From Thermoflexus hugenholtzii JAD2 (GTDB lineage: Bacteria > Chloroflexota > Anaerolineae > Thermoflexales > Thermoflexaceae), in contig NZ_FYEK01000028.1 of the NCBI RefSeq assembly GCF_900187885.1, positions 62,001-126,000 on the forward strand: 64,000 nucleotides of DNA, given 5' to 3'. The translations under genes were made by a program, and so were the position numbers. The notes beneath the pieces were generated by a model, which saw only the letters and a program-made list of their open reading frames with translations, had not been told where the DNA came from and did not search any database. Every line of letters starts with the position of its first letter. The first letter of the stretch is position 1. This document shows, one piece after another, positions 1 to 64,000 of this stretch.

Positions 1-101
1 ACCGTGCGCTCTCGCGTCGGGCCGGTGGAGACCAAGTTGATCAAGAAGCCCAACAACGGGAAGGCGATGATCAGCCACGACCACCCGAACAGCGCGTCCA
101 T
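1..101 (-). CDS. nuoL: NADH-quinone oxidoreductase subunit L, N-terminal fragment
   Basis: Only the first 33 codons are inside the window; the gene continues past the left edge. The ATG at 101 opens a hydrophobic segment (MDALFGWSWLIIAFPLLGF) typical of the first membrane helix of NuoL, the distal proton-pumping antiporter-like subunit of complex I. It follows nuoK on the same strand after 73 bases, the usual K-L order, which is the main reason for the call. Nothing can be said about the functional residues, which lie outside the window. Confidence 0.8.
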   Translation of the reverse strand, partial: MDALFGWSWLIIAFPLLGFLINLVSTGPTRERT

Positions 102-174
102 CTCCCGTCTCCGCTTCAAAGTGAAAAGGCCGGGTCCGGCCCCAGGATCCTCTCGATCCCGCAGATCTCGTCTC

Positions 175-477
175 TCAGCCTTTCAGGCTGCGCAGCTCGT
201 CCACATTCGTGGTCTGCCGGGTGCGGAAGATCGCTACCATCAAGGCCAGGCCCACCGCCACCTCAGCCGCAGCCACCGTCAACACGAAGAAGACGGCCAT
301 CTGCCCCTCCAGCAGGCCGCGATACCGCGAGGCGGCCACGAAGGCCAAAGCGGCCGCGTTCAGCATCAGCTCCACGCACATAAACACGATCAGGGCGTTC
401 CGCTGGATCAGGAACCCCACCGCCCCGATGCCGAAAAGCAGCGCGCTGAGGGCCAGATAGTGGGTCAGGGTGACCAT
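175..477 (-). CDS. nuoK: NADH-quinone oxidoreductase subunit K
   Basis: 100 residues, the normal length for NuoK, a three-helix membrane subunit of complex I involved in proton translocation. The two conserved membrane glutamates are visible in the segment [12 protein letters not shown] (helix 2) and in [18 protein letters not shown] (helix 3). It starts 3 bases after the nuoJ stop codon, so the two are almost certainly translated together. MrpC/MnhC antiporter subunits are related, but the position between nuoJ and nuoL settles the identity. Confidence 0.95.
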
Positions 478-480
478 CCC

Positions 481-990
481 TCAGCCTCCTGATCGCAGAT
501 CCCGGGCCAGCACCACCACCCCGACCATGGCGATGAGCAACAGGATGGAGGTGATCTCGAAAGGAAGCACATGGGTCGTCAACAGCCGCGCTCCGATGGC
601 GGCCGGATCCCCCAGGGGAGCCGGCGGGCTCCCGGCGGGGGCCAGCCCGGCCGGCGCCTGGAGAAAAGCGAACAGCGCCCCCCCGACCAGGACGATCCCC
701 AGACCGACGGCCAGAGGGATCTGGGTGCGCAGACCGATGGCCCCGCCCACCCGCTCCGCCCCGAGCATCATGATCACGAAAAGGAAGAGAACCATCACCG
801 CCCCGGCGTAGACCGCGATCTGCACCATCGCCACGAAGGGGGCGTTCAGGAGCAAATAGAAGATCGCCACGGTGATCAGGTTCAGCACCAGGAACAGGGC
901 GCTGTGCACCGCGTTTCGGGTGAGGACCATCGCCAGAGCGGTGGCCACCGCGACCCCAGCCAGCACATAGAACGAGATCAGCTCCCCCAA
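481..990 (-). CDS. nuoJ: NADH-quinone oxidoreductase subunit J
   Basis: 169 residues with about five hydrophobic segments. The third-helix region of NuoJ, which carries the pi-bulge and links the Q site to the membrane arm, is recognisable as MVQIAVYAGAVMVLFLFVIM. A Pro/Ala/Gly-rich loop (about residues 110-135) is the variable periplasmic-side loop of the family. The gene sits 42 bases after nuoI and directly before nuoK in the complex I operon. Confidence 0.94.
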   Translation of the reverse strand: MGELISFYVLAGVAVATALAMVLTRNAVHSALFLVLNLITVAIFYLLLNAPFVAMVQIAVYAGAVMVLFLFVIMMLGAERVGGAIGLRTQIPLAVGLGIVLVGGALFAFLQAPAGLAPAGSPPAPLGDPAAIGARLLTTHVLPFEITSILLLIAMVGVVVLARDLRSGG

Positions 991-1032
991 CGTCGCCTCC
1001 CGGGATCGAGATCCGTCGAAAGCAGCGCCGCC

Positions 1033-1557
1033 TCACACCGGCTCGTTGACCAGCCCCTCCTCCCAGATGGAGCGCGTGCGCAGGGCCGGGTCCGTGGTCC
1101 GCTGAGGGGTGCCCGGGACCCCGGGGGGCGGCGGCACCAGCAGCTGCGCCTTGGTCACGATGAACGACTCCCGGGTGTAGCCGGCCGGCGGGATCTTATC
1201 CGTCAGCACGATAGCATTGGTCGGGCAGGCGTCCTCACAGTATCCGCAGAAGATGCACCGCAGCAGGTTGATCTCGTAAACGCGGGCGTAGCGCTCCCCC
1301 GGCGAGTAGCGCTCCTCGTCGGTGTTCTCCCCCGCCTCCACGTAGATGGCATCGGCCGGGCAGGCTGCGGCGCAGAGGGCGCAGCCGATGCAGCGCTCCA
1401 GGCCGTTGCTGTAGCGCCGCAGCTCGTGAACCCCCTTGAAGCGCGTGCGCAGGGGCCGCCGCACCTCTGGGTAAGGATAGGTCACCGGGCCCCGCAGGTT
1501 GGTCTGCAGGAACTCCTGCAACGTGGTCAGCAAACCTCGCAACAGCTCCGCCACCAT
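1033..1557 (-). CDS. nuoI: NADH-quinone oxidoreductase subunit I
   Basis: 174 residues. It carries the two 4Fe-4S clusters (N6a and N6b) of the complex I peripheral arm: CIGCALCAAACP near residue 56 and CIFCGYCEDACP near residue 100. Both motifs have all four cysteines. The C-terminal tail of about 50 residues is Pro-rich and variable, as in other NuoI. It transfers electrons from NuoG towards NuoB/NuoD. It lies between nuoH and nuoJ with short gaps, as expected. Confidence 0.96.
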   Translation of the reverse strand: MVAELLRGLLTTLQEFLQTNLRGPVTYPYPEVRRPLRTRFKGVHELRRYSNGLERCIGCALCAAACPADAIYVEAGENTDEERYSPGERYARVYEINLLRCIFCGYCEDACPTNAIVLTDKIPPAGYTRESFIVTKAQLLVPPPPGVPGTPQRTTDPALRTRSIWEEGLVNEPV

Positions 1558-1585
1558 CGGTTCACCTCGCTTCCCGCCTTCCGGC

Positions 1586-2584
1586 TCATCCGATCAGCGC
1601 GATCACCACCGCCGTCCCCATCACGTTGGCCAGCGCCAGGGGCAGAAGCACCTTCCAGCCCAGCCCCATCAGCTGATCGTAGCGGATCCGCGGCAACGTG
1701 GCCCGGATCCAGATCAGGAGGAAGAGCAGCAGGATCACCTTAAGGGTAAAGTAAACCACCCCCAGGGCCGGGTAGAGATCCACCCAGGGCCCCAGGTAGC
1801 CTCCCAGGAAGAAGGTGGCCATCAGGGCGCTGAAGCCGATCATCTTGACGTATTCGGCCATGAAGAAGAGGGCGAACTTCATGCTGCTGTATTCCGTCAG
1901 ATAGCCAGCTGTCAGCTCCTGCTCCGCCTCCACCAGGTCAAAGGGAGCCCGCTTGATCTCCGCCAGGCCGGTGAGGAAGAAGATGACCGCCGCCAGGGGT
2001 TGATAGAAGATCAACCATCCCCCGCGCTGGAACTCCACGATCCCGCTGACCTGCAACGTGCCCGCGGTCAGCACCACGCTGACGATGGCCAACCCCATCG
2101 CCAGCTCGTAGCTGATCATCTGGGCCGCCGCCCGGATGCCCCCCAGCAGCGCGTATTTGTTGTTCGAGGCCCAGCCCGCCAGGGTGACCCCGTAAACGCT
2201 GATGGAGGTGATGGCCACGATGTAAAGCACCCCCACGTTCACATCCGTCAGCTGCAGCCGGGTCCGATAGCCCAACAGGGTGAGCTCCGGCCCGAAGGGG
2301 ATCACGGCGAAGATCATGATGGCCGGCGCCAGGGTGATCAGGGGGGCCAGGACAAACAGGACCCGATCCGCATAAGCCGGGACGAAATCCTCCTTGAAGA
2401 ACAGCTTGACGGCGTCCGCCAGGGGCTGGAGCAGCCCGTAAGGCCCGGCCCGGTTCGGCCCGATGCGGGCCTGGAAATCCGCCACCAGTTTGCGCTCGGC
2501 CAAGGTGAGATAAGCGAAGCCGGTGAGCAAGAGCATCACCAGCACCGCGCTCTTGATGGCCGCCTCAAGCAGAAACGGCCCCAT
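1586..2584 (-). CDS. nuoH: NADH-quinone oxidoreductase subunit H
   Basis: 332 residues from the ATG at 2584 (MGPFLLEAAIKSAV), chosen because the family begins with this membrane helix; an upstream in-frame ATG at 2641 would only add an Arg/Trp-rich stretch lying inside nuoG. About eight membrane helices. Diagnostic motifs: ERKLVADFQARIGPNRAGP near residue 30, which lines the quinone chamber, and EAEQELTAGYLTEYS near residue 215. The start overlaps the end of nuoG by 20 bases, which suggests translational coupling. Confidence 0.95.
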   Translation of the reverse strand: MGPFLLEAAIKSAVLVMLLLTGFAYLTLAERKLVADFQARIGPNRAGPYGLLQPLADAVKLFFKEDFVPAYADRVLFVLAPLITLAPAIMIFAVIPFGPELTLLGYRTRLQLTDVNVGVLYIVAITSISVYGVTLAGWASNNKYALLGGIRAAAQMISYELAMGLAIVSVVLTAGTLQVSGIVEFQRGGWLIFYQPLAAVIFFLTGLAEIKRAPFDLVEAEQELTAGYLTEYSSMKFALFFMAEYVKMIGFSALMATFFLGGYLGPWVDLYPALGVVYFTLKVILLLFLLIWIRATLPRIRYDQLMGLGWKVLLPLALANVMGTAVVIALIG

Positions 2585-5153
2585 CCCCCACCTCCACGCG
2601 CAACGCCACCGGGAGCCCCTCCAGGATGCCCGTCCGCCCAATTCGGGAGGCCGGGGCCAGGATCACCCCAGCCGGAACCGCGGCATCCAGCTCCACCCGG
2701 AGGGGGATGCCGCCTCCGTTCACCGGCAGGAGGACCGATTGCCCGTCCCGCAGGCCCAACCGCGCGGCCGTCTCCGGATGCGCCCGCGCCGCCGGCGGGA
2801 CCATCCGGTTCCGCAGGTGCGGCGTGCGCCCGATCAGCGTCCCCTCGTCGTAAAGCCGGCGGACCGGCACCACGAGCACGGCCTCCTCGGAGGGGATAGT
2901 GGGAGCCTTCCAGGCCAGCGGCCAGCGGGCCTGGGGAAGCTCCGCCTCCGTCGGCCAGACCCGGCCTAAGCCCCCGGTGTTCGGCCGCGCCGTCCCACCA
3001 AAGTAAAGATCCCGCGACGTGCCCACCGGCGGCCATTGGGGCCGGGTCCAGGCCAGGGCCTCGTAATCCATCCCGGCATAGCGGGGGAGAGCGCGGGCGA
3101 TCTCATCCATTACGGCCTCCGGGGTGAGGTAGAGCCAGCCCGCACCCAGCCGGCGGGCCAGGGCGGTGAAGATCTCCCAGTCCGCCCGGGCCTCCCCCTG
3201 CGCCGGGATGGCCTTGTAGAACCGCTGCACCCGCCGCTCCGCGCTGGTGAACGTGCCATCCCGCTCGGCCCACGATTGGGCCGGGAGCACCACATCGGCA
3301 AGGCGGGCCGTCTCGGTGAGGAAGAGATCCTGCACCACCAGGAACCCCGCCCGGGGCATCGGCCGGCCATCCCCCAGGGGATCCGCGCCGACCACGTATA
3401 GGAAGGGGACCTCCTCCGGAAGGGGCTGCACGCCGATGAAGTCCAGGGCCCCCTGAGTGTTGCCGTGAGGCCAGAGGGGCAACAGCCCGTTCTGGGCCCG
3501 GCCCACATGACCGGTCAACGCCAGCAGATCCGCCGCCAGCCCGACGAGGGCCTCCTCGTCGAAAACCCCCTCTCGCCCGAAGAGGAACACCACGTCCCGC
3601 GCCTCCGCCACCGCCCGGGCGAAGGCCTGCAGGGCCTCCCGCGGGACGCCGCTCCGCCGACCGATCTCGTCCAGGGAATACCCCATCACCGCCTTCCGCA
3701 GGGCCTCCACCCCGTCCAGGCGGGGCCGCGCCTCGGGGGCGATGCGGTCCTCCTCGAAGAGCACCCGAAGCGCCCCGATGAGCACCAGCGCCTCGGTCCC
3801 ATATCGATAGCGGAGGATGGGATCCGCATAGCGCTCGGCCTTCTGCGGGCGGCCGCCGGCCACGATCAGCCGGGCCCCGCGGCGCACCGCCCCTCGGACC
3901 CGCAGGAACCAGACCGGGGCCTCCTCCTCCAGGTCGCCCGCCATCACCACGATCAGGCTCCCGGGGCCCATCCGTCCGAAGTCCGTGCCCACCCCCACGC
4001 CGTAGCGGGCCACCCACTCGGCACCGGTGATCGGCGGGTCCATCGTGATCCAGGAGGAACCCAGCACCTCCGCAAACAGCCGGCGGAACAGGTAGAGATC
4101 TTCGTTCGGCAAGCGATCCCCGACGATCCCGGCCGCCCGGGACCCCGCCTGCCGCATGGCCTCCGCCACGCGCGTCAGGGCTTCCTCCCAGGAGACGGGG
4201 ACCAGCTCCCCGTTCCGCCGCGCCAGGGGCTGGCGGAGGCGGTCCTCCGCGGTGGCGAAGTGATGGACGAAGCGGCCCTTGTCGCAGATCCAGATCTCGT
4301 TGACCTCCTCGTGCTGGCGCGGCATCACCCGCAGGATGTCCCATCCGCCCTTGCGGGCCGAGATCCGAACGTCCAGGGTGATGTTGCAACCCACCGGGCA
4401 GTGCGGACAGACGCTGGGGATCGGCGTCATCTCCCAGGGCCGGGCGCGGAACCGGAAGTCCGTGGTGGTCAGCGCCCCCACCGGACAGATGTCCGTGGTG
4501 TTGCCGGAGAAGTAACTGGCGAAGGGAGGGTCCGAGAACGTGATGATCTCCATTCCCCGCCCGCGGTCCGAGAACCCCAGCACCGGGTCGTCGGCGATCT
4601 CCTCCTGGAAGCGGATGCAGCGGCCGCACAGGATGCACCGCTCCCGATCCAGGATGATCAGATCGCCCAGGGGCACCCGCTTCTCCTGGTGCATCTTATC
4701 CCAGTAATCGAAGCGGGACTCAGCGGGGCCGTAACGCATCGTGAGGTTCTGGAGGGGACATTCCCCGCCCTTGTCGCAGATCGGACAATCCAGCGGATGG
4801 CTGGTGAGCAGGAACTCCAGGACCGCCCGCTGGGCCTCCCGGACCTGGAGGGTGTTCGTCCGCACCACCATGCCCTCGACGACCCGGGTGGTGCAGGCGG
4901 TCTGAAGGCGGGGCATCCAGCGCACCACCGGCCGTCCCTCTTCATCCCGGAGGGGCTGCCGGGTGTTCGGGTCCACCTGGATCGTCCCCACTTCCACCAG
5001 GCACATCCGGCACATCCCGGCCGGCTCGAGCTTGGGATGGTAACAGAACACCGGAATATCGATCCCGGCCTGCTTGGCCGCGTCCACCACCAGGGTGCCG
5101 GCCGGCACCTCGATGGGTCGATCATCGATCAGGATCCGCACCGTTCCGGCCAT
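2565..5153 (-). CDS. nuoG: NADH-quinone oxidoreductase subunit G (2Fe-2S, 4Fe-4S and molybdopterin-type domains)
   Basis: 862 residues, full length. Residues 1-100 form a 2Fe-2S ferredoxin domain (C37, C48, C51 and a later cysteine in LQTACTTRV). The His/Cys cluster HPLDCPICDKGGEC follows, then a 4Fe-4S motif CILCGRCIRF and a CPVGAL segment. From about residue 235 comes a molybdopterin-oxidoreductase-like domain starting with CPHCPVGC, which holds the N7-type cluster position in some lineages. The remainder is the long catalytically inactive MoCo-like domain. Upstream, 56 bases separate it from the AbiEii toxin gene, an insertion between nuoF and nuoG. Confidence 0.95.
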   Translation of the reverse strand: MAGTVRILIDDRPIEVPAGTLVVDAAKQAGIDIPVFCYHPKLEPAGMCRMCLVEVGTIQVDPNTRQPLRDEEGRPVVRWMPRLQTACTTRVVEGMVVRTNTLQVREAQRAVLEFLLTSHPLDCPICDKGGECPLQNLTMRYGPAESRFDYWDKMHQEKRVPLGDLIILDRERCILCGRCIRFQEEIADDPVLGFSDRGRGMEIITFSDPPFASYFSGNTTDICPVGALTTTDFRFRARPWEMTPIPSVCPHCPVGCNITLDVRISARKGGWDILRVMPRQHEEVNEIWICDKGRFVHHFATAEDRLRQPLARRNGELVPVSWEEALTRVAEAMRQAGSRAAGIVGDRLPNEDLYLFRRLFAEVLGSSWITMDPPITGAEWVARYGVGVGTDFGRMGPGSLIVVMAGDLEEEAPVWFLRVRGAVRRGARLIVAGGRPQKAERYADPILRYRYGTEALVLIGALRVLFEEDRIAPEARPRLDGVEALRKAVMGYSLDEIGRRSGVPREALQAFARAVAEARDVVFLFGREGVFDEEALVGLAADLLALTGHVGRAQNGLLPLWPHGNTQGALDFIGVQPLPEEVPFLYVVGADPLGDGRPMPRAGFLVVQDLFLTETARLADVVLPAQSWAERDGTFTSAERRVQRFYKAIPAQGEARADWEIFTALARRLGAGWLYLTPEAVMDEIARALPRYAGMDYEALAWTRPQWPPVGTSRDLYFGGTARPNTGGLGRVWPTEAELPQARWPLAWKAPTIPSEEAVLVVPVRRLYDEGTLIGRTPHLRNRMVPPAARAHPETAARLGLRDGQSVLLPVNGGGIPLRVELDAAVPAGVILAPASRIGRTGILEGLPVALRVEVGDGAVSA

Positions 5154-5209
5154 CCTTCATCCCTCATCAGCGAGTTCGACGCGAAAGGGCATCGCGCCGG
5201 GATGTCTGA

Positions 5210-5905
5210 TCATCCCCCGCGTCCTCCAGGACCATCCGGCCTGGAGCGGCGCGCCAGCGCCTCCGCCAGATCGGCGTAGAACCGTCGGAAGTCCTCCGGA
5301 TCCAGAGGCTTGTGGAGAGGCGGGAGGGCCCGCATCCGTTTCAGTTGCTGATAAATGAAGCCCGCCAGATAGAACTCCCTCAGTCCCGGATCCTTCTGAC
5401 GAGCCAGGATCAGCAAGTGATCGAAATCCAAATCCGTCTCCCTCAAAATGAAGTAGAGATCGATGAAATCCCGCATCTCGCCACGGCTCATCAGGGCCGT
5501 CACCTTGTTGGCCGCGATGTTTTCCAGGGAATCCACCCGTATTCCCTCCCGCTCCATGGGGGAGCCAAACCAGGGTCCGGGATCATACACCAGATCCACC
5601 TTGAGGGGTGGCTGATCCCTGGACTCGAAGAGGAAGGCGCGACAGAAAAAGGGCGAGCGGCGCTCGAGATCCACCGTCAGCCCTTCCCGGCGGGCGATGT
5701 CGCTCACCCCACGCTCCACATCCTGCATATCCTCCGGGTTCGGCGTGAAAAGATCCAGATCCTCGCTGATCCGATGGAACAGGTAGAAGGCAGCCAGCGC
5801 GGTCCCACCGGTCAGCACGAACCCCCGGGAGAGGGGCATGGCGAAGAACGCTTTAAGCACCTTCTCCTGAAGGGGCGTCAGAAGCCACTTCGTATCCCCA
5901 GACAC
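5210..5905 (-). CDS. AbiEii/AbiGii-family nucleotidyltransferase toxin
   Basis: 232 residues from a GTG at 5905, preferred because family members start close to LTPLQEKVL. The nucleotidyltransferase signature GGTALAAFYLFHRISEDLDL (GG-[ST] followed by D-x-D) lies near residue 33. AbiEii proteins are the toxin half of type IV-like toxin-antitoxin or abortive infection pairs and transfer nucleotides to a cellular target, for example tRNA. The preceding small gene overlaps it by 53 bases and is probably the antitoxin. The pair is wedged between nuoF and nuoG on the same strand, so it is probably carried on the complex I transcript. Confidence 0.85.
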   Translation of the reverse strand: MSGDTKWLLTPLQEKVLKAFFAMPLSRGFVLTGGTALAAFYLFHRISEDLDLFTPNPEDMQDVERGVSDIARREGLTVDLERRSPFFCRAFLFESRDQPPLKVDLVYDPGPWFGSPMEREGIRVDSLENIAANKVTALMSRGEMRDFIDLYFILRETDLDFDHLLILARQKDPGLREFYLAGFIYQQLKRMRALPPLHKPLDPEDFRRFYADLAEALARRSRPDGPGGRGG

Positions 5906-6140
5906 GGAGCCCCCATTCCCAGATCTCGCGAAGGTCCGGCGGCCAGATGTAACGGCGGACCACCGGCCAGTTCGCGGCGATCTCCGCGGGCGTGACATAC
6001 CGCCAGATCTCCTCGAAGGGAGCCTCGGAGACGATCCGGCCGATCAGGCGAGCCCGCTCCTCCGGATCCCCCTCGCGAAGGATTTGCCGGATCTCTTCTT
6101 CCGTTAAGTCCCCGCTCCATGCGAAAGGCGCCCGAGGCAT
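5853..6140 (-). CDS. Small protein upstream of AbiEii toxin, likely antitoxin
   Basis: 95 residues, acidic and helical, rich in Trp (EEIWRYVTPAEIAANWPVV, then a PPDLREIWEWGLRVWG segment). I recognise no catalytic motif. The gene order (small gene, overlapping AbiEii toxin) is that of many Chloroflexota and archaeal toxin-antitoxin pairs whose first gene encodes a DUF6922-like antitoxin; the resemblance is in size and order, and the family name is a guess. The ATG at 6140 follows a gap of 96 bases after nuoF. Reading frame and position support a real gene; the antitoxin role is inference. Confidence 0.65.
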   Translation of the reverse strand: MPRAPFAWSGDLTEEEIRQILREGDPEERARLIGRIVSEAPFEEIWRYVTPAEIAANWPVVRRYIWPPDLREIWEWGLRVWGYEVASDAPSGEGA

Positions 6141-6236
6141 CGTCCCCTCCAGCCGCCACGCTGGATTGAAGCGATCGCCATCGCTCTTATTCTTTCCCCG
6201 CTGTATTCGTGCTCCCCATTCGCGGACACCCCCCGC

Positions 6237-7523
6237 TCATGCAGGCGCTCCCACCGGCGCTTCGATCGTGCGCCGAAGGTAGGCCTCGTATTCCTTCCGG
6301 AAGTGTTTCAGGCTGGAGAGGACCGGGCTGGTGGCGAAGTCCCCCAGCGGGCACAGGGTCTTGCCCGCCATCTGGCGGGCGATGCTCTCCAGGAGCTCAG
6401 CGTCCCCCGGCCGCCCGCGCCCGGCGACGATCCGCTCGTAGACCCGCCGCAGCCAGTAGGTCCCCTCCCGGCACGGCGTGCACTTGCCGCAGGACTCATG
6501 CTGGAAGAAGCGGATCATCTTGTAGGCCGCCCAGACGATGTCCACCGTGTCGTCCAGGACGATGATGGAAGCCGAGCCCAGCATGGAGCCCGCGGCCTGG
6601 ACGGATTCGTAATCCAAGGGTGTGTCCAGGGCGGAGGCCGGCAACATGGGGGCGGAGGCCCCCGCCGGGAGGATGGCCTTCACCGTCCGCCCATCTTCCA
6701 GCAGGCCCTGACCGTATTCTTCCCCAAAGATGAGATCTCGGAAGGTGATCTTGCCCAGCTCCGCCTCATAGTTGCCCGGCCGGCGCACCCGGCCGCTCAG
6801 GCAGAAGATCTTAGGGCCCGGGCTCTTCTCCGTCCCCATGGTCCGATACCAGGCCGCCCCGTGGAGGACGATGGGCGGGACGTTGGCCAGGGTCTCCACG
6901 TTGTTGACCACCGTGGGCTTGCCGTAGAGGCCGTAAGTGGCCGGGAATGGCGGACGCACCCGGGGATGGCCGATCTTCCCCTCGAGGGATTCCAGGAGCG
7001 CTGTCTCCTCCCCACAGATATAGGCCCCAGCCCCCAGGTGGACGAACATCTCCACCGAGTAGCCGGTGCCCAGGACGTTGCGACCGATGAAGCCGGCGGC
7101 GTAGGCCTCGGCGATGGCCGCCTCCAGCCGACGGGCCACCGAACGGTATTCCCCCCGCACGTAAACGTAGACCCGCTCCGCCTGGATGGCGTAAGCCGCC
7201 AGGAGGGCCCCTTCGATCAGCTGATGGGGGTTCCCCTCCATGATCTCCCGGTCCTTGAAGGTCCCCGGCTCGGACTCATCGGCGTTGACCACCACGTATT
7301 TGGGGAAGACGTCCTTGGGCACGAAGGACCACTTCATCCCGGTTGGGAAGCCCGCCCCACCTCGTCCGCGCAGGCCTGAGGCCTTCACCTCCTCGATGAC
7401 CTGCTCCGGGCTCATGGCCGTAAGGGCCTTCCGCCAGGCCTCATAGCCCCCGTGGCGGACATACACCTCCAGCCGGTGGAGGTCCGGGATCTCCCGATGT
7501 CGCAGCAGGACATAGCGCCCCAT
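6237..7523 (-). CDS. nuoF: NADH-quinone oxidoreductase subunit F (NADH-binding flavoprotein)
   Basis: 428 residues. It binds NADH and FMN and starts electron flow in complex I. Visible motifs: the Gly-rich nucleotide loop GLRGRGGAGFPTGMKW near residue 50, the FMN-site stretch NADESEPGTFKDRE near residue 80, GAGAYICGEETALLES near residue 165, and the 4Fe-4S (N3) ligands ESCGKCTPCREG near residue 343 with a distal CPLGD. The ATG at 7523 shares its A with the nuoE stop (TGATG), giving tight coupling; a GTG one codon upstream is the alternative start. Confidence 0.96.
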   Translation of the reverse strand: MGRYVLLRHREIPDLHRLEVYVRHGGYEAWRKALTAMSPEQVIEEVKASGLRGRGGAGFPTGMKWSFVPKDVFPKYVVVNADESEPGTFKDREIMEGNPHQLIEGALLAAYAIQAERVYVYVRGEYRSVARRLEAAIAEAYAAGFIGRNVLGTGYSVEMFVHLGAGAYICGEETALLESLEGKIGHPRVRPPFPATYGLYGKPTVVNNVETLANVPPIVLHGAAWYRTMGTEKSPGPKIFCLSGRVRRPGNYEAELGKITFRDLIFGEEYGQGLLEDGRTVKAILPAGASAPMLPASALDTPLDYESVQAAGSMLGSASIIVLDDTVDIVWAAYKMIRFFQHESCGKCTPCREGTYWLRRVYERIVAGRGRPGDAELLESIARQMAGKTLCPLGDFATSPVLSSLKHFRKEYEAYLRRTIEAPVGAPA

Positions 7524-8062
7524 CACATCCCATCCCGAGAGAGATCTTCAACAATCCGATCGAAGACCTCCGGCGTCACGTTCTCCACGAACTCCAGGTC
7601 CACCTGCATCGCCGGCGCGCGATGGCACGCCCCGATGCACATCACCGTCTCCAGGGTGAACCGGCCGTCCGGCGTGGTCTCGCCCGGGCGCACCCCCAGA
7701 CGGCGGGTCGCGTGGGCCACCAGATCCTCCGCGCCCCGCAACGCACATGGGAGATCGTCGCAGATCTGAATCAAATGGCGTCCGATGGGGTGGTCATAAA
7801 AAAGCGTGTAGAAGCCCACCACCTCCCGGACCTCCGTGGGGCTGACCCCGGTGATCTCCGCCACCTCCCGGATGCCCTCCTCCGTGCAGTAGCCGTATTC
7901 CCGTTGCACCAGATAGAGCAGCGGCAGCACTGCCGAGCGCCTCACCGGGTATTTCGCCAAGATCGTTTCGACCTCCTGCGCGTATTTCTCCCGGAGCATC
8001 CGTTCCACCTCGATCCAGAATGGGAAAACTGGCTCGCGGGGACGCAGTGGCGCGCCCCCCAT
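7523..8062 (-). CDS. nuoE: NADH-quinone oxidoreductase subunit E (2Fe-2S thioredoxin-like)
   Basis: 179 residues. The N1a 2Fe-2S ligands are present as C-x4-C (CDDLPC) and C-x3-C (CIGAC) in the C-terminal thioredoxin-like half. The helical N-terminal half contains the family stretch LPLLYLVQREYGY. The ATG at 8062 is preceded by AAAGGGAC, a usable ribosome-binding site; a second Met at 7999 would still leave the core intact. It overlaps nuoF by one base and begins 6 bases after the V4R gene. Confidence 0.94.
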   Translation of the reverse strand: MGGAPLRPREPVFPFWIEVERMLREKYAQEVETILAKYPVRRSAVLPLLYLVQREYGYCTEEGIREVAEITGVSPTEVREVVGFYTLFYDHPIGRHLIQICDDLPCALRGAEDLVAHATRRLGVRPGETTPDGRFTLETVMCIGACHRAPAMQVDLEFVENVTPEVFDRIVEDLSRDGM

Positions 8063-8068
8063 GTCCCT

Positions 8069-8677
8069 TTACCATTCGACTCGATACCGACAAGCCGGCT
8101 CCCCGCGGCCACGGCAGGACTCTTCGATCACCCGGATCGCCCCCACCGGCCGCTCCAGGACCCAGGCGGTGAGGGCCTCCAGCACGCCGGCGGGAAGATC
8201 GCAGCAAGGCTCCGCACAGCTCACCCCCACGCAGTAAGGACAGGAGGGGTTTTCCCAGTAAACCCAGTCTCCTTCCCGCCATACCTGAGGGGAGGAGCCG
8301 GTCTCCGTGCGGACCACCGCGGCGGCCCGCTGCCAGGCGTTGTAAACCCGCTCCCGGGGGGCCTGCAGGATCCCGGAGACCAGCCGGACCAGGTTCGCCA
8401 CCCAGCCGTAGGCCTGGAGATCCCGCTGGAGAACCTCATGGCCGATCCGGCGCAGCATCCACCTCCCATCCGGGCCGAAGCGCTCCCGGATCGCCTGGCA
8501 GAAGGCGGAGATCTCCTCGAAGGTGATCCCGGGCTCCGGGCTGAGGGGCGGCAACGCCTCCTCATACCGCGTCAGCCCAGCCTGGCGCAGCGCATCCCGA
8601 TAGGCCTCCGGCCCGATCAGGGATCGGGCGGCGTCCAGGATCTGGCGGGCATAGCGATTGGTGAGCTGCCCACTCAT
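8069..8677 (-). CDS. V4R-domain protein with a cysteine-rich segment, inside the nuo operon
   Basis: 202 residues. The C-terminal 60 residues match the pattern of V4R (4-vinyl reductase) domains: EALTAWVLERPVGAIRVIEE, then ESCRGRGEPACRYRVEW, which has the C-x-G-x-x-x-C end motif. In front of it is a dense cysteine cluster, CPYCVGVSCAEPCCDLP, of five cysteines within 17 residues, suggestive of a metal or iron-sulfur site. V4R domains bind small hydrophobic ligands or pigments precursors in regulators and in bacteriochlorophyll synthesis. The start overlaps the upstream hydrolase stop (ATGA), so both are translated as a unit. A role in complex I assembly or regulation is speculation from position. 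Confidence 0.7.
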   Translation of the reverse strand: MSGQLTNRYARQILDAARSLIGPEAYRDALRQAGLTRYEEALPPLSPEPGITFEEISAFCQAIRERFGPDGRWMLRRIGHEVLQRDLQAYGWVANLVRLVSGILQAPRERVYNAWQRAAAVVRTETGSSPQVWREGDWVYWENPSCPYCVGVSCAEPCCDLPAGVLEALTAWVLERPVGAIRVIEESCRGRGEPACRYRVEW

Positions 8678-9501
8678 CGTGCGCCCTCCCCCAGGGCCTG
8701 GGCCAGGAAGGACTCCAAAAGCGGCGTCACCACGTCCGGGCGCTCCAGGTTAGCAATGTGCCCGGCCTCGGGGATGACCTCCAGGCGCGCCCCGGGGATC
8801 GCCCGGGCCATTCGCTCCGCCTCGTGAGGGGGTCGCGAGACATCATCGGCCCCCACCACCACCAGGGTCGGCGCCCGGATCTCCCCCAGCCGCTCCAGCA
8901 CCGAGGTCCGGCTGAAGATCCCGCGCCCGATGGCCAGGATCCCCGGCAGGCGCTCCGGCGGGATGGCGGCGAGGGCCGCCTTGAACCGGGCGATGAGCTC
9001 CGGATCCCGCCGGACCGTGACCGGCGAGAAGAAGAACGGCACCAGCGCCTCCAGGATGGGCGGAGGGAGCGCCCCGGCCTGCTCCACGGCGGCCATCATG
9101 GCGAAATAGCGCTGTCGGGATTCCTCCGGCTCCGCCCCCGCGTCGGTGTCCATCAACACCAGGGCAGCGACAGCCTCCGGGTGGTTCAAGGCCAGGCGCA
9201 TCCCCCACATCCCGCCCACCGAGAGGCCGACCACCGCAAATCGGGAGAGCCCCAGGGCCTGGGCGAAAGCCCACATGTCCTCCGCCAGCTCATCCACCGA
9301 GTAGGGCGAATGCGGCGGAGGATCTGAGCGGCCGTGGGCCCAGATCTCCGGCACGATGCAGCGGTAGGCCCGCGAGAGGACGGCCACCTGGGGCTCCCAC
9401 ATCCGGGCATCCCACAGATAGCTGTGCCCGAACAGCACCGGGAACCCTCTCCCGTGCTCCTCGTAGAACATGCGGCGCCCGCGGATCATCACCTCCGGCA
9501 T
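8674..9501 (-). CDS. Alpha/beta-fold hydrolase
   Basis: 275 residues. The fold is recognisable from the oxyanion segment LFGHSYLWDARMW, the nucleophile elbow GLSVGG (Ser near residue 94), the strand VVVGADDVSRPP that holds the catalytic Asp, and the end motif EAGHIANLERP with the catalytic His. The triad is therefore complete. The sequence resembles 3-oxoadipate enol-lactonase and related esterases, but substrate cannot be deduced. It sits between nuoD and the V4R gene in the complex I operon, overlapping the latter by 4 bases. Confidence 0.85.
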   Translation of the reverse strand: MPEVMIRGRRMFYEEHGRGFPVLFGHSYLWDARMWEPQVAVLSRAYRCIVPEIWAHGRSDPPPHSPYSVDELAEDMWAFAQALGLSRFAVVGLSVGGMWGMRLALNHPEAVAALVLMDTDAGAEPEESRQRYFAMMAAVEQAGALPPPILEALVPFFFSPVTVRRDPELIARFKAALAAIPPERLPGILAIGRGIFSRTSVLERLGEIRAPTLVVVGADDVSRPPHEAERMARAIPGARLEVIPEAGHIANLERPDVVTPLLESFLAQALGEGAR

Positions 9502-9544
9502 CTCTCACCTCCCCACTTGAGATGGATTGAGTGAAAATGCCTCC

Positions 9545-10801
9545 TCAGCGATCCACTTCTCCCAGCACGATGTCGATGCTGCCGATGATGGCCACGAGAT
9601 CGGCCACCAGGCATCCCTTCGCCATGATCGGGAGGGCCTGCAGGTTCACGAAGGAAGGAGCCCGGAAATGGACCCGGCGGGGCTTCGGCGAGCCATCGCT
9701 GTTGATGTAGACCCCGAACTCCCCGCGCGGGGACTCCACGGCGTGATAGACCTCGCCCGGCGGTGGGCTGAAGCCCTCCGTCCAGAACTTGAAGTGATGG
9801 ATCAGGGCCTCCATGCTCCAGGCCAGCTCCTCCTTCGGCGGCGGCGTCACCTTGCGGTCCGGGGTGATGTAAGGACCCTTGGGGAGACGCCGCAGGGCCT
9901 GGTCGATGATGCGCAGGCTCTGGCGCATCTCCTCGATGCGCACCATGAAGCGGTCATAGACATCCCCGTTCTCCCCCAGCGGCACATCGAACTCAAAGTG
10001 ATCGTAAGAGGAATACGGCTGGGCCTTGCGGACGTCGTAGTTCACTCCGGAGCCCCGCAGGGAGGGGCCGGTGACCCCCCAGGCGATGGCGTCCTCCGGG
10101 GAGATCACGCCCACCCCCTTCGTCCGCCGGAGCCAGAGCGGGTTCTTCTTGAGCAGGCGTTCGTATTCGTTGATCCGCGCCGGCATGATCTTCAGGAACG
10201 CGCGCACCGCTTCCTCGAATCCCTCAGGGACGTCCCGCCACAGTCCGCCGACCCGGAAATAAGAGACCATCATCCGCTGGCCGGAGACCATCTCGAAGAT
10301 GTCCAGGATCATCTCCCGTTCGCGGAAGCAATACAGGAACACGCTCATCGCCGCGATATCCAGGGCGTGGGTCCCCAGCCAGACCAGGTGGCTGGCGATG
10401 CGCTGCAGCTCCGTCAGGATGACCCGGATATACTGGGCCCGCAGGGGGACCTCCACCCCCAGCAGCTTCTCCACGGCCATCACGTAGGCCAGGTTGTTGG
10501 ACATGGGGGAGAGGTAATCGATGCGGTCCGTGAGGGGGATGATCTTGGTGTAGGTCTTGGACTCGCAATGCTTCTCGATGCCGGTGTGGAGATACCCGAT
10601 GTCCGGGACCACGGAGACGATGGTCTCCCCGTCCAGCTCCACCAGCAGGCGCAACACGCCGTGGGTGCTGGGATGCTGGGGCCCGACGTTGAGGAGGATG
10701 GTCTCCCCGCGCAGGGCGCGTTCGGAGACCAGATGCTTCAGCTGCTCCAGGGTGAACGCCTGAACCTCGCCTTCCCGGATGGCCATGGCCGGCCCCCTCA
10801 T
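9545..10801 (-). CDS. nuoD: NADH-quinone oxidoreductase subunit D
   Basis: 418 residues. NuoD (49-kDa subunit) forms most of the quinone site together with NuoB. Family motifs: LNVGPQHPSTHGVLRLLVEL near residue 40, GYLHTGIEKHCESKTY near residue 68, and the C-terminal AIIGSIDIVLGEVDR. The ATG at 10801 overlaps the nuoC stop as ATGA; a second Met five codons further in (MAIREGE) is a possible alternative. C and D are separate genes here, unlike the fused nuoCD of enterobacteria. Confidence 0.96.
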   Translation of the reverse strand: MRGPAMAIREGEVQAFTLEQLKHLVSERALRGETILLNVGPQHPSTHGVLRLLVELDGETIVSVVPDIGYLHTGIEKHCESKTYTKIIPLTDRIDYLSPMSNNLAYVMAVEKLLGVEVPLRAQYIRVILTELQRIASHLVWLGTHALDIAAMSVFLYCFREREMILDIFEMVSGQRMMVSYFRVGGLWRDVPEGFEEAVRAFLKIMPARINEYERLLKKNPLWLRRTKGVGVISPEDAIAWGVTGPSLRGSGVNYDVRKAQPYSSYDHFEFDVPLGENGDVYDRFMVRIEEMRQSLRIIDQALRRLPKGPYITPDRKVTPPPKEELAWSMEALIHHFKFWTEGFSPPPGEVYHAVESPRGEFGVYINSDGSPKPRRVHFRAPSFVNLQALPIMAKGCLVADLVAIIGSIDIVLGEVDR

Positions 10802-11316
10802 TCCCGCGCGTAGGGTTTGCGGGCGTCGATCTCCCGCCAGTTGAAGGAGAACTGAACCGGCTCCACCACCAGCGGGTGATCCCGCCGCAGGGGATGCCCC
10901 TCCCAGTCCTCCGGCAACAGGATGCGGCGCAGGTCGGGGTGGCCCTCGAAGCGGATGCCGAAGAGATCATAGACCTCACGCTCGTGCCAGTTGGCCGTGG
11001 GCCAGATCCCGGTCACCGTAGGGACCACCGGGTCCTCTTCCTCCAGGAAGACCTTCACCCGCAACCGGAGGTTGTGCGGGAGGGAGTAAAGATGATAGTT
11101 CACCGCGAAGCGGGGGCGCTCCGGCCAGTAATCCACCGCGCACAGGTCGGACAGGAAATTGAAGCGGCATGCCGGATCGTCCCGCAGGAAACGGCAGATC
11201 TCCACCAGGGCCTCCCGGCGGACCACCAGGGTGGTCTCTCCCCGGAACTCGATGACCTCCTGAACCGCCTCGCCGAACCGCGCACGCACCCGCTCAATCA
11301 CCTCAGGGATAGGCAC
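10798..11316 (-). CDS. nuoC: NADH-quinone oxidoreductase subunit C
   Basis: 172 residues, a peripheral-arm subunit without cofactors. The family signature is clear: FLSDLCAVDYWPERPRFAVN near residue 55 and the C-terminal WHEREVYDLFGIRFEGHPDL followed by RRILLPEDWEGHPLRRDHP. It overlaps nuoD by 4 bases and lies 70 bases downstream of nuoB. Confidence 0.95.
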   Translation of the reverse strand: MPIPEVIERVRARFGEAVQEVIEFRGETTLVVRREALVEICRFLRDDPACRFNFLSDLCAVDYWPERPRFAVNYHLYSLPHNLRLRVKVFLEEEDPVVPTVTGIWPTANWHEREVYDLFGIRFEGHPDLRRILLPEDWEGHPLRRDHPLVVEPVQFSFNWREIDARKPYARE

Positions 11317-11386
11317 CGCCGTCCTCCTCTTCCCAGGGGTCAGGCAACGTCCTGGGCATGGCCGGTAGGAGCCCCTCGATCGTCCA

Positions 11387-11914
11387 TCAGCGAGATCGGC
11401 TCCCCCGGCGGATCTTCTCGTGAAGCCGCATGATGCCGTCGATCAGGCCCTCCGGGCGCGGGGGGCAGCCGGAGACATAGACGTCCACGGGGATGATCTC
11501 ATCCACCCCCTGGACGATGGCGTAGTTGTTGAAGACGCCGCCGGTGGAGGCGCAATCGCCCATGGCGATCACCCACTTGGGCTCGGTCATCTGATCGTAA
11601 AGCCGCCGCACCACCGGGGCCATCTTCCGGCTCACCCGCCCGGCCACGATCATGAGATCCGCCTGACGGGGGGAGGCCCGCATGATCTCCATCCCGAAGC
11701 GGGAGAGATCGTAGTGGCTAGCCTGGGTGGCCATCATCTCGATGGCGCAGCAGGCCAGGCCGAAGAGCAGCGGCCACATCGCCCGGGTCCGCCCCCAGGC
11801 GGCCACCCACTCCAGGGCCTCCTCCAGGGTGGTCAAAGCCACCCCTATCTCCCCGTTCTTCTGACCCGGAGCCGAGGCGCCATATCCCGTCAAAGGCTCG
11901 CTCACCGCTCCCAT
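11387..11914 (-). CDS. nuoB: NADH-quinone oxidoreductase subunit B
   Basis: 175 residues. It holds the terminal 4Fe-4S cluster N2 that reduces quinone. The tandem cysteines are in [12 protein letters not shown] near residue 52; the other two ligands are in MGDCASTGG and in VSGCPPRPE. Gly/Ala/Ser-rich N-terminus is variable. Its start overlaps the end of nuoA by 13 bases. Confidence 0.96.
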
Positions 11915-12273
11915 TCGAAGGCTCCTTTCCGCCAGGCATAGACATACCCGATCAGCAGGACCAGGACGAAGAGCCCCATCTCCACGAGGGCCAGGGTCCG
12001 CAACGCCCGCACCTGCAGGGCCCAGGGGTAAAAAAAGATAATCTCAATGTCGAAGAGGATAAAAAGTAGGGCGGTGAGATAAAATTTGACTGGGAAGCGG
12101 CGTTGGGCCGGCCCGATGGGGAGCATGCCGGACTCATAGGGGAGATGCTTGCGGCGGCTGGGCCGCTTCGGGGCGAGCAGGGCTGGGGCCAACAAAGCTA
12201 CCCCCCCGATCCCCAGCCCGATCAAGAGCAGCATCCCGATGGGCACATACTCCAGTAGCGTCCCCGTCCACAT
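11902..12273 (-). CDS. nuoA: NADH-quinone oxidoreductase subunit A
   Basis: 123 residues with three membrane helices, the first gene of the complex I operon. Conserved features: the loop [20 protein letters not shown] and the helix [15 protein letters not shown] carrying the conserved acidic residues. The segment is slightly less GC-rich than its neighbours, as expected for a hydrophobic gene. A promoter-like sequence lies 30 bases upstream. Confidence 0.95.
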
Positions 12274-12302
12274 CGATATCCCCCCTCGGGAACCTTTTGT
12301 TC

Positions 12303-12330
12303 ATTTTACCACAAAGGGAGGGAGCGTCAA
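12303..12330 (-). promoter_or_regulatory. Probable sigma70-type promoter of the nuo operon
   Basis: On the minus strand TTGACG (12325-12330) and TAAAAT (12303-12308) are separated by 16 bases. The -10 box lies 29 bases before the nuoA ATG. No other good promoter is seen between nuoA and the neighbouring gene. Confidence 0.6.
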
Positions 12331-12450
12331 TGTTCTGAGCGTGCGAGAACCAAGGAGCTACCGATGCGCCCCCCTTACGCTCTGGAGTCGCCATAGGCTC
12401 TTCGAAGCCCTGCGCGCCGACCATTTTTAAATCACAAGCCTCATCCTAAA

Positions 12451-12471
12451 TCGGAGCGTGGTTCCCTCCGA
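12451..12471 (-). terminator. Short hairpin after the TusA-like gene, possible weak terminator
   Basis: TCGGAG and CTCCGA (6 bp) flank a 9-base loop 17 bases beyond the stop codon of the TusA-like gene, followed by TTTAGG on the minus strand. The T-run is poor, so termination efficiency is doubtful. Confidence 0.3.
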
Positions 12472-12487
12472 ACCGGATTCGGCCTCC

Positions 12488-12730
12488 TCACAGGGAAACG
12501 CCCAGCAGGATGCGGGCCTCCTCGCCCTCCCGCTGCACCTCCAGGACGGTGTAGCCGTTCCGCTTCGCCCACGCGGTGACCGTGAACTCGTCGGCGTAGC
12601 CTTTCACCCAAACCGCCACCGCCTCCCCCGGTTCCAGGCCAGCCAGGGCCTGCTGAACCCGTCCGATGGGAGAATCCGTGCACAGCTCGATCCCCGCCCG
12701 CAGATCCACGGTCCGCACGATCCATGCCAT
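12488..12730 (-). CDS. TusA-like sulfur-carrier family protein
   Basis: 80 residues. The pattern VDLR... then QQALAGLEPGEAVAVWVKG and TAWAKRNGYTVLEVQRE matches the compact beta-alpha-beta fold of TusA/SirA proteins, which carry persulfide sulfur on a cysteine. In canonical TusA the active cysteine sits in a CPxP motif; here the equivalent stretch is ELCTDSPIG, so the cysteine is kept but the first proline is not. It is 60 bases downstream of a thiosulfate sulfurtransferase on the same strand, a common pairing, which suggests that the rhodanese hands sulfur to it. Confidence 0.65.
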   Translation of the reverse strand: MAWIVRTVDLRAGIELCTDSPIGRVQQALAGLEPGEAVAVWVKGYADEFTVTAWAKRNGYTVLEVQREGEEARILLGVSL

Positions 12731-12790
12731 GGCTTCCCTCCGGTCTTCCGAAGGGCGAGCCTCCGGCCAGAGGCCCGCCCTCGCCTCGCC

Positions 12791-13636
12791 TTAGCGCTCG
12801 ATCGGAACGCCGACAGTGTTGCCCCACTCCGACCAGGAACCGTCATAGTTGCGGACATTGGGGTAGCCCAGCAGATGGCGCAACACAAACCAGGTCACCG
12901 AGGAGCGTTCCCCGATACGGCAATAGGTGATGACCTCCTTGTCCGGGGTGACGCCCGCCTCCTCGTAGATCCGGCGCAGGGCCTCAGGGTCCTTGAAGGT
13001 GTCGTCGTCGTTGAGGGCCTTTGACCAAGGGATGTTCACCGCGCCGGGGATGTGCCCGCCCCGCTGGGCCGCCTCGTTGGGATACTCCGGTGGGGCGGTG
13101 ATCTCCCCGGTGAACTCCGCCGGCGAGCGCACATCCACCAGGGCCACCCCGCGCTTGCCCAGCACGTTCAGGACATAGGGAAGATGCGCCCGAAGTCGCG
13201 CGTCCGGCTCCTGGGCTCGGTAGACCGCAGGAGGATACGAGGGGACCTCCTCGGTCAGCGGCCGCCTCTCCTCGATCCACTTCTTGCGGCCGCCGTTCAG
13301 CAGCCGCACGGCCCCGTGGCCGTAATACTTGTAGATCCAGAAGGCGAAGGCCGCGAACCAGTTGCGGAAGTCCCCATAGAGCACCACCGTGGTGTCGTTG
13401 GAGATCCCAGCGCGGCTGTTGAGGGCCTCGAAGGCCTCCTTGCTCAGGATGTCCCGCCGCACCGGGTCGTTGAGGTCCTTGCGCCAGTCGAAGAGCACCG
13501 CGCCCGGGATGTGGCCCAGATGGTAAGCGCTGGCCGGATCGTAATCCACCTCCACGATGCGCACCTTCGGGTCGTGAAGGTGCTGGGCCACCCACTCGGT
13601 GTCCACCAAAGCCTGCGGATCCGCATACGTCGCCAT
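12791..13636 (-). CDS. Thiosulfate sulfurtransferase (two-domain rhodanese)
   Basis: 281 residues with two rhodanese domains. The N-terminal domain (about 1-130) lacks the catalytic cysteine and contains [16 protein letters not shown]. The C-terminal domain has the active-site loop CRIGERSS near residue 243, followed by [19 protein letters not shown], as in TST-type enzymes acting on thiosulfate rather than 3-mercaptopyruvate (CGSGVTA type). It precedes the TusA-like gene. A leader of at least 200 bases lies upstream. Confidence 0.88.
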
Positions 13637-14282
13637 GGCAGGTCCCTCCTGAAGCTCAGTTTTTAGAATCAGGCAAGTTGGGAGGACAACTTCTTTATCC
13701 CCCTCCCCCCGAAGGGGATCCGTTTTCCCTATAAAAGGAAGATCACCTTCGCCAAGGTGGTCTCTTAGGCTCCCCTTCGGTCCTGCCCTCCGCTCACCCC
13801 TGATAGATTGGAAACAGCAATCGATGACAGGGAGGACAGAACCGGTAGAGGGAGGTTGGGTTGACCGGAAGCGGAGAAGCGGGGGCAGAGGAAGGTCGGT
13901 TCCGCTCAGCGGGGCGCGCGTCCCAAGCGGGCGGCCTCCTTCTGCCCCCGCTCAGGACAGATACAGGTGTTCATCGAGGAGGTGAAATCCACCCGCTGCG
14001 CGATCCGCAACCGCGGAGCGCCCCTCGCGCCAGCCGGTGGGTGCAGGATCCCCATCCGCATCGGCGGTCCACGCCTTCCGGGGTTTGTTCATATATGTAG
14101 CACGCGCGGGTTTTTCTGTCAAGCCGTTTGAGCGAAAAGGGATGCGGCGGTCGCATTCGGCCATCCGGGGCATGCCCCGCGTCGACCGGAACAGAGGCAT
14201 GGGGATCCCTGGCGTCCTCCCCTGGAACGCTCTCCAGATCTTCCGCGTTATGATAGAAGCGCATCCGCGTTCGGAGGAGGCC
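13637..14282. other. Long intergenic region between divergent genes
   Basis: 646 bases with no convincing gene. It separates the rhodanese (minus strand) from a methyltransferase (plus strand). Visible structure: a hairpin CACCTT-CGCC-AAGGTG around 13754-13769, a TTCG-loop stem near 13710-13727, and a distant complementary pair GCGGGGGCAGAGG/CTTCTGCCCCCGC (about 13879-13952) that could form a long stem. A TATGAT box at 14249-14254, without a clear -35, may serve the methyltransferase. I could match none of this to a riboswitch or small RNA class that I know. Confidence 0.4.
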
Positions 14283-15053
14283 ATGGATCCCAAAGAGCAG
14301 GCGGAGGACTTCTTCTCCAGTTATGCCCCGGCCTACACCGAGAGCGTCTCCCATCGCTCCGGGGAGGATCTGCAGCGGCTGATCGTCCTGCTTCACCCCC
14401 AGGGCCGCGGGCGTTTGCTGGACGTGGCGACCGGCCCCGGGCACACCGCCTTCGCCATGGCCCCATATGTGGAGGCCGTGGTGGGCCTGGATCTCACTCC
14501 GGCGATGGCCCGGGAGTTCCGACGCCAGGCCCCTTCCTTCCCTCGATCCTTCTTCGTGATCGGTGACGCGGAGGCCCTGCCGTTCCGCGATGGGGCCTTC
14601 GAGTGGGTCACCTGTCGGCGGGCGGCCCATCACTTCCCGAACCTCCCCCGCGCCCTCGCGGAGATGGCCCGCGTGCTCGCCCCGAACGGACGGCTGGGCC
14701 TGGTGGATATGATCGCCCCCTCCGACCCGGCCGCCGCCCGCTTCCTGAACGAGCTGGAACGGATCCGGGATCCCTCCCATATGCAAGCCCTCAGTCGGGA
14801 GGAATGGCAAGCCCGGATAAAGGCCGCCGGCCTGCAGGTGCGCGCCCTGGAGGTCGTGGAGGAGCTTCTCCCCTGGGAGCGCTGGTGGGCGCCGGTGCCC
14901 TCGGACGGCCCGGCCGCCGCCCGGGCCCGCGCCTTCGCCGCCTCCGGCGGCCCCGAAGCCGCAGAGATCCTCATCCGCCGCTCAGATGGATGGATCATTC
15001 GCAAGCAGCGGATGATCCTGATCGCATCCCATGCCCTTGCCCATCCCTCTTGA
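14283..15053 (+). CDS. Class I SAM-dependent methyltransferase (UbiE-like)
   Basis: 256 residues from the ATG at 14283 (MDPKEQAEDFFSSYAP), preceded by GGAGGAGG. Motif I is LLDVATGPGHTAFAM near residue 43, motif II is GDAEALPF near residue 93 and the post-motif HFPNLPRALAEMARVLAPNG follows; these define methyltransferase type 11/UbiE-like proteins. The substrate is unknown. It heads a three-gene set with a dolichol-phosphate-mannose-synthase-like enzyme and a second methyltransferase. Confidence 0.82.
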   Translation: MDPKEQAEDFFSSYAPAYTESVSHRSGEDLQRLIVLLHPQGRGRLLDVATGPGHTAFAMAPYVEAVVGLDLTPAMAREFRRQAPSFPRSFFVIGDAEALPFRDGAFEWVTCRRAAHHFPNLPRALAEMARVLAPNGRLGLVDMIAPSDPAAARFLNELERIRDPSHMQALSREEWQARIKAAGLQVRALEVVEELLPWERWWAPVPSDGPAAARARAFAASGGPEAAEILIRRSDGWIIRKQRMILIASHALAHPS

Positions 15054-15072
15054 AGGAAAGGAGCGAGAGCCG

Positions 15073-15780
15073 GTGCGCAGTCTGGTGATCATCCCCACCT
15101 ATAACGAACGGGAGAACATTGAGGCCCTCCTCCGGGCCATCCTGAGCCTCCCCCTGGACCTGGAGGTGGTGGTCGTGGACGATCATTCCCCCGACGGGAC
15201 GGGGGAGATTGTGGACCGGATGGCCGCGGCGGATCCACGGATCCACGTTATTCATCGGCCGGCCAAGCTGGGCTTAGGGACCGCTTACGTGGCCGGGTTC
15301 CGCTTCGGCCGGGCCCGGGGCTACGACCGTCTCCTCACCATGGACGCGGACTTCTCCCACAATCCGGCCCACCTGCCCGATCTCCTCGCCAGAAGCCAGG
15401 AGGCGGACCTGGTGATCGGATCCCGTTACGTCCCCGGCGGGGAGGTGATCGACAGCCCCTGGTATCGCCGGCTGCTGAGCCGAGGGGCCAACGGGTTCGC
15501 CCGCCTCATGCTGGGGCTGACCCCCCGCGACGTCACCGCCGGCTTCCGCTGCTATCGCCCCCAGGTCCTGGAGGCCATCGCCCCGGAGACCATCCGCGCG
15601 GAGGGTTACGCTTTCCTCATTGAGATCACCTACCGGGCGCAGCGGGCCGGCTTTCGCATCGCCGAGGTGCCCATCCGCTTCCGGGACCGCCGCTACGGGC
15701 GGTCCAAGATCTCCCGGCGGGAGATCTGGCGGGCCCTGGGCACCGTCCTCCGGCTCGCCCGCGACCGGATCGCCGGATGA
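15073..15780 (+). CDS. Polyprenol-phosphate mannosyltransferase (DPM1-like family 2 glycosyltransferase)
   Basis: 235 residues from a GTG at 15073, chosen because AAAGGAG lies 9 bases upstream and because an in-frame ATG at 15031 lies inside the previous gene. Motifs of the DPM1 family: IIPTYNERENIEALL, VVVDDHSPDGTG, LGLGTAYVAGF, the DxD-type MDADFSHNP and GSRYVPGG. Such enzymes transfer mannose or glucose from a nucleotide sugar to polyprenyl phosphate at the inner membrane face. No membrane helices are visible after the catalytic domain, so it is the soluble form. The stop overlaps the next start (ATGA). Confidence 0.85.
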   Translation: MRSLVIIPTYNERENIEALLRAILSLPLDLEVVVVDDHSPDGTGEIVDRMAAADPRIHVIHRPAKLGLGTAYVAGFRFGRARGYDRLLTMDADFSHNPAHLPDLLARSQEADLVIGSRYVPGGEVIDSPWYRRLLSRGANGFARLMLGLTPRDVTAGFRCYRPQVLEAIAPETIRAEGYAFLIEITYRAQRAGFRIAEVPIRFRDRRYGRSKISRREIWRALGTVLRLARDRIAG

Positions 15781-16700
15781 ACCTGGAGGCTTCGATGGAG
15801 TTCGTGGCCTGCAACCTCTGCGGCTCCTCCCGGGCCCGCCTGCGGTTCCCCAGCACCCTGGCCCGCCGGCGAAGCCGGGCCCCGGACTTCCGGTGCACCA
15901 GCGATGGCTACGGCATCCATCCGCCCATCGTGCAATGCCTGGAGTGCGGACTGGTCTACACCAACCCCCGCTATGAGACGGCGGAGATCACGGAAACCTA
16001 TCGGGCGATGGAGGACCCGCTGTATGTCTTAGAACGGGAGGGACGGGTGCTGACCTTCGAGCGGCACCTCCGGCCCATCGAGCAGCTTCTCGGACCCGGC
16101 CGGGGCCGACGGCTGCTGGACGTGGGTTGCCACGTCGGCGTGTTCCTGGAGATCGCCCAGGCCCACGGCTGGGAGGCCTGGGGGGTGGAGCCCTCCCGAT
16201 GGGCGGTGGAGGTCGCCCGCTCCCGGGGGCTACGGGTGGTGGAAGGCACCCTCCGGGAGGCCGCTTTCCCGGAGGCCTGGTTCGACGTGGTCACTATGTG
16301 GGACGTCATCGAGCACCTCAGCGATCCGATGGGAGAGCTACGGGAGATCCATCGCATCCTGAAGCCGGGGGGCTGGGTGGTGATCCATACGATGGACATC
16401 GAGAGCCCCTTCGCCCGGTTGCTGGGCCCGCGGTGGCCCTGGCTGATGGAGATGCACCTTTACTACTTCTCCCGGCGCACCCTGCAGCACATGCTGGAGC
16501 GAGCCGGGTTTCGCTTCCATCACGCCGCCGCCGAGGGCCGCTACCTGCGCCTGGGCTACCTCGCCACCCGGGTCCGCGCCCTCTTCCCAACCCTGGGCGC
16601 GCTGCTGAGCCGGCTGGTCCGGGCCGCGCGGCTGGAATGCCTGCCGGTTTACATCAACCTGGGCGATCTCTTCACCGCCTATGCTTGCAAGCCGGAATAA
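15777..16700 (+). CDS. SAM-dependent methyltransferase with N-terminal zinc ribbon
   Basis: 307 residues. A zinc-ribbon-like pair CNLCGSSR (residue 11) and CLECGLVYTNPRY (about residue 52) precedes a methyltransferase core with motif I LLDVGCHVGVFLEIA and a later DVVTMWDVIEHLSDPM and HRILKPGGWVVI. This architecture (C-x2-C ... C-x2-C, then Methyltransf_23) is common in cell-surface polysaccharide gene sets. It overlaps the glycosyltransferase gene by 4 bases, which fits a shared glycan or lipid-linked sugar pathway. Confidence 0.8.
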   Translation: MNLEASMEFVACNLCGSSRARLRFPSTLARRRSRAPDFRCTSDGYGIHPPIVQCLECGLVYTNPRYETAEITETYRAMEDPLYVLEREGRVLTFERHLRPIEQLLGPGRGRRLLDVGCHVGVFLEIAQAHGWEAWGVEPSRWAVEVARSRGLRVVEGTLREAAFPEAWFDVVTMWDVIEHLSDPMGELREIHRILKPGGWVVIHTMDIESPFARLLGPRWPWLMEMHLYYFSRRTLQHMLERAGFRFHHAAAEGRYLRLGYLATRVRALFPTLGALLSRLVRAARLECLPVYINLGDLFTAYACKPE

Positions 16701-16706
16701 CCCTCG

Positions 16707-16735
16707 TTGCCCTCGCCTGCCCATCCGCTTAGAAT
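16707..16735 (+). promoter_or_regulatory. Probable promoter of the glycine cleavage operon
   Basis: TTGCCC (16707-16712) and TAGAAT (16730-16735) with a 17-base spacer, 34 bases upstream of the gcvH ATG. A glycine riboswitch is not visible in the short leader. Confidence 0.55.
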
Positions 16736-16769
16736 GGGGACGGATGGATCCTCTGCGCCGGAGGTCACC

Positions 16770-17159
16770 ATGAACATCCCGCCGGATCTGCGTTACACCG
16801 AGTCCGACGAGTGGGTCCGCCTGGAAGGCGACGAAGCCGTCTGCGGTGTCACGGATTACGCCCAGAGCCAGCTCTCCGATGTGGTTTACGTGGAGCTCCC
16901 CGAGGTCGGTCGCACCTTCCGCAAGGGCGAGGTCTTCGGGACCATCGAGTCCGTCAAGGCCGCGGCCGACCTTTACATGCCGATGAGCGGGACCATCACC
17001 GCGGTGAACGCGGAGCTCGTCCAGAACCCGGAGTGGGTCAACCAGGATCCCTACGGGCGGGCCTGGCTGATCCGATTCCGCCCCAGCGATCCGTCGGAAT
17101 ACGAGACCCTGATGGACGCGGAGGCCTACCGGGCTCACTGCGAAGCTCGCGCGCACTGA
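16770..17159 (+). CDS. gcvH: Glycine cleavage system H protein
   Basis: 129 residues from the ATG at 16770 (MNIPPDLRYTESDEW). The lipoylated lysine lies in GTIESVKAAADLYMP near residue 64, the standard ESVKA motif. H protein carries the aminomethyl group from the P protein to the T protein. It is followed after 64 bases by gcvPA and then gcvPB; gcvT is not in the window. Confidence 0.95.
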   Translation: MNIPPDLRYTESDEWVRLEGDEAVCGVTDYAQSQLSDVVYVELPEVGRTFRKGEVFGTIESVKAAADLYMPMSGTITAVNAELVQNPEWVNQDPYGRAWLIRFRPSDPSEYETLMDAEAYRAHCEARAH

Positions 17160-17223
17160 GCCCATCTTCCTCCGCGCAACCTCGGAGTTCCCCGCGCGGG
17201 ACCATCGTGTTCCGGAGGCGCCG

Positions 17224-18636
17224 ATGCGGTTCATCCCGCACACCGAGGAAGAGCGTCAGGAGATGCTCCGGGCCATCGGCGTGGAGCGCATCGAGGACCT
17301 CTTCGCGGATGTCCCGGAAGCCTATCGGTTCCCTCCGCTGAACCTCCCCCCTCCTCTGACCGAGCTGGAGGCCCGCTGGGAGCTGGAGGCCCTGGCGGAG
17401 GCCAACACCCACGCCGGCCAATATGCCTGCTTCCTGGGGGCCGGCGCCTACCGCCATTTCATCCCCGCCGTGGTCGATGAGCTGCTCCGCCGGGGCGAGT
17501 TCTACACCGCCTACACCCCCTACCAGCCGGAAGTCAGCCAGGGGACCCTCCAGGCGATGTTCGAGTTCCAGTCGATGATCTGCGCCCTCACCGGCATGGA
17601 GGTCGCCAACGCCAGCCATTACGACGGTTCCTCGGCGCTGGCGGAGGCGGTGCTGATGGCCCTGCGGCTGACCCGGGGCGAGCGGCCCCGCATCCTTCTC
17701 TTCCCCACCATCCATCCGGAATACCGGGCTGTGGTCCGCACCTACGTGCAGCACCTGGACGTCCGCCTAGAGGGGGATGAAGGCTGGACCCGGGAGCAGC
17801 TGCGGGAGCCGCTGGCCGTGCTGGAGGCGCTGGAGGCCCGTCTGGATGGGAAGACGGCGGCCCTGGTGATCCCTTACCCCGACTTCCTGGGCCGGGTGCT
17901 CCCGCCGGCCCGCCTGCGGGAGACCGCGGACCGCGTGCACCGGGCGGGGGCGCTGCTGATCGCGGTGATCAACCCCATCGCCCTGGCCCTCTTCGACCCC
18001 CCGGGGTCCTGGGGGGCGGACATCGTGGTGGGCGAGGGGCAGCCCCTGGGGATCCCCCTGAGCTTCGGCGGGCCTTACCTGGGCCTGATGGCCACCCGGA
18101 TGGCCTTCGTGCGCCAGCTGCCGGGGCGCCTGGTGGGGGAGACGGTGGACCGGGAGGGCCGTCGGGGCTATGTGCTCACCCTCTCCACCCGCGAGCAGCA
18201 CATCCGCCGGGAGAAGGCCACCAGCAACATCACCACCAACGTGGGCCTGATGGCCCTGGCGGCCACGATCTATCTCTCGGCCCTGGGCCGGCATGGCCTG
18301 CGCCAGGTGGCCACCCTCTGCTACCACAAGGCCCACTACTTGGCCGGGCGCATCGCCGCCCTCCCCGGCTACGAGGTGTGGACGGAGCAGCCCTTCTTCC
18401 ATGAGTTTGTGGTCCGAACCCCCCGGCCAGTGGAGGAGATCAACCGGATCCTCTATGAGGACTATCAGATCATCGGCGGCTATGACCTGGGCCGGGCCTA
18501 CCCAGAGCTGGACGGCCACATGCTGCTGTGCGCCACCGAGATGAACACCCGGGAGGAGCTGGACGCCCTGGTGACGGCCCTGAGTGAGATCGGCGGGCTG
18601 AAAGCCGTGGCGGAAGCGGGTAAAGATCCTTTGTAG
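17224..18636 (+). CDS. gcvPA: Glycine dehydrogenase (decarboxylating) subunit 1
   Basis: 470 residues, the alpha-like subunit of the two-subunit P protein. It opens with the family start MRFIPHTEEERQEML and carries FLGAGAYRHFIPAVVD near residue 77 and YTPYQPEVSQGTLQAMFEFQ near residue 98. The Lys that binds PLP is in the partner subunit, as is normal. The TAG stop codon lies within the first arm of a palindromic repeat element that separates it from gcvPB. Confidence 0.95.
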   Translation: MRFIPHTEEERQEMLRAIGVERIEDLFADVPEAYRFPPLNLPPPLTELEARWELEALAEANTHAGQYACFLGAGAYRHFIPAVVDELLRRGEFYTAYTPYQPEVSQGTLQAMFEFQSMICALTGMEVANASHYDGSSALAEAVLMALRLTRGERPRILLFPTIHPEYRAVVRTYVQHLDVRLEGDEGWTREQLREPLAVLEALEARLDGKTAALVIPYPDFLGRVLPPARLRETADRVHRAGALLIAVINPIALALFDPPGSWGADIVVGEGQPLGIPLSFGGPYLGLMATRMAFVRQLPGRLVGETVDREGRRGYVLTLSTREQHIRREKATSNITTNVGLMALAATIYLSALGRHGLRQVATLCYHKAHYLAGRIAALPGYEVWTEQPFFHEFVVRTPRPVEEINRILYEDYQIIGGYDLGRAYPELDGHMLLCATEMNTREELDALVTALSEIGGLKAVAEAGKDPL

Positions 18637-18751
18637 GAGGGGCTTTAGCCCCGAACCTCCGCCTTCGATGACGCGAGGGGTCGCGGCGAAAGCTCTAACC
18701 TGAACCCGCGTCTTCGATCCCGCAAGGTCGCGGCTGAAGCCGCTCCTACAA
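18631..18751. repeat. Palindromic interspersed repeat between gcvPA and gcvPB
   Basis: 121 bases bounded by TTGTAGGAG (18631-18639) and CTCCTACAA (18743-18751). Inside are a GGGGCT-TT-AGCCCC hairpin at 18639-18652 and a GCGGCT-GAA-GCCGC hairpin near the right end, separated by two copies of a CCGNNTTCGAT segment. Elements of the same type recur near 50245-50415 and 57124-57423. The structure is like REP/BIME elements, and because it lies inside an operon it will be in the mRNA. Confidence 0.85.
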
Positions 18752-18767
18752 GGAGGGAGGTGAACCG

Positions 18768-20252
18768 ATGACGGAGCCCTTGATCTTTGAATATTCGGTC
18801 CCCGGCCGGCGCGGGGTGGAGCTGCCGGAGCCCGATGTGCCCGAGACCCCTCTGCCGGAGGGGTTCCAGCGGGCGGATCTCCCGCTGCCTGAGGTCAGCG
18901 AGGTCGACGTCGTCCGCCACTTCCTCCGGCTCTCCCAGATGAACTACGGGGTGGACAAGGGCTTTTACCCCCTGGGCTCCTGCACGATGAAATACAACCC
19001 CAAGATCAACGAGGAGATGGCCCGCCTGCCGGGCTTCGCCCACCTGCACCCCTATCAGGATCCGGAGACGGTGCAGGGCGCCTTGGCGCTGATGTATCAC
19101 CTGCAGGAGTTCCTGAAAGAGATCGGGGGGTTCGCCGCGGTCTCCCTGCAGCCGGCGGCGGGCTCCCAGGGGGAGCTGGCCGGCATCCTGATGATCCGGG
19201 CCTACCATCGGGACCGCGGGGAGGGGAAGAAGCGGATCAAGATGCTGATCCCCGACTCGGCCCACGGCACGAACCCCGCCTCCTCGGCGATGGCGGGCCT
19301 GCAGGTGGTCAACATCCCCTCCGACCGGCGGGGGAACATCGACCTGGACGCCCTGCGGAAGGAGTGCGACGAGACGGTGGCGGGGCTGATGATCACCAAC
19401 CCCAACACCCTGGGCCTCTTCGACGAGAACCTGCTGGAGGCCATCGACCTGGTCCATCGCTGCGGGGGGCTGATCTACGGGGACGGGGCCAACATGAACG
19501 CCCTGATGGGGATCTGCAAGCCCGGCGCGATGGGCTTCGATGTCATGCACTATAACCTCCACAAGACCTTCAGCACCCCCCACGGCGGCGGCGGCCCGGG
19601 GGCCGGCCCCATCGGGGCCAGCGAGCGGCTGGCCCCCTATCTGCCCGGGCCCATCGTGGCCATCGATCGGGAACGAACAGTGCGGCCGGACGAACCCTTC
19701 TACACGTTCGTCTGGCCGGAGCGGAGCATCGGCCGGGTGCGGGCCTTCCACGGCCACTTTGGGGTCTTCGTCCGCGCCTACACCTACATTCGGATGCACG
19801 GCCCGCGCCTGCGGGAGGTCTCCGAGGCGGCGGTCCTCAACGCCAACTACCTCCTCGCGCGGCTGCGGGGGATCTACCCGGTGCCCTACGACCGGCTCTG
19901 CAAGCACGAGTTCGTGATCATGGGGAAGATCCCCGGCACCCCCATCCGGGCCCTGGACATCTCCAAGCGGCTGATGGATTACGGCTTCCACCCGCCGACG
20001 AACTACTTCCCGCTGATCGTCCCCGAAGCCCTGATGATCGAGCCGACGGAGACCGAGAGCAAGGCCACCCTGGACGCCTTCGCCGAGGCGATGCGGCGCA
20101 TCGCCGAGGAAGCCCGGGAGGACCCTGAGCGGCTGCAGCAGGCTCCGCACACCACCCCTGTCCGTCGGCTGGACGAGGCCCGGGCGGCCCGGAGCCTGGT
20201 GCTGCGGTATGCGCCTGCCCCGGCCCCACAGCCCGCCTCCGAGCCGCGATAG
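18768..20252 (+). CDS. gcvPB: Glycine dehydrogenase (decarboxylating) subunit 2
   Basis: 494 residues, the PLP-binding subunit of the split P protein. The PLP lysine is in [16 protein letters not shown] near residue 265. Other family stretches: [19 protein letters not shown] near residue 67, [20 protein letters not shown] near residue 128 and [12 protein letters not shown]. It decarboxylates glycine and loads the aminomethyl group on GcvH. GGAGGGAGG precedes the ATG. The C-terminal 25 residues are a Pro/Ala-rich tail not needed for catalysis. Confidence 0.95.
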
Positions 20253-20384
20253 GCCGCGGGGGAAAGCGGAGATCCCCCGCTCCGGGCAATGGATGTTCGC
20301 TTCGTCAAAATGGGCTTGCAGGGTGTGGTAAAATGTTTTAACCGGATATGGAAATCGGAAGATCCGAAAGGGGGTGGGGGAAGG

Positions 20385-20723
20385 ATGCGGTGGATAGAGC
20401 CGGAGTGGATCACCGTCGTGGAGGGGCCGGCGCCGCAATTCCAACCTGCCCGGGAGGTCTGGGCGTTCTCGATCTACGAAGGGCCCACGCCCCAGCCGGT
20501 GGCGGTGTGCCAGATGCGGACCTTCAACGGGGAGAAGATGCTGGAGCGCTGCCGTCGGGCCTGGGGGGAGGGACGCCCGGTGCAGCTGGATTTCCCCGCC
20601 CCATCGGGAGAGCGGCGCTGGGCGGACGTGATCGCCGCCCGGGTGGAGCGCTGGCCGGAGGGCGACGTGCTGGTCCTTTGGGTGCGGCGCCCTCGCCCCA
20701 TGGAGCATCCGGAGAACGCATAG
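20385..20723 (+). CDS. Hypothetical protein, 112 residues
   Basis: The ATG at 20385 (MRWIEPEW) is preceded by GGGGGAAGG and is preferred over an upstream in-frame start. No membrane segment and no motif that I recognise. The sequence alternates hydrophobic and charged residues (EVWAFSIYEGPTPQPVAVCQ, later RWADVIAARVERWPEGDVLV), as in a small beta-rich protein. It lies 16 bases before a metallopeptidase gene on the same strand, so co-expression is likely. Confidence 0.55.
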   Translation: MRWIEPEWITVVEGPAPQFQPAREVWAFSIYEGPTPQPVAVCQMRTFNGEKMLERCRRAWGEGRPVQLDFPAPSGERRWADVIAARVERWPEGDVLVLWVRRPRPMEHPENA

Positions 20724-20739
20724 AAAAGGGAGCGGAACC

Positions 20740-22368
20740 GTGAGCCATGCGCTGCAAGCGTTCATCGAGGCCCACACCCGGCAGGTGGAGCCACTGGTCG
20801 TCGCCCAGTCCGAAGCCTACTGGCGGTTCACCACCACCGGCCGCAAGGAGGACGAGGAAGAATACGCCCGGCTGACCGCGGCGCTGCGCAAGGTTTACGC
20901 CGACCGGGAGGCCTTCGCCCGGCTGCGCCGGCTGATGGAGGAGGCCGGGCTCCTCAAAGACGGCGTCTTCACCCCGAACCCCCAGGTCCCCCCTCTGCTC
21001 GCCCGCCAGGCCCGCATCCTCTATGACGACTTCCGCGGCCTGCAGATCGACCCCGCCCTGATCGATGCCATCACCGAGCTGGAGAAAGAGGTCGAGGGCG
21101 CCTTCAACACTTTCCGGGCCACCCTGCGGGGACGGCCGGTCACCGACAACCAGATCCGCCAGATCCTGCGGACCTCCGAGGACCTGGCCCTGCGGCGGGA
21201 GGCCTGGGAGGCCAGCAAGCAGATCGGCGCCCAGGTGGCCGAACGGCTGCTCCGCCTGGTGGAGCGGCGCAACGAAGGGGCCCGCCAGGTGGGCTTTGAC
21301 AACTTCTACACCATGAGCCTAGCCCTGGCCGAGCAGGATGAGGGGGAGCTGTTCCGGCTGCTCGATCATCTGGATCGGCTGACCCGCCCCCTGTTCGCCG
21401 CCTATAAGGCGGAGCTGGACGCGGAGCTGGCCCGGCGGTTCGGTGTGGAGGTCGCCGACCTCTACCCCTGGCATTACAGCGACCCCTTCTTCCAGGAGCC
21501 GCCGGAAGCCGGGGATGGGATCAGCCGCCTGTTCGAGGGCCGCGACCCGGTGACCCTCTCGCGGGCCTTCTACTCGGCCATCGGGCTGGAGATCGAGGAT
21601 ATCCTGGCCCGCAGCGATCTCTACGAGCGGGAGGGAAAGCAGCAGCACGCCTACTGCATCCACATCGACCGCAAAGGGGACGTGCGGATCCTGGCCAACC
21701 TCCAGCCCGACGCCTACTGGGCCGAGACGATGCTCCACGAGCTCGGCCATGCGGTCTACGACAAATACATCGACCGGGACCTCCCCTTCCTGCTGCGCAC
21801 GCCGGCCCACATCCTCTCCACCGAGGCCATCGCCGTGCTGATGGGCCGCCTGATCCACCACCCGGCCTGGCTGCGGCGCTATCTGGGCCTGGAGGAGGAG
21901 TCCCTGCAGCAAGCGCTCCCCCAGGCTCTCCGACGCCACCGGGCTAAGCTCCTGATCTTCACCCGCTGGGTGCTGGTGATGGCCCATTTCGAACGCGCCC
22001 TCTACCAAAACCCCCGGCAGGACCTCAATCGTCTGTGGTGGGATCTGGTGGAGGAGTTTCAGATGGTGCGGCGCCCGGAGGGGCGGGATGCGCCCGACTG
22101 GGCGGCGAAGATCCACTTCAGCGTCGCGCCGGTTTATTATCACAACTACCTGCTGGGGGAATTGGCAGCCTCCCAGCTGCTGATGACCTTGCGGGCCCGG
22201 ATCGGGGAGGATGAGGCCTGGATCGCCTCCCCGGAGACCGGGGCCTTTTTGATCCGGCGCTACTTCCGGCCCGGACGCTCCGTCGACTGGAACACCCTGA
22301 TGGTGTTCGCCACCGGATACCCCCTCTCCCCGGAGCCCTTCGCCCGGGATCTGGAGCCGGCGGCATGA
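20740..22368 (+). CDS. M2/M3-type zinc metallopeptidase
   Basis: 542 residues from a GTG at 20740 with AAAAGGGAGCGG upstream. The zinc motif is ETMLHELGHAVYDKYI (HEXXH near residue 334), with a third ligand Glu in HILSTEAIAVLMGRL about 25 residues later. The mainly helical sequence and the C-terminal YYHNYLLGELAASQLL resemble peptidyl-dipeptidase A (M2) and oligopeptidases of clan MA. No signal peptide is present, so it probably acts on peptides in the cytoplasm. The M2-versus-M3 choice is uncertain. Confidence 0.8.
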   Translation: MSHALQAFIEAHTRQVEPLVVAQSEAYWRFTTTGRKEDEEEYARLTAALRKVYADREAFARLRRLMEEAGLLKDGVFTPNPQVPPLLARQARILYDDFRGLQIDPALIDAITELEKEVEGAFNTFRATLRGRPVTDNQIRQILRTSEDLALRREAWEASKQIGAQVAERLLRLVERRNEGARQVGFDNFYTMSLALAEQDEGELFRLLDHLDRLTRPLFAAYKAELDAELARRFGVEVADLYPWHYSDPFFQEPPEAGDGISRLFEGRDPVTLSRAFYSAIGLEIEDILARSDLYEREGKQQHAYCIHIDRKGDVRILANLQPDAYWAETMLHELGHAVYDKYIDRDLPFLLRTPAHILSTEAIAVLMGRLIHHPAWLRRYLGLEEESLQQALPQALRRHRAKLLIFTRWVLVMAHFERALYQNPRQDLNRLWWDLVEEFQMVRRPEGRDAPDWAAKIHFSVAPVYYHNYLLGELAASQLLMTLRARIGEDEAWIASPETGAFLIRRYFRPGRSVDWNTLMVFATGYPLSPEPFARDLEPAA

Positions 22369-22411
22369 GGGGAGGGCAAGCGACCCGGATCTCTCCCTCC
22401 AAGAGGAGCGG

Positions 22412-23215
22412 ATGAACGCCGGGGTTCCTTGGGTTTCGGCGCTGACAGGGATCGGGTTGATCGGGGTGCTCCTCGCTCTGATCCTGGCCTTCCGGGCATG
22501 GTGGGAAGCCCGCCTGACCCCCTATCTGATCGTGCGCCGCGCCGCGGAGCGGCGGGCGCGCCGCTGGCTCCGGCTGGCCCTCGGGCTGGCCCTCGGCATA
22601 GGCACCCTGAACGCCTTCGCCCGCTCCGGCTTCCACCTGCCCTTCGAGATCCCGCCGCCAGGATGGCCTGCGCCGGTTTCCCCTTCCCCTACGCCTTCCC
22701 TGGAGGCCCTTCCTTCTCCATCCCCTACACCCCTTGAAGAGATCCCACCAACACCTACATCCCGGCCGACACCCTCCCCGTCGCCCACCTCGCCGCCGTC
22801 TCCCCTCCCCTCGCCGACGCTGCCGTATCCGCCCACCCTGCTGACCCCGCTTCCCGGCGCGGTCCCGGCGCCCCCGAACGCTCGGTTCACGGATTTGGCG
22901 CTCACAAGCGCCTGCGACGAGCGCGGGCGACCCCTCCGGATCCCCACGCCGCCGCCGACGGTCTTCCCTGCCGGGACCGTTCGGATCTGCGGGCGGTTCC
23001 GGGTGGAGAACATGCCGGTGGGGGCCCCATGGACGGTAGCCTGGTATCGGGAGGGCGCCTTGGAGGACAGCAGCACCCTGCTCTGGGACGGCCGCCCAGG
23101 CCAGCCCGGCTACATCTACAACACCCGGCCGGACGGCTTCCCGGCCGGACGATGGGAGGTCCGCCTCTACATCGAGGACCGCCTGCAGGTCCGCGTGGAG
23201 TTCGAGGTGCGATGA
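22412..23215 (+). CDS. Membrane-anchored protein with Pro/Ser/Thr linker
   Basis: 267 residues. One or two N-terminal membrane segments (about residues 8-26 and 52-68) are followed by a long low-complexity linker of PSPTP-type repeats (about 80-150) and then a C-terminal beta-rich domain (about 155-267) with LTSACDERGRPL, VRICGRFRVENM and a final WEVRLYIEDRLQVRVEFEV. Two cysteines in the domain could form a disulfide. Linker-plus-domain proteins of this kind are frequent on Chloroflexota surfaces. Function unknown; it is convergent with the following gene, 9 bases away. Confidence 0.65.
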   Translation: MNAGVPWVSALTGIGLIGVLLALILAFRAWWEARLTPYLIVRRAAERRARRWLRLALGLALGIGTLNAFARSGFHLPFEIPPPGWPAPVSPSPTPSLEALPSPSPTPLEEIPPTPTSRPTPSPSPTSPPSPLPSPTLPYPPTLLTPLPGAVPAPPNARFTDLALTSACDERGRPLRIPTPPPTVFPAGTVRICGRFRVENMPVGAPWTVAWYREGALEDSSTLLWDGRPGQPGYIYNTRPDGFPAGRWEVRLYIEDRLQVRVEFEVR

Positions 23216-23224
23216 GGGAGCCTG

Positions 23225-23824
23225 TCATTGCACAGCACAGCACGAATCATCCGCGGGGATCTCCGCGGCGGCCGCCTCGGCCTCGGCCCGAAGGACCGGA
23301 GGGAGATCCGCGGCCATGGCCAGCCCCTTGCGCAGGACAGCCTGCACATGGTCCCCACAACAGCGTCCGGAGGGATTCCGGATGTGGCACTCCGTCCCCG
23401 TGCGGGCCTTCGTATAAGCCTGGATGTCTTTGATGGAATCACAGCAGCGCTTAACCACGATCTCATAGAGGATGGTCTGCTCATCCACTCTCTTGCAGTA
23501 ACAGACCGGGATCGGCGTCTCGAGACGCTTGATCCCCACCGGGACCTGTACGTCCTCCAGGGCGAAGTAAAGGCCCTCCCCGTTGTGGAAGTACACGATG
23601 GGACAGGTCGGGGTCTCGCAGAAGTGAACACCCGCATCCCGGATCTTGTCGAAGTGCTCGCCTCGGACCATCCGCTCCAGCGTCCAGCGCCGGATCCGGA
23701 AGGGGAACCGCCCCCCGCAGACCGGGCACATCGCTTCCGCCTGCGCAGGGTCCTGAGCCGTCAAGGCGGCATACACCGGATCCACCGGTAACAGCCGGCC
23801 GGAGACCGTGGTGAGATACGCCAT
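23225..23824 (-). CDS. CopZ-like iron-sulfur/zinc metallochaperone
   Basis: 199 residues, last gene of the mer-linked operon. An N-terminal zinc-ribbon CPVCGGRFPF (residue 33) pairs with CETPTCPIVYF; then comes CYCKRVDEQTILYEIV, and CHIRNPSGRCCGDHVQ in the BFD-like part. This is the pattern of the N-terminal domain of Archaeoglobus CopZ, which binds zinc and a 2Fe-2S cluster. The HMA copper domain usually fused to it is absent; the sequence ends in DDSCCAVQ. A role in metal delivery or reduction is likely; mercury is inferred only from the operon. Confidence 0.72.
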   Translation of the reverse strand: MAYLTTVSGRLLPVDPVYAALTAQDPAQAEAMCPVCGGRFPFRIRRWTLERMVRGEHFDKIRDAGVHFCETPTCPIVYFHNGEGLYFALEDVQVPVGIKRLETPIPVCYCKRVDEQTILYEIVVKRCCDSIKDIQAYTKARTGTECHIRNPSGRCCGDHVQAVLRKGLAMAADLPPVLRAEAEAAAAEIPADDSCCAVQ

Positions 23825-23884
23825 GCTGACCTCCTCCTGGATCAGGGTTCAGATGGGCTTGTCCCTTCAACGCCATCCCCGGGC

Positions 23885-24364
23885 TCAAGGCCCCTCCGGG
23901 ATGAGCTCCAGCTCGGTGGTGATGGCCACGCAGTTCCCGATCGTCCGCGCGACCGGACAGTAACGGGCATGGAAACCATGGACGCGGCGAGCGGTCTCCA
24001 TCTGGGAGGGAGCGATCCGCAGACGATAGGTCACGTGGATCCTCCGCAAGACCAGGACGTTGTCTTCCTTTTCAACCTCCCCCACCGCTTCGGCGATCAG
24101 CCGGCCTTCCCCTGCCGGGATCCCGCGCGCTTCCAGCGCGCCACCCAAGGTCCCGGTGAGTCAGCCTGCCGCCGCCGCAACCAGATCATCCAGCGTGGTG
24201 GCATGGGGCTCATGGGCGTGAGGATCCACGCCATAATGCCGGGCGACTTCGGTGTGAACTCCGAAAAAGATAGGCTGAGGTTCGATGGGGAGAAACGCCC
24301 GCCGCAAGGGGCCCTTCACTCGCTCAACCCGCACGCGGGATCGATACACCACGGCCTCGCTCAT
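23885..24364 (-). CDS. OsmC-family protein with in-frame TGA at the reactive cysteine: candidate selenoprotein
   Basis: 159 codons plus stop, if the TGA at 24161-24163 (codon 68) is read through. Both sides are in one frame. The segment before the TGA (TTLDDLVAAAAG) and after it (LTGTLGGALEARG) align with the paralogue at 48669 (MELVLVALAG-C-TAMDVLSILRKK), so the TGA takes the place of the peroxidatic Cys of OsmC/Ohr proteins. The second Cys is kept (HARYCPVA, residue 136; paralogue KYCSVS). A hairpin starts 19 bases after the TGA. OsmC-like selenoproteins are known. The alternative is a nonsense mutation. It lies 12 bases after ccdA. sel genes are not in the window. Confidence 0.7.
24125..24141 (-). 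promoter_or_regulatory. SECIS-like hairpin after the TGA codon
   Basis: On the minus strand GCGCGC, loop UGGAA, GCGCGC: a 6-bp GC-only stem whose loop holds two guanines. The loop begins 25 bases after the TGA, inside the 16-37 base range given for bacterial SECIS elements. The short stem means that it could also arise by chance in this GC-rich DNA. Confidence 0.5.
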
Positions 24365-24376
24365 GGCGGCCTCTGA

Positions 24377-25045
24377 TCAAAGAAAGATACGTCCCCAATA
24401 GTAAATCAGATAGAGCCCGGCCCCCAGCAGGAGCAGGACCCCAGCCGTCTCCACGGCGGCGGCCAGACGGCGGAGCCCCCGGGCCAGGGGACGCCCAGCG
24501 AGGGCCAGGGCCATGGAGAGGGCGACGAGCACCACCCCCATCCCCAGCCCATATAACAGGACCAAGAGGAGCGCCTCCCCCCCGCTCTGCCGGGCCACCG
24601 AGAACCCCACCAGGGCGAGGAACAGCGGCAACGTGCACCCCAGGGAAGCGAGGCCATACGCCAACCCGAAGCCGAACCAGGTCCATCGGGAAGGGCGCTC
24701 CCCCGCGCGGACTTCCAAAGGGATCCCGAGGAGGAGCCAGGGCCGGCCGGCGAGCCGGGAGAGGGCGAGAAGGACCAGGATCCCACCGACCCCCAGGCCC
24801 AGGAAAGGGGACCAGCGGGTGAGGGTTCTCAGGCCCATCGCCAGGGCGAACCCCGCCGCCACAAACAAACCGGTGCAGCCGGCCGCCATCGCCAGCCCCA
24901 TCCCGACGGCGTCCCGCACCGAAAGACGCCCTCCCGTCCGCGCCAGGGCGTAACCCACATAAGCCGGCAGCACCGCCAGGCCGCATGGATTGACCGTGGC
25001 CATCATCCCGGTCATCACCGCATAGAAGGCCAGGGCAAGATCCAT
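24377..25045 (-). CDS. ccdA: CcdA-type thiol-disulfide transmembrane electron carrier
   Basis: 222 residues with six predicted membrane helices. The two redox cysteines are in TVNPCGLAVLPAYVGY (helix 1, residue 21) and SLGCTLPLFLAL (helix 4), which is the CcdA/DsbD-gamma pattern. CcdA passes reducing equivalents from cytoplasmic thioredoxin across the membrane. Directly upstream is a TlpA-like lipoprotein, its probable partner, so the two would keep extracytoplasmic thiols reduced. In this operon those thiols would be on mercury-binding proteins. Spacing to TlpA is 29 bases. Confidence 0.87.
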   Translation of the reverse strand: MDLALAFYAVMTGMMATVNPCGLAVLPAYVGYALARTGGRLSVRDAVGMGLAMAAGCTGLFVAAGFALAMGLRTLTRWSPFLGLGVGGILVLLALSRLAGRPWLLLGIPLEVRAGERPSRWTWFGFGLAYGLASLGCTLPLFLALVGFSVARQSGGEALLLVLLYGLGMGVVLVALSMALALAGRPLARGLRRLAAAVETAGVLLLLGAGLYLIYYWGRIFL

Positions 25046-25074
25046 AGGAGAGACCTCCGGATCCTGGGCTCCTG

Positions 25075-25587
25075 CTAACGGGAGGCGGGCGGGAGGATCC
25101 GCGCCATCTGGGTGGCCAGCGTCTCATACGACGTCGGAACCTCGTCCCGGAAGACGATCCGACCTTGCGGATCGATGATCACCGTGGTGTCCAACCGGGT
25201 TACCCGGTAGGCGAGGGCCACCGTGTTGTCTCGATCGAAGGCCCATATGTAATCCGGGTTCCCGGCCGCTTCGCGAAAAGCCGCCAGGTCCTCCGGGGTG
25301 CTGGTGGGGTCCACATCCAGGGCCACGATCACTGCCTGATCCCCATAGTGCGCATGGAGACGGGCCAGCGCCCGGGCCTCCGGGACACAGGTGCCGCACC
25401 AGTAGGCCATAAAGAAGAGCACCACCGGCTTGCCCTCGCCCAGGGCCTGCGAAAGCGTGAACGTCCTCCCTTCCAGGGTGGGCACGCTGAAATCCGGCGC
25501 CGGAGCTCCACCTCCCCCCAGCCCCGCGCAGCCTGCGAGCACGAGCCCGATCCCCAGCCAGACTCCCCACCGCCGCAGCGCCTTCAC
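25075..25587 (-). CDS. TlpA-like thioredoxin-fold lipoprotein
   Basis: 170 residues from a GTG at 25587 that overlaps the preceding stop (GTGA). A signal with lipobox (GIGLVLAGCAG, Cys near residue 18) anchors it outside the membrane. The AhpC/TSA-like fold carries the redox motif FMAYWCGTCVPEAR (CxxC near residue 68). The cis-Pro region is RLDTTVIIDPQG. It reduces disulfides and is itself reduced by CcdA. A longer ATG start upstream would remove the lipobox and is rejected. Confidence 0.85.
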   Translation of the reverse strand: MKALRRWGVWLGIGLVLAGCAGLGGGGAPAPDFSVPTLEGRTFTLSQALGEGKPVVLFFMAYWCGTCVPEARALARLHAHYGDQAVIVALDVDPTSTPEDLAAFREAAGNPDYIWAFDRDNTVALAYRVTRLDTTVIIDPQGRIVFRDEVPTSYETLATQMARILPPASR

Positions 25588-26009
25588 GGGCTCACCTCCA
25601 GCCCCTGCAACGCGAAGAGCACCGGGAGGTCCTCGGCCGAGAGAACGCCCGGATCGTAGTCCACGATCAGGCGGTCTCCCTCCAGATGGATCGCCCGGAT
25701 CCCCGGCATGCCCTCCAGCGAGGCGATCACCTCCAGGAGCGGGCGCGGGGGACAGCATGGGGAGGGGATCGTCCGAAAGGTGGTGTAGATCTGACGTGCT
25801 GCCCGCTCGGGCGTTGCCGTCGCCAGGGGCTCAGTGGACTGGGGCAACGAGCGCCCCTCCCGCTCCGGAGGTGGAGTCGGCGCAGAGGCCGGAGCCACCG
25901 TCCCCCGTGGGAGGGCCGAAGGGACCTCCGGCGGGGCGGGGGGCGCAGCGCAGGCGGTCCAGAACAGCATCGCCGCCAGCAGGAGAACATGCCATCGATT
26001 CTGTATCAT
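25584..26009 (-). CDS. Lipoprotein with C-terminal HMA-like domain
   Basis: 141 residues from the ATG at 26009, which overlaps the merE stop (ATGA). Signal peptide LLLAAMLFWTACAAP with lipobox Cys near 18, a Pro/Ser/Thr-rich linker (25-70), then about 65 residues with the beta-alpha-beta-beta pattern of heavy-metal-associated domains: LLEVIASLEGMPGIRAIHL and DRLIVDYDPGVLSAEDLPV. In place of GMTCxxC it has SPCCPPRP. Position after merE suggests a MerP-like role in catching Hg(II) outside the membrane; this is inference. Confidence 0.65.
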   Translation of the reverse strand: MIQNRWHVLLLAAMLFWTACAAPPAPPEVPSALPRGTVAPASAPTPPPEREGRSLPQSTEPLATATPERAARQIYTTFRTIPSPCCPPRPLLEVIASLEGMPGIRAIHLEGDRLIVDYDPGVLSAEDLPVLFALQGLEVSP

Positions 26010-26275
26010 CGCCGGGACCTCCTGGAAGCGGCGGGATGAGCGGCTGCACGGCCGGATCCCTGGCGGCCCTCGGATCCGGCTGCCGCCAGCGCCAGCCCGA
26101 CCAGGAAGAGCGCCGTCGAGGCCGCCACCAGGACCTCCAGATGCGTCGAGAGATAGGCTCCCAGGGTCGTCCCGGCCAGCAGGCTCAGAAGCAGAGGGGC
26201 CGTCACCGGCAGATGGCATGGACAGGTCACCAGCGCCAGAGCCAGTCCCACGCCCTGGCGAAGATGCTTGAGCAT
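26006..26275 (-). CDS. merE: MerE-like mercury transport protein
   Basis: 89 residues from the ATG at 26275 (MLKHLRQGVG), with AGAGAGGAGG upstream. Two membrane helices. The first contains TCPCHLPVTAPLLLSLLAGT, which matches the CPCHLP motif of MerE; MerE moves Hg(II) and methylmercury inward. The second helix is EVLVAASTALFLVGLALA. A Ser/Arg/Ala-rich tail follows. The gene overlaps the HMA lipoprotein by 4 bases. Confidence 0.78.
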   Translation of the reverse strand: MLKHLRQGVGLALALVTCPCHLPVTAPLLLSLLAGTTLGAYLSTHLEVLVAASTALFLVGLALAAAGSEGRQGSGRAAAHPAASRRSRR

Positions 26276-26292
26276 ATCCACCTCCTCTCTGT

Positions 26293-26514
26293 TCAGCAGC
26301 AACCGCCTCCTCCGGATTCCCCCGGACCCCTCAGGGCGCGCCACAGCCGCTGCCAGAACCCGGGATGGGTGCGCGGATACCGCTCCGCGTGCCACGGATG
26401 GCAAAACGCCTTCCCATGGGCGAAGACCGGGGTCCCCTCAATCGGAGCTCCGCACTCCGCGCAGCGAAGCGACGTTTTTCCCATCTTCCGATCCGCTCCA
26501 GCCTCCTGTTCCAT
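26293..26514 (-). CDS. Small Cys/His-rich protein of the mer operon
   Basis: 73 residues. A treble-clef-like metal site is visible as LRCAECGAPIEGTPVF (C-x2-C) followed by KAFCHPWHAERYP (C, H, H). The protein ends in GESGGGGCC, a flexible glycine run with a terminal vicinal cysteine pair. No family name can be given. The end resembles the C-terminal Cys pair of MerA (SCCAG), so it may carry or hand over a thiophilic metal. It lies 10 bases after merB and 17 before merE. Confidence 0.6.
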   Translation of the reverse strand: MEQEAGADRKMGKTSLRCAECGAPIEGTPVFAHGKAFCHPWHAERYPRTHPGFWQRLWRALRGPGESGGGGCC

Positions 26515-26524
26515 CCCTGCCTCC

Positions 26525-27199
26525 TCAGAGATCGGGATCGGGGATCGCCGCGCAGCAACCGATCCCCCCTTCCCATTGCAAATAGGGCCCCAATCGTCGC
26601 GCTAGATGAAAGGCCTCCGGGAGAGAGAGCAACGCCAGGACCGGATCCCAGGGACCGCCGGGTTGGAACAGGCGCGGCGAGGCGAGAAAAACCGTTCGCT
26701 GACAGAACGCCGCCCGGATGCCCGCTCCAGGCCCGGGGGCCGCCAGGACCAAGACGGCTTCCACCGGCTCGATCTCCCGGATCCCCGCGGGGGAGATCGT
26801 GAAACGGATGGGCTGTCCGGTCCGTGCGCACGAGGCCTCCACCTGGGCCTCCCGCTGCAGGCAGAGCGGGAAGAGCAATGTGTCCAGCGCGCACCAAGTC
26901 CAGAGGGACCGTCCCTCCCACTCCAGGCGGAACGGCGTAGGGCGGAGGGTAAGGCCCCAGCCGATCAGCCGCCCGGCCTCATCCCATTCGACCGCCGGAT
27001 CTCCCTGAAGGGCCCCGCGGACGGCCTCCTCGGGCTATCCGACCGCCTCGGCCAGGCGATCCAGGGGGACCGGCTCCCCGCGGGCGAGCAGCCGCAATGC
27101 CGCCTCAAACAGCGGCCCGCGGTCCAGGGCCCATCCACGGCCGCTCAGCTCCAGCATCAGCCGATGGGCCAGATGCTCCGGATCCAGGGTTTCCGCCAT
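26525..27199 (-). pseudogene. merB: Alkylmercury lyase, interrupted by an amber codon
   Basis: One frame from the ATG at 27199 to 26525 (224 sense codons), broken only by TAG at 27035-27037 (codon 55). MerB cleaves the C-Hg bond of organomercurials. The catalytic residues are intact after the stop: WTWCALDTLLFP (C103, D106) and RAAFCQRTVF (C166), matching C96, D99, C159 of plasmid MerB. By alignment with the plasmid sequence from memory (ILDWPAERV), the TAG stands for Trp, a single TGG to TAG change. No ATG or GTG lies between the TAG and C103, so restart would not give an active enzyme. Suppression, recent decay or a base error are possible. Confidence 0.8.
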
Positions 27200-27208
27200 G
27201 GGGCCCTC

Positions 27209-28861
27209 CTATCCCGCGCAGCAGCTCAACCGGGCTACATCCCGCGTGAAGGACTGGGCGCCCAACCGCAGGCCCTCCGCCCAGGTGAGATACGGGAAGA
27301 GGGTGCGGCCGAGATCCTGAGCGGTATATCCGGCCTGGAGGGCGATCACGCCGGCGGCGATGGCCTCCCCGGCCTGGGGCATCGCGAGATGGATGCCCAG
27401 CAGCCGGTCGGTGTTCGCATCGGCCACCAGCTTGATCACCCCGCGGGTCTCGAAGGCGATGCGCGCCCGGGGCACCGCCTCCAGCGGGAGCAGAACAGCC
27501 TTCGGCGTCTCCCCCCGTTCCCGGGCCTGCGCCTCCGTCCATCCCACCGAAGCCACCTCCGGATCGGTGAAGGTGACCCGAGGGACAACGCTCAGGTCCA
27601 GCGTCCGGTGATTGCCCAGCAGGGCGTTCTCCGCCGCCACCGTCCCGCTGGCCGCGGCCACATAGACGAACATGGGTAGGTCGGCGCAATCGCCGGCGGC
27701 GTAGATCGAGGGGTTCGAGGTTTGCATATAGGGGTTGACCCGGATCTCCCCCCTCGGCCCCACCGCCACCCCGACCGCCTCCAGCCCCAGGTCCTGGGTG
27801 TTCGGGCGGCGGCCGGTGGCTATCAACAGCTGCTCCGCAGAGACGATGCGGGTTTCCCCGTCTTTCTCGAAAGACACCTCATAGCGGCCGTCGGATCGAG
27901 CGGCCCGGATGATCTTCACGCCGGTGTGGAAGGCCATGCCCTCTTCCTCCAGGGCGCGCTGCAACGCCTCGCTGATCTCCGGCTCCTCGAAGGGGACGAT
28001 GCGGGGGAGGGCCTCGAGGACCGTCACCGCGACGCCGGCGCGGGCGAAGACCTGGGCCAGCTCCAGCCCCACCGCGTTGGCGCCGACCACGATCATGGAG
28101 CGAGGCAGCTCCCGCAGGGAGAGGGCCTCGGTGCTGGTGAGATAGCCCGCTTCGGCCAGGCCTGGGATGGGCGGAGCCCACGGCCGCGCGCCGGTGGCCA
28201 GGATCACCCGGCCCGGGGCGTAGGTGATGCCGTTCACCACCACCGCTCCGCCCTCCGTCAGGCGGGCTCGACCCTGGATCCGCGTGATTTGGGGATAGGC
28301 GGCCAGGACCTCCTCATATTTCTCCCGGCGCATAGCCGCGATGAGGGCCTCCTTCTGAGCGATCAGCTCTGCCCAGTTCAGCGCCCCCCGGGCGGTGCTC
28401 ACCCCCCGGAAGCCATGGGCGCCCGCCCGATGGTAGACCTCCAGGGCGCGGATCAGGAACTTCGACGGAACGCAGCCCACGTTCACGCAGGTCCCGCCCA
28501 GGGTCCCTGCCTCCACGAGGGCCACGCGGGCGCCCAGCTCGGCGGCGCGGATGGCCGCGGCGAAGGCCGCCGATCCCCCGCCGATGATCAGGAGATCGAA
28601 CCGGCCATCGCCCCGCGGGGCTGCGGGAGCCTCCGGGAGCTCCGCCCGGACCACCCGGGCCCGATAGCCGGCGCGGGCGACGGCCTCCTCCATGGCGGAA
28701 TCGGGGACCTCTCCCTCCACGATGGCCTCGGCCTTCCCGGAGGACCAGTGAGGGACCCGGGCGGAGAGCACCCCGGGCACCGCGCGGAGCGCCCGCTCCA
28801 CGTGCCGGGCGCAATCGTCACACGTCATCCCCTGCACCTCCAGCTCCACGCGAACCAGCAT
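27209..28861 (-). CDS. merA: Mercuric reductase with N-terminal HMA domain
   Basis: 550 residues. Residues 1-70 are a MerP-like HMA domain with GMTCDDCARHVE. The flavoprotein disulfide reductase part begins with LLIIGGGSAAFAAAIRAAEL; the redox pair is in GGTCVNVGCVPSKFLI (C-x4-C). NAD(P)H and dimer domains follow (YAAGDCADLP; LPLEAVPRARIAFETRGVIK). The last residues LSCCAG are the C-terminal Cys pair that receives Hg(II) from the partner subunit. It reduces Hg(II) to Hg(0) in the cytoplasm and is first in the operon, 10 bases before merB. No merR or arsR gene is adjacent. Confidence 0.96.
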   Translation of the reverse strand: MLVRVELEVQGMTCDDCARHVERALRAVPGVLSARVPHWSSGKAEAIVEGEVPDSAMEEAVARAGYRARVVRAELPEAPAAPRGDGRFDLLIIGGGSAAFAAAIRAAELGARVALVEAGTLGGTCVNVGCVPSKFLIRALEVYHRAGAHGFRGVSTARGALNWAELIAQKEALIAAMRREKYEEVLAAYPQITRIQGRARLTEGGAVVVNGITYAPGRVILATGARPWAPPIPGLAEAGYLTSTEALSLRELPRSMIVVGANAVGLELAQVFARAGVAVTVLEALPRIVPFEEPEISEALQRALEEEGMAFHTGVKIIRAARSDGRYEVSFEKDGETRIVSAEQLLIATGRRPNTQDLGLEAVGVAVGPRGEIRVNPYMQTSNPSIYAAGDCADLPMFVYVAAASGTVAAENALLGNHRTLDLSVVPRVTFTDPEVASVGWTEAQARERGETPKAVLLPLEAVPRARIAFETRGVIKLVADANTDRLLGIHLAMPQAGEAIAAGVIALQAGYTAQDLGRTLFPYLTWAEGLRLGAQSFTRDVARLSCCAG

Positions 28862-28914
28862 CTGATCCCTCCTTCTCCAGATCCCCCTCCCGGGGATAGG
28901 GATATGCGCTCTCC

Positions 28915-28943
28915 AGTATAAACCCGTGGGAGGGGTTTGTCAA
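28915..28943 (-). promoter_or_regulatory. Promoter of the mer operon with operator-like dyad
   Basis: Minus strand: TTGACA (28938-28943), a 17-base spacer, TATACT (28915-28920), 53 bases before the merA ATG. The spacer itself is an inverted repeat, AACCC-N7-GGGTT, filling the space between -35 and -10. This is where MerR and many repressors bind; MerR promoters, however, have 19-20 base spacers, so a repressor such as an ArsR-type MerR is more likely. The regulator is not in the neighbourhood. Confidence 0.75.
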
Positions 28944-29008
28944 GCAGAGGGAGGTCCATCGCGCTATCATGGAGGCGTTCGTGCTCAACCCTGAAAGCGT
29001 GCGCCCGT

Positions 29009-31162
29009 ATGGATCCCCGCCTAAGAGCGCTGACCCGGCGCATCGGAGGCTGGCTGATCCCGCTGTGGGTCTGGTTCCTATGGCTCCACCAGGCCTGGCC
29101 CGCCCGGGTCTTCTTCACCCGCGCCCCTGCCGGGGAGGACACCCTGGAGGTGATGTGGGCCCTCGCCTGGTATCGGCGGGCCCTCCTCGAGCTGCATACT
29201 TCCCCGCTCTTCCATCCGTTCGCCTTCGCTCCCCAGGGTTGGCATGTGGCCAAGCTGCATCATGGCCCCTTCCTGATCGCCCTGATGCTCCCCGGGGCCT
29301 TGCTGGGCGGGGACGCCTTCGCAGTCCACTTCTTCGGGTGGCTGGTTTACTCCCTGGCGTTCCTCGGCGTCTTCCGCCTCACTTATCATTTCTCTCGAGA
29401 TCGTGGGCTGGCCACGGCGGCCGGGGTCGCCTATGCCCTGTTCCACGGCAGTTACGCCGCCATGCGGATCTATGGGGATCACCTGCCGGTCGCTGCTGCC
29501 AGCCTGGCTTGGATGGCTTGGGCCTTAGAGCGGGCCCGAGCGATGGGATGGTCCCCTCGGGCGCTGCGCCGGGCCGGGATCCTCTGGGGGCTGGGGATCG
29601 CCGGCACCCCCTACTTGGTGCTCCTGGGCGGGGCGCTGGCGCTGGTTTACATGTGGGGAGCCTGGCGGCGCAAACGCCTCGGGCGCTTTCTGCTCTACGG
29701 GATCGGTGTCGCCGCGGCCATGGGCGGACCCTGGCTGGGCCTCTGGGTTCACGCCATCCGCCAGGATCAGATGCTGGGCCAGACCCTGGAGACCGCCCGG
29801 GGCAACGGATATCCGTGGGCCGATGCCCTGACCTGGAACCCCTACCATCCCGGTTCCGGGCACCTCCCCCGGACCGATCGTCCGATCCTCACCCTGGGGC
29901 TCGTGCCGGCCGGGAGCAGCCTGATCGGCCTGGGGTGGAGCGCGATCGCGGGCCGGCGGCTGCGGAGCCGTCGGCTGCTGCGGGCGGCAGCCCTCGGGGC
30001 GCTGCTGGCCACCGGGATCGCCCTTCGGGCCGACGCGCCCCTTTCGATCCCCGAGATCCCTGCGATACAACGGGTTTACGAGGGGATCTGGCGCATCGGC
30101 CACGTCCGCAAACCCGAGCTCTTTCGGGAGCCCTCCCTCCCGGGGGAATGGGCCCATCAGGCCCTCACCCCGCTGCTGTTGCTGTGGGCCGTGGTGCCGT
30201 TCTACGAGGCCGCAGGGACCGTGTGGCGGTTCATCGCCCTCACCGCCCTGGGGCTGTTCGTCGGTGGCGCGGAGGCTTGGTCCCGGATCGCTCCACGGGG
30301 ATTCCGGTGGGGGTTGGCGGCCCTCTGGCTGGGGGAGGCGCTGATGCGTCCGATCCCCACCCTCCCCTGGCCCTACGCCGTCCATCCCGCCTTCGAGTGG
30401 TTGCGGCGGAACCCGGAGCCGGGGGCGGTGATCGACGTCTTCGCCGATCACACGCCGGGGCTTCACCTTTCGCGGGTGACGGTGATGGCCACGGAATATC
30501 ACCGGCGCCCGACCCTTTCGGGCTTTCCCCCCTTCCATCCCCGCTGGATCGAGGCGCTGCAACGGGGGCGCGGGCTGCTGTTCCGACATCGGCCGGACTG
30601 GCTGGGCCGGCATGGTTTCCGGTTCCTGGTGGTTCACCATCCCCCACCGGACTGGTGGAAGTGGGGCTGGCCCTTTTCTTTGGAAGGATGCTTCGAGCCG
30701 CCGTCGGTCCCCTCGCCGTGGGACTATCCGATCTGCATCTTCCGCATCCCGGACCGCGGGGAGCCGGAGATCACCAACCTCCTGCTGCTCAGCGGCTGGT
30801 CGGGTCCGGAGGCGTGGGGGATCTGGGCCGAGGGGACAGAGGCGGAGGCGCTGGTTCTGGCGGAAGCGGGGGGAGGGCCGGCCACGCTGGAGCTGGAGGC
30901 CTTCCCCCTGTGTCGGGCCGGGGAGCCCCAGCGGCTGGAGGTCCTCTTCAACGGACGGCGTCTGGGGGAGGAATCGTTCCCCGATTGTGGAGAACGGAGG
31001 ATCCGCTGGGAGATCCCGGCGGGGGCGATCCGGCGGGGCGTCAACGAGGTGCGCTTCCGGTTCGCCTACGCGGTGTCTCCGCACGCTGGGGACCTCCGCC
31101 CACTGGCCGTGGGCTTCCGCCGCATCTGGATCTTCGAGAAGCGGGCCCCAAGCCGGCCATAG
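29009..31162 (+). CDS. Large polytopic membrane protein with soluble C-terminal domain
   Basis: 717 residues from the ATG at 29009 (MDPRLRALTRR), favoured because a membrane helix follows at once; an upstream in-frame start would add an uncharacteristic Arg/Ser-rich leader overlapping the mer promoter. About ten or more membrane helices fill residues 15-450, with an acidic extracytoplasmic loop after helix 1 (PAGEDTLEVMW), the layout of GT-C glycosyltransferases and YfhO-like proteins. The remaining 270 residues are soluble and beta-rich. I cannot name the family or substrate. Confidence 0.7.
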   Translation: MDPRLRALTRRIGGWLIPLWVWFLWLHQAWPARVFFTRAPAGEDTLEVMWALAWYRRALLELHTSPLFHPFAFAPQGWHVAKLHHGPFLIALMLPGALLGGDAFAVHFFGWLVYSLAFLGVFRLTYHFSRDRGLATAAGVAYALFHGSYAAMRIYGDHLPVAAASLAWMAWALERARAMGWSPRALRRAGILWGLGIAGTPYLVLLGGALALVYMWGAWRRKRLGRFLLYGIGVAAAMGGPWLGLWVHAIRQDQMLGQTLETARGNGYPWADALTWNPYHPGSGHLPRTDRPILTLGLVPAGSSLIGLGWSAIAGRRLRSRRLLRAAALGALLATGIALRADAPLSIPEIPAIQRVYEGIWRIGHVRKPELFREPSLPGEWAHQALTPLLLLWAVVPFYEAAGTVWRFIALTALGLFVGGAEAWSRIAPRGFRWGLAALWLGEALMRPIPTLPWPYAVHPAFEWLRRNPEPGAVIDVFADHTPGLHLSRVTVMATEYHRRPTLSGFPPFHPRWIEALQRGRGLLFRHRPDWLGRHGFRFLVVHHPPPDWWKWGWPFSLEGCFEPPSVPSPWDYPICIFRIPDRGEPEITNLLLLSGWSGPEAWGIWAEGTEAEALVLAEAGGGPATLELEAFPLCRAGEPQRLEVLFNGRRLGEESFPDCGERRIRWEIPAGAIRRGVNEVRFRFAYAVSPHAGDLRPLAVGFRRIWIFEKRAPSRP

Positions 31163-31420
31163 GGAAAGACGCCTCCGGCCTCGGAGGGAGTCCTTCGCGT
31201 TCGCGATGCATCCCCTTCGCGCCTAGATCCACGCAGGATGCTGTTTATTCATTCGGAAGATTCGGTTCCGCTTCACTCCTGCGGTCGTGAGAACAAAGGA
31301 GACCAACCCGCGCCTTCCCATCCTGAACCGGAGAATCTCACTCTCACCCCGGAGGAGGTATATCCGCGCCCATCTGCCCGCTCTGTTTAATATGATAGCC
31401 ATAGATTCGATTACGCCCAC
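31163..31420. other. Intergenic stretch with a frame continuing the RHS gene beyond its stop
   Basis: Between two convergent genes. On the minus strand the 65 codons that follow the RHS stop codon (31420 down to 31223) stay open in the RHS frame (VGVIESMAIILNRAGRW and so on to HPAWI). The stretch is visibly less GC-rich than the RHS gene. No toxin motif is recognisable. It is either a lost RHS tip or noncoding DNA; no terminator was clear. Confidence 0.35.
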
Positions 31421-34400
31421 TCATCCAAGGAGAGCCAGTGTTCCGCACCCACCGAAGCCACCGATTTGCTCCCCATATGGGTCCCATCGATTCACGGGAT
31501 CGGCCCACGCATACCCATATCGGTGCCACGTGCGGGGCTCCCCGGCCTGCGCCGGCAACGGCTCCCGCGTCAGCCACACCCCCGCCCAGGGGTCGTAGAG
31601 CCGAACGCCAAACTCATACAATCCCAGGTGCTCGTCCCACTCTTTCCCCGCAAAGGTGTAGTGATTATGGGGATCCGTCCAGTTGCCCTGAGCCGGGAGC
31701 AGTAAGCCGTAAGCATCATACCGGTAGTTGTGGGTGCTCTGGCCCTGGTGTTTGGTGAGGCCCGCAACGCTCCCCCGCCCGTCCAGATGAACCCAGTAGG
31801 TCTGACCCTGAGTGCCCGCCGGGAAGTGGCGCAGCGCCAAAAGCATCGGCGTGGGGCTGAAGGCCTCGGCCCCGCCCCGGTAATACTCCGCCCGCTGGCC
31901 GTTCCACAGGAAGTATTCCGCCACCGGGTTCAGATGGTCAAATGCATACTCCGTCCGCTTCACCCCGCCCGCACCGGCTTTGGGGTCGTATTCCTTGACC
32001 AGCCGCCGCCCCAGACCATCGTAGTAAAGCCGCGTCACCTCCCGCTCCACCCGCTGGCCCCGATGGTTGACCTGGTAGGCCTGGACGGCGATCAGGCGGT
32101 TCTCCCGGTCGTAGACATAGTCCATCCCCTGGGTGTTCGGCCCTGGCGGGCCCGGCCAGTTCAGGTTCACCCGGTTGCCATTGGCATCGTAGGCATAAAC
32201 AAAGGCCTGGCGGTCGTTGGGCTGGGAACCCACCCGCAGGGCCTGGAGCAACTGGTCCGCCGCATCGTAGGTGGAGGTGACCTCAAAGCCGTCCCGTGGC
32301 CGCGGGGTGGTCTGGTCATCATTGGCCCACCAGCGGGTGCGGTTTCCGGCGGCATCGTATTCGTAAATGGCCTGGAAGCCCTCACTGTCACTCACCCCAA
32401 CCAGGCGGCGCAGGGGGTCATAGGTGTAACGTTCGGTCACCACCGGCGGGTTGCGCCAGCCGTAGGTGGCCGTCATCACCGTCCGCAGCCCTACTTCGTT
32501 GAGTTCATAGGCGAAGGCGGCGATGACCGTCCCATCCAGACGACGGGTGGTCAGGCTGCGCAGCCGATTGGCCCGGTCATAGGAGGCTTCGGTCACGGTG
32601 CCGTTGGGGTTGAACTGGCGCCGGAGGTTCCCCTCCCCGTCCCGTTCAAAGAGCGTGCGCCGCCCCTCGGGGTCGGTCACGCCCCGCAGCCGGTTGTTGG
32701 CGGAGTAATGATACCGGATGACGCCCCCCTCGGGCAAGGTCAGGGCCACCCAGTTGCTGGCGGGGTCGTAGCCATACCCCAGGCGGCGGCCCAGGCTGTC
32801 GGTGACTTCCACCACCCGGTTCAGGGGGTCGTAGACCCAGCGGCTCACCCCCAGGGTGTCGGTCATCACGGTGCGGTTGTGGTTCTCGTCGTAGGCGAAG
32901 GCGATAGCGGTGCCGTCGTCGTAGGCGATGCGGACCAGGAGGTTGTCAGCGTCGTAGGTGTAGGTGGTGACGTGGCCTTCAGGGTCCACCCGGCGGATCC
33001 GGTTCCCGGCGGGGTCATACCCATAGCGCCAGGTGTTCCCCAGGGGGTCAGTCTCGGCCATCAGGCGGTTGAGAGGGTCGTATTCGTAGCGCAGCGTGCG
33101 GGTGAAGGCCGCGGCGTTGGGAGGAAGGTCTACCTGCAACCGGTTCCCGACCGGGTCGTAATGATACCGGTATGTAACGTTGGTCTGGTGGTCCGCCGGC
33201 GCGCCGGGGCGGTGGTTGAGGGTGACGGCCGCCAGGCGGTAGACGCCGTCGTAGTCATAGCGGGTCACCACCCCGTCGGGCTCGATCCGTTGGGTCTGGT
33301 TGCCCACGGGGTCGTAGGAATAGCGGGTGGTCTCTCCCTCGGCATTGGTCACTGTCTCCAGCCGGTCCAGGGGGTCGTAGGTGAGGGTGGTGCGGTGGCC
33401 GTTGCCGTCCACGAGGGCAGTGCGGTTGCCGTTCGGGTCGTATTCATAACGGGTGACGAAGCCCTCCGGGTCGGTGACGGTGGCCAGGCGGTAGAGGCCG
33501 TCGTAGGTGAAGTGGGTGGTATGGTTGTTGGGGTCGGTACGGGCCAGGAGGTTGCCGGCGGAGTCATAGCGGAAGACGACGGTGCCGGAGAGGGCATTGG
33601 TCACGGTGATAGGTCGGTTGAGGGCGTCGTAGGCGTAGGCCGTGGGGAAGCCGCGGGCGTCCACCTGGCGGATGAGGTTCCCTACACGGTCGTAGGAGAA
33701 GGTTACGGTGTGCCCACCAGGGTCAGTGCGGGAGACCAAGCGGTTGAGGCCATCGTAGACGAAGTGGGTGGAATGGCCGTTGGGGTCGGTGAGGAGGATA
33801 AGGTTCCCCACCCTGTCATACTCGTAGTGGGTAGCGACGTTCACGTCTGGCCCTGGCGGCTGGCCCGGCTGGCAGTTGCGGATCTCAGTGATGAGGCGGT
33901 TGAGGGCGTCATACTCGTAGCAGGTGGGGATGCCATTGGGATTCACAACCCGGACGAGGTTCCCGGCCGGGTCATATTCGTAGCGGGTGGTGACGTTGAC
34001 GTCGGGGCCTGAAGGCAGGTCAGGACGGAAGTTACGGATTTCGGCTGTGCGGCGGTCTAATAGGTCGTATTCGTAGCGGATGGTCATCCCGGCGGGGTCG
34101 GTGAGGGCGAGGAGGTTGCCGTCCGGGTCGTAGGCGTAGGTGGTGGTCTGGGAGAGGGCGTCAGTGACGGCGATGAGGCGGTTGGCGGCGTCATAGGCGT
34201 AAACGGTGGCGAAGCCGCGCGGGTTGACCCGGCGGATGAGGTTGCCGTTGGGGTCGTATTCATAATGGGTGGTCACGTGGACGTCGGGCCCTGGAGGTTC
34301 GCCGGGGCGGAAGTTGCGGATCTCGGCCCGGAGCCGGTTCAGGACGTCGTATTCGTAGCGGGTGACAATGCCGTTGGGGTCCACCACCTGGATGAGATTC

Positions 34401-37400
34401 CCCGCCGGGTCGTATTCGTAGTGGGTGGAGACGTTGGTGTCGGCGTTCTGAGGGCCGCCGGGGACGTAGTTCTGGATGCGCTCCACCAGCCGGTCCAGGT
34501 CGTTGTAGATGTAATGGGTGACCCGGCCCTCGGGGTCGGTCTCATCGGTGAGGTTCCCCACCCCGTCGTAAGCGTAGCGGGTGGTGGCCCCCTCCGGGGC
34601 GTGGACGGCGATGAGACGCAGGAGGGCATCATACTCGTAGGTGGTCACCCGCCCCTCGGCGTCCTGCATCGCCACCAGTTCGTTCATTAGGCCGTAGGTG
34701 TAGACGGTGGTGTAGCCCAAAGCATTGACTTCGGCCACCAGGCGGTCGGAATTGTCGTATTCGTAGCGGGTGGGGTTCCCGTTGGGGTCCACCTTCTGGG
34801 AGAGGTTGCCGTTGGGGTCGTATTCGTAGGTCTCCCGGTAGCCCAGGGGGCCGAAGATGCCGGTAAGGAGGGGGCTTCCGGCGTCGTAGGTGTAGGTGAA
34901 GACGGCGCCGTTGGGGGTGGTCATGGCCACGGTGCGGCCCAGGCCGTCGTAGCCGTAACGGGTGACGGCGCCGACGCCGTTCTCTACGGCGATGAGGTTC
35001 CCGGCCGCGTCGTAAGAGTTCGTGATGACGTTGCCGTTGAAGTCGGTGAGGCGGATGGGGAGACCCCGGTCGTCATAAGCGAAGGTGCGGGTGAAGCCCA
35101 GGGCGTTGGTGATGACGGTGAGGTTGCCCCGGTCGTCGTAGGTGTAAAGGGTGCGGCGGCCGGCCGGGTCCTGCTCCATCGTCAGCCGGTCCATTTCGTT
35201 GTATTCCCAGGCCCGCTCCCAGCCCAGGGGGCCGTCCTCGTGGATGAGGTTGCCCCGATCGTCGTAGACGTAGCGCCAGCGGCGGCCTTCTTTGTCCTTG
35301 AAGAAAACCCTTCGGTCCTGGTCGTCGTAGCCGTATTCCTCGGTCTCGCCCAGGGGATCGGTGAGGCGGATCAGGCGGTAGCGCGCGTCATACTGGTGGA
35401 CGGTGACGCGGCCGTAAGCGTCGGCGACCCGACGGAGGTGGGCCGGGTTGTCGTAGGCGAAGGTCCGCCGGGCGGTGGCCCCCTCGATCAGCTCGATCAC
35501 CCGGCCCTGATCGTCATAACGCATGCGGAGGGCGGGATGCCCCTTCGGGGCGCGGATCTCCGTCAGGCGGCCCGCCGCGTCGTAGGCATACTGCCAAGTC
35601 TGGCCCCGGGCGTCGGTGAAGGCCGTGAGGAGGCCGTCGGTGTAGGCGTAGCGCAACCGCACGCCCCCAGGGGCGCGGATCTCGGCGATCCGGCCCTCCG
35701 GGGTGTAAGCGATCTCGATCCACCGCCCGGCGCTGTTCTCCACCCGGACCAGCCGTCCGGCCCCGTCGTAGGTGAGGGTCTGGGTGTTGCCGTTGGCGTC
35801 CCGCACCTCCACCAGGCGGCCCTCGGGGTCAAAGCGATAGCGGGTGAGGTCCTTCTGCTGGAGGACGTAGCCGCCGGGAACGGCCTGGAGGCGATCAGTG
35901 TTTCCCGGCGTCAGCGGCGTGAAGGCGCCGCCCTCCTCCCGCCGGAAGCGGGCGGTGTGGCCGTCCGGGTAATGGACTTTGATGCCGCGCAGGAGGTCGT
36001 TTTCCATGAACTCCAGGCGGAAGTCAAAGGGCCAGGACCAGCCGGGGCCGAAGGGGCCGGGATCCATCCCGATGAGGGCGAAGTCCCCTTGCGGGGGGAC
36101 GGCCTGGGCGTTGTAGGTGCGCTCCACGCGGATTTCGGTGTTCCCGATGCCGGGCAGCCGCAGGTCCAGGGTGCGGGTGACGAAGTTGCCCGAGGCGGTG
36201 TTGACCGGGTCGCCTTCGGTCCCGCAGGTGCCGCCGCAGGGGCCCTTGAGGGCGGCGAAGCCGAAGGCGCCGGAGTAGGCGGCGGGGAGGGCGGCGCTCC
36301 AGACGGCGACGTTGCCGGTGGCGTCGGCGGCCCAGATGGTGAAGGTGTTGCGGCCCACGCGGGGGAGGGTGAAAACGGCCCCATAGCGGCCGTTCCCTGA
36401 GGCCACCGGCGCGGCCACCCCGCCGCCTCCGCTGTCACTGGCGGCGACGAAGACGACCGCGGCCAGGGCGCAGTTGTCCTCGATGTCAGCGGAGATCGCC
36501 ACCCCGCCCTCGCCGTCCTGGAAGATCTGGACCCCACGAATACGCGGCGGCAGGCGGTCCACCAGCTCCAGATCGAAGGGGCCGGAGGTGTGGGTGAGGA
36601 TGGCCGTGTTGTCCACCTCCAGTTGGGCCGTGTAGCGCAGAGCATACGGGTTCGTGATCGGACCTGAGGGCCGCGGGAAGAGATCGGCGACATCCTCGGA
36701 GAAGGCGCCGCCGGGGAAAACCCACGAGCGGCTACGGGCGTCGGAGGCACGGCGGAGGGTCAGCGTCCCCTTCCCATAGGCCGAGGGGGAGACGAGCCGG
36801 GCGCCGCCCTCCGGCCCGGGATCCGGCACCTCCGGGGCAGTCCCAGAGCCGGTCTCCCCTGGCGGCACCGCCTCCAGCAGGCGGAACCGACAGGCGGCGC
36901 CTTCCCCTTCCTGCACCTGCACGCCGAAGGTGGAGAAGTGCGAGGTCCATGCCCGAAGCACGCGATGGACGCGGTCGAAGAGGCTTGGGAGCGGAACCCA
37001 GCGACCCTGCCCGGGATCGTAGACGGAGAGCACGACCCCGCTCGACGCGGGCAGCGCCTCGGGCAGGCGGACGGTCAGGGCGAGCGGCGCGCGGAAGGCG
37101 CGGACCGCCCGGCCTTCCTGATCCGTGGCCTCCAGATCGAAGGCCAACGCCAGCCCCGCGTCGGGGGGCGCGGGCGAGCGGACGGCGTAGCGCAACCGCA
37201 CCGAGGAGGTTACCGCCCCCGGGGGCACCTCTACCGTCACCCGCCCATCGGGGCTGGTGAACACACCGCCATACGGGGAGATCCGGTCCGGATCCCCGGC
37301 CTGCCGCACCAGCGGCAGGAACACCCGGTAGGGAGCGCCCCCCGCCGGATGGCGGTCTCCTCCGAGCGAGGCGGGGGTGGCAGGAACGGGACGATCGATC

Positions 37401-37552
37401 TGCGGAAGGGGATCTCTCGGACGGTCCGGGGCCGCCCGGGCGAGGACCGGCGGCGGCATCTTGGGAGCCGGCAGAGCCGGGAGGAGCCCCCATATCCCAA
37501 CCAGGAGCAAGCGAAGGATCCGGCGAACCCGCCCGCGGCGGCCTGTCCCCAT
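31421..37552 (-). CDS. RHS/YD-repeat secreted protein with minimal C-terminal tip
   Basis: 2,043 residues from the ATG at 37552, selected because AGGAGGG ends 5 bases upstream and an Arg-rich signal peptide follows (RILRLLLVGIWGLLPALPAP). After a Pro-rich stretch comes a ZU5-like segment (FTSPDGRVTVEVPPGAV), an Ig-like part with DNCALAAVVFVAASDSG, and a DUF6531 entry (GDPVNTASGNFVTRTLDL). More than 40 YD repeats of the type YEYDPNGNL form the shell. The conserved core YDPWAGVWLTREP...NRWDPYG is followed by only 14 residues, where polymorphic toxins have a 100-200 residue effector. No immunity gene is next to it. An orphan shell or adhesin-like role is possible. Confidence 0.88.
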   Translation of the reverse strand: MGTGRRGRVRRILRLLLVGIWGLLPALPAPKMPPPVLARAAPDRPRDPLPQIDRPVPATPASLGGDRHPAGGAPYRVFLPLVRQAGDPDRISPYGGVFTSPDGRVTVEVPPGAVTSSVRLRYAVRSPAPPDAGLALAFDLEATDQEGRAVRAFRAPLALTVRLPEALPASSGVVLSVYDPGQGRWVPLPSLFDRVHRVLRAWTSHFSTFGVQVQEGEGAACRFRLLEAVPPGETGSGTAPEVPDPGPEGGARLVSPSAYGKGTLTLRRASDARSRSWVFPGGAFSEDVADLFPRPSGPITNPYALRYTAQLEVDNTAILTHTSGPFDLELVDRLPPRIRGVQIFQDGEGGVAISADIEDNCALAAVVFVAASDSGGGGVAAPVASGNGRYGAVFTLPRVGRNTFTIWAADATGNVAVWSAALPAAYSGAFGFAALKGPCGGTCGTEGDPVNTASGNFVTRTLDLRLPGIGNTEIRVERTYNAQAVPPQGDFALIGMDPGPFGPGWSWPFDFRLEFMENDLLRGIKVHYPDGHTARFRREEGGAFTPLTPGNTDRLQAVPGGYVLQQKDLTRYRFDPEGRLVEVRDANGNTQTLTYDGAGRLVRVENSAGRWIEIAYTPEGRIAEIRAPGGVRLRYAYTDGLLTAFTDARGQTWQYAYDAAGRLTEIRAPKGHPALRMRYDDQGRVIELIEGATARRTFAYDNPAHLRRVADAYGRVTVHQYDARYRLIRLTDPLGETEEYGYDDQDRRVFFKDKEGRRWRYVYDDRGNLIHEDGPLGWERAWEYNEMDRLTMEQDPAGRRTLYTYDDRGNLTVITNALGFTRTFAYDDRGLPIRLTDFNGNVITNSYDAAGNLIAVENGVGAVTRYGYDGLGRTVAMTTPNGAVFTYTYDAGSPLLTGIFGPLGYRETYEYDPNGNLSQKVDPNGNPTRYEYDNSDRLVAEVNALGYTTVYTYGLMNELVAMQDAEGRVTTYEYDALLRLIAVHAPEGATTRYAYDGVGNLTDETDPEGRVTHYIYNDLDRLVERIQNYVPGGPQNADTNVSTHYEYDPAGNLIQVVDPNGIVTRYEYDVLNRLRAEIRNFRPGEPPGPDVHVTTHYEYDPNGNLIRRVNPRGFATVYAYDAANRLIAVTDALSQTTTYAYDPDGNLLALTDPAGMTIRYEYDLLDRRTAEIRNFRPDLPSGPDVNVTTRYEYDPAGNLVRVVNPNGIPTCYEYDALNRLITEIRNCQPGQPPGPDVNVATHYEYDRVGNLILLTDPNGHSTHFVYDGLNRLVSRTDPGGHTVTFSYDRVGNLIRQVDARGFPTAYAYDALNRPITVTNALSGTVVFRYDSAGNLLARTDPNNHTTHFTYDGLYRLATVTDPEGFVTRYEYDPNGNRTALVDGNGHRTTLTYDPLDRLETVTNAEGETTRYSYDPVGNQTQRIEPDGVVTRYDYDGVYRLAAVTLNHRPGAPADHQTNVTYRYHYDPVGNRLQVDLPPNAAAFTRTLRYEYDPLNRLMAETDPLGNTWRYGYDPAGNRIRRVDPEGHVTTYTYDADNLLVRIAYDDGTAIAFAYDENHNRTVMTDTLGVSRWVYDPLNRVVEVTDSLGRRLGYGYDPASNWVALTLPEGGVIRYHYSANNRLRGVTDPEGRRTLFERDGEGNLRRQFNPNGTVTEASYDRANRLRSLTTRRLDGTVIAAFAYELNEVGLRTVMTATYGWRNPPVVTERYTYDPLRRLVGVSDSEGFQAIYEYDAAGNRTRWWANDDQTTPRPRDGFEVTSTYDAADQLLQALRVGSQPNDRQAFVYAYDANGNRVNLNWPGPPGPNTQGMDYVYDRENRLIAVQAYQVNHRGQRVEREVTRLYYDGLGRRLVKEYDPKAGAGGVKRTEYAFDHLNPVAEYFLWNGQRAEYYRGGAEAFSPTPMLLALRHFPAGTQGQTYWVHLDGRGSVAGLTKHQGQSTHNYRYDAYGLLLPAQGNWTDPHNHYTFAGKEWDEHLGLYEFGVRLYDPWAGVWLTREPLPAQAGEPRTWHRYGYAWADPVNRWDPYGEQIGGFGGCGTLALLG

Positions 37553-37743
37553 CCGTGCCCTCCTGATCCTGAGGATGCTCCAGAACGGAAAGGGTCGAAT
37601 CCCATGATCCGGCCTGGGCAGGAACACGCGATAGGAATTTGGTCATAGGGTTCTGACCATCGGTGGAGCACGGATGGCGCTCCCCGGGATGGGAACTCTG
37701 TGTTAAGATGGGGAAGGAATCCGGAGAGGGGGCCGAACGAAGC

Positions 37744-38454
37744 ATGCCCCGGTTGAGCGCTTCGATGGAGGATTACCTGCGGGCGATCTACATCCTGGCC
37801 GAGCGGGAGGGGGTGGTGAGCACCACCCGGCTGGCCGAATACCTGAACGTCTCCCCCCCTTCCGTGACCGGGATGCTGAAGAAGCTGGCCCGGCTCCGCC
37901 TGGTCCATTACACCCCCTATCGGGGAGTGGCCCTCACGCGCGCCGGCCGCCGCATCGCCCTGGAGGTGATCCGGCACCACCGCCTTCTGGAGCTCTTCCT
38001 GATGGAAGCCCTGGGCTACGATTGGGACGAGGTCCACGCGGAGGCGGACCGGCTGGAGCACGCCATCAGCGAGGCGCTGGAGGAACGCATCGCCACCCTG
38101 CTGGGCCACCCCGCTTACGACCCCCACGGCGATCCCATCCCCACCCGCTCCGGCGAGATCCCCGCTCCCCTCGCCTGCCGCCTGAGCGAGGCGCCCCTCG
38201 GGGTGGCCTGTGAGGTGCTGCGGGTGACGGATGAGGTATCCACACTGCGCCAGGCCGCCCGGGTCGGCCTGCGGCCCGGAACCCGGGTGACCGTCGAGGA
38301 ACAGGAGCCCGGGGCCGGCCTACGGATCCGGGTGGGGGATCAGACCCACCGCATCCGACGCCGCCTGGCCGACCGGATCTTCGTCCGCGTGCCGATCCCC
38401 GAACCCACGGAGGAACCCCCACCGGATGCGGCGACGCCTTCGGATCACCCCTGA
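37744..38454 (+). CDS. DtxR/MntR-family metal-dependent regulator
   Basis: 236 residues from the ATG at 37744 (MPRLSASMEDYLRAIYILAE). An N-terminal winged helix (TTRLAEYLNVSPPSVTGMLK) is followed by the dimer domain with ligand residues HHRLLE and EADRLEHAIS, and a C-terminal FeoA/SH3-like domain (RVTDEVSTLRQAARVGLRPG). The first metal-site residue is Asp (SMEDY), as in MntR, while the next position is Arg as in DtxR/IdeR, so Mn or Fe specificity is open. Its end overlaps the next gene by 29 bases. Confidence 0.85.
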   Translation: MPRLSASMEDYLRAIYILAEREGVVSTTRLAEYLNVSPPSVTGMLKKLARLRLVHYTPYRGVALTRAGRRIALEVIRHHRLLELFLMEALGYDWDEVHAEADRLEHAISEALEERIATLLGHPAYDPHGDPIPTRSGEIPAPLACRLSEAPLGVACEVLRVTDEVSTLRQAARVGLRPGTRVTVEEQEPGAGLRIRVGDQTHRIRRRLADRIFVRVPIPEPTEEPPPDAATPSDHP

Positions 38455-38812
38455 GCTGGTGGAGCGGATCTGGACGGAGGTGTTGGAGCGCCTTCCGGCA
38501 GACCTGCGGGGGGCGGTGGATAACGTGGCGGTGCTGCTGGAGGAGGAGCCTTCCCCGGCGCAGCGGGCGGCGCTGGGGCTGCCCCCCGGGGAGAACCTCT
38601 ATGGGATGTTCGAGGGACCCACCCGCGCGGAGCGGGAGCGCATGCTCATCGCCTGGCCCTCGCGCATTCGGTTGTTCCGCCGCCCCTTAGAGGCCGACTT
38701 CGGCCACGACCCCTTCCGGCTGCGGGCGGAGATCCGCCGCACCCTCCTGCACGAGCTGGGGCATTACTTCGGGCTGAGCGAGGAGGACCTGCGCCGGCTG
38801 GGGATGGAATAG
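38426..38812 (+). CDS. Small zincin-type metallopeptidase family protein
   Basis: 128 residues. The single strong motif is TLLHELGHYFGLSEEDL near the C-terminus, matching the MMP/Zincin_1 family (HExxHxxGxxxxD). Other family features: an N-terminal PADLRGAVDNVAVLLEEEP and ENLYGMFEGP. The function of this family is not known. It overlaps the DtxR-like gene and ends one base from the convergent EF-P gene. Confidence 0.82.
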   Translation: MRRRLRITPELVERIWTEVLERLPADLRGAVDNVAVLLEEEPSPAQRAALGLPPGENLYGMFEGPTRAERERMLIAWPSRIRLFRRPLEADFGHDPFRLRAEIRRTLLHELGHYFGLSEEDLRRLGME

Positions 38813-38813
38813 A

Positions 38814-39386
38814 TCAGGCCCCCCGCTTCCCCACGCGGTCCACGTAGGCCCGGGTGTAGACGTTGATCCGGACGATGTCCCCTTCCGCGATGAACTGGGG
38901 GACCAGCACCTCCAGGCCGTTCTCCAGGATAGCGGGTTTGTAGACGTGGCTCTCCCGCTCGCGCAGGGGCTGGGAGGTGTGGACCACCCGCAGGTCCACG
39001 GTCTCGGGGAAGGCCACGGCGACGGGACGGCCCTCATGGAACTCCACGGGGATCCGCTGGTTGGGCTGGAGGAAGACCTCCAGGTCGCCGATCATCGCCG
39101 CCGGGACGGGGACCTGATCGTAGGTCTCGGGGTCCATGAAGTAGAACATCTCGCCGTCGTTGTAGAGGTATTCCATCACCCGGCGCTCCAGGGCGACCTC
39201 CTCCACCCGCTCCTCGGGCCGGAAGCGCCGGTCCACCACCACGCCGGTGCGCAGGTTGCGCAGTTTCGCGTGGACCACCCCTTTCTGCTGGGCGGTGCCC
39301 GAGTGGTAAACCGCCTCGATCACGCGGAACAGGTTCCCTTCCAGTGCAACGGTCATCCCCGGTCGAAGCTCGCTGGCCGCCGGCAT
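38814..39386 (-). CDS. efp: Elongation factor P
   Basis: 190 residues, three beta-barrel domains. Domain I starts AASELRPGMTVALEGNLFRV; the loop that carries the modified residue in other EF-P (usually PGKG) reads YHSGTAQQKGVVHAKLRN here, so the modification site differs and only a Lys two positions further on is available. Domain II has YLYNDGEMFYFMDPETYDQV and the C-terminal part GDIVRINVYTRAYVDRV. EF-P relieves ribosome stalling at proline runs, and many proteins in this window have such runs. Confidence 0.92.
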   Translation of the reverse strand: MPAASELRPGMTVALEGNLFRVIEAVYHSGTAQQKGVVHAKLRNLRTGVVVDRRFRPEERVEEVALERRVMEYLYNDGEMFYFMDPETYDQVPVPAAMIGDLEVFLQPNQRIPVEFHEGRPVAVAFPETVDLRVVHTSQPLRERESHVYKPAILENGLEVLVPQFIAEGDIVRINVYTRAYVDRVGKRGA

Positions 39387-39460
39387 CCTTCCCTCCTGAT
39401 TGCCCGGATGGGAGGCAAGGATCTCTTATGGATTTTAATCGAAACCGCATCCCCCGGGTC

Positions 39461-40144
39461 CTATCCCTCCAGCCGGTAGCCGAAGCCGGGCTCGGTGAAG
39501 AGGTGCCGGTGATCCCCCGTTTCCCCGAGCTTGCGCCGCAGCCGCCCGATGTAGACCCGAAGGTATTCCACCTCATCCACATACTCCGGCCCCCAAACCC
39601 GCTGGAGCAAGAAGCTATGGGAGAGGGTGCGCCCGGCGTGGCGGGCCAAGAGATAAAGCAGGTCGAACTCCTTCCCGGTCAGGCGCAGGGATTCCCCCCG
39701 ATGCCAGGCCCGCCGCTGGTCCCCATCCAGCTCCAGATCGCCCACCCGCAGGACCCCGGGCCCGCCGGTTCCCTCGCTCCAGCGCATCCGGCGCAGGGCC
39801 GCCCGCACCCGGGCGAGCAGCTCCCCCACCCCAAAGGGCTTGGTGAGGTAATCATCCGCCCCCAGGTCCAACGCCGTGACCTTGTCCGCCTCCTGATCCA
39901 GCGCTGTGAGCACCAGGATCGGGACCAGGGAGGCCTGGCGGATCCGCCGAAGCACTTCCAGCCCGTTCAGCCCCGGCAACAGGATGTCCAGGATCACCAG
40001 ATCCGGGGCCTGCTCCTCGAACCGCCGCAGCGCCTCGTAGCCGTCCGAGGCCGTCTGCACCTCGTATCCGCGGGCGGACAGGTTGCGGGCGATGAACCGC
40101 CGGAGCGGTTCCTCATCCTCCACCACCAGGATCCGCTCGGCCAT
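39461..40144 (-). CDS. OmpR/KdpE-type response regulator
   Basis: 227 residues from the ATG at 40144 (MAERILVVEDEEPLRR). Receiver domain with phosphorylatable Asp in LVILDILLPGLNG (about residue 51), LTALD and the Lys of YLTKPFG. The C-terminal winged helix is of the Trans_reg_C type (GESLRLTGKEFDLLYLLARH, VYIGRLRRKLGE). Its start overlaps the kinase gene by 32 bases, so the two form a cognate pair. Confidence 0.93.
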   Translation of the reverse strand: MAERILVVEDEEPLRRFIARNLSARGYEVQTASDGYEALRRFEEQAPDLVILDILLPGLNGLEVLRRIRQASLVPILVLTALDQEADKVTALDLGADDYLTKPFGVGELLARVRAALRRMRWSEGTGGPGVLRVGDLELDGDQRRAWHRGESLRLTGKEFDLLYLLARHAGRTLSHSFLLQRVWGPEYVDEVEYLRVYIGRLRRKLGETGDHRHLFTEPGFGYRLEG

Positions 40145-42752
40145 CGTCGCCCCTCCAGATCGGGAGGGTGAACACGAAGGTCGCGCCCGGGCCCTCATCG
40201 GCCAGCCAGATCCGACCCCCATGGGCCTCGATGAAGCCCTTGCAGATGGCTAAGCCCAGGCCGGCGCCGGAGGATCGAACCTGGCCGGGGATGCGGTAGA
40301 AGCGATCGAACAGACGTCCTCGATGCTCGGGCGGGATGCCCGGGCCCTCATCGCGCACGCGGACGACCACCACCCCGTCCGCGACGCCGGCGGAGATGGT
40401 GATCGGCGTGCCCGGAGGCGTATAGCGGAGGGCGTTGTCCAGGAGGTTCCGAAAGACCACCTCGATGCGCGCCGCGTCCACGTCGACAGGAGGCAGATCC
40501 GGCGGCAGCTGCACGGAGATGGGATGGGTGTTCGTCCGGAGGCCCCGGCGGGCCCGGGCGATGAGGGCCTCCAGGGGGTAGGGCTGCCGGTTGAGGATCA
40601 AGGCCCCCGCCTCCAGGCGCGAGAGATCCAGCAGATTGCTCACCAGATGGGCCAGACGCTCCGTCTCCTCCAGGATGATCTGGAGGAACTCCCGGCGCGC
40701 CGCCGGATCCCACTCCACATCCTCCGCCAGGAGGGTGGTGGTGTAGCCCTGGATGGCCGCCAGGGGGGTGCGCAGCTCGTGGGAGACGGCGGAGAGCAGG
40801 GCCGATTTCGCCCGATCCAGCTCCCGCTCCACCGTGATGTCCCGGAGGACCAGGATGCGTCCCAGGCGCTCCTCTCCTTCCCCGCGGACCGGCAGGCTCT
40901 GGATGCGGAGCTCCCGAGCCCGGGCGTCCCTCTGCCAGCGCACTTCTACTGTTCCCTCATCGGTCCTCTCCAGCAGCCGGGCGGCCTCTTCCGAAGGGGA
41001 GAGATGCGGGAGCAAGGCCGCGTAGGCGATGTCGGCGGAGCATCCCGGCGCGCACGGCTCCTCCAGGCCGCACCATTCGGCCGCTCGCCGGTTCATATAC
41101 AGGATCTCCCGCTCCCGGCTTTCCATGATCAGTCCGTCATGGAGATGCTCGATCAGGGTCTCCAGCCGGCGGGTCTGTTGCTGGAGGAGCATGTCGCTGC
41201 GGGCGTAGAGGACGGCGTGCTCCAGGGCGAAGGCGGCCAGGTTGGCGAAGTTCCAGGCCAGGGAGACCTCGTCCTCCGAGAAAGGATGGGGATCCGGCCG
41301 GTAGATCACCAGGGCGGCGGGAGGAACGTGGCGGGCCTGAAGCGGCACCGCCAGGAGCGAACGAAACCCCTCCCGGCGCGCCCGCTCCCGCAGCTCCGGA
41401 TAACCCTCGACCTCGATATCGGCGATCTGGACGGGGCGGCCGGTCCGGATGGCGCGCATGGTGGGCGAGCGTGGATCATCCGGATGGAAGGAGAGCCCGC
41501 GGGCGTAATCCGGGCTCAGCCCGCGCACCGCGCGCACCCGATACCACCCCGTGCGCTCATCCAGGGTGAAGAGGGCGCAGGTGGGGACGCGGAGCAGGTG
41601 CTGGATCTGCTCCAGGATGGTGGCGATCACCGCCTCGGTTTCCAGCGAGGACAGGACGACGCGCCCGGTGTCGAGGAGGGTGCGCAGCTCGCTCAGGCGT
41701 CGTTCGATCGCCGCCTGCATCCAGAGCAGCGAGCGGGCGAGGTGTCCGATCTGATCCCCGCGGGCGGTCAGGCGCAGGATGGGCGCGGCGCTGGCCGATC
41801 CCGGATGCTCGCCGAGCTCCCGGCTGAAATGGGCGATGGCCTCCAGCGGGCGCAGCGCCTGATGGGTGAGGAGATACCAGAAGCCGAAGCCGCTGATCAG
41901 CACCAGCGTGAGCAGGAGGAGCAGCCCCCGCCGGAACATATAGAGGGTGGCCAGGGCCTCATCGGCCGGGCGGCGCACCAGGATGCGCCATCCGGTTCGG
42001 GGAAGAAAGAGGGAAGTGGCCACCCAGGCCCGCCCCTCAGGATCCCGGGACAGGCCCGGGGGGACGGCCTCCCCCGGATCCAGCCGGTGGGTCGGATCCA
42101 GGGGGATCAGGGGGCCGGAGGCGGCGATCAGCTGCCCGGTGGCATCATACAGGCGGAGATCCAGAGAGCCCCCGGCGACGGTCCGCAGGACGGTGCTGAG
42201 GCGCTCCAGGGAGAGGTTGAGGGCCACCAGTCCGTTGAAGGCGCCCTGTTCATCCTTCAGGGGCACGGCGATCGTCACCACGGGCTTCCCGGTGGTGGGG
42301 GAGAGCCATCCCTTGGAGAGCACCGGGCCATTCCCCTGGGCGGCGGCCTGGAAATAATTCCAGAAACTGAAATCCCAGCCCACGGTGCTCCCAGGTCCCT
42401 CCGGGTAGTGATAGCGCATCACGCCGCGGCGATCCAGGAGGAAGAGCATCAGGGCGTCCGGGCGGGCGGAGAAGGCGGGGGCGAAGAGGGCCGGGAGGGC
42501 GCGGAGGTCGTGCCGGCGTACCGCCTCCATCCGGGCGAGGGCCTCCACGCCCTGGATCGCGTCCTGGAGCCAGGCTTCGGTCTCCAGCCCCACCGCCTGG
42601 GCCAGAGCCCGATTGGAGGCCTCGGCGTCCCGGAGCAGCCGGTCGGCGCTCCAGAAATGGAACAGGAGGCCCAGGGCGACCAGCCAGCCGATCAGCAGAC
42701 CGTAAGCGGCCAGCAACGTGGTCCGCAGATCATGCGGATGCCCCCTCCCCAT
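40113..42752 (-). CDS. Membrane sensor histidine kinase with dCache, HAMP, GAF and PAS modules
   Basis: 879 residues. Helix 1 at about 12-31, an extracytoplasmic sensor of about 240 residues (dCache-like, with YHYPEGPGSTVGWDFSFWNY), helix 2 at about 280-300, HAMP, a GAF domain (about 370-510; EQIQHLLRVPTCALFTLDER), a PAS domain (about 530-630; ESREREILYMNRRAAEWCG), HisKA with LLSAVSHELRTPLAAI and the ATPase domain with RNLLDNALRYTPPG, DEGPGIP and GAGLGLAICKGF. The layout suits ligand sensing outside the cell. It is divergent from the adjacent liv operon, so it may control it, but this is not shown. Confidence 0.9.
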   Translation of the reverse strand: MGRGHPHDLRTTLLAAYGLLIGWLVALGLLFHFWSADRLLRDAEASNRALAQAVGLETEAWLQDAIQGVEALARMEAVRRHDLRALPALFAPAFSARPDALMLFLLDRRGVMRYHYPEGPGSTVGWDFSFWNYFQAAAQGNGPVLSKGWLSPTTGKPVVTIAVPLKDEQGAFNGLVALNLSLERLSTVLRTVAGGSLDLRLYDATGQLIAASGPLIPLDPTHRLDPGEAVPPGLSRDPEGRAWVATSLFLPRTGWRILVRRPADEALATLYMFRRGLLLLLTLVLISGFGFWYLLTHQALRPLEAIAHFSRELGEHPGSASAAPILRLTARGDQIGHLARSLLWMQAAIERRLSELRTLLDTGRVVLSSLETEAVIATILEQIQHLLRVPTCALFTLDERTGWYRVRAVRGLSPDYARGLSFHPDDPRSPTMRAIRTGRPVQIADIEVEGYPELRERARREGFRSLLAVPLQARHVPPAALVIYRPDPHPFSEDEVSLAWNFANLAAFALEHAVLYARSDMLLQQQTRRLETLIEHLHDGLIMESREREILYMNRRAAEWCGLEEPCAPGCSADIAYAALLPHLSPSEEAARLLERTDEGTVEVRWQRDARARELRIQSLPVRGEGEERLGRILVLRDITVERELDRAKSALLSAVSHELRTPLAAIQGYTTTLLAEDVEWDPAARREFLQIILEETERLAHLVSNLLDLSRLEAGALILNRQPYPLEALIARARRGLRTNTHPISVQLPPDLPPVDVDAARIEVVFRNLLDNALRYTPPGTPITISAGVADGVVVVRVRDEGPGIPPEHRGRLFDRFYRIPGQVRSSGAGLGLAICKGFIEAHGGRIWLADEGPGATFVFTLPIWRGDDGRADPGGGG

Positions 42753-42888
42753 GGGTCCCCCCTCTCCGATCCGGGGTGTTTACGCGGCGTTTATGCGCGG
42801 CGAACGATCGTTTGTGGACATTTTATCCCGACCGCCTAACTTAAGGGATGACGGGCATGCCCCGAACTCCAGTGCGCAGGAGGTTGCG

Positions 42889-44223
42889 ATGGTGCGCGGG
42901 CTGAAGTGGATCGGGATCCTGATCGGCCTGGCGCTGCTGGCCGCGTGCGCCACCCCCACGCCCCCGGCGCCCACGGCGACGCCGGCGGGGCCGGCTCACC
43001 CGGCGGCCCAACCCAGCCCCACCCCGGCCGCCTCCCCCACCCCCGCCGTGAAGAAGATCATCCTGGGCTTCACCGCCTCCCAGACCGGCAAGCTGACCAA
43101 GGAGTCCAAGGAACAGGTCCAGGGTTTGCAGCTCTGGCTGGAGGATCTCCAGCGGGCGGGGGGCATCCGGCTGCCCGACGGCACGGTGCTCCAGGTCGAG
43201 CTCAAGTTCTACGACGACGAGAGCGCCAAGGAACGGGTCCAACAGCTTTACGTCCGGCTGATCAACGAGGACAAGGCGGACTTCCTGATCAGCCCCTACA
43301 GCAGCGGCCTGGCTGACGCCGCGGCGGTGATCGCTGAGCAATACGGCAAGATCATGATCACCACGGGGGCTGCCTCCGACAGCACCTACGAGAAGGGCTA
43401 CCAGCACATCTTCCAGATCTACACCCCGGCCAGCCGTTATCTGACGGGGGCCATCGACTTCCTCAAGAAGATGGATCCGAACGCCAAGCGGATCGCCATC
43501 GTTTATGAGAACGAGAAGTTCTCCACCGACGTGGTGAACGCCGCCAAGCCGTATGCGGAGAGCCAGGGCTTCGAGGTGGTGCTCTTCGAGGGCTACGAGA
43601 CCGGGACCACCGATTTCGGGCCGTTCATCAACAAGATCATGGCCGCCAAGCCGGATGCCATCATCGGCGGCGGTCACTTCCAGGACGGCTCCACGCTGGC
43701 CAAGCAGCTCTTCGAGAAGAAGGTGCCGGTGAAGATGATCGCCCTGCTGGTGGCCCCGGCGGTGCCGGAGTTTGCCCAGTTGGGCGACGCGGCGGTGGGC
43801 GTGATCGGCCCCAGCCAGTGGGAGCCCGGCGCGAAATACTCGCCGGATTCGGCGAAGGCGGCGGGGCTGCCCTGGTATGGGCCGACGGTGGACCAGTTCG
43901 TCAGCGCCTACAAGGCCAAATACGGCTACGAGCCCGGCTATCATGCCGCCGGGGGCTACGCCGCCGGCCTGGTCCTTCAGAAGGCCATCGAGGACGCCGG
44001 CTCCACGGACACGGAGAAGGTGAAGGCGGCCCTCGAGAAGATGGACATCATGACCTTCTATGGCCGCATCCAGTTCGACACCGGGAAGGCCCACGGCAAG
44101 CAGATCGGCCACGAGATGGTCTATCTCCAGTGGCAGAAGGACGCCTCGGGGAACTTGATCCGTCCCATCGTCTGGCCGGAGGCCGCCCAGGCGGCGACGC
44201 CGCTCTATCCCCTGAGCCGGTGA
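42889..44223 (+). CDS. livJ: Branched-chain amino-acid-type ABC transporter substrate-binding lipoprotein
   Basis: 444 residues from the ATG at 42889, with AGGAGGTTGCG upstream. Signal peptide with lipobox ALLAACATP (Cys near 20) and a Pro/Thr/Ala-rich linker. The Peripla_BP_6 fold follows: KIILGFTASQTGKLTKESKE, SPYSSGLADAAAVIAEQYG, TTGAASDSTYEKGY and VIGPSQWEPGAKYSP. It delivers substrate to the LivHM permease encoded next. The true substrate (amino acid, amide or urea-like compound) cannot be told from sequence. Confidence 0.88.
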   Translation: MVRGLKWIGILIGLALLAACATPTPPAPTATPAGPAHPAAQPSPTPAASPTPAVKKIILGFTASQTGKLTKESKEQVQGLQLWLEDLQRAGGIRLPDGTVLQVELKFYDDESAKERVQQLYVRLINEDKADFLISPYSSGLADAAAVIAEQYGKIMITTGAASDSTYEKGYQHIFQIYTPASRYLTGAIDFLKKMDPNAKRIAIVYENEKFSTDVVNAAKPYAESQGFEVVLFEGYETGTTDFGPFINKIMAAKPDAIIGGGHFQDGSTLAKQLFEKKVPVKMIALLVAPAVPEFAQLGDAAVGVIGPSQWEPGAKYSPDSAKAAGLPWYGPTVDQFVSAYKAKYGYEPGYHAAGGYAAGLVLQKAIEDAGSTDTEKVKAALEKMDIMTFYGRIQFDTGKAHGKQIGHEMVYLQWQKDASGNLIRPIVWPEAAQAATPLYPLSR

Positions 44224-44231
44224 AGCGGCGC

Positions 44232-44261
44232 GGGCCGGGGGGATCCTTCTCCTCCCGGCCC
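44232..44261 (+). terminator. GC-rich hairpin between livJ and livH, possible attenuator
   Basis: GGGCCGGG (44232-44239) pairs with CCCGGCCC (44254-44261) across a 14-base loop, 9 bases after the livJ stop. No T-run follows, so it is more likely an mRNA-stabilising or partial-termination structure that lets livJ be made in excess over the permease. Confidence 0.4.
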
Positions 44262-44338
44262 CGAACCGTTGGGGCAGTGTCGGATCGTCGGGTTATGCCA
44301 TCTGAGGAACTTCACCATTGATCCGGGAGGAGGCTCGG

Positions 44339-45199
44339 GTGGATCCGGGAGTGTTGCTGGCCTCGCTCATCGATGGGCTGTTGCTGGGCTTCGTTTACGG
44401 CCTGGCCGCCATGGGGCTCACCTTGATCTGGGGCGTGATGCGGGTGATCAACCTGGCCCACGGCCCGGTCATCGCCCTGGGGATGTTCGGCGTCTATCTG
44501 CTCTTCGCCCAGGCCGGGGTGCATCCTTACGTGGGGCTGTTCGTCGTGGCCCTCCTGGGCCTGCTCTCCGGCGTCCTGATCTACGCCGTCGCCGTCCACC
44601 GCGTGCTCAACGCTCCTCACCTCTCGACGCTGCTGGCGACCTTCTCGGTCAACATGATGATCATCGGGGTGGGCACGGCCCTGTTCACCACCACCCCCCG
44701 TAACGTCAACCTCTCCCTGGGGAGCCTGACCCTGGGCCCGGTGGTCCTGTTGGGCACCCGGCTGGTGGCCGCCCTGGCGGCGCTGCTGATCGCCGCGGCC
44801 CTTTATCTGTTCCTTTACCGGACCACGCTCGGGAAGATGGTGCGGGCGGTGGCCAGCAACCGGTCCGCCGCGGAGCTGATGGGCATCCCCTCCACCCGGA
44901 TCCTGGCCCTGAGCTTCGGGCTGGGGACGATGTTGGCGGCGACGGCGGGGGGGCTGATCGCCACCTTCTTCCCGTTCACGATCCTGTCCGGCGGGACCTA
45001 TGAGCTGAAGAGCTTTGTGATCTGCGTGCTGGGCGGGCTGGGGAACCCCACCGGGGCCTTGCTGGGCGGCCTGATCCTGGGCGTCCTGGAAGGGCTCATC
45101 CCGGTCTTCCTGCCCACCGGCTGGGTCCCCGTCATCGAGTTCGCGATGTTCGTCCTGCTGCTGCTGGTGCGCCCCCAGGGATTGCTGGGAGAGCGATAG
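44339..45199 (+). CDS. livH: ABC transporter permease LivH
   Basis: 286 residues from the GTG at 44339, preferred because GGGAGGAGG ends 6 bases upstream; a TTG 21 bases earlier is the alternative. About eight membrane helices. Family stretches: VYGLAAMGLTLIWGVMRVIN with LAHGP, and the EAA-like loop KMVRAVASNRSAAELMGIP. It ends with LLVRPQGLLGER, the standard LivH end. Confidence 0.92.
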   Translation: MDPGVLLASLIDGLLLGFVYGLAAMGLTLIWGVMRVINLAHGPVIALGMFGVYLLFAQAGVHPYVGLFVVALLGLLSGVLIYAVAVHRVLNAPHLSTLLATFSVNMMIIGVGTALFTTTPRNVNLSLGSLTLGPVVLLGTRLVAALAALLIAAALYLFLYRTTLGKMVRAVASNRSAAELMGIPSTRILALSFGLGTMLAATAGGLIATFFPFTILSGGTYELKSFVICVLGGLGNPTGALLGGLILGVLEGLIPVFLPTGWVPVIEFAMFVLLLLVRPQGLLGER

Positions 45200-45225
45200 G
45201 GATCCTTTTGCCCGGGTGAAGGACG

Positions 45226-46190
45226 ATGGAGTTCTGGCGCTCGCGTTCCTTATGGATCACACTGATCGTCCTGCTGGGGGTGGGCCTGTGGCCGGTGGCC
45301 ACCGGCTCGGCCACCCTGCGCGAGGACCTGTTCCTGATTTTCATGCTGATCGTGCTGGCCTCCAGCCTGAACATCCTGCTGGGCTACACCGGATACGTCA
45401 ACTTCGGCCACATCGTCTTCTTCGGGCTGGGGGGCTACATCGGGTTCTACCTGATGCACCGCCACGGATGGGGGTTGTGGCCGGCGATGGCGGCGGCGGG
45501 GGTGACCACCGCCGTCCTGGCCCTGGGCCTGGGCGCGATCATCCTCCGGTTGCGGGGGGCTTACTTCGCCCTGGCCACCATCGGGATCAACGAGGCCGTC
45601 CGGGCCTTCGTGACCAACTTTGAGCCCTTCGGCGGCCCCACCGGCATGTCGCTGAACTTCGCCGTTTACAACGCCTACGGCGGGCCCGCCCGCGCCCTCT
45701 GGCTCAGCTACGGCACGCTGCTGGCCCTCGCCCTGCTCACGGTGGGGGTGAGCTTTGCGGTGAAGAGCTCCAAATTCGGGCTGGGGTTGATGGCCATCCG
45801 GGAGGACGAGGACGCCGCCCTCGTCCTGGGCGTGCGGGCCCCTCGCTGGAAGACCCTGGCCTACGCCCTCTCGGCGCTGTTCCCGGGCATGGTGGGGGTG
45901 CTGTTCTTCTTCAAGAACGGGAACATCGAGCCGGGGGATGCCTTCCGGCTTCATCTTTCCATTGAGACCATTGTGATGGTGATGCTGGGGGGACAGGGGA
46001 CGGTGTGGGGGCCGATCCTGGGGGCCGCGCTCTACGAGCGGCTCCGGGGTTACTTGCTCACCAGCCCCCTGTTCAAGAACCTGCACTTAGCCCTGGCGGG
46101 GGCCTTCCTGCTGCTGATCATCCTTTTCATACCGGCGGGCCTGATCGGCTGGCTGCGGGCCCGCTTCCCGGCTCTCCGGAGGATGCTGGC

Positions 46191-46194
<4 letters not shown>
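45226..46194 (+). CDS. livM: ABC transporter permease LivM
   Basis: 322 residues, about ten membrane helices. LNILLGYTGYVNFGHIVFFG near residue 45 and the cytoplasmic loop GLGLMAIREDEDAALVLGVR near residue 180 are typical of LivM. Pairs with LivH to form the membrane channel. Its stop overlaps the livG start (ATGA). Confidence 0.92.
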
Positions 46195-46948
<754 letters not shown>

Positions 46949-46952
<4 letters not shown>

Positions 46953-47659
46953 CTCTTCTGGAGGTCCGGGACCTGACATCCGGTTACGGAGAGGTGCAGA
47001 TCCTGTGGGGTCTTTCGTTCCGGCTGGAAGCCGGGCGGCTGACCACGCTCATCGGCGCCAACGGGTCCGGCAAGACCACCACCCTGCGCGCCGTGATGGG
47101 GTTGATCCGGCCGTGGCGGGGGGCGATCTTCTTCGACGGCCAGGACATCACGTTGCTTCCCCCACACCGGAAAGCGGCCATGGGGCTGATCCTGGTCCCC
47201 GAAGGCCGGCAGCTCTTCACCGATATGACGGTCCAGGAGAACCTGGAGATGGGAGCGGTGACCGGCCGGGCGCGCGCCCGCTTCCGCCAGAACCTGGATT
47301 ATGTTTTCGATCTCTTCCCCCGCCTGAAGGAACGCCGCCATCAGAAGGCGGGGACCCTCAGCGGGGGCGAGCAGCAGATGCTGGCCATCGCCCGGGCCCT
47401 CATGGCCGAACCCCGCGTGCTGTTCCTGGATGAGCCCTCCCTGGGCCTCTCCCCGCTTCTGGTGCTGAACCTTTTCGAGGTCATCCGGCGCCTGAAAGCC
47501 CAGGGGCTGACCATGCTCCTGGTGGAGCAGAACGTGCACCTGGCCCTGGCCGTCAGCGATTACGCCTATGTCCTCAGCGGCGGGCGGGTCGAGCTGGAGG
47601 GCCCCGCCCGCCAGATCGCCCGCGACGACCGGGTCCGTCAGGCCTACCTGGGTCTGTAG
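46949..47659 (+). CDS. livF: ABC transporter ATP-binding protein LivF
   Basis: 236 residues. Walker A GANGSGKTTTLRAVMG, signature GTLSGGEQQMLAIARALMA, Walker B VLFLDEPSLGLSP, and the LivF-type VPEGRQLFTDMTVQENLEMG. Last gene of the livJHMGF operon. No clear terminator follows; the next promoter begins 16 bases after the stop codon. Confidence 0.93.
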
Positions 47660-47674
47660 GGCTTTGCCTCGCGT

Positions 47675-47727
47675 TTGACACACCGGCCCCTCCGATTTAT
47701 CCTTCTATACGGGTAGGGGGTAACCCG
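47675..47727 (+). promoter_or_regulatory. Promoter with CsoR/CstR-type operator
   Basis: TTGACA (47675-47680), 17 bases, TATCCT (47698-47703). Immediately downstream, over the expected start point, is the G-tract dyad CGGGT-AGGGGGTA-ACCCG (47710-47727). CsoR-family operators have this G-tract inverted-repeat form. The operon encodes a CsoR-family repressor, so autoregulation is likely. Confidence 0.72.
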
Positions 47728-47805
47728 GTTATCGCCCCCTCACCGCCCGGGATCCGGGAGGATCCCTCGCCGCGGGATTCCGCGTCGAAGGAGGTGAGGC
47801 GAGCG

Positions 47806-48000
47806 ATGCCGCTTTACGAATATCGCTGTCGCGCCTGCGGCGCCGAGTTCGAGCGCCTGGTGCGGTGGAACACCCCGACGGAGGAGATCGAATGCCCCCG
47901 CTGCGGCCGGCGGGAGGCGGAGAAGCGCCTCTCTCTTTTCGCCACGGCAGGGACCGGGAGCGAGCTCCGCCGGGGATCCACCTGCGGACCGGTCACCTGA
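47806..48000 (+). CDS. FmdB-family zinc-ribbon protein
   Basis: 64 residues from the ATG at 47806 (MPLYEYRCRACGAEFERLV), the exact start of this family. Two C-x2-C knuckles, CRACG and CPRCG, bind zinc. A Cys near the end (GSTCGPVT) is extra. Function unknown; the family is common beside transport or redox genes. First gene of a four-gene operon. Confidence 0.85.
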   Translation: MPLYEYRCRACGAEFERLVRWNTPTEEIECPRCGRREAEKRLSLFATAGTGSELRRGSTCGPVT

Positions 48001-48052
48001 GGGATCCGCTGAGCCGGGGCCGGTGGCCCCGTTCGATCGTAAGGAGCATCCG

Positions 48053-48322
48053 ATGATCGATCTCCCTCCGGATGCGGAACAGCGCCTCATCCGCCGCCTC
48101 CGGCGTATCCAGGGGCAGGCCCGGGGGATCGAGCGGATGATCCAGGAGGGGCGGGATTGCCGGGAGGTGCTGGAGCAGCTGGCCGCCCTGCAGGCCGCCG
48201 CCCGCCAGGCCTTCCTGTTCGCCTCCCGGTCTTACCTTCAGGCATGCGCCCAGGAGGATCCGGCCCACGCGGTCCCCGCACTGCGCGACCTCCTGGAGGC
48301 CCTGAAACGGTTGCCCTCCTGA
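48053..48322 (+). CDS. CsoR-family repressor, CstR-like (Cys-Tyr-Cys)
   Basis: 89 residues, an all-helical DUF156 protein (LIRRLRRIQGQARGIERMIQ is the DNA-contact helix). Copper-sensing CsoR uses C36, H61 and C65; in this protein the same numbers are C36, Tyr61 and C65. Loss of the histidine with both cysteines kept is the pattern of CstR, which senses persulfides by forming a di- or trisulfide bridge. The OsmC protein two genes downstream and the rhodanese elsewhere in the window fit a sulfur theme. Confidence 0.8.
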   Translation: MIDLPPDAEQRLIRRLRRIQGQARGIERMIQEGRDCREVLEQLAALQAAARQAFLFASRSYLQACAQEDPAHAVPALRDLLEALKRLPS

Positions 48323-48345
48323 CCGATCCGGCTTCGAGGTCCTCC

Positions 48346-48609
48346 ATGGGGAACTACTGGTGGGAAGCAGAAGGCTCGCCATCGAAGCCTCGGGCGAAGA
48401 AGCGCCGCGCGTCCCAAGCGCTGGCCGAAGGCCCCTCCTTGACTTTCTCCCTGCACCCCCCGCAGGAAGCGGAGCAGGCCGTGGAGATCCACCGGGCAGG
48501 GGATCCCTGCCCCAACTGCGGGTTCGCCCGTCTGGAATACGATGGGTATTTCAACCTCCACTGCCCGATCTGCGGTTTCCGCACCGGCGCCCGCGGCGCC
48601 TGCACCTGA
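48346..48609 (+). CDS. Small zinc-ribbon protein
   Basis: 87 residues from the ATG at 48346. The first half is basic and without motif; the second half is a zinc ribbon CPNCGFARLEYDGYFNLHCP with a partner CPICGFR. The final residues are ARGACT. No known function. The start is uncertain as no strong ribosome-binding site is seen; downstream in-frame starts are possible. Confidence 0.6.
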   Translation: MGNYWWEAEGSPSKPRAKKRRASQALAEGPSLTFSLHPPQEAEQAVEIHRAGDPCPNCGFARLEYDGYFNLHCPICGFRTGARGACT

Positions 48610-48668
48610 TAACCGGACCCACCGGGGGCGGCGCCCCCGATCCCATCTGATCTGAGGAGGAGTCCTCA

Positions 48669-49166
48669 ATGGCCACCGAGATCCGTCTTGATCTGCTGGA
48701 CCCTCAAGGGATGAAAATGGAGGCCCGCACACCCAGCGGTCACGCGGTGATCATGGACGCGGCCCCGGACATCGGGGGGACCAATGAGGGGCCGCGGCCG
48801 ATGGAGCTGGTGCTGGTCGCCCTGGCCGGATGCACGGCCATGGACGTCCTCTCCATCCTCCGGAAGAAGCGCCAGCCCCTGGAAGGATTCGCCATGGAGG
48901 TGCGGGCCGAGCGCGCCCCGGAGCACCCCAAAGTTTACACGGACATCAATCTCCTCTATATCATCCGGGGGAACGTGGATCCTCAGGCGGTGGTTCGGGC
49001 GATCGAGCTCTCAGCCACCAAATATTGCTCGGTCAGCGCCATGCTCCGGAAGACTGCCCGAATCCGCTACCGCTACCGCATCGAGCCGACCGCGTCGGGG
49101 GCCTCGCCTGTCGAGGGCGAATATCGGATGGAAGAGGTCCCGGCCTCCGCCGGATCCACGGGCTGA
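48669..49166 (+). CDS. OsmC-family peroxidase-like protein
   Basis: 165 residues with GAGGAGGAG upstream of the ATG. The two redox cysteines are C55 in LVALAGCTAMDVLS and C120 in ATKYCSVSAML. OsmC/Ohr proteins reduce organic hydroperoxides and, in related cases, fatty-acid or sulfur hydroperoxides and persulfides, with this Cys pair. It is the standard Cys form and a useful comparison for the TGA-containing relative at 23885. Under the CstR-like repressor it may act on reactive sulfur species; that is inference. Confidence 0.88.
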   Translation: MATEIRLDLLDPQGMKMEARTPSGHAVIMDAAPDIGGTNEGPRPMELVLVALAGCTAMDVLSILRKKRQPLEGFAMEVRAERAPEHPKVYTDINLLYIIRGNVDPQAVVRAIELSATKYCSVSAMLRKTARIRYRYRIEPTASGASPVEGEYRMEEVPASAGSTG

Positions 49167-49178
49167 AGGCTACCAGAC

Positions 49179-50213
49179 TCATACGAAGAAGAAGGCGATC
49201 CCCAGCATGCCGTAGACGGCCAGCAGCTGGGCGCCCTCCAGCCAGTTGGTCTCTCCATCCAGTGCAATGAAGGATGCGATGGCCCCCGCCATCATCAGCG
49301 CCATCAGCTCCAGGGGATGGAAGACCAGGTCCATCGGCCGCCCCAGGGCTAAGCTGGCGAAGACCAGGACGGGGGCCACCAGCAGGGCGATCTGCAAGCT
49401 GGAGCCTACCGCGATCTCCAGGGAGAGATCCATCTGGTTCTCCGCCGCCATCTGGACGGCCACCAGGTGCTCCGCCACATTGCCGACCAAGGGGATGAGG
49501 ATGATCCCGACGAAGAACTCCGTCAGGCCCAGGGCGTGCAGGGCCGGCTCCAGGGCGTGAACCAGGATCTCGCTCATGACCACCACGCCCAGGGTGGCCA
49601 GGGCCAGGATCCCCAGGGCCTGGGGGAGCGTCCAGCGGGCGTGGGCGACGGCGTGTCCTCCCAGGGGCTCCCGGGCGCGCAGGGTATAAAGCACGCTGAG
49701 GATATAAAGGGCCAGCATCAACCCCGCCACCCCCAGGCTGAGGGCCTCCACCGCTTCGGGATGGTGAGCAGCGATGGTGTGGCTGAACAGAGAGGGGACC
49801 CCCAGGGCGATGAAGGCGAGGACCGTCATCGTGGTCAGGACCCCGGCCCGCTGCTGAGAGAACCGCTGGATCCCATGACGCCATCCCCCAACCGCCAGGC
49901 TCAGCCCCATCACCAGCAGCAGGTTCCCCAGGATGGATCCCGTGATGGAGGCTTTGACCAGGTCCAACAGCCCGGCCCGGATGCCGGCCAGGGCGATGAT
50001 CAGCTCCGCGGCGTTGCCCAGGGTAGCGTTGAGCAACCCTCCGATCACCGGGCCGGTGCGGGCGGCCAGCTCCTCCGTGGCCTCCCCGATCAGGGCCGCC
50101 AGCGGGATCAGGGCCAGGGCGCTGAGGGCCAGCTCAGGGATCGGTCCCGCCCGAAGGAGGACCGCCCCCAGGGCGAGGGGAACCGCGAGCAGCATCAATC
50201 TGGACCATGTCAT
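49179..50213 (-). CDS. cax: Calcium/proton exchanger (CaCA family)
   Basis: 344 residues from the ATG at 50213 ([13 protein letters not shown]). About eleven membrane helices. The two alpha repeats carry the Cax signatures: [20 protein letters not shown] near residue 57 and [19 protein letters not shown] near residue 235, each with the catalytic Glu. It exports Ca(II) in exchange for protons. It is convergent with the OsmC gene, 12 bases apart. Confidence 0.93.
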
Positions 50214-50244
50214 CGTTGATGACCTCCCGGATGGGATTCCCTCA

Positions 50245-50415
50245 GGGTCGCAGCGGAAACTGCTCCTACAAACACATCGATCTTCCCGCAGGAGGAGCCT
50301 CCACCCCAAACCTCCGCCTTTGATGGCGAAAAGGTCGCAGCGAAGGCTGCTCCTGCAACCCGAGCCCTCTGTCTTCGAGACGGGAAGGGTTCGCGGCTAA
50401 AGCCGCTCCTACAGG
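50245..50415. repeat. Cluster of palindromic interspersed repeats
   Basis: About three degenerate copies of the repeat seen between gcvPA and gcvPB: right arms GCTCCTACAA (50262-50271), GCTCCTGCAA (50349-50358) and CCGCTCCTACAG (50404-50415) are each preceded by a (C)GCNGC-(G)AA-GC stem and by a CTTCGA/TTTGAT segment. Located in the 380-base gap between the calcium exchanger and the CNNM gene, both on the minus strand. Confidence 0.75.
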
Positions 50416-50515
50416 GAGCGATTTCCCCTGTCCAGCGACGGACGCTTGTTTTCCCGTGCGGGTCGGATGGTGCTCCGCTGTAAGGGACCGGGATGATCCC
50501 GGGAAACGCCTTTGC

Positions 50516-50580
50516 TCGACCTGCGAGGGCTTCGCTTCCGTGGCGGAGACCGGCCGAAATTCATTTCGACCTGCGAGGGC
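50516..50580. repeat. Short direct repeat with palindrome
   Basis: TCGACCTGCGAGGGC occurs at 50516-50530 and 50566-50580. Just before the second copy is CCGAAATTCATTTCG, close in sequence to the perfect palindrome at 57329-57346. Probably a second small repeat family, in noncoding DNA after the CNNM gene. Confidence 0.6.
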
Positions 50581-50593
50581 GAGCGATCCGCCT

Positions 50594-51850
50594 TCAGCCT
50601 TCAACGGCGGTCTCCAGGCGGCGGACCCGGAGCTTGCGGATGCGGCGCCCGAGGACCTCCTCCACCCGGAACTCCAGGCCCTGATCCGTGAAGACCTCGC
50701 CCGCCGCCGGGATGCGGCCCAGGCGCTCGTAGACGTAACCGGCCAGGGTGTCAGCGCCCTCGGAGGGCAGAGGCACACCCAGCACCCGCTCGGCTTCCTC
50801 CAGATCCACCCGGCCATCGAAGAGATAGGTCCGCTCGTCCAGGGGGAGGACCAGGGGCTCCTCGGAACGATCGAATTCGTCCTGGATCTCGCCGACGATC
50901 TCCTCCAGGATGTCCTCGATGGTGACCAGCCCGGCCACGCCGCCGTATTCGTCCACCACGATGGCCATATGGACCCGGCGCTGCTGCATCTCGCGGAGGA
51001 GGTCCACGATGCGCTTGCCCTCAGGGACGAAATACGGCGGGCGCAGGAGCTCCCGGAGGGAGACCTCCCGGATCCCATCCCGGAGCAGCCGGAGGAGATC
51101 CTTGGCGTAGAGCACGCCGACGATGTGGTCGATGGTGCCCTCATAGACGGGGATGCGGGAATAACCGGCCTGGAGGATCACGTGGAGGGCCTCGGAGAGG
51201 GAGGCGGTCACCGGGATGGCCACCATGTCCGGCCGCGGCACCATGATCTCCCCGACGACGGTGTCGTGCAGCTCGAAGATCGAGACGATCATCTCCTTCT
51301 CGGTGGCCTCGATGGCCCCGCCCTCTTCCCCGGCATCCACCAGGGTCCGGAGCCCGGCTTCATCCACCAGGGGGGCCGCCCGCCCATCGGCGCGCGGGCT
51401 CAAGCGCGCCGCCAGACGGCGCAACGGGGCGAAGAGCCCGCGCAGGGCCAGGAGGGTGAAGGTGGCCGGGATGGCCAGGGATCGGGCGCAGCGGCTTCCC
51501 AGGGCCCGGGGCCAGGCCTCGCCAGGCCCGTGCAGCCCCCAGGCCAGGGCCAGCCAGAAAAGGAGGATCAGGGCCATCGACGCCCGGCCCTGGAACAGCC
51601 CCAGCGTCCCCCACCCGGCCACTGCGAGATCCAGGAAGAGAAGGGTCAGCCGCATCGTCTGCAGCCGGATGGCGCTGTCCTCGGCCAGGCGGTTCAACCA
51701 TGCGGCGAGGAAACGACCCTCTTGCACCCAGGCCCGACGCTGGGCTTCCGGGAGGGCGAGGATCGCCGCTTCCGAGGCCAGCACCCATGCCCGCAGCGTC
51801 AAGCCGACCAGCACCCCCCATCCAAAGACCCAGCCACTCCTGTCTTCCAT
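50594..51850 (-). CDS. CNNM/CorC-family membrane protein with CBS domains
   Basis: 418 residues. Three or four membrane helices in residues 1-170 (reduced CNNM transmembrane domain), then EKEMIVSIFELHDTVVGEIM, two CBS modules (MVAIPVTASLSEALHVILQA; HMAIVVDEYGGVAGLVTIED with ILEEIVGEIQDEFD) and a C-terminal CorC_HlyC domain. Members are linked to magnesium or cobalt efflux. The short transmembrane part is somewhat divergent (for instance FLAAWLNRLAEDSAIR). Confidence 0.88.
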   Translation of the reverse strand: MEDRSGWVFGWGVLVGLTLRAWVLASEAAILALPEAQRRAWVQEGRFLAAWLNRLAEDSAIRLQTMRLTLLFLDLAVAGWGTLGLFQGRASMALILLFWLALAWGLHGPGEAWPRALGSRCARSLAIPATFTLLALRGLFAPLRRLAARLSPRADGRAAPLVDEAGLRTLVDAGEEGGAIEATEKEMIVSIFELHDTVVGEIMVPRPDMVAIPVTASLSEALHVILQAGYSRIPVYEGTIDHIVGVLYAKDLLRLLRDGIREVSLRELLRPPYFVPEGKRIVDLLREMQQRRVHMAIVVDEYGGVAGLVTIEDILEEIVGEIQDEFDRSEEPLVLPLDERTYLFDGRVDLEEAERVLGVPLPSEGADTLAGYVYERLGRIPAAGEVFTDQGLEFRVEEVLGRRIRKLRVRRLETAVEG

Positions 51851-51860
51851 ACGCCCCCTC

Positions 51861-52535
51861 TTAGGCCGATCCCAACCCCTCGTCCAGGTAGGCTTTGATG
51901 TTGTGCTCCACAGCGTACGCCGCCGCCTCGGCGCGGTTGGAGAGCCCCAGCTTGCTGAGGATGCTGCTCACGTAGTTGCGGACGGTGCCCTCGCTGAGGA
52001 AGAGGATCTGGGCGATCTCCCGGTTGGTCTTCCCCTCGGCGATCAGGGCGAGCACGCGCAGCTCCTGCTCGGTGAGGTCCCTGAAGGCGGAGGCCATGGC
52101 GCTGCGGCGGGCGGCCCGCACATGCCGGAGCAGGCGAGGGGTTACGGAAGGATCGATGAGAGCCTCCCCCCGGGCCACTCGTTCGATGGCCATGATGAGC
52201 TCGTCGCTGCCGATCTGCTTGAGCACATAGCCAGAGGCCCCGGCCTCGATGGCCTCCAGGAGGAGCTCGTCCTCCGCGTAGGAGGTCAACATGATCACCC
52301 GGGTCTCCGGGAGGGCTTCGACGATCCGCCGCGTCGCCTCGATACCGTTGCCGCCGGGGAGGCGGATATCCATCACCACCACATCCGGGCGGTGATCCAA
52401 AGCCTTCTGAACCGCCTCCTCCGCCGAGCCCGCCTCCGCCACCACCCGGAAATCCGGGCGCCGCTCCAGCAACGCCCGCAGGCCCACCCGCACCACTTCG
52501 TGGTCATCGACGATCATGATCCGGATCGTGCGCAT
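51861..52535 (-). CDS. NarL/LuxR-type response regulator
   Basis: 224 residues. Receiver with [13 protein letters not shown], phospho-Asp in [13 protein letters not shown] (about residue 57), LTSYAED and GYVLKQ. C-terminal LuxR helix-turn-helix: [20 protein letters not shown] and [20 protein letters not shown], similar to DevR/DosR. No histidine kinase is adjacent, so its partner is elsewhere. It lies 18 bases after the patatin gene and 10 before the CNNM gene, all on one strand. Confidence 0.92.
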
Positions 52536-52553
52536 TTGGGAACGACCCTCCGT

Positions 52554-53447
52554 TCAGGCCGCTTGAGGAAGAAGACGGCGCAACCAGCGGGGCTGGCTCA
52601 TCGCCCGTTCCAGCCCGGCCAGGGCGGCCCGCGCCGCCCGCTCTCCCCGCTCCAGGATCTCCGGCGCCCGGTCCAGGGCGAACACCGGGATGTCCCCGGT
52701 GGGGACCCGGATCAGCCAGTCCGGGGGCGTCCGGGCCAGGCGGGCCTCTGTGATCCACCGGGCCATGATGCCCACCGAGCCGAACACCACCTCCAGCGTC
52801 CGGCTCCAGCGTGCCCGCCGGGTCAGCCAGCGGATCAGCAGCGGGCCTGGCAGCTCCTCGGGCAGGCGGCGATCGCCGCCGGACCTCATCGGTCCAGAGA
52901 GATCCACTCCGATGACGAAGGTGGCCCCCAGGCCTCGGGCCACATCCACCGGCAACGGGTTGAGGACCCCGCCGTCGATCAAGCGCCGGCCCTGCCAGAG
53001 AACCGGCGGGAAGACACCCGGGAAGGCGCTGGTCGCCAGCATGGCCTCCACCAGCGGACCTCGATCCAGCCAGATCTCCTCTCCGGTGTCCAGGTCCACC
53101 GCCACCGCCGCGAAGCGAATAGGCAGCTCCTCGATCCGCACCTCCCCTACCGCTTCCCGCAGGAGGCGGGCCAGCCCCCGCGTGCTGACCAGCGCCGTCC
53201 CATCGGGATCCAGGCGCATGAACATCCGCCAGCCGATGCGGCGGGCCAGGGCCTCGATGGCCTCCGGGGAGAGCCCGGCTGCGAACAGGCCGCCCACGAT
53301 GCCCCCTGCGCTGGTGCCGGTGACCACCGCCGGCCGCCAGCCCGCCTCCACCAGCACCCGGAGCACCCGGATGTGGGCGAAGCCCCGGGCGCCCCCGCCG
53401 CTCAGGGCGATCCCTAGCCGATGCCGCTGTCCGAGCTCCCAGCGCAT
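52554..53447 (-). CDS. Patatin-like phospholipase (RssA/NTE-like)
   Basis: 297 residues from the ATG at 53447 (MRWELGQRHRLGIAL). Oxyanion motif LSGGGARGFAHIRVL near residue 15, nucleophile GTSAGG near residue 43 and the catalytic Asp in LIDGGVLNPLP near residue 163. The Ser-Asp dyad is complete, so lipid acyl-hydrolase activity is expected. First gene of the set with the LuxR-type regulator and CNNM protein. Confidence 0.9.
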   Translation of the reverse strand: MRWELGQRHRLGIALSGGGARGFAHIRVLRVLVEAGWRPAVVTGTSAGGIVGGLFAAGLSPEAIEALARRIGWRMFMRLDPDGTALVSTRGLARLLREAVGEVRIEELPIRFAAVAVDLDTGEEIWLDRGPLVEAMLATSAFPGVFPPVLWQGRRLIDGGVLNPLPVDVARGLGATFVIGVDLSGPMRSGGDRRLPEELPGPLLIRWLTRRARWSRTLEVVFGSVGIMARWITEARLARTPPDWLIRVPTGDIPVFALDRAPEILERGERAARAALAGLERAMSQPRWLRRLLPQAA

Positions 53448-53626
53448 CGTGGGTCCTTCTCCCTGTCCGAATTTTCGATCTCCCAGGGGAATTATACGGA
53501 TCCCGGGGGAGTCTTGCGAAAGCCGACGAGGCCCCTGGATACGGTGGATCTGCGGCTTAACCTTGATCTCCCCTTCACCGCTCAATTCAGGTTACAATTT
53601 CGGAAAACCTTGGGGAGGGGAGGACG

Positions 53627-54781
53627 ATGCCCTTATGGACCCGTCGGCGGTTGCTGCAGCAACTTGGGGGACTGGGCCTGGGCCTGGTGGCCGGAGCCTG
53701 CGGGCGGATGCTGGAGACGCTCACCCCTACCTCCTCCCCGACGCCGCGTCCTGACCCCAGCCCGACGCCCTGGCCTTCGCCCACCGCCACGGCGATCCCG
53801 ACCGACACGCCCATCCCGCCCTCCCCCACCCCGGCCCCCACGCCGACCAAGACCCCGTGGCCGCCCTTCCCCCGGCCCAGCAAGCTGGGGATCGTCGTCC
53901 AGTGGTTCCGGGACGTCCACATTGTGAGCCTGATCGTGAACACCCGGATGCGGGTGGTGAAGATCATCGACGATTTCGGACGGGCACCGGAGATCAAAGC
54001 GGCCTCCCCCAACACCGTCCTCATCGGGCGCATCACCCGCAACCACAACTTCGGCTTTGAGGAGCATCTCCGGGACGGCCGGACGGATATGCGGGCGGCG
54101 GCGGAGTGGTATGTCAACCGGTTCATGGACATCTATCTGGCGAACCCGTTGATCGACTACTGGGAGGGGCACAACGAGCCCCGTCCCCACAACCATGAAG
54201 TCATGCGCCTCTTCGCCCAGTTCGAGATCGAGCGGATGAAACTGATGGCCCAGCGGGGCCTCAAGTGCGCCATCGGGAACTTCCCCAACGGCTCGCCGGA
54301 CCTGGAGCTGTGGGTGGATTTCCTTCCGGCCCTCCAGACCGCCCGGCAGCTCGGCGGGATCCTGGCCCTTCACGAATACGCCTCCCCCACCCTCGACGCC
54401 GGGGTGGATCCCCAGACCGGGGAGGGCTGGTTCACCCTGCGCTACCGCAAGGTCTATCGCTATATGGTCCCCCGGGAATATCAAATCCCCATTGTGATCA
54501 CAGAGCTGGGGATTGACGACGTTCCCACTTTCCATGGGCCGCCCTCCCGGGGCTGGCGCAATTACCTGAGCTACTGGGCCCAGCGAGGCTTCGGGGATCC
54601 CCATTACTTTTACCTGCGCCAGCTCTGGTGGTATGACGAGGAGCTCCAGAAGGACGATTACGTGCTGGGGGCGACGGTTTACGTCGCGGGGGCTTTTGAG
54701 GAATGGGCTTCCTACGAGATCATGGTGGAGCCCTTCCGGGAGATGTTCGAAGATTACCTGCGGGCGCATCCGAACCCATGA
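53627..54781 (+). CDS. Lipoprotein with glycoside-hydrolase-like TIM barrel
   Basis: 384 residues. The N-terminus has twin arginines (WTRRRLLQQLGGLGLGLVAG) and a lipobox Cys in AGACGRM, so export by Tat followed by lipidation is likely. A Pro/Thr/Ser linker (about 35-85) leads to a domain with YWEGHNEPRPHNHE (about residue 180) and IVITELGIDDVP (about 285), positions expected for the acid/base and nucleophile glutamates of clan GH-A. The carbohydrate substrate is unknown. The stop overlaps maf by 4 bases. Confidence 0.75.
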   Translation: MPLWTRRRLLQQLGGLGLGLVAGACGRMLETLTPTSSPTPRPDPSPTPWPSPTATAIPTDTPIPPSPTPAPTPTKTPWPPFPRPSKLGIVVQWFRDVHIVSLIVNTRMRVVKIIDDFGRAPEIKAASPNTVLIGRITRNHNFGFEEHLRDGRTDMRAAAEWYVNRFMDIYLANPLIDYWEGHNEPRPHNHEVMRLFAQFEIERMKLMAQRGLKCAIGNFPNGSPDLELWVDFLPALQTARQLGGILALHEYASPTLDAGVDPQTGEGWFTLRYRKVYRYMVPREYQIPIVITELGIDDVPTFHGPPSRGWRNYLSYWAQRGFGDPHYFYLRQLWWYDEELQKDDYVLGATVYVAGAFEEWASYEIMVEPFREMFEDYLRAHPNP

Positions 54782-55434
54782 TCCCGGAGCGCTGGGTCCT
54801 GGCTTCCGCCTCGCCGCGACGTCGCGCGCTGATCGCGCTCCTCGGGCATCCCGTGGAAGTCCTCCCGGTGGAGATCGATGAAAGCCCAAGGCCGGGCGAG
54901 GGGCCGCCTGCCTGCGCCGCCCGGCTGGCCCGGGCCAAGGTCGAGGCGGCCCGCCTTCAGGCCCCTGAGGCGCTGATCCTGGCGGCGGACACCGTGGTGG
55001 ATCTGGAAGGGCAGATCCTGGGCAAGCCGGCCGACGCCGAGGAGGCGCGGGCGATGCTGCGCGCCCTGCGTGGGCGCACCCATCAGGTCCACACCGCTGT
55101 GGCGGTCCATCACCCGCTTCGGGGTGAGACGTGGGTGGAGGTGGCCACGACCCAGGTGATCATGCGTTCCTACGCCGACGAAGAGATCGAGGCGTATCTG
55201 GCCACGGGGGATCCCTTCGACAAGGCAGGGGCCTATGCTGTTCAGCATCCAACTTTCCGGCCGGCGGCGGCCGTTGTGGGGTGCTACGCCGCTGTGGTCG
55301 GCCTTCCCCTCTGCCACCTAGCGCGGATCCTGCGGCGCTGGGGCTGGGCACCGCCCGCCGATCTCCCCGATCGCTGCCAGGCCGCCCTCGCCCATCGCTG
55401 CTCCGTTTACCCGGAGATCCTGAACGCCCGCTGA
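54778..55434 (+). CDS. maf: Maf-family nucleotide pyrophosphatase
   Basis: 218 residues. Family signatures: LASASPRRRALIALLG at the start, the KVEAAR segment, the catalytic ILAADTVVDLEGQILGKP near residue 68 and GDPFDKAGAYAVQ near residue 143. Maf proteins hydrolyse dTTP, UTP or modified nucleotides. It is translationally coupled to the glycosidase-like gene, an odd pairing. The C-terminal 30 residues extend beyond the core. Confidence 0.9.
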   Translation: MIPERWVLASASPRRRALIALLGHPVEVLPVEIDESPRPGEGPPACAARLARAKVEAARLQAPEALILAADTVVDLEGQILGKPADAEEARAMLRALRGRTHQVHTAVAVHHPLRGETWVEVATTQVIMRSYADEEIEAYLATGDPFDKAGAYAVQHPTFRPAAAVVGCYAAVVGLPLCHLARILRRWGWAPPADLPDRCQAALAHRCSVYPEILNAR

Positions 55435-55537
55435 AGAAACGACTTCCGTCCTCTCCACTGGAGTTCCCCTGACAGCTCCTTGAAGTCGATCCACCAAATT
55501 TTGGAAACCTATTGACGGCCATCCCATGCCATCCTAA

Positions 55538-55657
55538 GAACTCATCTCAAAACTCTCCAAGCAATGAGGGAGCAGGCAAGGAACGCCCATTGCTCCTCGC
55601 TCCGCTCCCGAAACGCCATCGCCTCCCCCTGGATCAGGTTCCTCAAGATCGAGGATA

Positions 55658-55686
<29 letters not shown>
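55538..55686. mobile_element. MITE-like remnant of an insertion sequence
   Basis: 149 bases bounded by a perfect 16-bp inverted repeat, GAACTCATCTCAAAAC (55538-55553) and GTTTTGAGATGAGTTC (55671-55686). The minus strand inside still encodes a transposase-like C-terminus (AMAFRERSEEQWAFLACSLI then AWRVLR and a stop within the terminal repeat). So the element is an IS reduced to its ends. Target duplication is unclear (CTAA left, CTGA right). It overlaps the end of thiE. Confidence 0.8.
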
Positions 55687-57099
<1,413 letters not shown>

Positions 57100-57123
57100 T
57101 CACCCCCTCGATCGAAGCAATGG

Positions 57124-57423
57124 GTCACGGCAAAAGCCGCTCTGCCAATCATCGTTCTTCCCGACAGGGGACTTTAGCCCTGAACCTCGGTCCTCGATGG
57201 CGCAAGTTCGCGGCGGAAGCCGCTCCTACAAAATACAAAAATTGATCTTTGGTAGGAGGGACTTTAGCCCCGAACCCCCGTCTTCGATGACACGAGGGCG
57301 CGGCGGAAGCCGCTCCTACAACATAGATGCCGAAATGAATTTCGGCTTACAAAGGGGCTTCAGCCCCACATCTTCACCTTCGATGGCCCAAAGTCGCGGC
57401 ACAAGCCGCTCTTGCCCCTACAT
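57124..57423. repeat. Tandem palindromic repeats between thiS and thiG
   Basis: Three copies of the same about 70-base unit as at 18631: 57166-57231, 57251-57321 and 57352-57423, plus a lone right arm near 57124-57146. Consensus: GTAGGAGGGG, CTTTAGCCCC, GAACCTCCGTCTTCGATGG, then GGCGGAAGCCGCTCCTACAA. Between copies two and three is a perfect palindrome GCCGAAATGAATTTCGGC (57329-57346). It lies inside the thi operon. Confidence 0.85.
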
Positions 57424-57443
57424 GCCCACGGTTTACAGGGCTT

Positions 57444-57671
57444 TCATCCACCGGCCACCGCGTGGACGATCTCCACACGGTCCCCCGGCTGAAGGGCGAC
57501 GCGCTCCCATTCGGAACGTGGGATCACCGTAGCGTTGACCGCCACCGCGATCCCCGGCCGGTCCGGGTCCAGGCCCAGGCGGGCCAGCAGCTCCCGGATG
57601 GTCCCCGGCTGATAGGAATAGGGCTGCCCATTGACGGTCAGGATTGCTTCCGACGTTCCGGTGCGCTCCAT
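57444..57671 (-). CDS. thiS: Sulfur carrier protein ThiS
   Basis: 75 residues from the ATG at 57671. Ubiquitin-like fold, ends in VEIVHAVAGG, where the C-terminal Gly-Gly is adenylated and thiocarboxylated. ILTVNGQPYSYQPGTIRELL and VAVNATVIPRSEW are typical. The ATG is 4 bases after the thiO stop. Confidence 0.93.
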   Translation of the reverse strand: MERTGTSEAILTVNGQPYSYQPGTIRELLARLGLDPDRPGIAVAVNATVIPRSEWERVALQPGDRVEIVHAVAGG

Positions 57672-57675
57672 CGCT

Positions 57676-58827
57676 TCACCTCCCGGATCCCGAAGGGGCA
57701 ACCGGCGCCCTGGATCGGAACCGCTCCAGGGTGAAGGGCTTGGCGATCTCGGGGAGCTCCCCCCGGGCGATCAGATGGTGGATCGCATAGGCAGTGATCG
57801 GGGCCAGCAGGATGCCGTTGCGGTAATGCCCCGTGGCCAGGATCAGGCCCTCCACCCCCGTCGGCCCCAGGATGGGGGCATCGTCCCGGCTCCCGGGCCG
57901 GAAGCCCGCCCACATCTCCACGATGGGCAGCTCGTCGATGCCCGGCAGCATCTCCCAGGCCCCCCGCAACAACCGGAAGATGCCCCCCGCCGTGAGACTG
58001 GCGTCGAACCCCTTTTCCTCCACGGTGGCCCCAATGAGCAGCCGGCCGTCCCGTCGGGGCACCAGATAGGCGTCCGGCCCCCAGACGACGTGCCGGATCA
58101 GCGGGGCCTCCGGAGGCATCTGCACGGCCAGCATCTGGCCCTTGACCGGGCGGACCGGCGGGCGGACCTCTTCGGGGAGACCGGGGATCTGGGCGGACCA
58201 CGCCCCGGCGGCCAGGATGACGGTGCGGGCCTCCAGGAACCCCCGGGTCAGGCGCACGCCCAGGACCCGGTTCTCATCGATCACGATCCCGGTCACCTCC
58301 GTGTGCTCCCGCAGGCGACCCCCGGCCCGCCGGAAGGCTTCGACCAGCGCCCGGGCGACCTTCCGGTTGTCCACCTGATGATCCTGCGGGCTGTAAATGG
58401 CGGCCACCACGGAGCGGGAGAGGTGCGGCTCCATCCGCCGCGCCTCGTAGCCGGAGAGCCACTCCGTAGGCAACCCCTGGCCCCGTTGGAATTCATAGAG
58501 GAACCTCAATCGTTCCGCGTCGTCCCGATCCAGGGCCACCACCAGGGTGCCTTCGTCCCGGTAATCCACCGGGATGCCGGAGGCGGCCTCCAGCTCCCGG
58601 GCGAAGTCCGCCCACATGTCACGGCTGGCCCGCAGCAGGGGCAGCAGCCCCTCCTCGCCGGGCTCCGCCTCGGCATGGGGGGCCAGCATCCCGGCCGCCG
58701 CCCAGGTCGCCCCCAGGCCCGCGCCTCCGCGCTCCAGGAGGGTGACCGGATACCCGGAGCGGGCCAGGAACCAGCCGATGGAGAGCCCGCAGATGCCGCC
58801 CCCGACGATCACGATCTCCTCTTTCAT
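57676..58827 (-). CDS. thiO: Glycine oxidase ThiO
   Basis: 383 residues. FAD-binding motif IVIVGGGICGLSIGWFLARS at the N-terminus and GLILATGHYRNGILLAPITA near the C-terminus, both typical of ThiO/DadA-type amine oxidases. It oxidises glycine to the dehydroglycine used by ThiG. First gene of the operon; the SD GGATAGGAG precedes the ATG, and a TPP riboswitch lies upstream in the leader. Confidence 0.92.
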   Translation of the reverse strand: MKEEIVIVGGGICGLSIGWFLARSGYPVTLLERGGAGLGATWAAAGMLAPHAEAEPGEEGLLPLLRASRDMWADFARELEAASGIPVDYRDEGTLVVALDRDDAERLRFLYEFQRGQGLPTEWLSGYEARRMEPHLSRSVVAAIYSPQDHQVDNRKVARALVEAFRRAGGRLREHTEVTGIVIDENRVLGVRLTRGFLEARTVILAAGAWSAQIPGLPEEVRPPVRPVKGQMLAVQMPPEAPLIRHVVWGPDAYLVPRRDGRLLIGATVEEKGFDASLTAGGIFRLLRGAWEMLPGIDELPIVEMWAGFRPGSRDDAPILGPTGVEGLILATGHYRNGILLAPITAYAIHHLIARGELPEIAKPFTLERFRSRAPVAPSGSGR

Positions 58828-58942
58828 CGCTTCGCTCCTATCCTTCGAAGGACAGAGCCCTGTAAAGCCGCTTTCCCGTTGCGGATCTCCGGGCGAAGGG
58901 AGCCAGGGGGCCGAAGGAGGCAGAAGGGGTGAGATCTGCGGC

Positions 58943-59040
58943 GCGCCCGCTTTCCCTCCGCCGGCATGATCCGGATCAGGTTCGAGGGGTCGGCGGCGGA
59001 TTCGGCCGCCCTCTCAGCCCGGCTCACCCGGACTCCCCCA
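58943..59040 (-). ncRNA. TPP riboswitch (THI element)
   Basis: Read on the minus strand the leader contains the hallmark blocks in order: GGGTGAGCCGGGCTGAGAGG (P2/P3 with the conserved CUGAGA pyrimidine-sensing motif), a variable P3 stem of GGCGGCCGAATCCGCCGCC, then GACCCCTCGAACCTGATCCG with the conserved ACCUGA-CCGG pyrophosphate-sensing helix and GATCATGCCGGCGGAGGGAA. It lies 116 bases before the thiO ATG and should turn the operon off when thiamine pyrophosphate is abundant. Confidence 0.95.
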
Positions 59041-59061
59041 ACGGACCCGCGCCCATGCGGA

Positions 59062-59090
59062 GTTCTAATCCCTTCCGCCCGCGGCGTCAA
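59062..59090 (-). promoter_or_regulatory. Promoter of the thiOSGE operon
   Basis: TTGACG (59085-59090) and TAGAAC (59062-59067) on the minus strand with a 17-base spacer, ending 21 bases before the riboswitch. Confidence 0.65.
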
Positions 59091-60341
59091 CTATTGAAGG
59101 GGCTCCCCCAGGGCGCGGCGCAGGCCGGCAAGGTCGGTGATGAACAGCATACGGAAGAGGAAAGCGCGCAGGGAGGGGCTCTGGGCCCACAGCCGGCGGA
59201 CCCGCGGGCCGATGGGGTCCTCGGCGCCGGCCGCCCCCTCCTCCGCGGCGTAGGCCCCGTAGAAGGCGAAGTAGGCCTGGTTCAGCTTCCGCAGGGCGTA
59301 ACCGTGGGCGACGAAAACCCGCCGACGGGCTTCCATATAGAGCTCCGCCCGGCGGACCTCACCCTGGGCCAGCAGGCGTTCCACCACGGTGCGGGTCTTC
59401 GCCAGCTCCCGGCCGAAATCGAAGGCCGGCCGTTCCGGGGGAGCCGGCGCGGGGGCCGCGTCCGCTGGCGGAGGCGGGAGATCCTCGGGGTAGAAACGGG
59501 CCAGCCAGGCGCGGCCCAAGGCCTTCCCGGCCAGATCGGCGACGGTCTCGTTGATGGTGCGGGCCTCCGGGCGGTCGTAAAACCACCCTAACGGCCCCAT
59601 GAAGAGCCAGTGATGGATCCACTCGTGGGCGATGATCTCCGTGAGCTCAGGCAGCCCGGTGGCCTCCATGATCATCGCCGGGTAGAAGGCCAGGCCGCCC
59701 AGGGGCACCACCAGGGAGGAGACGTGGAGCTGCCCATCCACCCGCCGCTCCAGGCGATCCATCTCGTCGGCGGTGAGGTCGGCCCGCAGGGGGAAGGAGG
59801 TGGTGAGGGCGATGCGCTCCCGCGGGGAGAGGACCATCAGGTTCGGCATGGCCGTCAGGCGAATCTGAACGGGGGGGATCGGCTGGCCCAGGAGGGCCAG
59901 CCCCTCTTGGGCCAGGATCACGCCGAGCTGCTCGGAGAGGATGGCCTCGGCCAGAGGACGGAGGACTTGAGTCCGTCCGTGGGCCTCCTCCCACCGCCTC
60001 CGGAGCGCGGCGATGGCGCCCGGATCCGGCGGGGTCGGCCCGGAGACCTCCCGTTCCAGGGCGGCCGCCGCCTCCCGGGCCTCCGACAAGCGCTGGAGGT
60101 AGCGCCGCACTGCCCGGCGCTGGGTCTCGTCGTCCAGGAAGGCCTGAGGGTTCGCTACGGAGAGAAGAAGCTTCTCCGCCCAGGCCTGAAGGGCCCATTC
60201 CGGGAAGTAAAAGCTTTCCCCCTGAAGCAGGAGGGTCAGACGGGTCTCCAGGGAACGGGAGGGCTCGGAGGCCGGGAGGCTCAAGGTTAGGAGGGCGACC
60301 AGCCCCAGGCCCAGGCCGATGCGGAGCCAGCGAACGCGCAT
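59091..60341 (-). CDS. Exported protein with HEXXH metallopeptidase-like motif
   Basis: 416 residues. A signal or membrane segment (LRIGLGLGLVALLTLSLPA) is followed by a helical region. The zinc-binding pattern is LTEIIAHEWIHHWLFMG near residue 235, with the candidate third ligand in TINETVADLAGKALGR about 25 residues later. A Pro/Ala-rich insert (PPPPADAAPAPAPPE) follows. I do not recognise the family. A membrane-tethered peptidase is likely but unproven. It stands alone, 66 bases after the mutase gene on the same strand. Confidence 0.7.
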   Translation of the reverse strand: MRVRWLRIGLGLGLVALLTLSLPASEPSRSLETRLTLLLQGESFYFPEWALQAWAEKLLLSVANPQAFLDDETQRRAVRRYLQRLSEAREAAAALEREVSGPTPPDPGAIAALRRRWEEAHGRTQVLRPLAEAILSEQLGVILAQEGLALLGQPIPPVQIRLTAMPNLMVLSPRERIALTTSFPLRADLTADEMDRLERRVDGQLHVSSLVVPLGGLAFYPAMIMEATGLPELTEIIAHEWIHHWLFMGPLGWFYDRPEARTINETVADLAGKALGRAWLARFYPEDLPPPPADAAPAPAPPERPAFDFGRELAKTRTVVERLLAQGEVRRAELYMEARRRVFVAHGYALRKLNQAYFAFYGAYAAEEGAAGAEDPIGPRVRRLWAQSPSLRAFLFRMLFITDLAGLRRALGEPLQ

Positions 60342-60407
60342 AAGGGCATTCCCGATGATCGCAGATCCCTCCCCCGGCAGGCGCTTCCCCGATCTGCGGG
60401 ATCCGGC

Positions 60408-62090
<1,683 letters not shown>

Positions 62091-62223
62091 GGCACCCTCC
62101 GGCCCGGGATCTCTCTTGCGGCGAGGCTTATCGCCATTATATGCGAGAGGAGAGAGAGGCAACAAACGATCGTCCGATCTCCCCTCCGGATGGGAGGCGG
62201 TGGGGACGAGGAGGCTCCGACGC

Positions 62224-62790
62224 TCAGGGCCATCCCCGCCACTCAGTCACCTCCTCGATGGGGCGGCGGGGGGTCTGGCGGGGCGGCGCATCGGGGGCCG
62301 GGTAGCCCAGATAGATGAAGCCCATGAACTGGGCGTCCTCAGGGAGGCCCAGCCAGCGCAACAGCAAGGGGTGATAGGCGGTCTCTCCGGTGCGCAGATA
62401 GGCTCCCAGGCCCATCCCGTGGGCGGCGAGCAGGATGTTCTGGATGGCGGCGGCGGTGGCCACGATGTTCTCGTGGGTCTCGATGGGGTCGCGGCCCTTG
62501 AGGCAGGCCACGGCGATGATCACCGGGGCGCGCTGGGGCCTGGCCCGCTCCCGGTTCAGCTCCGCCTCGGTGGCCTCCGGCTTGACCGTGCGGAGGATCT
62601 GGGCGAAGACCTCACCTAGCTCCTCCAGGGCGGGGCCGGTCAGCACCACGAACCGCCAGGGCTCGGTCAGTCGGTGGTTGGGCGCGCGCACCGCGGCCTG
62701 CAGCAACGTCTCGATCTCCTCTCGACGCGGCCGCTCCGGCCGCACCTTCCCGACCATGCGACGGGTCATGATCGCTTCCAGGACGTCCAT
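62224..62790 (-). CDS. Nitroreductase-family flavoprotein
   Basis: 188 residues from the ATG at 62790 ([19 protein letters not shown]); MREAAM 15 bases upstream is an alternative. FMN-binding signature [20 protein letters not shown] at the start, [17 protein letters not shown], and [18 protein letters not shown] near residue 115. It reduces nitro or quinone compounds with NAD(P)H. Substrate not predictable. Confidence 0.87.
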
Positions 62791-63200
62791 CGCCGCCTCC
62801 CTCATTGAGGGGCTTTCCGGCGCCCGGCCTCGCCCCAGGGGGAGCTGCGGCCGGAACCCTGGAGCGGCGAGCGCCCCCCTTCGATCATCCCCGCATTCCC
62901 GATTTCTGTCGAAAAATGGCATGGCCCGAAACGCCTGGAGGCCTTTTCGCCCCCACCGGCGAGATCCATCGGCAGGATCTCATGAAATCCGCCTGATCTA
63001 AATTTCACAAAATTGTTATATTATTCGCAAGGTAAACCTTGACAGATTTCGGTGATTGGCTTTATCATAATGGAAACTGTGGCTTCCTCTCTTGGGACTC
63101 CATTGGGCTTCAAAGGCCAGGGCTCTCGATCGCCTCTTTCCGTGGGCCCACGGGCAGTCCCAGCGGGAGGGGTCCCATTGGGGTAAGGGAGGGGCCATTG
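62791..63200. other. Intergenic region between divergent nitroreductase and DUF59 operon
   Basis: 410 bases. The stretch 62998-63075 is markedly AT-rich against the surrounding DNA and holds the promoter described separately. The rest shows no gene that I would defend. The leader between promoter and the first ATG is about 120 bases. Confidence 0.5.
63040..63069 (+). promoter_or_regulatory. Promoter of the DUF59/amidohydrolase operon
   Basis: TTGACA (63040-63045), 18-base spacer, TATCAT (63064-63069), in an AT-rich patch. Upstream from about 62998 the sequence is A/T-rich like an UP element. Confidence 0.6.
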
Positions 63201-63935
63201 ATGGATTCGGCGCAGGCGCAGCTCTGGCGAGCGCTGGATCGCGTTCTCGATCCCGAGCTGGATCAGTCCATCGTCCGGCTTGGGTTTGTGGAGGCGGTGG
63301 TGGTGGAGGGCTCATGCGCCCTCGTGACCCTCCGGCTGCCCACGTTCTGGTGCGCCCCCAACTTCGTGTTCATGATGGCGGAGGACATCCGGCGCGCGCT
63401 CCTCGAAGTGGAAGGCATCCGCACGGTTCGGATCCGGTTGCTGGATCACTTCGCTTCGGAAACCATCGAGGCCGCCATTCAGGATGGGCGTTCCTTCGAA
63501 GAGACTTTCCCCGGAGAGGCGCTGGGCTCGCTGGATGAGCTCCGTCAGTTCTTCCGGCGCAAGAGCTACCTGAGCCGTCATTTCGCCCTCCTGCGCGCTC
63601 TCCGCGCCGTGGGTTTCTCCCCTTCGGAGATCTGCGCGATGCAGCTGGCGGATCTCCTTCAGAGGGAGGAGGCCTGGTGGGCCCGCCGGACGGATGGGAC
63701 GCTGGTGCGGATCGAACCCGGGGAAGTGGTCTCCCGCTATTTGGAGCGCCGACAGGAGCTGGGCCTGGACAGCCGCCCGGAAGCCCCCTTGATGCTGGAT
63801 CCCGAGGGAACCCCGATCCCCCCGGAGGCCTTAGAGGATTACCTGCGGCGCAGCCGCGCCAGCCTTTTAAATTTCAGGTCCAATGCATTCCTCTGCCAGG
63901 CCCTGCTGGCCAGCCGGAAAGGAGGTGCCCCATGA
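63201..63935 (+). CDS. DUF59/MIP18-family protein of a monooxygenase-type gene cluster
   Basis: 244 residues from the ATG at 63201 (MDSAQAQLWRALDRVLDPEL). The first 90 residues are a DUF59 (SufT/PaaD-like) domain with LDPELDQSIVRLGFVEAVVV and LPTFWCAPNFVFMMAEDIRR. A helical extension follows with LLDHFASETIEAAI, FPGEALGSLDELRQFFRRKS. This two-part form is what I recall from the metal-cluster assembly protein downstream of propane monooxygenase genes in actinobacteria. The ATGA overlap with an amidohydrolase gene strengthens this. Confidence 0.7.
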   Translation: MDSAQAQLWRALDRVLDPELDQSIVRLGFVEAVVVEGSCALVTLRLPTFWCAPNFVFMMAEDIRRALLEVEGIRTVRIRLLDHFASETIEAAIQDGRSFEETFPGEALGSLDELRQFFRRKSYLSRHFALLRALRAVGFSPSEICAMQLADLLQREEAWWARRTDGTLVRIEPGEVVSRYLERRQELGLDSRPEAPLMLDPEGTPIPPEALEDYLRRSRASLLNFRSNAFLCQALLASRKGGAP

Positions 63936-64000
63936 TCCGCGTCGATGGACAGGAGATCTTCGTGATCGACGGACACATCCACTTCTGGGATGGGAGCCCG
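63932..64000 (+). CDS. Amidohydrolase-family protein, N-terminal fragment
   Basis: 23 codons before the window ends (MIRVDGQEIFVIDGHIHFWD). The DGHIHFWD motif is the first metal-binding His-x-His of amidohydrolase-2 (COG2159-type) proteins. AAAGGAGG precedes the ATG, which overlaps the upstream stop. In propane monooxygenase clusters such a gene accompanies the DUF59 gene. Confidence 0.7.
   Translation, partial: MIRVDGQEIFVIDGHIHFWDGSP

Follow-up and report, generated by a model that had tools for sequence, protein, structure and literature searches.

The question raised by this locus is whether an in-frame TGA in an OsmC-type gene, lying inside a mercury (mer) operon of Thermoflexus hugenholtzii JAD2, encodes a catalytic selenocysteine or marks a gene in decay, and what a selenol protein would be doing beside merA. 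The window, that is, the whole stretch of 64,000 nucleotides analysed here (contig NZ_FYEK01000028.1, positions 62,001 to 126,000), contains the following features of the operon, given in window coordinates:

23225 to 23824, minus strand: CopZ-like zinc/[2Fe-2S] metallochaperone, a Cys-containing member of the Csac_0668 (seleno)protein family; the gene after osmC
23885 to 24364, minus strand: predicted Sec-OsmC gene, 159 residues, Sec68, TGA terminator (reading frame and PF02566 match)
24125 to 24141, minus strand: SECIS-like hairpin GCGCGCTGGAAGCGCGC, located 19 nt past the TGA and carrying a G in its apical loop
24161 to 24163, minus strand: in-frame TGA, predicted selenocysteine 68, at the peroxidatic Cys position (alignment to 1UKK and homologues)
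24377 to 25045, minus strand: DsbD/CcdA-type transmembrane thiol carrier, ending 12 nt before the osmC start (weak Pfam match, below cut-off)
25075 to 25590 (start approximate), minus strand: TlpA/ResA-like lipoprotein thioredoxin (WCGTC)
25584 to 26012, minus strand: small secreted HMA-like protein with a CC motif (HMA-like by eye only, no Pfam match)
26006 to 26275, minus strand: MerE-like mercury transporter
26293 to 26514, minus strand: small Cys-rich protein (CAECGAPI...), kept in the sister operons (no Pfam match)
26525 to 27199, minus strand: merB, with TAG at codon 55 (27037-27035), which is TGG in the sister operons
27209 to 28861, minus strand: merA with an N-terminal HMA domain

The earlier note on this DNA had described a single frame broken solely by a TGA at codon 68, which our reading bears out and assigns to the minus strand: running from 24364 to 23885, it opens with ATG and comprises 67 codons, the TGA (24163-24161), 91 further codons and a terminal TGA. 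The read-through protein matches the Pfam OsmC domain (PF02566) with 44.9 bits against a cut-off of 27.5. As had been proposed, the TGA occupies the position of the peroxidatic Cys, codon 68 aligning with that residue in the Thermus thermophilus OsmC structure 1UKK, and the second redox Cys is retained, with C136 (CPVAR) aligning with the second Cys (CPVSR) of 1UKK; both catalytic positions, Sec68 and C136, are invariant across the aligned homologues. An AlphaFold model of the protein (pLDDT 94) superimposes on solved OsmC and OsmC-like structures with Z values of 13-15 and places residue 68 within a long central helix (residues 57-79). Domain, fold and the two catalytic positions (Cys/Sec) all place the protein in the OsmC/Ohr superfamily. 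The paralogue at 48669, offered by the earlier note as the Cys-containing counterpart, is indeed a Cys-containing OsmC protein but belongs to another subfamily (PRK10738/YhfA-like). A CsoR/RcnR-type metal repressor is encoded on the same strand about 350 nt upstream of this paralogue (window 48023-49166), an arrangement suggesting a metal-regulated OsmC.

Alignment of homologues, put forward in the earlier note as a check, revealed that TGA at codon 68 is far commoner among relatives than Cys. In a sample of 400 Chloroflexota genomes searched at E<=1e-10, homologues were found in 38 genomes at 40 places, 37 of which carry the in-frame TGA, and in the aligned set every one of the 42 TGA loci examined has it at codon 68. 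The exceptions are one TGC (L040, the only Cys orthologue seen, which our tree did not place relative to the Sec sequences), one TGG (L041) and one rearranged remnant (L090). The TGA copies form two groups, with 50-90% and 29-36% identity to the window protein, characterised by the motifs ULTG and UMYG/UMFG, respectively. The distant UMYG/UMFG clade (L085, L087-L089, L091 and relatives) occurs in other Chloroflexota families, and one genome (G279) carries two copies. On the evidence of this alignment, the recurrence of the same TGA codon across 42 loci is not a pattern of chance, and it is implausible that the TGAs represent assembly errors in some 40 genomes. Two of the exceptional loci show signs of disruption: in the TGG copy (L041; L077 7844-8256, genome G303) the N-terminal part lies in another frame and one hairpin pair is lost, so that it is apparently a decaying relative, and at L090 5477-8065 (genome G119) the OsmC remnants are split into pieces separated by about 2.2 kb, in one of which a stop stands where the Sec motif is expected, consistent with a rearranged or decayed Sec-OsmC.

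One alternative, which the earlier note had itself raised, is that the operon is decaying and that the OsmC TGA, like the TAG in merB, is a nonsense mutation in a pseudogene. The merB TAG was confirmed at codon 55 (27037-27035) and, as an in-frame stop in the same operon, would favour this reading; however, the same codon is TGG in both sister operons, each of which keeps the OsmC TGA, so the two stops differ in history. No stop was found elsewhere in the part of the sister merB covered. The merB TAG is therefore either a private change of this genome (a recent nonsense mutation) or an assembly error and, as far as these comparisons go, says nothing against selenocysteine in OsmC. Furthermore, in comparison with the copies of the two sister Thermoflexus genomes (84% and 89% identity; Candidatus Thermoflexus tengchongensis is an 89% identical neighbour of the window's genome), dN/dS is 0.06-0.09 before the TGA and 0.07-0.13 after it, and this purifying selection beyond the TGA means that the downstream sequence is translated. 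With the TGA conserved in about 40 genomes and selection persisting past it, the pseudogene reading was rejected, and we regard it as very improbable.

A second line of evidence comes from the RNA downstream of the TGA. The GC hairpin with a G-containing loop that had been noticed there holds up under comparison: GCGCGC arms enclose a UGGAA loop, the whole spanning 20-36 nt after the TGA, which agrees with the bacterial-type SECIS arrangement of a hairpin about 16-37 nt downstream with a G in the apical loop. Among the TGA loci the same helix can form at the same position, with at least six of the seven pairs in 39 of 42, and 287 of 294 possible pairs are formed in total, compared with 195.8±6.7 (maximum 219) in 2000 shuffles in which synonymous codons were drawn from the same gene. 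Across 41 distinct aligned sequences, 97.6% of hairpin cells pair. When the arms were slid to other registers, none came near the true register and the covariation was lost; that covariation consists of nine double-changed cells (GC to CG or AU), all at one helix pair only. The stem codons of the ULTG clade do not vary (GGC 27/27, GCG 29/29, CTG 29/29 and GCG 28/28), whereas conserved Ala, Gly and Leu residues outside the stem are mostly encoded by three or four synonymous codons. The hairpin of the UMYG/UMFG clade differs in sequence and still pairs, and the stem is broken in the TGC (L040) and TGG copies. It is this comparative evidence that carries weight, because folding of the single sequence does not reach significance by itself (z -1.5) and an Rfam search returned no matching SECIS family.

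The genome encodes the machinery that such decoding would require. The check for sel genes suggested at the outset found all four in the 3.2 Mb genome: tRNA-Sec (selC; 78 bits, and called by ARAGORN as tRNA-SeC with anticodon TCA), SelB, SelA (559 bits) and SelD (379 bits). SelA is present in nearly all sampled genomes with or without Sec-OsmC, and its presence does not discriminate. Among genomes carrying the gene, tRNA-Sec did not exceed the cut-off in two MAGs (G400 and G408), both of which have SelA, and one TGA-bearing genome (G095) is without a full SelA, yet has tRNA-Sec. The SelD gene (L093, G000:C12:58065-59000) is itself that of a TGA selenoprotein, with one in-frame TGA in the motif CAGUASKM, and is a second, internal case of Sec use in the same genome. 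These observations also bear on a reading in which UGA is decoded as Trp or another residue through an altered genetic code or general readthrough, with no involvement of selenium, for which the homologue with TGG at codon 68 might be cited. That copy, however, is frameshifted and looks decayed, the codon in question falls at the position of the catalytic Cys, and only the TGA copies have the intact hairpin. An altered code was rejected because TGA also terminates the Sec-OsmC gene itself and the full Sec pathway is encoded in the genome; we consider this reading scarcely credible.

Coding and selection past the UGA, the same codon in homologues, a SECIS-like hairpin and the sel genes, the features by which a bacterial selenoprotein is recognised, are thus found together, and selenocysteine at codon 68 of OsmC is established by comparison, not by experiment. 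We put at roughly 95% the probability of a combined reading in which the gene encodes an OsmC/Ohr selenoprotein decoded by SelB, tRNA-Sec and the hairpin, acting as a peroxidase and recruited into the Thermoflexus mer operon. On this reading, SelB and tRNA-Sec insert selenocysteine at the UGA of codon 68, guided by the hairpin that starts 20 nt downstream. By analogy with the OsmC/Ohr mechanism, we infer that the protein is a selenol peroxidase: reaction of the selenol with organic or fatty-acid hydroperoxides would lead to a selenenylsulfide between Sec68 and C136, and a cellular dithiol such as dihydrolipoamide may then re-reduce the enzyme.

In Thermoflexus, the order merA, merB, Cys-rich, merE, HMA-like, TlpA-like, CcdA-like, Sec-osmC, CopZ-like is co-directional with short gaps. 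The same order is found in genome G406, and in genome G400, whose contig starts inside merB, the remaining order is the same; both sisters carry about 1.1 kb extra between merB and the small Cys-rich gene. Sec-osmC can therefore be counted as a member of the mer operon, being co-directional with and adjoining mer genes in all three Thermoflexus genomes that have it. Sec-OsmC and MerB occur together in three of nine Thermoflexus genomes and are both missing from the other six, a count that covers one order as nine genomes of one genus, a small and related set in which some are incomplete. A search of PLSDB gave no match, and plasmid carriage is not supported. The CopZ-like gene after osmC has Cys here; elsewhere its Csac_0668 family is a selenoprotein.

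The earlier note had tied the selenol to mercury, and this holds in part: within Thermoflexus the gene and the mer operon go together, but elsewhere the gene occurs without mer genes. Outside Thermoflexus, no mer proteins were found near Sec-OsmC in flanks of up to about 8 kb (shorter at contig ends), and no conserved Sec-OsmC neighbourhood was found in other genera. A general linkage of Sec-OsmC with mer genes was rejected on these grounds, so mercury is not the ancestral role, and the selenoprotein occurs more widely than its association with mer genes. Within Thermoflexus, Sec-osmC would have been recruited into the mer operon, where it probably limits the peroxide and thiol stress caused by Hg(II). 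A protective role of this kind in the mer operon is plausible given findings in T. thermophilus, where exposure to Hg(II) leads to more reactive oxygen and to induction of osmC (PMC6445937). Direct binding of Hg by the putative selenol is possible, and a stronger version of this idea accepts Sec-OsmC as real but makes binding or transfer of Hg(II) or organomercury by the selenol, not peroxide reduction, its principal function in Thermoflexus. The strict co-occurrence with MerB and the operon position in Thermoflexus point that way, as do the metal-thiol character of the neighbouring proteins (CopZ-like, MerE, TlpA, CcdA) and the ties of other selenoproteins to mercury and organometal handling (PMC13188914). 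Nevertheless, both OsmC catalytic positions are kept, and orthologues elsewhere, without mer neighbours, retain Sec together with the resolving C136, as a redox enzyme would; we therefore consider mercury handling an unlikely main function and favour a peroxidase that serves the mer operon by relieving oxidative and thiol stress.

Selenoproteins of OsmC type have been reported since 2005, with the motif UxxT given in later surveys (PMC1088965, PMC2398784, PMC13188914). That OsmC-like family (Sargasso Sea/GOS; NF041052, OsmC_like_Se) likewise carries Sec within its redox motif and, downstream of the UGA, a bacterial SECIS, whereas the motif here is UxxG (ULTG or UMYG). A search with NF041052 gave no hit to the window protein at E<=0.01, and the related clades score 12-26 bits (the second, UMYG/UMFG clade 18-26) against a cut-off of 95, which leaves them outside that model. 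With OsmC peroxiredoxin (TIGR03562; T. thermophilus 1UKK, Escherichia coli 1NYE) the protein shares the fold and both catalytic positions, but Sec replaces the peroxidatic Cys and the TIGR03562 score is 23 against a cut-off of 85.8. Mercury-linked selenoproteins (MerT/MerP-like, SaoL, HgcA/B and CopZ-like Csac_0668; PMC13188914) also lie near mercury or organometal genes but belong to different families, with no OsmC among them, and the CopZ-like neighbour in the Thermoflexus operon has Cys where the Csac_0668-type selenoprotein has Sec. In the non-subscription literature we found no paper joining OsmC selenoproteins with Chloroflexota or with mercury. The ULTG/UMYG clade looks like an unrecognised subfamily of OsmC selenoproteins. 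A broader proposal, in which this UxxG subfamily is centred on Chloroflexota and its Thermoflexus branch is a dedicated selenol component of a mercury/organomercury detoxification operon, is tentative, and we give it slightly less than even odds.

Together this work adds what appears to be a well-supported and widespread selenoprotein subfamily that is missed by the NCBI OsmC selenoprotein model, and whose genes standard gene callers tend to truncate or drop. It also links a predicted selenol enzyme to a mer operon. Because selenols hold Hg(II) more tightly than thiols do, this linkage raises a testable question: whether mercury would poison such an enzyme, or whether mercury is resisted or handled by it.
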